Shown: piece after piece, positions 1 through 64,000 of the stretch
How the letters are laid out: every line of letters starts with the position of its first letter
Numbering within the stretch: the first letter of the stretch is position 1
Origin: Adineta ricciae
Lineage: Eukaryota > Rotifera > Eurotatoria > Adinetida > Adinetidae
DNA: 64,000 nucleotides
NCBI GenBank assembly: GCA_905250025.1
Contig: CAJNOJ010000028.1
Coordinates: 310,001 to 374,000 of the forward strand
Direction of reading: 5' to 3'
The notes under the pieces: model-generated
What the model was told of the DNA's origin: nothing
The model's database searches: none
The model's input: only the letters and a program-made list of their open reading frames with translations
Program-made: the position numbers and the translations under genes

Positions 1-805
1 CTTTGATTCGGTTGATTGATTATGGTTCGGCATTAGTCGACATCGGCATGCACGACGTTGTTGTCGAAATGTTGATATTGGATAATTTGGTAATTCCATC
101 CAGTCGGCCATACTAATCGTTTGTAATTGTTTTGATGTTAATTGATTCCAAACACCACCAATTCCGCCACGTCCAAGACAAACATGATCAATGCCTAACG
201 ATGGATCGTGACGCCATTTGATTTTTGATTGTAAATGTGCACCAAGATCGGCATCTGGATGGATTAAATTATCAATTAATAACGACACAGGATTTCTCGA
301 ACGCCCTTCAAGTCCATCGGATAAAAATTCCAAATCCTATAAATAATACCAGAATAACAATAGCTATTTTTAACTGTGCGAAGTATAAGCAAATAAAAGC
401 TGCTACGATCGAATACAGAACGCACTTTGATCAGATTTTTATTGTCAAAAACAATTTCTCATGAGAATTAAGAAACAGATGATATCGCGCGAAGTTTTGG
501 TACGCATGCTTTCAGTTTCAAGGCGACCTTCGTATCAAACTAACCTGTTCCAGCAGTGAAGTATCTTTTACATATTGCTCCAATTTCACATTTAAATAAT
601 CATTCGACACTGGACATCCATTCCAATATGGAATATGACCAGACAGAATGTAAGAAAGAACAATAGCGGATGGTCCGTTGCCTAGAATAATTAGATTAGC
701 AGCGTGAATGTCAATGATTAGAATAGCATTTGACTTACCGATGACAACCACTTCTTTACGTTCACAAAGATCTGGACAGTATTGATCAGTAGTGTGTGTG
801 GTCAT
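1..805 (-). CDS. OSGIN: OSGIN1/2-like protein, 3' end cut by the window
   Basis: Oxidative stress-induced growth inhibitor family, FAD/NAD-binding proteins related to monooxygenases. Exons in transcript order: 805-739, 681-545, 336-1 and beyond. Exon 1 ends in a Rossmann beta strand (VVVIG); exon 2 resumes with the dinucleotide-binding turn GNGPSAIVLSYILSG, so the intron splits the GxGPSA motif. Exon 3 carries GRSRNPVSLL, HPDADLG, VCLGRGGIGGVWNQL and MADWMELPNYP, which match the OSGIN core in order and spacing. The start is the first ATG before the nucleotide-binding motif, giving a short 23-residue lead. The C-terminal half lies left of base 1. The family match is from memory; OSGIN1 and OSGIN2 cannot be told apart here. 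Confidence 0.85.
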
Positions 806-2286
806 TGGATAGTGAAATTCTTCTTTCTCTGGTTGTTACTCTTGTGTTATAGTTTCTAGAGAATGTCTGTTTTCTACAAGAGCGAGGCAATAAATATGTT
901 GATTCTGCTTTGTAAACGAGAGAAGAAAAAAAAGATAGACGAAAGAATATGCTTCGTCATTCTCCGATTATATATTCTTATATTTCTCTCTCTTTTTCTC
1001 TTTCTTTCTTTCTCTTTCTCGCTGTTTTGTTCCGGAATTTGGGAGAAAAGCATTTTTCTTTTCTCTCGACAAACAGGAAAGAACGCAAGGAAAAAAAATG
1101 GAGAACAGAAGGTCGTAATCTCTTGTTTTTGCCCTTCGTATAGCATAAAAAACAACCGAGAATCTATAGATGAACTTAACGTTCAGCTGTTTCTATTCCG
1201 TACCGAAACACCACTGGGGAATTCATGCTGAGCTCATTTATTAAAATATTTCAAGGAAAAATCGATTAATAAACGCATACATCTAGTCGGATATTGTACG
1301 TTTGACTAGGTAATCATCGGAAGAACACATATCGATAAGATATATTTCTTTTTCTCGTTCTATTACTTCTATGATGACAGTGCAAATCATTGACTGGCTG
1401 ACTAACAATCTCTCCAGTCTATTTTGCTATGAAAAAAATGACGATGATGGAGAAATGTGAAAAAGAGAACAAGCAGTAGTCTCGTACATAACAATTGAAA
1501 CTATTGAAGTAATGTGCTATGTTGACCTAGGTATTAGCAATTGAAGAAAAGAAACAGTCATTGTCAATAAATCATTCTCTTTTGCCGATGAATATGCCTT
1601 CTCAGTCATCATACAATTGTTTTTCTCGATTATGACTAGCTCTAACCCTGTTGCTCTTTCGTTCTTTGTTGTCTTTGTAGTAAACCTTATCTTATTCGAA
1701 GAATGCTGTTTTCGAAGACAAAATTAGCTCGAACAAAATCAACTGCGTAATTTATCTATCTCTCCTACCAGCTAGGAGTCTGGTCCTATCCAATAAAAAC
1801 GATTAATATCTTTGTGCGCAAATCCATCGATGACGTTCTTGTTTTATCTCGTTCGGACTATCGTAAATCAGCTTGTTATGTACAGTGTAATCAATTCATG
1901 TTTTTTATTATCTCTGATGGAAAAAAGGACAATGTCTGGCCTAGTCATAAAAATTAATTATTGACAAATTAGTCGTTTTGTAAAAACAAGCTATAAAATA
2001 ATGACCTGATATGTTCTCATGCGTAACATCCGAAAAGTACACGTCTTTGATGATACTATTTTAATAAATAAACTGACACACAGATTCTCGGTACACAGTT
2101 AGATGTGCTCAAATAGTCATAGAGGTAGTTCGGTAAAAAAAAATCAAACATTATTTACAGTATATGAGCACAAACATTTGTTATATAATCGAAGTGCACA
2201 AAAAGAAAACAACAACGGTAAGAAGCTTTCGAAATACTGTTGTCATTTCGATCACCGCGCATAGCTAGACATTGCTAGCTTTTCAA
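806..2286. other. Intergenic, no gene seen
   Basis: About 1.5 kb between the divergent OSGIN start and the TBCEL stop. It holds a C/T-rich low-complexity stretch near 980-1020 that creates mutually overlapping ORFs on both strands with biased composition (Phe/Leu/Ser against Lys/Arg/Glu). No conserved protein, tRNA or clear repeat family was seen. Confidence 0.6.
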
Positions 2287-4621
2287 TTAGTTTTTCTTCA
2301 TTTGATTACAAGCCATCGCTGCAGCTGAGAGTAGATCATCATCGTCATCATTTATTTCCGATACTTTCTCTATGGACGGATAGAGTTGATCGAGCTGAAC
2401 AAACGTTTGATGATGAAGATCGATATCTTTTTGATTTGATAATTTTTGCAACGAATCAAATGAAAATGGTAAAGAGATTTTATCGTCTTCAGATGATGTC
2501 GAAGAGAAGGATGAATTCGGAGAATTATCAGTAGATTTCTTTCGTATACGCCGAGCTGTATGTGCTAAACGACGAAAAAACAAACAATCAGAAAACTGTC
2601 GTTCGTATTTTTCTTACCTGATTGATTCGATGGCTGAGGTTTCCGATAATCAGGTTTCACATCAATATGAAATTGATCGCCATCATGAATATTATATCTA
2701 AATGATCAAAACATATAAACTCGTTTTGATCAAGGTCAGCAGGTACTCGAAGTAACATTTCAATTCAGTAAACGGATCAGTTTTTATCGATAAGATCTTA
2801 ACCGTATCGAATTACAACGATAGAATCAAATCAAGGTCGTTAGAAAATATATACATTCTAGACGAGTTTTTATCGAAGTGATTTTGTTCTTACGCAAGAA
2901 ATCCTACACTCAACGCAAGTCACCGAAACAATCGTCGACATACGTGTGCAATAATCGTTGAGGATACTTGAGTTCTTCAGGCCCACAAAAGCCCATGTTG
3001 AAAGCAACATCATCTACATAAAACACGCGTAGACGATTCGATGGGATATGAAAAATGTTTTGAAGATATTTCTTGAATTGTTGTACTGTTTGTCGAACAT
3101 CAATTTCTTTGTCATAAGTTACTTGATTATATACAAGATGTACTTGAATTAGATAAGGCGCACGAATGGAAATATCAGCTAATGGTTTGAGATTTCCATG
3201 TTTTTCGATTAAATCGAAATACCTATTGGAAAATGTTCAGTTTAGAGAGAATTGAAGAGTCGATTTACCTTGGTGGTTTATCATCTTGCTGAGAAAAATA
3301 ACGAATGAATCGTCGTTCATTTGTTTCTCTTTCTATTGCTGTGATATCACTTCCATTTAGTTTTATCAAATTTTTCAAATAGCCAAGTAAAAGAAAGAAT
3401 CGTTCATCTTTTTGATACGACTGAAACAATTTCGTTCTTAGACTCTACGTAAAAAAAAAGAAGTACACAGTACCTTGAGTAATGGCGCTGAATAGATGCG
3501 TAAGGCGTGTAAAGACGGAAGTTTTGTCAAGGCAATGATATCATTCCATTCGGTGATTTGAACTTGATCAACACTGAGTGTGTGTAAATTCGGTAGACAG
3601 ATTTGTAGATCATCATCTGAACGAAAACTTTGCAGAGGATTATCACTAGCGATCAACGTTCCAAGCGATGGAAATAAACAACCAAGACGACAGAGAGATT
3701 TCCAATCGGTTAGATTATTATTCGAAATATAAACACGTTTGAGACGAGTATGAACGAAATTGTAACTTGACGATATTTTCGTATAATTATTTGAACAGAT
3801 TTGTAATTCTTCCAAACTAAATAGATGAAAGGAGACAAATATAGATGTGTGTCTATTGTAAGAAGATTAGATAAATATGTCTATTGCGTGTTTAATAAGC
3901 TTTGTTAGTTTCATATTTTGTTCTACAAAAGAGAGAGAGAGAGAGAAAGATCTGATTTCAATTTAGTTCATGGATATTTTTCATTAACGATGACTATTAT
4001 CAAGAAAGATCTGTTCTAAGTACTAACTTCGGCGTTTTCTTCAATAATTCTACGATCATTTCGAGACTGATACGACTTCCATTGAGACATAGGGTATTGA
4101 GATTAGGCCATTGAATTTCATCAGGTAAAATATGCAGATGAGATGGAAATGGATTAAAGCTTAGATTGATTGTTTTAACATGAGGTAGCGAGGAAAGAAG
4201 AAGTGATATCTAAATAAATAAAAGAATAATCAATCGATTTGGTCATAATCAGATGGATAAATAAACAGACTTCGTGCCAATCCGAGAATGCATTTGATGA
4301 AATATCGACAAGTTCGACATGTAAACACGATGTTTCCACAGCATGACGATCACCCACATGTGAAATGCGCTCATCAGTTAGAACAACAGTGGATGCATTG
4401 AGGACGAGGCCTGATTCTGAGAAATAGGAAAAGACCAGCAGTAGACGACGTGCATCTTTTCTTTGCATAGCAATGACTTTACCTGTTTTCTTCGGCGATG
4501 ATCCAACGAAGAAGACAATGTCACATCCATTTTTGAGATCGTCAAATGTTGAATCGAAATCACAATATCGTTCATAGAGAGCATCGGAAAACGAGCGACC
4601 TATTAGTTCGGTAGCAGCCAT
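2287..4621 (-). CDS. TBCEL: Tubulin-specific chaperone cofactor E-like protein (LRR + ubiquitin-like)
   Basis: TBCEL-family proteins bind tubulin and promote its destabilisation. Exons: 4621-4271, 4209-4028, 3816-3474, 3420-3269, 3222-2944, 2697-2618, 2564-2287; total 1665 nt, 554 residues. The N-terminus (IGRSFSDALYERY) matches the family start. Leucine-rich repeats follow (LKRVYISNNNLTDWKSL, FPSLGTLIASDNPL, LPSLHALRIYSAPLL). A ubiquitin-like domain follows in exons 5-6 (YFDLIEKHGNLKPLA, VHLVYNQVTYDKEIDV, then IHDGDQFHIDVK). Splicing at the GTATGT donor at 2943 is needed; reading through ends early, while splicing restores the expected UBL end. The roughly 110-residue tail, rich in Ser and Asp, has no counterpart I recall in vertebrate TBCEL (424 residues). 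Confidence 0.88.
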
Positions 4622-5792
4622 ATCAATCTATAATATACGGCGGACTTCTATCTTATTGTGTTGATGTCTTCGTCCTTGTTAGCCCCCCTTTTTTTCTCTT
4701 CACTTATACAACCTCGTCTATTATCCACTTTCCAATAATAGAGCACGTAAAAACGGCAAGGTCGCCCTTTCTTCTTTTCTCATTCGCTCTTTTGAATACA
4801 TCAATCATTAAACATGCTATGACATATACCATCGTCAGCTGACTTACACTTCATATGAAGAACTATAATCATAAAAATGATAGAAGATTTCACACGATCA
4901 CCGCAACTACTACTACTATAATCGTGGTCGATCAATACTTACGATAGAGGAAAGAATGCTTGAGATAAGAAATGAACTCAGGTCACATATATTGTTAGAA
5001 CTCAAAAAAGAATTCCTGCAATTCACAAACGGAGATAGAGGCGGGGAGAGAAAGAAAAATTGGTCAGTGACTCGATCAGACTAGTCATCGCTTCTGCATG
5101 TATAAGCCCTTCGACGCAGACTTGCCACCCCACCGGTTGTCCGTTCTTTTCTTTCTTTCTTTCTCTCTCTTGCATTCTTCTGTCACTCACTCGTTCGTTC
5201 AACGAGTAAGTTGTGCAATCCCATTTTTTTCTTCTTTATCCTGAACACATACACACATGTACATACAATGTCTACTACTTGCTTTTTAGCTACACACATT
5301 TATCACAAATGGCAAATAACTAATCATTCTATCAAATAATCATAGACACATCGAAAAAAAAAACAGAAAAATTTTTGTTCTATTGAATGTATCTTCATCG
5401 TACGAGAGTACGTCATTGACACGATTGTGTTAGACGTGTCTATCTACAAACATAGACGACTTCAAGTATCTTATATGGCGATGTTTTACTCGCCAAAAAA
5501 AGGAATTTATTTTGAAGTCACGAAACAATATTCATGCATATGTGTATATGTAAGAGGGCAAGCAAGCGAGTGAGAGAGCGAGAACGATAAAAGTAATTGC
5601 AAGTGTACATAAGTCGAAGAGATTTTTTGACAATGAGCATCGAGTAAGAAAGTCGAAAAGAAAAAAAAATAAATAGACGAGTCAAGCTAGACGCAAATGG
5701 AATAAACGATTTTTGATTAATTGACAAAGAAAAGGAAAAGGAATTTATGTGAATCGTTAATCGTTTTGTTCATCTTTTGATTTCTATATCAT
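4622..5792. other. Intergenic, no gene seen
   Basis: Upstream region of the TBCEL-like gene and downstream region of the ITM2-like gene, both minus strand. It contains a C/T microsatellite around 5150-5172 and several A-runs. ORFs here are short and biased in composition. No convincing gene or RNA. Confidence 0.6.
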
Positions 5793-7227
5793 CTAGTGAT
5801 CGATATCAAACATAATTGCGCGTTTGCCAACTGAATACATGAACGCTAAAGCGTTTGGTGAACGGCGACGACGATCTAATTAAAGAAAACGACAAATGTA
5901 AAAGAATTAGACTGTTGAGAGAAATTTACTTTTCATTTCTTCAGCTGTCTTAGGAACAAGACGGTATGTTTTGATATCTTCTGTGCACGTGCTACCCACA
6001 ACTGGACCATAGGCTGCGATGTCACTTGCAGTCAATGCTGGTGTTTGAACTTTCATTGTTTTACGTAGAACTTCGTTGTCAGGTAAGAATGATCCTGACT
6101 AAAAGTACAAAGATCGGATTTCCTTCATATCAATTTCGTTCAACATTCATACCATTATGGCTAAAAGTGTTTCGATAAGATTCGATGGATTTGGTACATG
6201 TTGGCGATCAAGTGGCATAATAAAACATTTATTTACGCCGAAATCCCGAATAGCAGTGATGTTCTAATTAGAATTCAATGATATACGAAAAGGATAAGTA
6301 AAGAAAAAATATATTTACATGATCGAAATCTTCAATAATACGAACGGTGCTTGTGAAACCAATTTGTGGTACTTCAATTGTTTCAATGTTCTTCTTTAAA
6401 TCTACATTTACCTAGAATGTCATTCAAAATATGATGTTTTTCTTTTCAATTAACCGATTGAATTAACTTTCTGACAAAAATGACGACATTGTCGTAGTAA
6501 AGCATCCTTACAATGCTAGGAAGATATGCATAATACTGGAGTTTAAACAAGCTAAGCTTATTATCGACTTCGAAAACCATTGTTGCATAGAAAAAAAACC
6601 TTAGAAACCTTTTGTTGTAAATCAAGACCGATGACACGTTTCTTTTCATGACTTGTCAGAGAATAGAATAAATAGTATTAATAAATCGAGCGAACTTACG
6701 TCCTGTTTGAACTCTTGCTGCATGGCTGGTGATGTTAACATAGGTAAAAGTTGGTTCTTGCCATCGTCGAACGCATTCAAACCGCCATGGTCAATGAAAA
6801 CTCGATTATCCGGTTCGCTGTCCATTGGTTTGACCCGAAAACGACATGTACGGCGCCATGTCTAAAACATTTGCGTTCAAACAAAAACGAACCTCTCCAA
6901 AGGATTAGTTATCATACACGATCTGTACGATTGACGAAATCGAACAGAAGCCATGTTCCAATAACTAGACATCCCAACATGAACAAGGCCGAAAGACATC
7001 CGAACAGAACGGATGCCTGTTTTCGACGAACCTCCTCAACCGGTGGCATTGGAATGTCATCTTGTTCACCTTTGAATGGCTACAACGAAAACCGAATCGA
7101 TATCGACGAACAGCGCCAAGTACAATGAACTTACCAAAACTGTAACAAGAACATCGCCACTATTGGTTTCGACTAATTGTTCTTTATCATCGGGTTTATT
7201 TCCATTGCTCAATGAAACACCGACCAT
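5793..7227 (-). CDS. ITM2: Integral membrane protein 2 (BRI)-like BRICHOS protein with C-terminal peptide
   Basis: Type II membrane BRICHOS protein. Exons: 7227-7135, 7079-6918, 6861-6700, 6641-6609, 6411-6319, 6263-6153, 6098-5930, 5875-5793; 906 nt, 301 residues. One transmembrane segment lies near residues 52-76 (SVLFGCLSALFMLGCLVIG). The BRICHOS region shows FDHNITAIRDFGVNKCFIMP, NLIETLLAIMSGSFLPD and the second cysteine in STCTEDIKTYRLVP, matching the two paired cysteines and spacing of ITM2A/B/C. The last exon begins with NRRRR followed by a 22-residue tail, the position and size of the furin-released Bri23 peptide of human ITM2B. The 33-nt exon 4 is the least certain; another open frame runs through 6446-6649 inside its downstream intron. 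Confidence 0.8.
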
Positions 7228-8343
7228 TGTTTCTAAGTTTTGAACGAAACTGGAGAAAAAGATTATCTAGAAGGTAATTTAGTAACTGAATTTATGATAT
7301 TTTTAACGCGCGATATCAAGCGTCATGTTGAAAGCGGCATTAAAAAGTACTTTTTTCTTCATTTATTAGATGCTGGTTGCGACATCGAAGGCACCTGAAT
7401 AAAGAAAGAAGAAAAAAAGAAAGGAGGAAAAAATCACAATTTTATTTGAACTAAAATAGAATTGCGGAGAAGTGAGAAAAAAAAACAACGGCAGACTTAT
7501 TTTTCCCTGGTTGACCCAAATAATTTTATAATTTAAAGAAATATATTCTTCATTCTTCGCTGAGATGTGAGAAAACTTCAATCTTGCGATAGTCTATATC
7601 TTTGGCATATTTTTTCTCGTAAACATGGATGTTCAGAAGAAGAAGAAGATGCATCTGATTCTAATCTATGACAGTTAGTCGAGGAATGTGAAAGCTATTT
7701 GCCCTAGTAGACGATTATTTACGTTGGAATTGTACGCGTATGAAAGAAGATCTTTCAACTTATTTGTGAAAGATAAGATAAAGATAGTTCATTGAAAAAA
7801 CCAACTCATACTTGATAAGAAAATCGATTAGCAATTTGTTTTCGTAGAGAATAAAAAGAAAATTCTATCAAAAAAAAAAACAATACAACCAATTACTTCC
7901 GTTGTTTTTCTCCTTTCTTACATCACAACACTACTGATTGAGAGAACATCAACGCCGAAAACACAATCATCATTCATATGTCTACTTTTTCCTCTTAGTT
8001 TTTTTTCTGTTTATCATTCGGCTTGTGTAAGCACGTAAATAAGAAAAAACAAAATACTCAGATAATGACGAGATCTACAGAGTCCATAGTTTACCCACAG
8101 TCCAAAACAGAACAAACGATTAATAAACATAAATATAACATGATCTTTTATTGGATTTCGAAATTCAACATTCTGCAGTTATTCTGAACAGAAATGCAAG
8201 TTATGGGATAAGGGAGGTTACAAGTCAAGTACAATGGCTACCGGCAGAGCCAATGCGAAGTACTCATGAAAATCGTGAAACGCAAGCATTGCGTAGACAA
8301 ATAGTAATCTACATCGGAATCCAATAATTGAGTAACATTCAAA
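7228..8343. other. Intergenic between divergent genes, no gene seen
   Basis: Lies between the divergent starts of the ITM2-like (minus) and ISOC-like (plus) genes, so it should hold both promoters. A/T-rich with GAA/TTC-type runs near 7640-7655. The minus-strand ORF at 7366-7581 is Phe/Ser-rich and unconvincing. Confidence 0.55.
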
Positions 8344-9119
8344 ATGGCTCAACGTATAACACGACTCGCTCGGAAAACATCGTTATTATTATTGTGCGAT
8401 ATGCAAGAAAAGTTTCGGCCAACTATTAAATATTTTCCTCAAATTATCGAAACTTCGAGTAAACTACTTCAAGCCTGTAAGGTACTTGATGTTCCTTATA
8501 TCGTCACCGAACAATATCCTAAAGGTACGAATGATGAATATTAATGAATATTAATAATTATTGATTTGAAATAGGCCTCGGCCGAACTGTGAAAGAACTT
8601 GATATTGGCGATGAGAAACCATTTGAAAAAACTCTGTTTTCCATGTGTACTCCCGATGTTGATTCGTATATGAAACAAAAGAACAAAGGTATTAAGTTCA
8701 TTTGCAAATAACTTAACAAATTATGATTAATCTCGAAATTTGGTGTCTTTATAGACTTTGATACAGCTATAATATGTGGTATCGAAGCTCATGCTTGTGT
8801 TCTTCAAACGGCCATCGATCTTTTATCTAAAAATAAGCGTGTGTATATCGTCGCTGATGCTGTTTCATCGCGTTCTCTAACGGACAGGTATAGTATGGTG
8901 AAATCTTACGTAATTACATTGATGTTGCCGTTTAGAATGTATGCTTTTGATCATATGCGTCAAGCCGGTGCTTTCATTACAACATTTGAATCGATCGTTT
9001 TGCAATTAACACAGGACGCCGGTCATCCGAAATTTAAACAAATTCAGCCATTGATTAAAACATCAGCAGCCGATACTGGACTCCTTGCACTGAAAAATAT
9101 TCCCACTCCATCTTCATAG
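8344..9119 (+). CDS. ISOC2: Isochorismatase domain-containing protein (ISOC1/2-like)
   Basis: Cysteine hydrolase-fold protein of the animal ISOC1/ISOC2 group; the substrate is not firmly known. Exons: 8344-8524, 8575-8688, 8755-8887, 8936-9119; 612 nt, 203 residues, a full-length single domain. Fold signatures in order: LLLCDMQEKFRP with the catalytic-type Asp, VTEQYPKGLGRTVKEL, and IICGIEAHACVLQTAIDLL with the nucleophile-type Cys. ADAVSSRSLTDRMYAFDHMRQAGAF follows. All four introns-exon joins keep the frame, and the GMGLGRT-type loop is rebuilt by splicing (PK|GLGR). First gene of a tight plus-strand cluster: the TYW1 ATG begins 89 bp after its stop with no AATAAA between. Confidence 0.9.
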
Positions 9120-9194
9120 AACGCTATTCTTTTTAAAAAATCACGTGCTTTTAGAAAGATAGATGCAGTCTTCCGATGAAATTTTTGATTGACC

Positions 9195-9208
9195 CTCTCT
9201 TTTTTCAG
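9195..9208 (+). promoter_or_regulatory. Splice acceptor abutting the TYW1 start codon (candidate trans-splice site)
   Basis: A C/T tract ending in CAG directly touches the TYW1 ATG, only 75-90 bp after the upstream stop. No first exon with a donor is needed for the reading frame, so a spliced leader is the simplest partner. Seen in sequence; trans-splicing is inferred. Confidence 0.6.
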
Positions 9209-11961
9209 ATGTCCGTTGATCTTTATTTATTCGCAGCTGGATCGGCTCTCACCGCTCTACTATTCTATGCTTTCATCGGTAGGAATACGATATGAAAAGA
9301 TAGTCTTCACTCTGATTACTTTATAAAGGTGTTCAATGGTCTATTTGGCATATGTTCACTATTCCGCTCTATATTATTATCTTTCTGGTATTTTCCTCGT
9401 TGAGTGCTTTGAAACGTTTTGTAAGTTACATTTTATCTCGATATATTGACTGACTATCGATTGATTAGAAATCATCAGTGAAATCCAAAACACCAAGGAA
9501 ACCCATCGTACAAGAGAAGAATGGAATCACCATTGCTTTCGCTTCAGTTAAAGGAAACTGTCGTGTAAGGTTGATTCGTTCGCGGATTTCTCCTCTTCAA
9601 TGTTTGTTTTTCTTGACATCAGACATTTGCTCAATCGACGTACGATAAACTATCGAATGATTTAACTCGTCAAGTTATTCTTCAAGATCTAGCTGATATT
9701 ACTGATCCAGAAGAATTTCTACAAACACAAGTATTGTCTTTGTTTTGAAATTGGTCTTCTAAATTCAAAGTATTCATTCAGGCTAAGAATCAAAGAACAT
9801 TGCTGATTTTTATTTCCACATACGAAGATGCTACACCACCACCTTCAGCAAAATGGTTTCTCATGCATCTACAAGAAGCCGCAACTGACTTCCGTGTTTC
9901 GAAAAATGAATTAGAAAAGTTAACTTATGCAGTTTTTGGATGTGGAAATTCACTCTATCGTGACAATTTCAATAAAGTCGCTAAAGAAGTCGACCGATGT
10001 CTAGCAGAAATAGGTGCAAAGCGACTTCTACCTACGGAATTAGCCGATGAAAATACTGTGAAAAGTACTTATGGAGGTAGGAATACATTGCGTTGGAAAT
10101 TTTCGTTTGAAATATATTTTAAATAATCAGGTCTCGAAGGACACTATTCAAAATGGACATCTCAATTAAAAACGGCTTTGGAGTCACCGAAACCCGAGAA
10201 ATGTGATTGTTCGAACAACAATTCAACAACTTGTTGTCAATCAACAACGAACGGTGAACAAGCAACAAAGGTTTGTAGAAAATAGTCAAGAATGTACTTA
10301 ATCGAAGCATCATCATTTCGTTCGCAGAATGACAGTGATGATAATGAACAAGAGAGAATCGAAAGTGATGACGACGACGAAGCTGGAGGATGCAAAAATG
10401 GTGGTGATGATGTTATGGATTTAGAAGATATGGGAGATTATATAGAAAACACATCGATAACAAAAGTAACGAAAAAAACTTCAATCATTCGAGTCATCTC
10501 TTCGCTTTCGATAGACACCGAAAGGACCACCAAAAGAGATGGTTACCCCATTGATACGAAAATCATTGGAAAAACAAGGTTATAAACTAATTGGTAGTCA
10601 TTCCGGTGTAAAACTATGTCGATGGACAAAAGTAACTAGCATTCATCTCTATTTGAAATCCTTCGAAAACTGTCGTCGTCATATCTATAGTCAATGTTGC
10701 GAGGTCGAGGTGGATGCTACAAGCATACTTTCTATGGAATTGAAAGTCATCGCTGTATGGAAACAACGCCAAGTCTTGCTTGTGCAAACAAATGTGTTTT
10801 TTGTTGGAGGTAGTTTTCCGCTAATTGATATTTTCTTCGTTTACTATGTTACTATTGAACATATGTTACAGACATCATTCTAATCCAGTCGGTACGTCAT
10901 GGCAATGGAAAACGGACGATGCACAAACTGTCTGTCAAGGTGCCATCGACAATCATTATAAAATGATCAATATCTTCAAAGGTGTACCCGGTGTATTGCC
11001 TCATCGACTAGCGGAAGGCATGCAAATCCGCCATTGTGCTTTATCTCTTGTTGGTGAACCGATAATGTATCCACATATCAATGAATTGATTGATATACTT
11101 CATTCAAAAAATATCAGCAGTTTTCTCGTAACAAACGCACAATTTCCAGATGAAATCAAATCATTAGAACCAGTAACACAACTGTATGTTAGTGTTGATG
11201 CTGCAACGAAAGAATCATTGAAAAAAATCGACCGTCCTCTATTTCGAGATTTTTGGGAACGATTTCTCGCCTGTTTACGAGCTCTCAAAGATAAAGTAAA
11301 TATAATTGCTGCGATAAATTCAAGAAGATCATTTGTTTTGCGCTTAGGGACAAAGAACAGTCTATCGCTTAACATTAGTTAAAGGTTATAACACCGAAGA
11401 AATCGAACAATATGCCAAATTAGTTGAACTTGGTGATCCAGACTTTATCGAAGTGAAAGTATGTTGAATGTCTCTGCTTGAATGTACTAACGTAGGTAAC
11501 ATAAATTCATTAAGGGAGTTACTTATTGTGGAGACTCGAGTGCAAGTAATCTAACAATGGCTAATGTTCCATGGCATGAAGAAGTCGTCACATTTGTTCG
11601 ATTACTTTGCGAACGTCTACCACAGTATGGTTTAGCTTGTGAACATGAACATTCTAATTGTCTTTTACTCGCCAATACGAAAGTAAGACTCGTTTTTAAG
11701 GAACCTGCGTTCGTCGGCATAAAAGAATTATTTTAGTTTCAAATTGACGGTAAATGGCATACATGGATTGATTACGAACGTTTTCATGAACTTGCTGCCA
11801 GACATAAAGCAACTGATGGAAAAGAATCGTTTACTTCTCTGGATTACATGGCTGTCACACCTGACTGGGCAGTTGTTGGTTCGAATGAACGCGGTTTTGA
11901 TCCTCAGGACACCAGATGGCATCGCAAAGCCACGGCTAAAAAAGATTTGTCTGGTTGTTAA
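9209..11961 (+). CDS. TYW1: tRNA wybutosine-synthesizing protein 1 (radical SAM, flavodoxin fusion)
   Basis: 4-demethylwyosine synthase, which builds the tricyclic core of wybutosine at G37 of tRNA-Phe from N1-methylguanosine and pyruvate. Exons: 9209-9278, 9329-9420, 9469-9564, 9623-9730, 9782-10076, 10131-10270, 10328-10465, 10515-10631, 10691-10809, 10872-11295, 11348-11458, 11515-11682, 11737-11961; 2103 nt, 700 residues. Order: two hydrophobic N-terminal segments, a flavodoxin domain ([36 protein letters not shown]), an acidic linker (exon 7), then the radical SAM core. The iron-sulfur motif is [10 protein letters not shown] (CxxxCxxC). [43 protein letters not shown] and the SGC end match human TYW1 closely. 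Confidence 0.96.
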
Positions 11962-12081
11962 TTTACGTCCAACTGTTATTCATGTTTTTTGTTTGTTTGT
12001 TACTTTTTCGTATAATTAACAATCTCATTGTTCGTGTGATTTGCAAAGATAAGCAAAAGAAGAAAAAACTGTTGTCTTCAT

Positions 12082-12094
12082 TTCTTTTTTCTAG
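12082..12094 (+). promoter_or_regulatory. Splice acceptor abutting the UBA5 start codon (candidate trans-splice site)
   Basis: A T-rich tract ending in CTAG directly touches the UBA5 ATG, 133 bp after the TYW1 stop. Same arrangement as at the TYW1 start. Trans-splicing is inferred. Confidence 0.6.
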
Positions 12095-13726
12095 ATGGCA
12101 TCTCGTCCACGTATAGAGAAAATGTCGGCGGAAGTCGTCGATTCGAATCCGTATAGTCGCCTAATGGCCTTGCAACGGATGGGAATCGTACAAGATTACG
12201 AACGTATACGACAATTTTCTGTTATGATCGTGGGTGTTGGTGGAGTGGGAAGTGTTGCAGCTGAAATGCTCACAAGATGTGGAATCGGAAAGGTAGAATA
12301 ACCATGATTAGAATAATTCAATAAGTTGATTCATCCTTTGCATGTTATTTCCTAGTTACTTCTCTATGATTACGATAAAGTTGAATTAGCGAATATGAAT
12401 CGTTTATTCTATCAACCTCATCAAGCTGGTCTAACTAAAGTTGAAGCTGCTGCTGAAACATTGAAGTAAATATAAGAACGATTTTTATACTCAATTTGGT
12501 ATATTGATGTATTCATAATAGATTTATCAATCCCGATGTAATTATTGAACCATACAATATGAATATAACGAAAGTAGATAGCTTTCCATTGTTTATGGAT
12601 AAAATTCGGTAAGATCAAGTCTTCTTTTTCAAACTGGATCTAAGATCACTATACCATCTATGTAGAACTGGTAATAAAGACAATTCGGGTCCAGTTGATC
12701 TTGTGCTTAGTTGTGTAGACAATTTCGGTGCAAGAATGACTATCAACACGGTAAGTACATTCTCGATTAAAATAACAACGAAAAATATTTTACGTTGACT
12801 ATGTTTTCAAAGGCATGCAATGAACTTGATCAAACCTGGATGGAATCAGGCGTGAGCGAAAATGCTGTTAGTGGTCATATACAATTAATCGTTCCTGGAC
12901 GAAGTGCTTGTTTTGCTGTTCGTATCCCACATAAACCTGGACTGATTCTCTATGAAAAAAAAATCTCTTTATTCTAGTGTGCTCCGCCATTGATTATGGC
13001 TAGTAATGTCGATGAAAGTACACTAAAACGTGAAGGCGTTTGTGCTGCTAGTTTGCCAACAACTATGGGTATCGTTGCTGGCTTTCTCGTACAGAACACA
13101 CTCAAGTCGGTGTTAAAGGAAAATGTTTGACTGGAAAATGTATTGCTTGCTATTGTTTAGATATTTGCTTAAATTTGGTCGTGTGTCAAACTATCTTGGT
13201 TACAATGCGCTTGATGATCATTTTCTCGTCAGTACTCGTCACCATCCCTGGATGAAATTGTTTCTAAAAGAATCTCTCATTTAGCTTTTGACATTGAAAC
13301 CCAACGAAGATTGTGATGATTCTTACTGTCGCAAGAGACAACTCGAGCAACAATCAAATCCGACAGTAATCGAAGAAAATCCTCAACCAGCTCAAACTGA
13401 AGTGACACATGAATCAAACGAATGGGGTTTGTTCTGATTTCCTATCACACCTAATCATCCTCATTTATCATCGATGTGTAGGTATTGAACTTGTTAGTGA
13501 TAGTGTTGACGTTCCAAATGAAAATACCGTTGATCGTAATCATATTGAATTAGCTTCATCTTCAGGTGGAACAGTTTCACTTGATCAAGTCAAATATCAG
13601 TACGTTCCGAAGGCAAAATGTAATCCGCAAATCGATACATCCGACAATGAAACATCGGCTGCCAGTACAGCACGAGACGAAGATTTATCGATCGAGGATC
13701 TTATGGCTCAAATGAAACGAATGTAG
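12095..13726 (+). CDS. UBA5: Ubiquitin-like modifier-activating enzyme 5 (UFM1 E1)
   Basis: E1 that adenylates UFM1 and passes it to UFC1. Exons: 12095-12292, 12356-12465, 12522-12608, 12666-12750, 12813-12917, 12978-13105, 13161-13227, 13285-13426, 13482-13726; 1167 nt, 388 residues. Nucleotide-binding loop [35 protein letters not shown]; the catalytic cysteine in [16 protein letters not shown]; zinc-ligand cysteines in CFACAPP and in CDDSYCRKR. The tail keeps the UFM1-interacting motif [11 protein letters not shown] and the UFC1-binding end [11 protein letters not shown]. The donor after exon 5 (GTTCGT) and after exon 6 (GTCGGT) are weak but are the only ones that rebuild the family sequence. 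Third gene of the ISOC-TYW1-UBA5 cluster. Confidence 0.95.
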
Positions 13727-15805
13727 TGAAGAATACTAAACGATGATTATCCATTACTCATTTTTATTTATTTGTTTGAATGCTGTCATTGAAACACAGT
13801 GTTGTTATTTTATTCTCTTCTTTTTTCTTCTTCTCTCGCTCTCTCTCTTTGTGCCTCTATTTTTATTGTTGTTGTTCGCACGTCTAATTGGGATTAGAAA
13901 GAAAAATCAAACAGACAGACTTTCTAACGTCATACTATAGAACATCTCTTTTATGTGTATTGTTTATATACATATTTATCTATTGTATTGTTTTGATGTT
14001 TACATTTTGAACATTAAAATAAGACATATTATTTATTTCAACATTGAAAATGATTACACCTTTCTTTCCTTTCTCTCTCGTGCTGATCAATCGAATGTCT
14101 CTACCATTATCTACACAGTTGGTGACGTTCTGTAGGACCGAGCGTGTCTTTCAAATTTTTATGCCGAGGAGTGGGAAGAACATCTTCTGATTCAAAGAAT
14201 AAAGCAAGGACTTATCTACGGTTATTCTCCTAATGATTTACGAAATCAAGTATTATTCAAGTGCAAGAAAAGATAACAACGTCAAATAAAATGTCCCTCG
14301 AGAAATCGTAAAAATGTCCGCTCATTATCATGTGTACATCCCATTTTTATGTGAAATATATTGATCGACATGCTCTCCCTTTCCTCTTTGTACAGTGACA
14401 CGCACGCGTGTATATCTCCGATACATTTCAATGACCAACGCCTACGTTTTGTTCATTTATCATCTATTAAAGGTTTGTATTCTAACATATACTCTACCTA
14501 TAGTTCTCAAAAATTTCAACTAATAGACTTGTTCATTAGTGATTCTGATGCCTTCGCAGTACCAATTGACAATCGCTATCGAGGTTAGATAAACAAAGTC
14601 GATGTTGACCGAGAGCACTAAGCTGTACTCTTTTTGTTGACACGCATCGACAAGGTATGTGAAGTAGTATAAAGAAGAGCAATTATTCGGACGAATACAG
14701 CTGAACGAGTTCATAATCAAACTTGCATTCACGAGTGGCCACTTTGTTTTTGGTTTGATATAACCATTTAGACGAAAGGGAGAAAAAAAAATCGAACTGA
14801 TATGTAGAAAACTTCGCTGACCAACCTTTCGATAAATGGAAAATGAAGAAAGAATAAGTCAACAAGCAGAGTCAATATTTGCTTGATGATCATATTACAC
14901 GTTGATAGAATAATTAGGAGTGATCGATCGATGAACTTCTCTGTTAACGAAACGATGTGATTCTATTTTAGGTTTCTCTTTAATATCTTTCTTTTTTCAT
15001 CTCTTTGATGTGATTCGCCTCGAACAACAAAAAGGAGAAGAAGAAAAAGTAATGAACATTTTTCTTTTTTTTATTATGTGTGAAAATCTGGTCGGTCTCA
15101 CTTCCTGTGTGCGTGTATGTCGCATGTAATTTGACTAAAACGTCAATGCAGCTTGCTTGTTATGCTTGTACTGATGCAGTCCTGCTCAATCTCACAAAAA
15201 AGAGAGCGCCATTTCCGCTCACTTCACTGTAATATTCATTCTTCCATTGACGAGTTTCAGACTGTTACCTCGGATTGATGAACGAAATAATCTAATCGTT
15301 GCTAGATGTATCTACTATTCATCCATCGATCATATTCAACGTAATTCTATTATCAATGATGAGAAATAAAGACTTCTCTCGTCGTTTTTTTCTTCTTCTT
15401 TGATTAGACCTATAATGAATGATTCGGGCTTCCGTTTTTTTGTCTTCTTTTACAGTCGTCTCTCCCTCTCCTCTTCTAATTAAAGGGAAGATTGATTCGT
15501 TTTGCTTGTTCATTCATTCTACTTCGTGCAACATACGAGAAGAAAGAAAGAAAAATGAGCAAGAGACACAGGCAGAAAGAGAAAAAGAGACGGCTTATTA
15601 TTCATTCTCTACTCGTCTTGTTGTTGTTATAAGATAGATTGATTCGAAACCCAACAGGCGATTTGTGTAAAAGAGAACCGAATAGTCTATTGGGAAATTG
15701 AAATCTATGAATCATTCACCTGTTGAGAATAGCAAAGAAATCAGTTTTTATCGCACGTGGATTTACATACATATTTGTTTTTCTTCCAGATAGATTTGGT
15801 AAGAA
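13727..15805. other. Intergenic, no gene seen
   Basis: About 2.1 kb of A/T-rich sequence downstream of UBA5. C/T-rich tracts lie near 13822-13850, and poly-T and poly-A rich segments near 15060 and 15385. Short ORFs on both strands have biased composition and no recognisable family. The end of the region (15781-15793) has a T-rich AG acceptor 12 bp before the next ATG. Confidence 0.55.
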
Positions 15806-18294
15806 ATGTCGTCGGAACATGGACTTCATGTCATGCTTAGTTATCATTGGGATAATAAAGAACTGGTTTCAAAGGTTTATAAAGTACTGAAATCACGCGG
15901 TATACCTGTGTGGATGGATATTCATGGAGGAATCAGTTTTAATCTATTTCAAAGGTATAATGTTATGATTTCGATTTGATGAAACTGATTTTTCTCGTTT
16001 CTTAGTATGGCAGATGGAGTCGAAAATGCCGCTGTTGTTTGCTGTTTTATGACACANNNNNNNNNNNNNNNNNNNNNNNNNNNNTGGTTTCAAAGGTTTA
16101 TAAAGTACTGAAATCACGCGGTATACCTGTGTGGATGGATATTCATGGAGGAATCAGTTTTAATCTATTTCAAAGGTATAATGTTATGATTTCGATTTGA
16201 TGAAACTGATTTTTCTCGTTTCTTAGTATGGCAGATGGAGTTGAAAATGCCGCTGTTGTTTGCTGTTTTATGACACAACAGTATCAAAATTCACGTAATT
16301 GTGAAAAAGAATTACTATATGCGGAAAGAAGACGAGTTTCTATCATTCCATGTCGATTAACTCGTGGCTGGGAACCGTCCACTTGGCTTGGACTTGTTAC
16401 TGCTGGACTAGTATGGATCGATTTTCGTGAAACAACGGACGCTAATGTGGATGTTAAAATTGATAAATTAATTGATCAGATTCGAATCGTTGCTGGAAAA
16501 CAAATGAGTTGTTTCTTGCCAGGTTTGGTCCACTTTTTCATCATTGAAAACTTCTCCACCGTTGAATTTTTCATTTAGAGACACCCAGTATCGCACAATT
16601 ACCTGCGATAAATACCACCACTTCTTCAAATGCACTCTATCCTATTCTTCCAGTATCCATTGATGTGCCAAAACCAAATACATCTGATGTACATAATCTT
16701 GTGCGTGCTTCATCGATTGATTCGACAAAACGATCGAATACTTTAACGTCTCGTCAGCATCAGAGTGTCGATCACACGACTTTGGTACAACCGACACCAC
16801 CACCTGTGCCTCCACGACCGGACAAATCTTTACTTCGTGATCGATTATTACAAATGGATGAAAAGAAGAATTTGAATGAAACTGAGTGTTGTTCTGATGA
16901 GAAAAAAGAGAACAGGTATAGTTATTTACGTTGCTCTCGAAAACGACTCTTTTCAAATTGATTTCGGATTGTCTTCAGTGTACCGTTATCGGGTGGAAAG
17001 CCAGATATTTGTGAAGTGTCCATACAAAATCAAGCAAATGCACGTTCAATACCTGTAAGTAACACGGAACATATGAACGAATGGTTTTACAGATTGTTGA
17101 TACATTTGTTTTTGAAATAGGACGTATTGGATGTGTCTCCTACAATCGTTGCTGATGAGAAAAGACGTACGGGCACCGTCATTGATTATTCAAAATTTCG
17201 TCGTCCGCCACGGATTATTGGTGATGATAACGATGAGATCTCTCTTTCCTGTCCATCAGGAGTTGCTGTATCAAAGACGGGCCTTATCTATGTAGCTGAC
17301 CAGCAGAATCAATGTGTGAAAGTCATTCCATTATTAGGAAGCAGAAAGCAAATTTTATCACGTCCATTTAATCGACCGAAAGGTGTTCATGTTGACGAAC
17401 TTGGTCGTGTTCTTGTTACCGAGCATAATCGTTTGCTCATACTCGATAATGAGCTCAATCTACTCAAAGCCATTGGAGATCACGGTTCGAAGCCGGGTGA
17501 ATTCAATGTACCGTGGGGTAACACAGAAAGAAACGAATATCTCCGATACACATTTTATTTCTTTCGTAGGTGTGACTACAGATTCGTCATCGAATATTTA
17601 CNAGGTGTTCATGTTGACGAACTTGGTCGTGTTCTTGTTACCGAGCATAATCGTTTGCTCATACTCGATAATGAGCTCAATCTACTCAAAGCCATTGGAG
17701 ATCACGGTTCGAAGCCGGGTGAATTCAATGTACCGTGGGGTAACACAGAAAGAAACGAATATCTCCGATACACATTTTATTTCTTTCGTAGGTGTGACTA
17801 CAGATTCGTCATCGAATATTTACATATGCGACCAAATGAATAATCGCATACAAAAATTAGACACGGATGGACGATTCCTACTTGAATGGGGTTATGAAGG
17901 TGAACATGCTGGTCAATTTTACTATCCACATTTTATCTCTGTATCAGGCAATCGTGTAGCTGTTTCCGATCAATTGAATCACCGTATTCAAGTTTTCGAT
18001 TGTTTCGGAAATTATCATTATAAATTAGGCGAATCTGGCAGTGAGCCAGGTCAATTTAATTGCCCATTTGGAGTTTGTATTGACGCCAATGGTCATATCA
18101 TTGTTGCTGATCATGACAATAATCGTGTACAATTCTTCGATGCTTATGGTGATGTTCAACTTGTGTTAGATCGAGAATCGAATCCTCTGTTCGATTTTCA
18201 AGGTGTTCATGGTTTAGCATTGACGCATGACGGAGGACTATTGATTACAGATTATAAACGCAATGGAAAACACCGTCTATTTATTTTTGCATAG
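15806..18294 (+). CDS. TIR domain-NHL repeat fusion protein (interrupted by two assembly joins)
   Basis: Exons after removing duplicated join sequence: 15806-15954, 16227-16522, 16579-16915, 16979-17054, 17121-17517, 17792-18294; 1758 nt, 585 residues. Residues about 7-145 form a TIR domain (HVMLSYHWDNKELVSKVY, VWMDIHGGIS, MADGVENAAVVCCFMTQQYQ, NCEKELLYAERRRVSIIP). The second Glu of CEKEL aligns with the catalytic Glu of SARM1-type NAD hydrolases. Residues about 150-300 are a Ser/Thr/Pro linker with PTPPPVPPRPDKS, a PxxP site. The C-terminus has about six NHL blades (GVTTDSSSNIYICDQMNNRI, GVCIDANGHIIVADHDNNRV), a likely six-bladed propeller. The start is the first ATG, 12 bp after a T-rich acceptor. 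In the raw sequence the TIR and NHL parts are each split by an N with flanking copies. Partner and substrate are unknown. Confidence 0.85.
15864..16277 (+). repeat. 193-bp direct copies flanking a 28-N gap (assembly join)
   Basis: 15864-16056 and 16085-16277 are the same 193 bp, with one difference (C/T near 16022/16243), and the gap 16057-16084 lies between. The copy includes the end of TIR exon 1, its intron and the start of exon 2. The perfect abutment to the gap says unmerged contig ends, probably two alleles. Confidence 0.9.
17381..17823 (+). repeat. 221-bp direct copies flanking a single N (assembly join)
   Basis: 17381-17601 and 17603-17823 appear identical and are separated by one N at 17602. 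The unit covers most of one NHL exon, its intron and 32 bp of the next exon. Using one copy gives a continuous NHL propeller; using both breaks it. Confidence 0.9.
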
Positions 18295-19054
18295 TTAATG
18301 TAGTGCAATATAATGTTTCAGAATGCTCTTTTTTTTGTTTCGTTAATCGTTTGTCAGTGATTTTGTTTTTCCGCATAGATTTTCATGACTTCTTTATATA
18401 AAAAGAACATTTTCGACATGATTTCAACTCGTTGTAAGCATCTCTCACATGACAACATCAACATAGGGATTATGGTTGGCTTTCACCCGTAAGGCAAATA
18501 CATTTACAATACGATCCGCCATGTATTTCCGTAGATGAGTGACATCTGTGTATTATCGTAATCGTTCATAATTACCTATGTTATGTTTAGCTGAATCATA
18601 GGCAATTATCTTATTCACGCAGTAGACTTTATTAATAATGCAGAAACTTTTCTGAATCAAGCTGGTGATTGATACTACAAAATAATAATCAGATCATAGA
18701 TAGATTGATACACTATTTGCATCTTTTACTTTTGCATTTCTCCTCTCCTCGTCGCTCTTTCGCACTCATTCATTTTGTGTTTGCTTTTGATGACTCATCA
18801 CCCTAAGAATGCCCGAAAAAGAACATACAAATATATATATATATATACATATAGCCATATACATCCATTCTTTTGCGTCGACTTTACCACTCACTTGATC
18901 GACTGGTAATAAAATAAAGCAAGAAGAATATTTTATCCGAATCTCCTATCGATCATTTGTATCGACTCTTCTTCGATAACAAGGACACTGACAACAACAA
19001 CAAAGAAATACTTTATAAAGTTCACTCATCAATTTCTTATTTATTCTTTTCTAG
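18295..19054. other. Intergenic with an AT dinucleotide run
   Basis: No gene seen. An (AT)n microsatellite sits near 18830-18847. The last 13 bp (19042-19054) are a T-rich tract ending in CTAG that touches the EHD start codon, a splice acceptor with no obvious upstream exon. Confidence 0.6.
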
Positions 19055-21272
19055 ATGCCGTTCTGGAAGAAAGATCCTGTGAAAAAAGATATTTATACCA
19101 ATGTTGCCGAAGGTTTACGGCAAGTTTACAAGACGAAACTATTACCACTAGAAGAAGCTTATAGATTTCATGAGTTTCATTCTCCACAACTCGATGACAG
19201 CGATTTCTCAGCAAAACCAATGGTACTTCTTGTTGGACAATACTCCGTCGGAAAAACAACGTTCATACGTTATTTATTAAATGTAAATACATGGTTTTTC
19301 TTAATGTTTATCTAATGGTTTTTCTATTGTAGGAAGATTTTCCGGGTATTCGTATTGGTCCGGGTAAGGAGTGTCTTGATTTCTAATTATCTGTGTTTTG
19401 CTAATTGAATCTATTTTCTTAGAACCAACAACAGATTCCTTCATTGCCATCATGCATAATGAACATCCAGGTACTATTCCTGGCAATGCTTTAGTTGTCG
19501 ATCCGACGAAACCGTTCCGACCATTGTCGAAATTTGGTAATGCGTTCTTGAATCGTTTCGTGTGTTCACAGTTACGCAATGAAGTACTGGAAACTGTGAC
19601 ATTTATTGACACACCTGGTATCTTAGCGGGTGAAAAACAACGAGTTGATCGTGGTTATGAGTTCACACATGTTCTGGAGTGGTTTGCTGATCGTTGTGAT
19701 CGCATCTTACTTCTCTTCGACGTCTCGTCGTTGGATATTTCCGATGAGTTGAAACGTGCGATCGAAGTTTTACGACGCAACGACGACAAAATACGTATTG
19801 TGCTGAATAAAGCTGATTCCGTTGATCATCAAGCTTTGATGCGAGTTTACGGTGCATTGATGTGGTCTTTAGGAAAAGTACTTGGAACACCTGAAGTTTG
19901 CCGAGTTTATGTTGGATCATTCTGGTCAAAGCCATTGAATTTCGATTCAAATCGACGTTTATTCGAGTTGGAGACCAAAGATCTATTCGATGATTTAGGT
20001 AAATCTCAACTATGTTAAAGTTAATATTGATACTTTCATACAGAACATAATTGAGAGAGAAAATATGTAAGCGATTTATGAGACTGAGATAAGATACATA
20101 ATTTAAACTTCCTCCGCAAATATTTATTCTTTTATTCTAAATTTAGAATCACTACCTAAGACAGCAACACTGCGCAAGTTGAATGATCTGATCAAGCGTG
20201 CTCGTTTGGCTAAAGTAGGTTCATTATCATTTCAACACATCGATTATCTATTGATCTAATATAGGTACATGCATTGATTGTCAGCGAGTTGAAAGATAGC
20301 ATGCCGAGTGTATTTGGTAAAGATTCAAAACGCAAAGAATTGATCAGTGTAAGTCTATTGATCTTTCAAATACGAAGGAACTGTGTTGTATTTGATTAGA
20401 AATTGCACCTTGTCTACGAAAAAATTCAACGTGAACACAATATTCCATTAGGTGATTTTCCAAAACTCGAACGCATGCAAGAGTTGTTACGAAATATGGT
20501 AAAATACGTGTGGATTCTCTCCGATATAGATGGCATAACACTTTTTTCTCTTCATTTTTAGGATTTCACAAAATTCAAACCATTGGACAAGAAATTACTT
20601 GATCGCGTGGATAAAATGCTTGCTGAAGATGTGCCAAAATTAATGAGTATGATTCCACAAGAAGAACACAGTTATTTACAATTACAGAGTCAAACAACAC
20701 ATCACACAACTTCCACGTCAAACACGATCTTTACGGACCAGCAAGCTACACCATTTGAACTCGGTGGTGTCGAAGGTATCAATGCAGGTGTTGGCGAAAG
20801 CGATTGGATTGTGACACGATCAAGACATGAATACGATCAAGTATTTGCCTCGCTATCACCGCAGAACGGCAAAATTAGTGGTGCAGCAGCTAAACAGGAA
20901 ATGATTAAATCGAAACTGGTAAGTTTGAAAAAGAAATCTTTCTAAACGAATAATCCGATTGTAAATGTTTTCCAGCCGAACAACGTTCTCGGTCGTGTGT
21001 GGAAATTGAGTGATATTGATAAAGATGGCATGCTCGACATTGATGAATGGGCACTTTCCCAACATTTAAGTGAGTTTTGATGACGAGTCTAAACTGTTTT
21101 CAACTATTTTCTTTTAGTTAAAATCAAACTTGATGGTCACGAACTTCCCAATGCATTACCCGATCATCTCGTTCCTCCTAGTAAACGTCATTTAACTGCT
21201 AATGAAAACGCTAGTCTTTACCCTACAATCGTTGCTAGTAGTGGCGAACAACATTCAAATGGTGATAGTTAA
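19055..21272 (+). CDS. EHD1: EH domain-containing protein (EHD1-4 family membrane-remodelling ATPase)
   Basis: Dynamin-like ATPase that shapes membranes in endocytic recycling. Exons: 19055-19282, 19333-19363, 19423-19998, 20147-20214, 20265-20348, 20400-20498, 20562-20918, 20976-21069, 21118-21272; 1692 nt, 563 residues (vertebrate EHDs are about 535-550). P-loop [15 protein letters not shown], then [17 protein letters not shown], switch [12 protein letters not shown], and NKAD. Helical stretch [21 protein letters not shown]. The C-terminal EH domain has the calcium-binding loop [15 protein letters not shown] and [12 protein letters not shown] Ser/Thr/Gln-rich insert precedes the EH domain. 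Animals usually have one to four EHD genes; the symbol is a family label only. Confidence 0.95.
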
Positions 21273-22616
21273 TTTTGTAGTTTCTTCGATTAGTTGATAT
21301 CCTGCATGAATACTGCTTGGAAGATCGTTTTTTGAAACAACAGTGAAACTGCTTTTACGAGGAAAACAATCTAATTATTATACATATATATTTATCTCAT
21401 TTTATCTTGCCTTTGCTCTCTCATTTTTTCATGCAATCGTGTGCGCGTGTAAACTTTGATTTTCTTTTTTTTTAAATACAAACTCCGAATTTTTCTCTCC
21501 TCTACTGTATCTATTCACGCTTGCCTAGATGATTCTTTTGTGCAGTAGCCGACAAACGAACACGGAAATATCAATGAATAAACTGAACACATGTTCCGGA
21601 AAAACCTAAACGGAAAACGTGATTGATTCAATTTCTACTCGTTCCTCTTTTTATTCAATGATGATAATTGAGATTTGAAACTCTTATCATATTTCACCTA
21701 TTTGTTCAACAAACTGATAAAATATCATGTTTAAAGCGACTTCCGTAGAAGTTTTCATTGAGTGTGGACAAGATAACTTCGTTGACGCATGCCATTCTGT
21801 GTAAATCAAAGGAAAAAACAAGATCGATAAGTATTATCAATCATTTGATATTTGACTTCAAATATAACAGACATGAAAAGGTAAATATATTCACACGTTG
21901 CCGAATGTCTATGATCGCTAACTAATAAAAATAGACAGATTTGCTTATTTATCCAAACATTTGTGACAGCAGGCAGGCGCGTAGTCTTCATTTGATCTCG
22001 CTTCATCACTTTTCATTTTTTTCTCTTTTTAAAACAAAGAAGACATTTCCTTCTCTCTCTCTCTGTCCCTCTCTTCTCTCTCATTTTCTTTTTTGACTTC
22101 ATTTACTGAAAGAAAAAAAAAAGAAGTTTTCCTCTTCTGCTTCTTCTTTTTCTCATTTTCTTGTAGAGTAGACTAATCATCCGTTGCTCTCTTGTTTTAA
22201 CTGTTGAGTATATGTCTCTGTTGTGTAGATACCTTCTCACTTTTTTAAAGACATAAAAAGGAAAAGAGAGAATAAGAGAAAAGAAGAATGACANCAAGCG
22301 AATAATTTGCAACTTAGCAACGTTGTTGAAGCAATACTTGAAAAAGCTAATGGATTTTTTTCATTATCTCAAAAAATGCTCAGGAATGCACTGATATGTG
22401 TATATACAATCTTTCGAATTCATTCATATGAACTTAATGATGACTTATTTTCTTTCTCTCTCACTCAATTCTATTTCGTTTCACTTTTTCTTTCTAATGA
22501 GACAGAAAAATATTTGATCTGTTCTGTCAGCTTCGAATTGTTGTTGCCATAGAAGACGACAGTGTATTTTCTTCTGACGAGCATTTGTTTTTGTTGCTTA
22601 CATGATAGAACACTGA
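21273..22616. other. Intergenic with one undetermined base
   Basis: No gene seen. A candidate AATAAA for the EHD transcript lies at 21577-21582. C/T-rich low-complexity sequence runs through about 22045-22150. A single N lies at 22294; unlike the other N sites I see no flanking duplicate here. Confidence 0.55.
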
Positions 22617-24355
22617 ATGGATGATGAATTGACAGGTGAGCATGAAACGATCGAAGGTTCGAGTTGACGAGTCTCAACTGGATTTCTTTTTCAAGAATAT
22701 CCCAAGCATCATGTCGATGTGCAACCGTGCCAAACGTGCGGCCGACGATTCAATATCGAAACATTGGTAGGATGAAAAGCAACACAATTACTTGTCGAAT
22801 AGAATCATTGTTTGACAGAAGAGTTCAGAGTAGAAGTCTTTTAATAAGTTGAAATAATATGAGACTCTCTTCCGGTGAACAGTTCTCGACAAGAAAAGAA
22901 ATACGATCAGATTGCACACGAATCTCCGATTTCGTTCCTGGCGCAAACCTCAAATTTGATTTGTAGAGCAAGCATCAAGCTATTTGTCGAAAAGTATCAA
23001 TTAAAACAAGAAAAGTATTCGATACGGGAAAACAACGGGCTACTGACTCTGATGTGCCGTACAAAGCAACGCAACGAACAACACAAGTAATCAGAAAATG
23101 TTTCCATGAGATTATTGAGATAAATTAACGATGAACGCATTTAGATATATAATGGAGAAGTTCGAGCACAAGACGATCGAGTAAGAAGAGAGGAAATTCG
23201 ATGCTGATGATGAAAATACATTGTTGTGCGGATAAATTCTAGTCAATGGGAAAATCGAAAACGATTTGGAGAGAAAAGCATCAACGATTAATTCGATCTA
23301 TTCGCGAAGCTCGGTCTGTTACTCAGTCTATGAAACAAGGAGTACCCTTACCGGCTTTTCGACCGAGTGAGGTTCCATCAGGTTAATCCTTTATATTTGC
23401 TCATTCACTCTCATGTTCTAATTCTTTTTTTTTCTGAAGATTATGTTTCATGTCCTTGCTGTCATCGTAATTTTAATGAGCACGCTGCCAAACGGCACAT
23501 TCCTTTGTGAGAATTCTCTTTCAATTGAGATCAACTCTCATCGTTAGTCTACATACTTTAGTTGTCAAACCCAACATGAACGAAAACATATTCAATCTTC
23601 TTCAAAATCCAAGCAACAACTTGACAGGGTATTGCATGCATTCTTAGAATTACGAGACAAATATCTTATTTCAGGGACGCACTCTACCTCCACAACGTTT
23701 AACTAATGAAGACATGTACGCAAGTCCTGATGATGTCTATAAGAATAGTTACAAGACAACCAAGTCAGCTCCGATGCGATCTCGACGGAATCCTGCCGAG
23801 TGAGTTCCTTATCGACATGTTATCGAATTAAATCTAATTTTAGATATCAGCCACTACCAGCACCGCCGAAAACATCCAATAATGATTGGAGAAGTCGTCA
23901 ACGATCTTTCGGAGCGAATTTAAGCGAGCAAACAATACCTGCAACGTATTATCAAACATCCAATGTAAGTTAATCGCATGCAAATCATTCATTACACATG
24001 CCCTACTTTTAAGCACGAGGAAACATATGAACCGCCGCTTCATCGTCCTGTTCAACAACGGATGCTTATGCGCACAGGACGTAACCAAGACAACACCAAT
24101 TTAAATGTACGTGCTCGTCAGAAAAATGACGATGCAAGCATATACATGCGTCGACTGGCACCTATGCCAAGTGCTCCTTCATCATACAGTCAAACCAGAT
24201 ATCATCATAGTAATAATCAACACAATTCCACAAGACCAACCACTATTGGTCGACCGCCACTAGCACCAACATCTGGGAATCGATGTCATGACTGCGGTAG
24301 AACATATCTAATTCCTACTGCTCGATTCTGCACGGAGTGTGGCTCACAACGATGA
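22617..24355 (+). CDS. ZC2HC1: ZC2HC1-type C2HC zinc-finger protein, middle unresolved
   Basis: Zinc finger C2HC domain-containing family 1; molecular role poorly known. Exons read with confidence: 22617-22635, 22696-22766, then 23243-23381, 23440-23506, 23562-23628, 23675-23799, 23844-23964, 24014-24355. Start MDDELTEYPKHH leads into the first finger half (PCQTCGRRFNIETL). Later come WREKHQRLIRSIREA, the second finger rebuilt across an intron (VSCPCCHRNFNEHAAKRH then FC), and a C-terminal CHDCGRTYLIP with FCTECGSQR, the family's end. Between 22767 and 23242 an NSSRQEKKYDQ segment (22878 on) matches the family's DSSRQ stretch, but I could not join it in frame, and the His and last Cys of finger 1 are not visible. 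This may be a decayed finger, an unusual microexon or a sequence error. Confidence 0.7.
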
Positions 24356-24798
24356 TACAAACATTCTCATCTATTGCTCTTCCAAACTTAATTTACGTAT
24401 AAAACGATGTGTTTGTAAAGTTAAACCGTATTTTACAAACAGATCGAATAAATAAACAAAGCAGAAATAGGCGTGGCGAAGTATAGATTGACCTAGTCTG
24501 AAAACATTATTCTGAAGTGACACTTGATAAGAAAAGAGATCTATTTCATTCTTGTATTTTTTTTTCGAAACGAATCGGAAGTCGTTTATGTGTGAATTCA
24601 AGCTCAGATTGATTTCGATTAGAAAGAAAAATCAGAAAGGAAATTATCTCATTAATTGCCTACATGAAGTTTTCAACTCGACTAGGAAGGAAATGTTTGT
24701 TTTTCATTGTTTTAAATAGAAGAAATTCAAACCTTGGAAATTCCACTCGCATCTACGATTTTTATTTGCAAAAAGAAAGAAAAGATATATCAATAGCA
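24356..24798. other. Convergent 3' intergenic region
   Basis: Lies between the ends of the ZC2HC1-like (plus) and beta-mannosidase (minus) genes. It should hold both 3' UTRs. No gene seen. Confidence 0.6.
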
Positions 24799-27750
24799 TC
24801 ACGGTTGTGTTATATCAAACAGCGAATTGCTACGCAAAGCAAAACTAGCACTGGTAAAGTTCGTGATTGGCGTCCATGAATGAAAAGTAACTGTGGATAC
24901 TGGCTCAAACATGTGAAAACCATTTCGTGAGAAATAACCACTTATATGTGACGATACTTCCAACCAAACGAATAATGCTGGTCGAGTGGCTGAGATTCGA
25001 AAGACAATATCCATCGGAGTTACTTGTTGAACATTTTCTATGCGAAGATTCGGTTGATACAACTGATAGGCTTTGGGTGAGGTGAAAAATAATGTTTGGT
25101 CAACTTGATGATGATTATGGTTTAACCAACAGTGTAGAATACAATATTGACGGTCATTAGAACAATCCGCGCGGTTCATCAATAATTTGTAAGGTAGATC
25201 AACGATATGTTTCAAAGTGGCAAAGCCGAGAGTAATATCATATGCCATAGACATTCGTACAGCGAATGTATCTAATGTGTGAATCGAACATGTCAATTGA
25301 CCAGATATTTCTTTGGCAAAATCATTGACAACATTTAGAGAAATACGTGCAGTCTCATCAGTAACATTCGCTTGATAGGGAGTAAGAATTGCGATAGGAT
25401 AAACAGGTTCATACATATGTTGCACGTAGTAATGAGCCATTTTCCATCGAAATCCATATTCAATGGTTGACCATGTAGGTCCTTGCCAAATATCATTGAT
25501 TTGCCAATACATCAAACCCATAGTGTGACTGAAAAGTAATACTTGTGGACTTATGCGACACAAGACGAAACTTACCCTTGACTCGTTTTTGGGTCTATCG
25601 TATTTTCTGATGAATGCACTCGACAGACATCACTAATACTTTTCAGTGTCATTGCTTGATTGATTTGACTCAAATAAATCAGTTGTGTAAAGTTTTTCAA
25701 TGGATCTTTTGTAACTGGTAACGGGAGATTACTTTGAATATGCAACCTATCAATATGGAATCAAAATAGAGATGTTTAGTCATTATTAAATATAGAAATG
25801 ATAACGAACATGATTCCAGTGAGTTGATTGTTCGAATGTTCTCGATGTTGAAGGAATGAGCTGTTGAAATTGAAATCCACTGGATTACTTGTTGCTTGTT
25901 TCCATGTATCTAAACTTGGCAATGATTGAATTCCTGTTTCCGAAAGGAAACGGGTGATTGGATATGTGCGTGGATCCCATGAATCAATACCATAGCCATA
26001 AAAATGAACATCACCTACACAATGCATCCTCATTGCAAACTAAAGCCGAATTCATGTGAAAACTTACCATAAATCGAATCATTTGGATCAGTAGCAATAT
26101 AATCTTCTTTGATCGATTCAATACCATTGCTTGGTGAGGAAGTCACGAATGGCCGATTGTTACCTTTATCGATTTCTTTAACAGCAGCCATAACTGTGTT
26201 CACATATAACTGTCGATAATCGTCTTTCACTTTCGCCATTCTTTCTTTTGGTATGTCGTACCAGTTTTGCGCCACAGCTCCTTCATTTTCGTTATTTCCT
26301 GCCCAAAGAACAATCGAAGCATGTGATTGAAGACGTTTCACTTGATACACAATTTCGTCATGAACATTTTGTAGAAATGCTTTATCCACTGGATATCTGA
26401 TCATAGAAAAATAGGAGTAAGTTCAATTGCAATCAATTCAATTCACTTACAAGCTGCAAGCAAACATGAAATCATGCCATAACATGATGCCTAAATGATC
26501 AGCTAGTTCATAGAATGAGTTGCGTTCGTAAATACCACCACCCCAAATACGTAGCATATTCATGCTTGCTACTTGTGCTGACCGAAGTAAACGTTCGAGA
26601 TCGGTGTCAGTAACACGTTCTTGAAATGCATCTGGCGGTATCCAATTACTTCCTTTAATGAAAATTGGTTGATAATTAATGAGAAAGTAAAATGATGTTC
26701 CATTTATCTGTGGACCGTAATCGTGTTGAATAAGTTGTACGGTACGGAAACCGATAAGTCGTGAGCCGATGAACTGTTCCTTATTATAGATCGACAATGT
26801 GTATAGTTTTTGCTCCCCATATCCATTGGGCCACCATAGCTCGATATTTTCATCCGGAATCAATACGGAGATTGATATTTCATGATCGAACGTAACGGTT
26901 ACTTCATATACAAATGATGTATTCTCTAAGATGAATTTCAATTGGCATTCGAACGGATCATTGTGACTACTCAGGAGGACATCGACTTGCCACTGGTTTC
27001 CAGCTGCTTGATAAGAAGCAACATTGACACTTTCCAATTCAATAGATATGTCCGCATTATTAGTGCTTTCGAGGTACACATCACCCGGAATGCCTATTGG
27101 TGCAAATGCTGGTCCCTACGAAAGAAGAACATCATACAAGCAAAAGGACTCAAAGATATACTTACCCAGTCCCAACTGAACGAGCATGGTTCTTTTCGAA
27201 TAAATTGCACATGGCATTCGCCGTGTTGTACATCCGGTGGACAGTCGGGTGGTACAGTATCATTGTATGCTTTTGCTTGATTCAGTGCATAGATTACTGG
27301 GGATTCGAAATCGATACGAAGTTGATTAATGGATTGTAAACATGAACGTAAAATATTGAAGTTGTATGGAATAAACATACTATTTGTTCGACCAAGAAAA
27401 CATTCGTTCAAGGTTATATTAGCCACTGTATCGATTTGATCGAAATGAAGTGTAAATTGTGTCAACGTGAGGAAGTCGTTTGATAAAGTAAAATCTTTTG
27501 TAAAGGTCCATGACGTGTAGACAAGAGAACGAAGATCGACATCATTGTAATTCCAATAAGGCTCAGTAATTTGATTTGCCGCAAGGAGAATCGTATGAAC
27601 ACTACCAGGTATTTGACCGTGTGCGAAATAAGATTTGTTGTCACTAATTGACCAACCAGTGCCTGTCAATGGGACGCGAGTGGAGTACGAGAAAGGAAAC
27701 AAGAGAAAAATAACAGTAAAGAAAAATGTACAGGGTAAATGTGGAAACAT
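24799..27750 (-). CDS. MANBA: Beta-mannosidase, GH2 family, lysosomal
   Basis: Removes beta-linked mannose during glycoprotein breakdown. Exons: 27750-27166, 27115-26451, 26396-26068, 26014-25810, 25746-25576, 25528-24799; 2685 nt, 894 residues against 879 in human. A signal peptide of about 23 residues (FFFTVIFLLFPFSYS) is present. The sugar-binding and sandwich domains show WWPNGYGEQKLY and NWIPPDAF; MNMLRIWGGGIYE and LGIMLWHDFMFACSLYPVD follow. The acid/base Glu is in LWAGNNENEG and the nucleophile Glu in FLSETGIQSLPS, the GH2 arrangement. SHTMGLMYWQINDIWQGPTW is spliced across the last intron. Its ATG is only 16 bp after the stop of SREK1IP1 on the same strand. Confidence 0.95.
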
Positions 27751-27766
27751 GATTTTGATGGAGTGA

Positions 27767-28555
<789 letters not shown>

Positions 28556-28607
28556 AGAAGCAAAATATGCGACAGAAAGAGAGAGAAATTGACGAGTTTT
28601 TAAAAAT

Positions 28608-28618
28608 CTGAAAAGCAC
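28608..28618 (-). promoter_or_regulatory. Splice acceptor upstream of SREK1IP1 (candidate trans-splice site)
   Basis: On the minus strand a T-rich tract ending in CAG lies 52 bp before the SREK1IP1 ATG and 150 bp after the PRPF40 stop. Trans-splicing is inferred from position. Confidence 0.45.
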
Positions 28619-28768
28619 AAGAAAATTAATCTCTTCGTAATCGAAGAAGAGAATTATGTTAATTGAAGGTTTTTTTTCCCGTCAAATAATAAAGCTTTCA
28701 TGTAAACACAAACAATAACAATACATAGGAAAAAGAAGTTAGAAGAGTGTTTGTATATGTTCATACAT

Positions 28769-31836
<3,068 letters not shown>

Positions 31837-31862
31837 TGTGGGTGCTTATGAAAACAATGGAT

Positions 31863-31873
31863 CTAAAATAAAG
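31863..31873 (-). promoter_or_regulatory. Splice acceptor upstream of PRPF40 (candidate trans-splice site)
   Basis: A T-rich tract ending in TTTAG lies 26 bp before the PRPF40 ATG and starts 5 bp after the upstream gene's stop codon. With so little room, no separate promoter is likely. Confidence 0.6.
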
Positions 31874-31878
31874 GAAAA

Positions 31879-32583
31879 TCATTGATGATCTCTCGCTTCT
31901 AATTGATTTTTGATCTCTTCGAAATCATTCCATTCTAAAAATGCTATGTTTTCGTCAGTTAAATATTTGCACAATCCATCACGTGCAAATACTAGATCTG
32001 CACACTTTGCTGCATTTAAATCCGTGATTGAGTCTCCGATGACGATGATTTGCTCTTGATTTTGACATTCATGCTTAATAACATTGACTTTAGCAACTAA
32101 TTCACTTCCAGATTCCCATTCCGATATCACTTTTAGCTTTTCACCACTTTTATCGACGTCTATGGCATAGATTTTCGCGCAACGCTCTAATAACTTCTCG
32201 CGTCGAAGAACAGCTTCAACTAAACATCGAAGGCCACCTGAAACAACGACAAACGGAATGTTTTGACTGTCGAGGTAATCAATTAATGTCGAAAGACCAG
32301 AACGGATTGGTTTATCTTGAACGAATTTCAACAATTCATTGGGATAAACTGATGAAGGCATCGATTCAAGAATTTGACGAACACCCTGTCGGATTGTAAT
32401 TTCTTTTGAAAGTATCTTTGGTATAAGTTCATTTGATAATTCCGGAGCGAAATGTTTCAACACACCGACGAATGTTTCGCATGCTGTTATAGTTCCATCG
32501 AAATCACAGAAGACAATTGCGGATCGTTCTTGTTTCGACATTTTTTCTTTTATGAAATAACTGATATTTCTTAATGGTCCCAT
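31879..32583 (-). CDS. mtnX: MtnX-like HAD-superfamily phosphatase, intronless
   Basis: Single-exon HAD phosphatase of 234 residues (220 if the second ATG at 32541 is used). HAD motif I is VFCDFDGTIT with nucleophile and acid Asp; motif II is VVVSGG; motif IV is VIGDSITDLNAAK. The stretch VLKHFAPELSNELIPKILSK, then IRQGVRQILESMPSS, resembles bacterial MtnX, the 2-hydroxy-3-keto-5-methylthiopentenyl-1-phosphate phosphatase of methionine salvage. Animals normally use ENOPH1 for that step. Phosphoserine phosphatase is a more distant alternative. The 32541 start, MSKQERSAIVFCDFDG, fits bacterial lengths; the longer lead is basic and could be UTR or a targeting sequence. No intron, in a neighbourhood where most genes have several. 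Possible transfer from bacteria or another lineage. Confidence 0.72.
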   Translation of the reverse strand: MGPLRNISYFIKEKMSKQERSAIVFCDFDGTITACETFVGVLKHFAPELSNELIPKILSKEITIRQGVRQILESMPSSVYPNELLKFVQDKPIRSGLSTLIDYLDSQNIPFVVVSGGLRCLVEAVLRREKLLERCAKIYAIDVDKSGEKLKVISEWESGSELVAKVNVIKHECQNQEQIIVIGDSITDLNAAKCADLVFARDGLCKYLTDENIAFLEWNDFEEIKNQLEARDHQ

Positions 32584-32851
32584 TTTTATAACGGACAAGA
32601 AAATTGACCAACCAGTTAATTATTTGAAGATGTCACCAGTAGGACACTTCAACAAACAGCTGTACAGTTTTATCAAATGGATGAATACACCATCACGACA
32701 TGAACAGCAATGGCTACCACTGGTTTTTCTTCTGAACACAATACAGAATAGTTGTCGACTAATGCTGTGTAGGAAGTTCCTGAATTAATTTTATAACGTC
32801 TGACAGCTCGGGCATCTGAAGTGTTGATGAAAGTGAAGCTTATTTTAGATT

Positions 32852-35384
32852 ATGTCTACTACCTCGTCGTCAACTTTTAAGAGCAAGAAGAAAGTAGTAA
32901 GTTGATGGGCATTAGTAGAATACTCAGAGTTGAATGGGATTTGTTGAATAGGTTTGTTATATTCCAACATCGAATCAATTCGAAAATATTAAACCGATCG
33001 AAGTCAAATGTTTTCCGGACGAAAAAGAAACACCAGTTGTTGAAACGTATATATGAATTATTGCTGTAAAGTATTATTGGAAAACAAATTTTTCTCGATA
33101 GAGATAGAGAAAATGTTGATGGAACTGCTAGGATGGTCACTGTCGTATCTCAACGAAAGCGTCCGATGAGTGTTCCGTCGAAAAGATCAAATCCAACGGC
33201 GATAACGGATGCAACCATGACAAAACCTATTCGCCATTTGGCTGTGCTACCGTCATCGAAAGAACGATCGGTTCAGGCATTTCCTAAACATGGAACAAAC
33301 CTATCAGGTTTGATTTAAAAGACAAATATACACTTCGAGTCTGACTGGACTGTAAACTCTAGACACATTCACATTGTACGATGGTCCAACGACAACGCCA
33401 GCTTTTGGTCGTTCTCTCAATGACACCATGACAATGAAGTAAGTTTTTCAACTATCAAAATAAAATGTAACTCTGAGAATGTATCTACTTGAGTTTGACG
33501 ACAATACGTTTCTTTCGTCTTTTAGTTATCAATATCAAATGTCAGATTTAAAGTAAATATCAACATCCTTACGCTTATTTTGTATCGATATTATTCATAC
33601 CTGTAGTGTGGAATTACCGGTAGATAGCGAGCTTAACAATGATGAGACTTATTTATGTAATAATACAACAGTTTCAAGTGTATGTGAACTTCTTGATCAA
33701 GCAAAACTGGTACGTATTACACTTTTCAAGTAGACGGTTATCATTCGGAATTTTTCCTATACTGTAATACAATCATTTACTGAAACTAAATTTATTCACT
33801 CTAATGAAAATCTCCAAAAAATACTTAGTAATAAGTGAATTTCTGGTTAAGGTGAAATCCGTTCTAGCGTGTGATTATCATCTGCAGAGCACATTGATGC
33901 TCCAAAGTATGCTGAGTGCTATTAAACATACTGTGATAATTGTATTCAAACGTCAGCTCCGTTATAAAATGCTATGTATTCTTTCAGCAACAAAAGCCAC
34001 ATTCACTGATTGGTCGTTACCAGTTACCTCAGGTAGACAATACGACAAAGTCGTCTCCTGCTGTACATGTGGCTACGGTCCACTACGGCGAAAGTCAACC
34101 ATCAGAGCCAGCAAATAAACAGCATCTCATTCAACAATTTTATAGTCAACTAGAAAATCTCAAAGCAACATTCAACACTGAATCATCAGAATCATTACGG
34201 CAACTGACTACAAACACATTGACATTTGACAATGGTCAAGTAAGACAAACATCAGCAACGAAGCATTTGAAAGAAAAGCCACCGGTAGCGCGAGTATCAA
34301 GTGCAACTGTTAAACAAGCTGATAAAAAACCAGTTGCCCCTAAGGTACAAAATATTCTTTTAAAAATTCACATAAAAAACAGAGAAATGAGAAATTTTTC
34401 TCGCCGAAAAAGAAGACAAACATCTTGTTTCTATTATCGCTAGTTACTCAAACAGATAGAACATACCTATACACCTTTGTAGATAAGAAAACTTCACATT
34501 TCTTCCTTTTTTTCTCTTTCTTTCTTTCTTCGGATTGATATACAATATCAGAAGCATAATCTTTTCTTTCTCTTCTTTTTTTTGTTCGTACGAGTGCTTT
34601 CTAGCAACATGACATTGCTCATCAACAATGATGTTGCTATCGCAAAAATGAAAGAATAAAAAGAATGAAGTAACAATGTCTGTATACTAAGAAAGCTTTC
34701 TGCATTCTTAGAAACCAAAATTAACAAAAAATCCATCGACTCGTGTCCAATCAGCACCGATCAGAATGACAACGAGACCGAAAACAGAGATGAAGAGAAA
34801 CACCGTCACATCATGTAAACAGCATCGAAGCGAGAAAGTGCCAAATCCACCCAAGAAATCTGTACAAACAAAAGAGAAACAGACACGACGCGTTGGCAGT
34901 GCACCGCCAAATCGTATCGATATTCGCGGTCCTGAAGTGACCTTGTTACCACAGGATGAAGAAGAGTGCCGACATATGTATGAAAAACTCCAACGTCTAC
35001 AACCAAGCGGTGTTTGTGTAGATTTAAACACGTTGCGTCGTGCGCTCTATGCACCAATGGGAACAACAACGTTTTCAGCGAATTCTAATCCAGATCAAAT
35101 TTCAGCATTTAAATATTGTCGTCAACGGTAGGTCATTTCCTGTTGTTATTTGAAGTATCGATGATAAAGATATAAATCATTTTATTTGTAGATCAGATGA
35201 CATACCGGAATCTTGGGCGAAAGCCGATGATAAACGTGTTTCCAAACAATCCAGCAAAGATCAAATGAATTTACATAATCCTAATCTTTTTCTTTCATCA
35301 GATAATCCAAATATAGATCGTATTATGGATCAAATGAAGAAACATGCCGAAATCAACTATAGTTACTACACGCGAACCAAATGA
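32852..35384 (+). CDS. Unrecognised 495-residue protein
   Basis: I do not recognise a family. Exons: 32852-32896, 32952-33046, 33132-33307, 33363-33438, 33526-33552, 33607-33709, 33988-34344, 34712-35127, 35192-35384; 1488 nt, consistent in frame throughout. No signal peptide, membrane segment or known motif is visible. The first 170 residues are basic and Ser/Thr-rich (VVSQRKRPMSVPSKRSNP). A middle part is Gln/Thr-rich (IQQFYSQLENLKATF, possibly helical). The most structured-looking part is near the end: ECRHMYEKLQRLQPSGVCVD, TLRRALYAPMGTTTFSAN, FKYCRQRSDDIPESWAKADD and IDRIMDQMKKHAEINYSYY. Divergent from the MtnX-like gene with about 270 bp between. An AATAAA follows 53 bp after the stop. 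Confidence 0.7.
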
Positions 35385-35436
35385 GATATATTCCTCACGT
35401 TCTTTTGTGTTATATATCTTTTGTGTATTAATATTC

Positions 35437-35442
35437 AATAAA
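35437..35442 (+). terminator. Candidate polyadenylation signal AATAAA
   Basis: Canonical hexamer 53 bp past the stop of the unrecognised 495-residue gene, in an A/T-rich 3' region. Assigned by sequence and position only. Confidence 0.55.
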
Positions 35443-36078
35443 ACAAATGGTTGCCTTATAGATTACTTTTTGCGTTATCTAGCTTGAGAATAAAATGTAA
35501 GAGCGTTTTAACAGATGTAATTATTGAATGTATGACCTTCTCCCACGCTCGCTTTGCATTACTTAACAAGCTGATGGGCAACCAGGGCGTTCATTCACGT
35601 CGGATTATCTTTATACTTGAATATTCAACAATCATACTAAAGATTTTGCCTACATGTTAATTATTAGCTTTGCGTTCGATGAATTTCCTCACACCTGTTA
35701 CATATCGCGAAACACCCCCATAAAAGTTACTGATGTATTTAACCATGCCAAATACAATATTAGCCATAGTGAAATCATGTACGTGTGGAAATATGGGAAA
35801 AGATTTTCTCTTTTATTTGTTGAAGACTGTATGTCTTTCAAGAAAATTATTTCTCTCAACCATGTGTGAAAATATGAGTTTTAATCAAACAGAAACTATA
35901 TTTTTTCTCTCTCTCTCTCTCTTCCCATATATATATATATATATATTTTTCTTTTTCATGGACACATCAGCCTAACTTCATTCGGATATTTTTAGGAGCG
36001 TAATAATAACTTTTGATTAAGTAAGTAGCAATGATTCGTCGATTGCAGGAAACACACAAGTATCAGATTGATTAGATT
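35443..36078. other. Intergenic with CT and AT microsatellites
   Basis: No gene seen. A (CT)n run near 35907-35922 is followed by (AT)n near 35927-35946. Short ORFs here lack recognisable similarity. Confidence 0.55.
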
Positions 36079-36401
36079 ATGGTTCGATTGGCTACCTGTC
36101 GTGTGATCCTATTCCTTATTGTCATGTCAGTTAGTGTTAGTCAAAGTAGACCTGTGGCTCCTGGATCATCATTATCATCACGACTCTGGTTGAAAGAGAC
36201 AGGTTTTCCAGTCACATATTTGGTACGATGAAACTCAATCTCAAATGTAGGAATGAAACAAAGATCAATACTGTTTTTCCACTCTAGGACCAGTCGGATT
36301 CTTCATCAGACGATGTTCAACAATTAAGAGACAATGCACGGCGAAAGAGAAGTAAACATCGAAAAAGAAAGTTTTGTAGGATACTAAGTATCAATGTTTA
36401 G
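36079..36401 (+). CDS. Small secreted protein, possible peptide precursor
   Basis: Two exons, 36079-36222 and 36288-36401, 258 nt, 85 residues. The N-terminus has a clear signal peptide (RVILFLIVMSVSVSQS) with a plausible cleavage after about residue 22. The mature part contains SRLWLKETGFPVTYL and an acidic SDSSSDD block. A strongly basic run follows, with RRKR and KHRKRK sites typical for prohormone convertases, then a short CRILSINV end. Family unknown. The 65-bp intron has a GTACGA donor and CTAG acceptor. Its ATG lies 3 bp after an AG. Size, secretion signal and basic sites suggest a neuropeptide- or hormone-like precursor, but no mature peptide can be assigned. Confidence 0.55.
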
Positions 36402-37070
36402 ATTGTTTAACATATGGCACAAATAACAAACATCGGGCAGCTAAATGGATGTGCTGGTGATATTGAAGACTGTTTACCATACAGCCTTTCATCGACAGCA
36501 AGCTAATACCAAAAGAATTCGTGGCACTTTTCACTTATTATTGACAGAATAAAAAAAAAACGAAAAACTAAATGTTTTTTTTTTCTTAAACAAGTTATCC
36601 ATTATGCATGTAGGCCTATATGCTTATTTATGAAGTATTGATCTGATGTAACTGATTGATTACATTTCAAACACTACAATAACACTGTCGATTTATTAGT
36701 CGATTGAATGGAGAGTTCTGGACAAATCATTTGTTCGACACGTTAGATGTTGATAATGCTATCTGTTGATGTTAGCTCGACTGAATGTATTCGTCCAACT
36801 TGTAGAATTCTACTCATTCGTTTAAGGGGTGGAAAGAGTTTAGTCGAATAGCTGCTAAGAAATGATCAGCCAAAGTGGCATTTAGTCACTCAATAGATGC
36901 ACTTATAGTGTAAAAAGTAGGCTAATGAAGGCGTAAAGTCATGCTCAAATTAGTTAAATGAAAAGAAAGTATCTTGTTACTTAAATTCGAAAATTTCTAC
37001 GATATTTATTATGATTTCTAGGTATTTCATAAGAAAAACAATACGATTCACTGATTGTGAAGATCCTATT
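36402..37070. other. Convergent intergenic region
   Basis: Lies between the 3' ends of the small secreted gene (plus) and the ABCC4-like gene (minus). No gene seen; A/T-rich with runs of A and T near 36550-36590. Confidence 0.55.
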
Positions 37071-42403
<5,333 letters not shown>

Positions 42404-43711
42404 TTATCTTCAATGAAGGATAATCATTTTCAAACCTAACTACACGTGCAATTTTTTCTTTCTGTCAGCAAGAAGCCTTACACAAAACATTCTGACTCGA
42501 TTGTCTTCATTTTTCTCTTTATATTGCTCTAGCGCCGTCCTTCTTTTTTCCCTTTTTTGTTCTGTCAGTCCTATATTTTCTCATCCTTACTTATACTTCT
42601 CTTTTACATAGAATATCGCTGGCCCACGACTCTTTTTCTTCTTTCATAGTTCAGAACCGAACATTCGGAATAAGTGCATTTCCCCATATGCACCTATTCG
42701 ACCTGAGTCGAACGGAAAAAAATAGTTGTTCGAATTGGTTATTCTGTCAAATCGATCTTTTCTCCTTTTAAATACGAAGTGCGTACTTTTGCCATGAAGA
42801 ACAGCGCCTTGAAAAATGTATTTTAAGATTACACAATGTTATTGCTCTGGATCAAGTAGTACGAAGAAAAATCCGTACAATTCGACAAGCTCAAGGGAAA
42901 ATAATATTCGTTTAAGATAATGTGCATGAAAACGGGAAGCTTTTCTATCATTTTGTGTCGTGCGTACGAATATTTTGAGAAACCAATTGGTGAATCTCTA
43001 GATATAAAGTTCTGATTGCAGCCACGAGAACAAGAACATTGAATTTCGCTCTTTGAACAGTTCATTTTAGAGAAATAATAGAACAACAATACTTAGTCGT
43101 TTTACAAATTCGCTGTTTGCAAGATACTCATCATTTACAGTACAGTTTCCTTTCGGTAAGTGAATGAGATGATTGATTTACTCACTTCTACTATATTAGA
43201 AGTATCTTATGTTCTTATCCTTAAAAGTGCCACCCACTGTTCGAATCAATACACTCCGGCGGTATTAAATTGCGCTCTTTGATCTCTATTTTGATTTTTC
43301 GAACACATATCAAATGCCCATTCAATACCCTTTGTTATTCTTTAAAAATCCTTCTCGAATGACGTGATTCTGTAAAATTGATCTCCTGAAAATGTTCTAT
43401 TTCAATTTGCGCAGTAAATTGATCGTGACCTCTTATTTTGCTCGTTTGATTCACAGCCAACGAAAAACCAGCCAACACCAGGAGTATATTTTCTTATTCG
43501 AACATCTTATATGTATACGCACACCTTGCTTTTCGAAGTTTCTAGTTTGTTTTCATATCACATTTCGTTTCGAGTTCGTTTCGAGTTCGATTCGAGTTCG
43601 TTATATCGTATATAAAATTGAAAACGAAATGTACTAGTATCTAAAAAATAGTATACCCATCGAGATAATCCTAAACAAATAATGGAGAAAACTTTATAAA
43701 AAGCCATTTCA
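42404..43711. other. Divergent intergenic region, no gene seen
   Basis: Holds the 5' regions of the ABCC4-like (minus) and GH81 (plus) genes. A short tandem repeat of the type TTCGAGTTCG(T/A) occurs about three times near 43565-43602, some 110 bp before the GH81 ATG. No convincing ORF. Confidence 0.55.
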
Positions 43712-46370
43712 ATGCGCGTTGCAATCATTATCAGTCTTTCAATTTTATTTATTGTTATTATCATGGCTTTGGCTTGGTGTTTGACTCTTTTAGCAACCAT
43801 CAGTCTGGGTACGAGTATCGATGTACTTGTTCCAATATCCACACAAAAACCGGATGCATCGCTCTACACGAATATTGTTCATCCACGTCAACCACAACGA
43901 TTAAACTTAGCTTCTAAACGACCACTACATACGAATAAGTTCTATACCAATCCAATTATTGGTTCAGGAGAAAATCCGATTATTGCTCAACCGTATGTTC
44001 TCTTGGTAAATCCTTCATCACCATTTGGTGTGTCGATTTCATGTACGGAACAACAAGCGTTTGGACCACAAATCGATAGTACGCGAGTGAAGTACTTCAT
44101 CAATGTTATCTTGAAAAATATGCAAGTGAGTGCCACTGAGTTTACTGCACGAAACTTTGAGGTGATCAATGTTGATGATCCAGGCTTTTCATTTACTTTG
44201 AAAATGTTTCAACAAGGTTCACAAGCGTCGATTACAATGCCGATTGTTCGCGGTATGGCTTATGTTACATTCGAGTACAACTCTGCCACACCAAAGATCT
44301 CTACAGCTCATGCTATTTTTTCGGTCAATGGTCAATCGTCAGGCAAGATAACAGGCAAACGTTTCGAAGTTTCCCTAAATAATGGCCAAACCTGGATTAT
44401 CTATGCACTCAATGGTGACATTACGTTAGAGCTTCGTGATAATCAATTATTTGGCACACAAGCCATTACAAATGTACTTCGTTTAACCAAGAAACAAGGC
44501 GATTCCTATGCTAATTCTCTTCTCGACTCACACGCTGCTGTTTATCCTACAGGATGTCAGTTGAAAGCTGATGTTACTGGTTCGAAAGGTACATACACAT
44601 TTCTTTGGGAACGTAAGGGTGATATTACCAAAACTTTACTTCATTATACATTCGCTCACCATCGGGAAGTCATGACATCAGGAAGTGCAACAGGAACGCC
44701 AGTGCTGACCAAATCAGCAAGTAAGGGTCCCATGGTCGGATATGTTGGAAACATTTGGATCATGGAGGAAAAGTCTCTCTCGACTATGGGTTTTCTTGCC
44801 CCACGTGCACCAGCGGCACAGTATGAAGACCGTATTGTTGCGCAATTGATCAAAGATATCAATGCCGGAGTTAATTTGGGTGTAACGGATTACTATTTTA
44901 CTGGTAAAGCTTTTCATAAGTACGCATTATTGTGTCTACTGGCCGATTATTATCGTGAAACATCGCTACGAACTGAGTGCATAAGAAAACTGCAAGAAGG
45001 TTTTGATGTTTTGCTACAAGGGAAGAATAGCAATGCATTGAAATACGACACCACTTGGTATGGTCTTGTCTCTGCCGCCGGTTTACCGTTAGTATAGATA
45101 CTCATCGATTGAGAATGTTTCAACGTTGTTTTCATATTACGTTTCAGTGCAAATCAAGAATTAGCTGACTTCGGTAATTCGTATTATAATGATCATCATT
45201 ACCACTGGGGATATTTCATTCAAACGGGAGCTATTCTTGCGTATCTTGATTCTAGTTATACGCCAAAACTCAAAGGTTGGGTCGACGCATTGATTCGAGA
45301 CTCGAATAATCCATCGACACAAGATACGCATTTCCCCCAATTTCGTTATTTCGATTGGTTTTCAGGACATAGTTGGAGTCAAGTAAGGAAGATCGTTGTT
45401 TTCCTTTTTGAATAACTTCCAGAAAAAAGCTGATTGTTTCTATTAGGGTTTGTTCGAATCGGCTGACGGCAAAGATCAAGAATCGACGTCGGAAGAAGTT
45501 AATTATCATTATGGTGTAGCCCTCTGGGGTTTAGCTACGGGTTCAAAAACGACCGAAGGTCTTGGCCGCTTGATGTTAGCTGTTGCTAAACGTGCAATTC
45601 AAACATATTTCCTCATGGATAGCGCCAATAAAGTGATGCCAAAAGAATATATTGCTAACAAAGTAACAGGTATTTTCTTTGAAAACAAGGCAGATTATGC
45701 CACATGGTTTGGTCCTAATCCAGAGTTTATTCATGGTATTCAGTAAGTAGTTATACGAAAGAAGTAGTTCGTTGTTAACATGTAATGTAAAATAGAATGC
45801 TTCCATCGACACCAATTACCGAAGAAGTACGTCTTCCGAAATTTGTCCAAGAAGAATGGGATACGATTATTAGCAAAGTTGTTCCCAGTGTTACGGGAGG
45901 ATGGAAAAGTATTTTATACACAAATTATGCTATCCTCAATCGCGGAGAAGCGTTTAACCAATTACTAACTGTACCACTAGATGATGGTTTAACACGCGCT
46001 TGGGCTCTTGTATATATTCATACTTTACCTTTTTAATAGAAGATTTTCTCCTTCTAATTTATTTCAGTACTGGGCGGCGACGAGACCAAATACAAATGAT
46101 GGTACTGGAACTTTAACAACAACTAATCCGTCGTCAGTTACTACAACAGGTGCGCCATCCACTGGAGGAGAATGCACTTTACCTGCTGGTGCTTCTTGTA
46201 CATCGTTAACTTCACCCGGTGATGCTGCCGCTGGTCTCGGTATGTACTATGATGCCAGTTGTTCTCAAGGTGGTGTTGGTTGTAATCATATCCAACCCAA
46301 TTGTCGTCTCTGTGCAAAGAATCCAGCAGTTGTTAACAATCCTTTTCTTAAATGTCCTTCGTGTGTTTAA
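43712..46370 (+). CDS. GH81 endo-1,3-beta-glucanase with cysteine-rich C-terminus
   Basis: Glycoside hydrolase family 81 cleaves beta-1,3-glucan of fungal, oomycete or algal walls. Exons: 43712-45087, 45148-45382, 45447-45742, 45796-46009, 46068-46370; 2424 nt, 807 residues. The first 33 residues are strongly hydrophobic, a signal peptide or signal anchor. N-terminal domain shows PLHTNKFYTNPIIGSGENPI. Family signatures: DFGNSYYNDHHYHWGYFIQT with the conserved Asp, FDWFSGHSWSQGLFESADGK, and DQESTSEEVNYHYGVALWG with the catalytic-type Glu residues. The donor GTTAGT after exon 1 is needed to join GLP to ANQELADFGN. A Thr/Ser/Pro linker leads to a tail with ten cysteines (LGMYYDASCSQGGVGC, NCRLCAKNP). 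GH81 is typical of fungi, oomycetes, plants and bacteria, not animals, so transfer is likely. Confidence 0.93.
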
Positions 46371-46537
46371 GAGAACAGACTCTGTGATCGTTTATTAACA
46401 AAAAAAACTCTTGACATAATCAGTATTTTATTATTAAATGTATGTATATCTATTCATCTATAATGCATATCTGACATCATTTCTATTCAATTCATCAAAG
46501 AAAAAACCCTAACATTAGTAAAAATATATCAATTGAG

Positions 46538-48907
<2,370 letters not shown>

Positions 48908-49219
48908 CTATAATTCAACATAGATAGAAAATGTTTGGATGCTTTTTAGTTTGACGTTTAGACACATGAATCAAAAAGAGTATTTGTCCGTGTAACCACA
49001 CGCCCTCCTTTCGATGGCATTTTATGTCGGAGGTAGATATCAGAGAAGTGTTTAATCGCATGAGCGTTAATAACAAGATCAACAAGAAAAGAAGAAAAGA
49101 TGAAACATAAAAGAAATCAATAATGGTAAAGTCTTGTTTAAAAAAAGAGAGAAAAGTGTTAACGCAAGTTTAATAAGTCATGTTTCTGTTAATATTCATC
49201 GAAGAAACCGACAATTGAA
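48908..49219. other. Short intergenic gap between PSMB2 and FIGNL1
   Basis: 312 bp, A/T-rich, no gene. On the minus strand it ends in an AG acceptor directly touching the FIGNL1 ATG, so FIGNL1 may belong to the same transcript as PSMB2 and TIMM8. Confidence 0.5.
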
Positions 49220-49955
49220 CTAAGTATGAATATCCATCATATCAGCACTTGTTTGTAATTCGACTTCATGTGGTTTTCCAACGACGACCTTCTCCGGATA
49301 CATATTATCAAGAACACGAATACCTTGTGCATCGATAATTCGTACGAATACGCAATGTGGATAAGCAGCCATACGTTTACCGAGTTCATTGACAATAGTT
49401 TGTAACATAAATAATGCTTCATCAACTGTTAAATCTTCTTTCCATAGTCGATCTCCAATACCCAAGGCAAAAAATTGACAAAAACCATGAGCAACGACGT
49501 TAGCAGAAACCATTGCACCGAGATAATCAATGGAATACAATTGCGCCCGATCTTTGTCACGTTCGTTTGTTGAATAACCACCAACAACAAGGTTAGCGAG
49601 AAATGAATTACGAGAACGAAGTGACGTGGCCATTTCATGGCGTGTGAAATTCGCGCAAGCATACGGAGATAGCTCAATTCCATTGATCATTTTATATAAT
49701 TGAATGTTTTTACCGACATATTCAGCGAATTGAACTACATCACCTGGTTCACCGGCTATAAGAAAACAATCACAACAGTTCTTTCGTCTATTTGAAAATG
49801 TGAAACTTACCGGCAAGCATGGCACAGTGTTCACTTAATTTAAATAATCGATTTGTATCGAATTTCATATTAAGTATGCCATATTTTGTAGTATTTGCGT
49901 CTTGTGCTAACAAAACGAAATCCTTTCCTCGAATACCGATAATTGATTCAACCAT
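49220..49955 (-). CDS. PSMB2: Proteasome subunit beta type-2 (beta4)
   Basis: Non-catalytic beta4 subunit of the 20S core. Exons: 49955-49811 and 49755-49220; 681 nt, 226 residues (human 201). Starts MVESIIGIRGKDFVLLA, without the N-terminal Thr of active beta subunits. Family core: GEPGDVVQFAEYVGKNIQLY, LSPYACANFTRHEMA, LRSRNSFLANLVVGGY, YSIDYLGAM, VVAHGFCQFFALGIGDRL, CVFVRIIDAQGIRVLDN. The splice joins LA to AGEPGD. TIMM8 lies 116 bp upstream on the same strand. Confidence 0.95.
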
Positions 49956-49967
49956 ATCTTTTCTAAT

Positions 49968-49978
49968 CTAAAACAGTG
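49968..49978 (-). promoter_or_regulatory. Splice acceptor upstream of PSMB2 (candidate trans-splice site)
   Basis: Minus-strand T-rich tract ending in TTTAG, 12 bp before the PSMB2 ATG and about 95 bp after the TIMM8 stop. Inferred from position. Confidence 0.55.
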
Positions 49979-50071
49979 GACATGGATGGGGAAATTATTT
50001 TTTTATTTCAGACTAAAAGTATTATTCGAAGAAAATATTCAAAAACGAAAACACACAAATTATACGTCAGT

Positions 50072-50488
50072 CTACCAAAATTTCCAACTACTTTTCTTCT
50101 CGTCTTTCTTAGTCGATGGTGATGACAATGGATCGAATTCCATTGAAAATTCTGGCGTCCGAAGACCCATATCTGGTGAGCCTAAGGAAAAATCTGTTGA
50201 TGTATTGAATTCATTCGATTTCATTGATGCAACAGCAGCCGCGCCTTCTTGACCAAGTTTGTTGATGATATAATTACTTGAATCAATAAAACGTTCAACA
50301 CAATTGGCTAAGCAGGTTTCACTACGCCCGTCAAGTCTCGACGATATACTTGGTGCACATAGATCCCAACATTGGTCAGTTAAACTATGTACAACTGACT
50401 GAAATCGTTGCTTTTGGTTTTCTTGTTCAATGAAGGCTGCTAATTGTGGATCGCCTATGCCTTGACTAGAACCTCCCGATAGATCCAT
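50072..50488 (-). CDS. TIMM8A: Mitochondrial import inner membrane translocase subunit Tim8
   Basis: Small Tim chaperone of the intermembrane space, partner of Tim13, carrying hydrophobic precursors to TIM22. Single exon, 138 residues. Matches TIMM8A/B: DPQLAAFIEQENQKQRFQ, twin CX3C motifs CWDLC and CLANC at the usual spacing, then NCVERFIDSSNYIINKLGQ. The family is normally near 90-97 residues; this copy has a tail of about 45 residues, Ser/Pro/Asp-rich and ending KKSSWKFW. No intron. Part of a same-strand cluster with PSMB2 (116 bp downstream) and the CRACD-like gene (171 bp upstream). Confidence 0.94.
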   Translation of the reverse strand: MDLSGGSSQGIGDPQLAAFIEQENQKQRFQSVVHSLTDQCWDLCAPSISSRLDGRSETCLANCVERFIDSSNYIINKLGQEGAAAVASMKSNEFNTSTDFSLGSPDMGLRTPEFSMEFDPLSSPSTKKDEKKSSWKFW

Positions 50489-50507
50489 TCAAAACGTCTA
50501 TGCAAAT

Positions 50508-50516
50508 CTAAAAACA
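50508..50516 (-). promoter_or_regulatory. Splice acceptor upstream of TIMM8 (candidate trans-splice site)
   Basis: Minus-strand TTTTTAG, 19 bp before the TIMM8 ATG. The gene itself is intronless, so a cis-acceptor here would need a 5' UTR intron; a spliced leader is the alternative. Confidence 0.5.
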
Positions 50517-50659
50517 ATAATTATGAAAAATCGTTCTGTTTGAAGATAGATAGCTCATCGGTAGATATCAAGTTTCTTTATACAAATTGGAAGAGCAAAT
50601 CACATACGCACAAACTGTTATTGCAAAAAAAGTGAAGATATAAAAGCAAAAAGTAAAAT

Positions 50660-53557
50660 TTATTTGTCGAAAAATTGAATCAAGTTGTTGATTCGATTTG
50701 GTCGATCAGCCTTCAATGCTCGAATGGAATCCTATTGTTAAAAATTCAAGGAATGTTCTCGTTCTATTTTATAAACAAAACTTTACTCGTTCAGATGCAT
50801 TTGATACTGTTATAGGAGGTGATGCTTGTCGACTGACTACTGGTTCGAACATTGATTTTCTATTTGATCGAAGATCTTCGGGCTTATTTTCTGTACTCGT
50901 AGTTAAATTTGATGAGAGAGTGATTTGTTTTCGAGATATGAGAATTGATTCAGTGGTTGGTGTCGTTTGTCCGGCAGATTCATCATGAGAAGGTTTTTCA
51001 ATGGATATTGTCTGACTAAAAAGACAAGTTATGATAGTTCGGTTGTAAACGAATCATGAGCTTTACAATTTGCTTTGCTTTTGTTTGGCGATGTCAATCC
51101 AAGAGGCTGTTGGCTGATTATCAGTCGTTGCAACTTTATTATTTGTTGGCAAATGTACACCGCCCACTGTTTTCCTTCGATTTGGCGACTGTATTCTAGA
51201 AGGATTTTCAGCCAACTTCATCGTTGATACATAATGTGGCACGATCGGTTCATTCTCGTTCGGCACTGGTTTCGTTGGTTCTTCTTTAATGGTTGTAGAT
51301 GAAACTGTTATCGTTAGTGGTTCATGCGAGACAGGTGACTCAAATGGAATCTCTTCTTTTTTCGTTATATTATGTTTTTTCAGCTGACTGAAAACATTTT
51401 CGAATTCGTTGACCGTTCGGCTGTCGCTATTCGAGGGTATATGTACAGTGAGTGGTCGTAAACGTGTTCTTGCCAATGGTGACTGTTCTCGTGTTTGAAT
51501 AGGAATGTTCGCTGATGATTGATTTTCATCGGTAGGTAAAACTTTCGATAATTGCAATCGTGATTGTTTGAATAAATCGAAATTATCATAAATATGTTCT
51601 TCAGGCGGTGAATGTGGTCGCGGTTCTTCGTCCTGATGTTCGTGCTCCTGTTTATCTTCTGCATTATCGTCGTTGTCGATGCTTTCATCATAGTTTGTCC
51701 TTCGATATATCGATCGATTGGTAAGTTTAACTTCTTTCGGATATTTACAACTGACAGATCGTTGGATAGATGATACGTTAGTGGATAACATTTTCTCGGC
51801 TGAACGTCCACGAAGACGCGAGCGCGCCGAATCCAACTCATCAAGTTTAACAATCAACTGTGTTTGTACTATCGACTAGAAAAGATTAAAGAGAGAAAAT
51901 GAAAACTTTTTTGATATTATTGTCCTTGATCTTTACTTCAGCTGGTGGTAAAGATGAAGTTTGCTCTTGAAAAGGTGCTGAACATAATAAATCGTTTTGA
52001 TTATCATCAGTCTCCTTGACCGTGCCCAACTGTTTCGAAAAGAAAGACAACAACAACGATTAGAACACATCTCAATAAATTACTATTTACCTTCTGTTTA
52101 GCCGTTTGCCGTAGTTTGTTTTTGACTGCGATACGATCTCGAGCAGCCGAATGTTCCAATTGCTGACTAGTCAATTGAAGCGAAGGTAATGATGTGTATA
52201 ATCCTGAATTAATATAATCAACAGCCATAAATACATATATATTTCTTTTTTGTTTATTTTCAATCTATTTACCGTCATCTGTTTCGTGACACGACTGCAG
52301 AAATGTTTCCTATGAAAACAAATTTCTTTGTAGGCAATATAAAAACGAAAAGAAGCAAGTCTATTCTTACGCTGATGGAAGACATTTGATCACCTATGGA
52401 TACGTACGATGACGAGCTATGTGATGATGTCTAATATGAAAACAAAATGCGTATTTAATAAAAATAAAATATCAATGCCTCAATGAATAATCATCTTATC
52501 ATCGTCAGTGAATTCTTTTCTCTTTTTCTTTCTCTTTCTTCGTATACACACGTCTATGAATAATCACAACTATCAATGAAATAAATAAATCGTGCTTACA
52601 TTCGAGCAAACTGGCTTTGTTGGAATGCTTATCGGTGATGATGGAGAGATTAATCGACGTCCAGAAGTGATACCACCACCAGCAGCGGCCAATTTCTCTA
52701 CCTAAGAGTATCCAATATGTACATGCTGGAACAACGAAACTCTTTCATCTTTAGGTCACCTGCACTTTAATCAGTGGACTTATATTATTACGAGACATGA
52801 TCTTCGAAAAGTATTTTGCTGCAACGTAATAGTCAAAAACAAGGCAGGGTTTTCTTATGTTCGCTAAAGGGTGACGTTGACGATAATATGAGAATAAATA
52901 GGCAGGATGAATAAGGAAGCGAGAGAAAGGGGGAGGCAAAGAGAAAGGGAGCAAAAGAAAGGTAACGATATACTCAAAAAAAACCGTCGAACACGCAAAA
53001 CGAAGGAAAAAAAGAAATGACGAGGAGGGAAACAAACGAAAACAAGTTGGCATGCATTTGTTAATGTTGATGTTAATCATTATATTCTTTTTATAAGCAG
53101 GTCACTTTTTTTCCTCTCTCTTTGACACATACAATGAACTTATCCATATACATGCAAGGGTGTAAAAGAAAATGGTAGCTTTTCTTTTCTTTACTTTTGT
53201 AACTACATATATACCTGACATTTAATTCATATCAATTCTATATGATCAAAGTAGAAGAAGACGAGAAACATTTTGATTGACATATATGCACAAAAGAAGA
53301 AAAAGTCGGATCATATTACATACCTGACTTGTTGCTAGATCATTACTTTTGGTATCAAGAATATAACAAGTTGTACGGATTGATACAATATCATTCAGAC
53401 TACTTTCGGAGTCTGTCTTTTGAATCGATGTTATTTCACTAACATGACAGAAGGAAAGATTCAATAAAGAAGAATGTCTTCCGTAGCACACTTACGGTTC
53501 AAACAGTAAATCATTGACTGAACGACCGTTAAATCTATCATGAAGATATTTTATCAT
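50660..53557 (-). CDS. Large disordered protein, CRACD (KIAA1211)-like, two alternative first exons
   Basis: Exons shared by both forms: 52701-52600, 52430-52371, 52309-52273, 52203-52091, 52029-51937, 51875-51067, 51015-50787, 50731-50660. Form a starts at 53557 (53557-53496, 53438-53324; 563 residues); form b starts at 52798 (52798-52760; 517 residues). Both join in phase and both totals divide by three. The protein is mostly low-complexity, acidic and Ser/Pro-rich. Best-conserved pieces are SAARDRIAVKNKLRQTAKQ, LDELDSARSRLRGRSAEKML, TASWIDIAKQKQSKF and the end RALKADRPNRINNLIQFF. The SAARDRIAVK and WIDIAKQKQ elements recall the CRACD/KIAA1211 group, actin-capping inhibitors, but this is from memory and weak. 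Confidence 0.6.
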
Positions 53558-53718
53558 TTTGGCTTCTAAATGAATGACATCAATTTATGACAGTCAATGA
53601 GTTTGACATTGAATACATTTACTAAACCTACAAAATGTAGGTTTGGATTTAACAATCTAAAACGAAGAAACACAAATTCAAGCGCCACAAAGATAGTTAC
53701 AATTTTTGTTCTTTTATT

Positions 53719-54069
53719 ATGCGCTTGTTATTACATTCAAACATGCCATTGATTTCGAATGAAACTCTTAGCAATTGTCTGCTTTTATTTATCGGAGTTT
53801 ATACTTTCTGTGTTTGCATCCTCGTCTATATACTAATTCGATTGTTGAAATATTATCTCAAACAAAAACGATTCAGCAGCGAGATCATCGATTCATCCGC
53901 AGTAACGACCGGCATCTTACTAAAAATTCACGAACAAGGTGTAGCACTTGTAAAAAGCGAATTCGGTATCTTTGAACCAATGATTATTCAAACGCAAAAT
54001 TTACCACCGACTTATACAGAGAACTGGTATAATCAACAACCACCACCAGAATATACTGAACAAGTCTAG
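53719..54069 (+). CDS. Single-pass membrane protein with PPxY motifs
   Basis: Single exon, 116 residues, family not recognised. One transmembrane helix near residues 20-42 (LLLFIGVYTFCVCILVYILI) followed by a basic KYYLKQKR stop-transfer, then a cytosolic-type tail. The C-terminus carries two PY motifs, LPPTYTENW and PPPEYTEQV, ligands for WW domains of NEDD4-type ubiquitin ligases. The layout resembles small NEDD4 adaptor proteins or vesicle cargo adaptors, by architecture only. It is head to head with the CRACD-like form a start, 161 bp apart, so the two may share a promoter. Confidence 0.65.
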   Translation: MRLLLHSNMPLISNETLSNCLLLFIGVYTFCVCILVYILIRLLKYYLKQKRFSSEIIDSSAVTTGILLKIHEQGVALVKSEFGIFEPMIIQTQNLPPTYTENWYNQQPPPEYTEQV

Positions 54070-54411
54070 TAATTTTTTTCTCTCGGAAAAGACGATTCGA
54101 TGGTGTGTGCGTGTGTTACAAAGCAGAAGTTCGAAACTCTCACTATTTTAGAGAATTGCGCACGACATACTGAAAAACTAGCTCTAATTATATATTAAGC
54201 AAGATCCTCTTTCTCTTTTCATGTCATATATGAAAAACTACATTGTCTGCGGTGGATCGATCTATCGCTTTCATTCAAAATCATATCGAAACACAAGACA
54301 AACATTTAAGAGTGAGATATTTTTACTAGCTCACACATAGTAACGATCAAATATACAAAGAAGCAAACAAAAAGAGAAAAACAGTTATATTCACTCTCGA
54401 CATCGATCAGA
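54070..54411. other. Convergent intergenic gap
   Basis: 342 bp between the PPxY gene and the end of the U1-C gene. 3' UTR sequence is expected. No gene seen. Confidence 0.55.
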
Positions 54412-54907
54412 TTATTCATTTGATGGTTTTGGAACCGGCATCGGTGGAATACCGACTGGAGGTGGAATACCCGGTGGCATCATACCAGGTGGAGGTCGTA
54501 GTGTCATCAATGCTGTCATTGCTGCTGGATTTGGTGGTGGGCCAAGCGGCGGCATACCCGGTGGTATTGCGAATGCCCATGGCGGTACGATACCTGGCAT
54601 ACCAGGTCGTGGCGGTGCAATGTTCGGATTGATTAAACGAGGTGCACCCATTGGAAACGGTGCATTGGTAAGTTTACCCGATTTATAAGCTGCTGTTGTT
54701 TGGTCGATCTAATCAAATAAGATATAAATAATGAAACGTTCGACTGTTTGCTTTACTTACTAATTTCTGTGCTTGCTCTTCCATCCATTTCTGGTAATAA
54801 TCACGAACATTTTCTTTGTGTTTTCTACCTTGACAATGAGTTTTGCGTACCGATGGTGAATCGTGAGTGAGATATGTATCACAATAATCACAATAGTATT
54901 TAGGCAT
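54412..54907 (-). CDS. SNRPC: U1 small nuclear ribonucleoprotein C
   Basis: U1 snRNP protein that stabilises 5' splice-site pairing. Exons 54907-54761 and 54708-54412; 444 nt, 147 residues (human 159). The N-terminal matrin-type C2H2 finger is complete: [20 protein letters not shown] followed by [18 protein letters not shown]. The C-terminus is the usual Pro/Met/Gly-rich tail ([19 protein letters not shown]). Together with PRPF40 and SREK1IP1 it is the third U1/5' splice-site protein in the window; this is probably coincidence. Confidence 0.96.
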
Positions 54908-55328
54908 GACGTGAATAGAGACTAGTTACGAAATCAAATAGATTTCCTTCGAGAAAAGATGTAAGCCAAAAAGTAAATGAAAGAAATAAGAAAATGAGAT
55001 TGAGAAAGTATGTCGACAATCAACCAATTGTCGTCTAGAGATTAACCTCCTGACATAAGTGATAGATGTCGCCAAAGGATGCTCCTTTTTTGACATACAG
55101 TTTGATTTCGGACGCAAAGTATCGTACATATAGAAATACGATATCCTCCTAGCGGAATTTTATTTCGATCAAAAAATAAATAAAATAAAATTGAACATAT
55201 TCTTTTCCAAATATTATCTCTAAATAAGAGATTATTATTTTATTAACACTTAAAATCAAATCACACATTCTCTCATATAGTTGTAAATACGAAGTAGAGC
55301 AAAAAACGAATTGTATCCGATAGTTCAT
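54908..55328. other. Intergenic gap between U1-C and the PARP gene
   Basis: 421 bp, A/T-rich, no gene seen. Should contain the 3' UTR of the PARP gene and the U1-C 5' region. Confidence 0.5.
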
Positions 55329-58300
55329 CTATTGATATGTAATTAGATGGTCAGCGTAAGCAACGGCATCGTGATACACCACAAAGATATTCTTTCCGTC
55401 GGTAGTTGTGTCGTAGCCCTGTGGGGGTACTTTCATTTGTGAGTTTCCTACATGTGTTCGGCCGATAAGAACTCGTGCTAAAAACATAGTTCGCTCTCCT
55501 GATACGCCGGGTTTTGCATATGAATGGCTATAGCTGGCATCGGTATGAAAATACACGCCATGACCGTATGCGACACCTACAAAGGAGTAGTTTTATGAAA
55601 AGATCAGCTTTAAACGTAAAAATTCTAACCATTAACACCAGCAAACGACCGATTGAAACATTCTTGGACAATTTGGTTTGCTGAAGTACCAATACATCCG
55701 TGAAATAGCAATCGCTCGTCAAGATTTCCATAACGTCGTTTGTATTCATCTCGGTGAGCGGCATACTAAAATGAAAAGAACATTTACAATGCATTATCTA
55801 TACTTTATCCGTATGGTGAGAGATGTCCATCCATGACATGACGACACTGATTTGTCAAAGTCTGTACCTGTTTGTACCAGCGCTCGTTTTGTATACGTTC
55901 TATTCTCAAAATTTCTCTATAATGCCCATTCATCGTCGTATTGAATTGTCTTAAAACATCTTGATATTCTTTAGAAGAAGATTGTAAAGTAACTCGTTTA
56001 CAATTTTGATCCGACGATTCCCATGTCTACAAGAAACAGTTGTTTGGAAATACAAGAAAGAACATTAAATGGAAACTTACGTCAGGCAATAAGGAATCGA
56101 CTACTTTTCGTCGTATAGTTCGCACATCTGAACCGTGATGTTCTTGCATCAGATTGAATACAATTCGACAACGTTCTTGTTTGTCATTAGAAAAATCAAG
56201 CTAAAAAACAAAATAATATCGTCATTTAGACAACAGCCGAGACAGAATAGGGTAGTGCAAACATTTGGTTGTTTTTTCAGATAGGCATCTTCAATCATGC
56301 CATTTAATTTAAAAGAATATTGTTCCCAATTATCTGAATTAGGCGACACTTCAACAGACCAGATAACGCCTCGTGAGACAGCATGATTACGCGCTTGTTT
56401 ATACGTTTCAGTTGTTAGCTCATAGAACTGCTTTTCAGCTTCATGAACCTAGGGTAAGAGAAAATACAGAGATAAAATAGAGAATTTATTTATCTCTTAC
56501 CGCATCTCTTGGTCCGACTAAAACCACTGTAAAGGCATCTAAATCCAGCGTAGGTTTCACGTGTTGTTTCAAACAATCGTTATAGAATTGATTGATGGTG
56601 CTTTGAGACCAATCTAACAACTCTCTCTTGCCGGCTAATTGTTTTGTTTGCAATGATGATTGAGCTAATTCCAAGATTTCTTGTTTACATTTAGTTAAAT
56701 GTTGAGACTTGGCACTTATCAGCGTTATTTCAGTAACTAGGAAGAAAACTCACACGGCGTACAGATCAGAAAAATATTCTACTTTTTTCATCATATGAAA
56801 CTTTGGAGACCACGCTAGTTTTGCCGATCGTGGAAGTTGATGCTGATGCAGTTGGATTTGATACGGTTGTTCGAGATGATCTAATACTGTTCAGATATTT
56901 GACGAATTCATCAAAGACATTCTTTTGACTGGGTAAAAGAACGAATGATACATCCAATTGATCATTAAGTTTCATTAGCTGTTCCTGAGTTTCATCAATC
57001 ATATGTTTGGCAATGATCGAAGGGTCAAAGCCTAATTTACCACAACCCACGCTTGGAAATGCTGAAGAAAATAGAACAAATAGAATATACAGAATTAATA
57101 CCGATAGAAAACAAACCGATTGATTTGTATTGATTTTGAACCACATAATCGATCGCTGACGTGACAAATTTACTGAGAGATGGCTTTAAGGTATGTGGAT
57201 TAGACGTTCCTGATTGCCAAGGTAGGAAAACTATTTTCTTACACGGTAATGCCCCATTCGATGCTGCACCTGTGTGATTTTTCGTAGCAATCATGGCATC
57301 GTATTGCTTCTGTACCTGAGCACCAGCTTGCGCGATCACGTTTCTGCACATGATCTCCGAAGTAGAACAAACAACAATTATATCGACCTATTCAAAGATA
57401 AATTTAATCAAAAACCAGATGATCGTCAAAATACACACTGTTTGTGTTGTTAAATCTCCAGTGCAGATTGTGATTGTTGAATTTCCAATACTAACACTAC
57501 TTGTAGGTACCAATGGTGCAGCTGCCTGTTGAGGTTGCTTGGCTAAATCTTCTAAATCAGCACCGCGCGCTTTGGGTATTGGAATTTCAATACGTTGAGT
57601 TCGAGACTTTTTCTGAAGAAGGCATTTGTTCTTTACCAACGAGATCAATTGCTCAGATTGTTGAACAATTAGTATGGCGAACGCACTATTCTGTATCTCG
57701 AAAGTTATTTCATCAATCTCTGTTAATGCACTGAGAGTGGCTTTGATTTGTGCATGCATATCGATTGGCGCAAGAAAATCACCATGTTGTTGAAGACGTG
57801 TTAGACTTACATCACACCCATCACCTTTGTATCGCTTTTCGAGTTTCATCAGATCAGCTATACCAACATGTGTTAAATAATCCAGCTAAAAATAAGGAAC
57901 AGTCAAATATATTAAACAGCGTTCTCTAATGTCGAACCTGCTTTCTTGTCAGCGGTATCTTGTGCGATTGAGGAACATATTTACTTTTAAGTTGTTCGAA
58001 CATTTGACGAAACTCTTTAACTAATTTGGTTAAACCGAATAGATACATTGTTTGTTGTTCCACGTGCAAACAGATATCTTTTTTATAATCAATTCGTTGA
58101 CGAATTGTATTTTCTAATACCGTCCAATCTTTTGTAAATTGTGATGAAGATGTTTGAGGAGTATAAGTGATTGTCGCTGAAGAAAACTAATTGTTAATTA
58201 AATCTTCGATCTGTTGTGCATCGACGCCGAATTGAGGATTGTTGACATCGAAATAAGTGACGAGAACAACCGTTGCCGAGATCTTCTGACACGTACAAAT

Positions 58301-60902
58301 CAGATCTTCTAGATTTAAATGATGCTGAATGAGCAGAGCTGCTTCTTCCATCTTCGTCCAATTACCATCTAAAAGAGAAGGGTTTTCAATCAGTTGACAA
58401 AGTTATTTCGCTTCTGTTACTATTTGCATCATCGAATTTTCGTGTACGTAACGATAAGAATAGTTTTTGAACGTCATTGAGTGCACTCTCAACACTACGA
58501 CCTTCACCGATGATTTTAATGCTGACACGAGCTCCGTCACCTTTTGGTTTTGTGTTTAACACGCTTCGCTCAATGGTTACTTTAACGTTGTATGTACTTG
58601 TTAAGTGTTGCTCTAAACGAGTTTCGAATGTCTTCAATGAAAACATGCTTAATTCTTCCGGAGATGAAACAGCATAAATCGATGTATTATTGACGACTGA
58701 AGCAATAGAAGTGCTTGGTCGTCTAAATTGAAAAGAAAATAAACTTAAATGTAAGAAGTCAAATATGAAGAACATACCGTTCCGTTGTTTCTTGTTTGGG
58801 TACACTCGAAGCTGCCGGTGAACTACAAGTAAACACCGAGTCAGTTCGTATGGTCGACCATATACTACTTACCAGTATTCTGCTGTGCGATTAGCCGTTG
58901 TGTTTGAGTCTGTTTGGTAGCGTGGTTTATTTTTGTGAAATAGTTGATCTTTCAATTTAATCAAATCATCAAATTTTGCCGCAACTGAATAATCATTTTG
59001 GTTAACTCGTCGGTATGCGACTGTATTCGAATGTTTTCGTAGAGTATTTACATGATACGGCTTCAGATCGCGCAACACCTGATATCTTAGCTTTTGCATA
59101 TAATTATTTGTTTTATTAGCGAGAATAGCTTCATTATGTGAACAACGTGGTAATCGCGGAAAACTACCGATATAACTTATCTGATCTCCGTTGACCGTAA
59201 CCTCACCACCAAGTTCGTTACCTACAAAAGAATCAACTTGATACATGGTAATAGAACATCTGGTTGATTACGAATGTATTCTTTGTACTCTATTTGAAAA
59301 ACACGATGTGCAGCAACCATAGCCCACTCAGGACGAAGTGTGATTGTAGTTAATGCAGGCTTGTTTGTAGATGGCGATGGAAGATGATATGGAATACTTT
59401 GAGGTGTTGAAATGCTCTTATCTTCATCCTCGCATCTTTCATCTATATCGACAATGATCGGAGTAACGGTAACGTGAAATTTAGCAGTGATTCTATCAAC
59501 AATGGACATCCAACTTTTATAAGCTGAAAAAGAATTCGAAGATGCTTTAATAGTCTTTGGATTCGATCTTACCATCAGGATTAGTAAACTCCACTTCAAC
59601 TGAATTATCGGCCGTCAACTGATAGGTGAAAACATCGATTCGAGCAGGCCGTACAATATTTTCAATATCGTTGTATGACATGGATTTCTTATCAAGAAAA
59701 CTTATGCTAACTGTATCACATTCGTAAATCTGCACTAAAGACAACTCTTGTCCTTTTAGTTGCGGTTTTGCTCGATACTGTTCATAGAGTTTTTTGAATT
59801 CTATTGAAATTAGAAAGTAAAAAGAAGATATTTCATTAAGGAGACAAGTATTACCTATGTTATTATTGCATTGCACTAGAACGACTTGTTCGTTTGTAGT
59901 TGAAAGGTCTACTAGCGTAAATTGGACCGTATTTCCAACTAGTAAAGAAATGTACAATCGAATTCGATTTTCTGCTATCTTATCTTGTTCATTGATTAGT
60001 ATGGTTTTCAAAACAAAACCGGCTTTATCGATGAATTGTTTTGTACGTTTGAACTTGATATCTCGTTCGCTAAAAGTTGATATTTGACGTTTCAATAACT
60101 TGTCTACATCTAGAAAGGAAACGAACAGTCGATAGGTCAGGAAACGGACACAATCTTACCGCTAGCTTCGTCTAATTGAATGGTCACCCGTCGAAAGTAT
60201 TCGTTTTCACTTTCGTTTAATTTCTTCTCCATCCGAAAGTTTTCTACGCTTAGGCTCATTTCGATAATTTCCATATCAATGTGTGGCGCATAACTTGACG
60301 ACGGAAAACTTATATCTATTTGACGATCAGTCTCATCCGTCATAGAATTTGACTGAATAAGATCTGTCGTATTCAGTTTCTGAACAAAATCTGAATCTCG
60401 ACGGACATTTATCCGAGCAGGTTTTTTCAGTCGAATCAATTTCACCAGTAATTGTGCACCGATATTCTGACAATTCATCTGCTCGATAATCTTCTGGTTT
60501 TGACCATGATCAAACTTATGTGGAAAGGTGCATAATCGTTTAGTACAATGCTCGAATTCACGACACAGATGAAGTTTACCACAGGATCGTACTGCATTGT
60601 GACAATCACCCGCTAGAAATGCTTCACAAATATCGAGCTACAAGAAAAAGGCTAGATTATAGAAAAGAACAGCCGACCAGTAGTTCTTTTACTTTAGGTT
60701 CGACATGCACTGTAATGGAATTGTCTTTATTGACTGTTAATTCAAATAAAGCTGGACTGAGTGCTTGCACCTGATGACGAATTTCTGCAGTATAACATTG
60801 AATACCTTGAGAAATAAGGGAAAGGCTGATGTCTGAATCTTTCAAAACGACACATTGTTTATCAACAAAAACTTTGAGTATCTTCTCAGACAGATTAGTC
60901 AT
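55329..60902 (-). CDS. PARP14: PARP14-like mono-ADP-ribosyltransferase (CCCH finger, macro, WWE, PARP)
   Basis: Nineteen exons: 60902-60678, 60637-60160, 60109-59855, 59800-59573, 59523-59245, 59221-58873, 58822-58778, 58722-58421, 58368-58226, 58186-57938, 57885-57439, 57387-57117, 57061-56783, 56736-56501, 56448-56263, 56200-56081, 56026-55868, 55765-55630, 55576-55329; 4635 nt, 1544 residues. A Cys/His-rich PARP12/13-type finger lies near 76-120 (CEAFLAGDCHNAV, CGKLHLCREFEHC, CTFPHKFDH). One macro domain spans about 985-1130 (ITICTGDLTTQTVDIIVV, FPSVGCGKLGFDP), a WWE domain about 1280-1370 (VIWSVEVSPNSDNWEQYS), and the catalytic domain the rest. Catalytic His is in LLFHGCIGTS and Tyr in YGHGVYF; the PARP1 Glu position reads Ile (NIFVVYHD), the H-Y-I pattern of mono-ADP-ribosylating enzymes. 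The GTCGAT donor at 58225 is weak. Role inferred: stress or antiviral signalling. Confidence 0.88.
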
Positions 60903-61393
60903 TGCTGGAATAGAACATCTAGAAGAAGTGAAATGAAAAATAATTTAGTCATTGTAGCTGTCGACAAAAAAACCCACCGAATAAGCGAACACGTGTCTGA
61001 AATGAGAGAGAAGAAAGAAAAAAAAACCCAACGACATTAGCTTTATATACCAAGCTTTCTATTGTGTGTTTGAAAAGCACCAACACGATTAATAATTACG
61101 AAAATTTCTCCAAACACTTGCTGAGAGTATGATTTCAAGTAGATATTCAAAATCTTTAACATGAAAAATCGCATCATAACGGATATCATTTGGTGAAAAA
61201 TCATTGTCTGAATAGAGATTAGAAGTCTACCGATGAGAAACTCAAATAGATCTTTATTCTGTTTTTTTTTCATTCTCATTTGAAAGAAATAACATCCACT
61301 ATGGCTGTTTATTCATAATAATCATCTTTGTTGATGTTTAATGAACACCAAAGAAAACCATAGAAATAATAGTAACAACAAAAAAGTTTGATT
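60903..61393. other. Intergenic gap upstream of the PARP gene
   Basis: 491 bp. A CTTCTAG acceptor sits 17-23 bp before the PARP ATG on the minus strand. The minus ORF at 61043-61279 has no family and biased composition. No gene called. Confidence 0.5.
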
Positions 61394-61597
61394 TCATTTT
61401 TCTAATGGAGTATAATTCAATAGTTTTTCGATGAGATCAACGTGGGATAATAACATACGACGGCAACAGTATCGTTTCAGACCAAGAACATCAAGTGCAT
61501 CACCTTCTGGATATTCACATCGCAACAATTCAATGTAAGCCTCCCATTTGTTGCCAATAACTTTACCACAGGTAAAACAACGAATTGGAATAATCAT
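61394..61597 (-). CDS. POLR2L: DNA-directed RNA polymerases I, II, III subunit RPABC5
   Basis: Shared small subunit (Rpb10) of all three nuclear RNA polymerases. Single exon, 67 residues, the exact length of the human protein. Zinc ligands in [14 protein letters not shown] and [20 protein letters not shown], with the CX2C and CC pair of the family. The start is the ATG of [10 protein letters not shown]; the frame is open 15 codons further upstream but without family similarity. A CTTCAG acceptor lies about 30 bp upstream. Confidence 0.97.
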
Positions 61598-62072
61598 TGT
61601 TATGTATATCTTGAGTTTTAAAGATCCTGAAGTATATGACAATCGAATCGATATTCTTAACGTAGCCGATTACTCGTGCAATGTGCAATGATATGAAAGA
61701 TGTTCTTTTTCCATTAAATATTGAAACTTTTAGTGAATAAGCCAATAAACAAGTAGCGCCACAGTATGAGCTGATTTGAAATTAGCTGAAAGGAATACAG
61801 AACAGGTTAGTTGCTGTAGTAGAAATGGATTTCCAAAGCTTAAAGTCAATACATACCAACATTCCCTATTCATTTCAATGATGAAGTCTTGGAAATTGCG
61901 GTAGCATGCTTTTATGCATACAGCATGTAGTTTGAATGAGAATTAGTACGAACAACATTTTGCGCTAGTGATGAAATGTAAATAGTTCGCGTATTTTTTT
62001 TCACGATTTTCATTAAAGAATATATCAAATTTTCGTACAGAACAATGAAGTTGTCTACAAAACACACTTATT
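61598..62072. other. Intergenic gap, no gene seen
   Basis: 475 bp between POLR2L and the end of the second ABCC gene. A/T-rich, only short ORFs. Confidence 0.5.

Positions 62073-64000
<1,928 letters not shown>

Follow-up and report, generated by a model that had tools for sequence, protein, structure and literature searches.

In the literature consulted, the dominant animal case of a TIR NADase is SARM1, or TIR-1, in which an ARM and tandem SAM domains stand before the TIR domain. Toll-like receptors and MyD88 combine TIR with LRRs or a death domain, and plant TIR-NLRs and the SPARTA TIR-APAZ proteins rely on NB-ARC/LRR or Argonaute-type sensors. Cat1, which acts in prokaryotic type III CRISPR defence, has a CARF sensor, and each of its active sites is built from a stacked pair of TIRs; the residues of the site, E74 among them, are named in PMC12162218. 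Passages of PMC7282519 describe TIR NADases as an effector common to bacterial, plant and animal defence, and report that the NADase function of prokaryotic TIRs is enhanced by crowding on beads.

The gene considered here comes from the bdelloid rotifer Adineta ricciae and joins a TIR domain to an NHL propeller. It lies in a window of 64,000 nucleotides (positions 310001-374000 of contig C28), and the genome assembly that was searched comprises 130.5 Mb in 1033 contigs. Its product, TIR-NHL, shares S7, D33, S68 and E74 with Cat1 (Cat1 numbering), and the position of Cat1 Y122 is aromatic in both, but the second module is NHL rather than CARF. Unlike SARM1, it has no ARM or SAM family by Pfam, its TIR is N-terminal and its other folded part is the propeller; neither the LRR nor the death domain of the Toll-like receptors and MyD88 is present (Pfam, E up to 1). 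In contrast to the TRIM-NHL proteins (Thin/TRIM32, TRIM71/LIN-41, TRIM2/3 and the RING genes of this genome that have NHL exons, L031-L033), its N terminus is TIR_2, with no RING or B-box at the same threshold, and a propeller stands in place of the sensors of plant TIR-NLRs and SPARTA. By these domain tests TIR-NHL is not a Toll-like receptor, a SARM1 or a TRIM protein. No open-access paper describing the fusion was found, and a term search of two bdelloid/TIR papers, PMC7145615 and PMC8609888, returned no instance of 'NHL'. It is a new architecture built from known modules, of the TIR sensor-effector kind.

Gene structure and assembly

The gene has six exons, an open frame of 585 amino acids and introns that are all GT..AG (Table 1). 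Residues 1-146 form the TIR part and residues 147-303 a disordered, proline-bearing linker, with a six-bladed NHL propeller as the remainder. Pfam assigns TIR_2 (PF13676) to residues 9-122 with an E value of 2.6e-20 and NHL (PF01436) to six stretches with an E value of 3.1e-35, bearing out the six blades proposed in an earlier note on this DNA; the other families above cut-off, DUF5128 and TEN_NHL, are propeller families only. Directly downstream, at 19055-20945 of the window on the forward strand, is a gene for an EHD-type membrane GTPase (PF16880, E 8.1e-18; PF00350, 1e-7).

Table 1. The TIR-NHL gene (15806-18294) and the duplicated segments at its two joins, in window coordinates
Feature	Position	Strand	Content
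Exon 1	15806-15954	+	Met1 to split codon 50; start of TIR, including S12, W36, D38
Exon 2	16227-16522	+	Remaining TIR, including S72, C75 and catalytic-type E78
Exon 3	16579-16915	+	Linker
Exon 4	16979-17054	+	Linker; exons 3 and 4 together about residues 149-286, including PPPVPPRP (222-229)
Exon 5	17121-17517	+	End of linker and NHL propeller (with exon 6)
Exon 6	17792-18294	+	Rest of NHL propeller; propeller = residues 304-585
193-bp duplicate, copy 1	15864-16056	+	Before the 28-N join
193-bp duplicate, copy 2	16085-16277	+	Its exon 1 portion is counted as intronic in the gene model
221-bp duplicate, copy 1	17381-17601	+	Before the single-N join
221-bp duplicate, copy 2	17603-17823	+	After the single-N join

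Two assembly joins fall within the gene. The N run at 16057-16084 is flanked by the 193-bp duplicates, which differ by one mismatch, and the single N at 17602 by the identical 221-bp duplicates; because the Ns stand between duplicated flanks, both joins are read as unmerged contig overlaps with no missing sequence. Two of the five model introns (272 and 274 bp) hold a duplicate and its join, and shrink to 51 and 52 bp when taken within a single copy, while splicing from the first-copy donor to the second-copy acceptor removes the duplicate at each join. Joins with duplicated flanks inside a gene might suggest that two adjacent genes had been fused by N gaps in assembly or annotation. That reading is now practically refuted and we give it a negligible probability, since one join lies within the TIR part and the other within the NHL part, the stretch from 16085 to 17601 is free of N, so that no N stands between the two domains, and the same fusion occurs in six database proteins of related bdelloids. 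The earlier note had named a location of the two halves at different loci, after resolution of the joins, as fatal to its proposal; that test therefore fails to refute it. Elsewhere in the window, a 176-bp duplicate (63102-63277 and 63324-63498, 96%) flanks a single N and is probably an unmerged scaffold join; the single N at 22294 had no flanking duplicate in the same duplicate search of the window.

Conservation of the fusion in bdelloids

A search of about 5.8 billion database proteins, considered here for the best 120 of 921 matches (from 7995 scored candidates), found six bdelloid proteins with TIR_2 and NHL in the same order, both domains being confirmed by Pfam in all six. They come from Adineta steineri (83% identity) and four Rotaria taxa, namely R. 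sordida (78%), Rotaria sp. Silwood1 (77% and 74%), R. magnacalcarata (72%) and R. socialis (66%, a partial record with 83% covered), with alignment to the entire query in five of the six. All were deposited under the names 'unnamed protein product' or 'TIR domain-containing protein'. Averaged over all pairs of the window protein and five relatives, the partial P0006 being excluded, identity is 87.8% for the TIR, 57.5% for the linker and 88.1% for the NHL part. Since six related proteins share both domains in the same order, a chance fusion is excluded; the single gene of TIR, proline linker and NHL that had been proposed is confirmed by these comparisons as real and conserved in bdelloids. The same fusion in both genera, with both ends conserved, indicates that the TIR and NHL ends have been joined since before the split of Adineta and Rotaria.

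Among the 120 best matches, the 114 that follow the six TIR-NHL proteins have no TIR_2 in the Pfam column. The TIR alone (P0001 residues 1-145) matched only those six and one triple-TIR eukaryote record, P0121; this query reaches close relatives only, having missed bdelloid TIR proteins of about 45-52% identity that fall within the length range (e.g. P0183 and P0184). None of the 120 listed matches, out of 125, in a TIR profile search carries an NHL family, but the six known TIR-NHL proteins are also unlisted there, and the result is not a valid negative. The matches listed include TIR proteins of Adineta vaga and of Didymodactylos but no TIR-NHL from either, which may reflect loss, mis-annotation or the limits of the search.

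Within the A. ricciae genome, a whole-protein search (75 of 1007 candidates scored) listed no second TIR-NHL locus, the TIR and NHL matches elsewhere being separate; the count of one locus rests mainly on that search, because the NHL census of the genome scored only 150 of 2777 candidates. One candidate on contig C162, with TIR and NHL matches about 2.3 kb apart, was rejected, as its TIR frame stops and the downstream NHL frames, judged by eye, have a signal-like start. The stretch concerned (L039, C162:59800-69700) holds a tandem duplicate of a gene that, read by eye, has a helical N terminus, then a TIR and perhaps a SAM-like C terminus; downstream of each copy stands a distinct NHL gene whose start looks signal-like.

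The TIR domain and its putative active site

The PF13676 match, together with a succession of strands and helices like that of TIR domains in the model of the relative P0001, places the N-terminal domain in the TIR superfamily. The earlier note had proposed that the second Glu of the motif NCEKELLYAE, E78, corresponds to the catalytic Glu of NAD-cleaving TIRs, and the family supports this assignment. Of the 80 TIR copies in BLAST alignments to database proteins that cover residues 15-90, 64 keep W36, D38 and E78 together and the other 16 lack all three; these 16 are extra copies in proteins that also have an intact one. The first Glu of the motif, E76, is shared by just 8 of the 80, so the second is the constrained one. 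Eleven aligned TIRs of the subfamily agree without exception at S12, Y13, W36, D38, S72, C75 and E78.

When a profile of the TIR family was compared with the PDB, Cat1 was the best match (E 3e-10; next PDB match 0.061), whereas the single window TIR as query gave nothing significant (best E 0.05). Cat1 S7, D33, S68 and E74 correspond to the invariant S12, D38, S72 and E78, and four of nine active-site positions are therefore identical, with E78 at the position of the catalytic-type Glu of TIR NADases. Cat1 Y122 aligns with W113, aromatic for aromatic, at a position where 8 of 11 family members have Tyr or Trp, while Cat1 H8, N9, N10 and K121 are not kept (Y13, H14, W15 and V112 here). Judged from these alignments, the catalytic-type TIR core appears well preserved as far as the Glu and the three other identical residues go.

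The fold search with the full-length model barely probed the TIR, hence the use of a separate model from the same family, that of the Didymodactylos TIR protein P0172 (53% identity with the window TIR). TIR structures head its list of fold matches, with SPARTA (17.0), Hydra TRR-2 (16.4), SARM1 (16.0), RUN1 (15.7) and MyD88 (15.1) at the top, and all the matches listed are TIR structures save two non-TIR rows in Foldseek. Because rows within 1 of each other count as ties, fold alone cannot separate an enzyme from a scaffold. The TIR might be a non-enzymatic adaptor of the MyD88 kind, which recruits other TIR proteins while the propeller only localises it. We consider this somewhat unlikely, given that the four kept Cat1 positions, including the Glu, are invariant in the family, and that W36, D38 and E78 are kept or lost en bloc, a pattern that a pure scaffold would not need.

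The linker and its proline motif

AlphaFold gives residues 145-297 of P0001 a pLDDT below 50, from which disorder of the linker is probable. The linker is drifting; in seven sequences 31 of its 157 positions are invariant, and the longest invariant run is PPPVPPRP. When 31 invariant positions were placed at random, 16 of 100000 trials gave a run of that length. Class II SH3 ligands follow the rule PxxPx(R/K), and P223xxP226xR228, which is kept in all seven sequences, fits the core PxxPxR and is a candidate ligand. The first seven letters of the run are identical to those of the SOS1 peptide PPPVPPRRR, for which passages of PMC3192808 report measured binding to the Grb2 N-terminal SH3 domain (N-SH3).

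The NHL propeller and its possible ligand

Both Pfam and the P0001 model place a six-bladed NHL propeller at the C terminus, as in TRIM-NHL proteins. Drosophila Thin is the best single solved match, for the whole protein and by structure, while for the NHL part alone TRIM71 scores higher (256.5 bits against 198 for Thin) by way of overlapping out-of-register repeats. In a 12-row tree, which carries long-branch warnings, TIR-NHL is joined first by L031 and L032 (85/87) and next by L033 (95/97), with Thin on the other side. These results place the parent subfamily of the propeller variously with the RING/NHL genes, Thin or TRIM71. Pfam confirms a RING in L031 (9.9e-10) and L032 (5.8e-11); a B-box had been seen by eye in both, and Pfam did not confirm it on pieces of L031.

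According to passages of PMC5908797, several TRIM-NHL propellers bind RNA, their surface evolves fast, and the basic RNA pocket of DrLIN41 consists of R564, R581, R611, K628, D629 and Y658. TIR-NHL could on this precedent be an RNA-guided effector, in which the propeller binds RNA as LIN41 or Brat does and delivers the TIR there, and the earlier note had named RNA, beside protein, among the ligands of NHL propellers. The pocket of LIN41 is, however, absent: each of five TIR-NHL propellers keeps one of the six contacts, the other five being changed or, at two positions, falling in an alignment gap, whereas the genome's own TRIM71-like gene (L030) keeps all six. The comparison covers contacts of the LIN41 type; it speaks against RNA as a ligand in the LIN41 manner, and leaves the RNA-guided reading improbable.

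The bdelloid TIR_2 family and other fusions

By sequence similarity the TIR of TIR-NHL belongs to a TIR_2 family expanded in bdelloids. A genome-wide scan gave 152 TIR_2 matches, counted per exon and not per gene, and close relatives of the TIR were examined at nine other loci of the genome (L021-L029). No NHL was found by tblastn in these nine 9.9-kb stretches. The first intron, which in TIR-NHL precedes exon 2, is at the identical place in all seven spliced TIR paralogues. TIR-NACHT-HEAT, TIR with ADP-ribosyltransferase (ART), TIR with ricin-type lectin and triple-TIR proteins of bdelloids share the TIR subfamily of TIR-NHL, with the S/W/D/S/E residues in intact copies, but their partner domains differ from its own. 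The list of usual animal TIR partners given in the earlier note (LRR, Ig and others) was thus an understatement, the TIR_2 genes of this genome having several further ones.

These relatives are of several kinds. L024 (C398:42500-52400, about 4300 to 8734 of that stretch, forward strand) encodes TIR_2-NACHT-HEAT (TIR 6.8e-21, NACHT 4.4e-19, HEAT_2 6.2e-53), and L025 (C280:121600-131500, reverse strand) TIR-NACHT (NACHT 8.8e-11); both are NLR-like animal genes whose N-terminal TIR belongs to the subfamily, and the Rotaria records P0182 and P0183 also have TIR and NACHT. In L021 (C390:63000-72900, reverse strand) a ricin-type lectin-like domain (PF14200) comes after TIR_2, as it does in P0173 of A. 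steineri. In L029 (C251:91000-100900, at 4573-5988, forward strand) a TIR exon pair is followed just downstream by an ART exon (PF01129), a candidate single gene, and the Rotaria and A. steineri proteins P0176, P0180, P0186 and P0200 combine TIR with the same ADP-ribosyltransferase family, which precedes the TIR in P0176 and P0200; such proteins have two types of NAD-using domain in one chain. L026 (C123) and L027 (C167) are multi-TIR loci in which, by eye, W, D and E are all kept in one TIR and the Glu is gone from another, and 16 database proteins have an intact copy beside one without W, D and E. L022 (contig C172) and L023 have a TIR with an unknown C terminus, and L028 a TIR with a His-rich tail. 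The metagenomic record P0208 pairs a TIR_2 of the subfamily with NB-ARC (precomputed PF00931), a plant-like combination.

Another reading of TIR-NHL is that of a developmental or cytoskeletal NHL protein, in which the TIR is a local metabolic switch acting on NAD and there is no immune role. Thin, the nearest solved propeller, is a muscle protein, and TIR-NHL is a strongly conserved gene for which one locus was found, unlike fast-evolving immune receptors. While nothing tells directly against this reading, the NACHT-HEAT, lectin-like and ART partners found in the family would seem more defence-like, and we regard it as unlikely.

Proposed mode of action

Our preferred reading, held tentatively and at a little less than an even chance, is that TIR-NHL is a sensor-effector conserved in bdelloids, in which a protein-recognition propeller clusters or aims a TIR NADase. 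The protein is probably intracellular. The propeller, akin to those of the RING/NHL and TRIM-NHL proteins, would bind a protein partner or surface, and the conserved class II SH3 ligand of the linker may tie the protein to an SH3 adaptor. Once several molecules were crowded on a target, the N-terminal TIRs would associate and might, like those of Cat1 and SARM1, cut NAD+ or a related nucleotide by means of E78, the site also containing S12, D38 and S72. We infer each of these steps, from propeller to SH3 tether, TIR pairing and NAD+ cleavage. Clustering on the target is a plausible switch by analogy, because Cat1 needs stacked TIRs and crowding on beads boosts the activity of prokaryotic TIR NADases.

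A broader suggestion, possible if doubtful, is that bdelloids have built a modular set of TIR NADases that serve as receptors inside the cell and whose recognition parts can be exchanged (NHL propeller, NACHT-HEAT, ricin-type lectin and ART), and that TIR-NHL arose when the RING, or ubiquitin-ligase, part of a TRIM-NHL-type gene was swapped for a TIR. If so, a protein that tagged a target with ubiquitin would have become an NAD-depleting alarm for that target.

Passages of PMC8609888 report one Toll-like receptor for the monogonont Epiphanes senta and none for A. vaga or Rotaria tardigrada, and state that how animals without these receptors mount an immune response is unknown. A conserved animal fusion of TIR and propeller would offer a new, compact and testable sensor-effector pair, and TIR-NHL, if it has the immune or stress role envisaged here, would be an entry point to bdelloid immunity or stress signalling.
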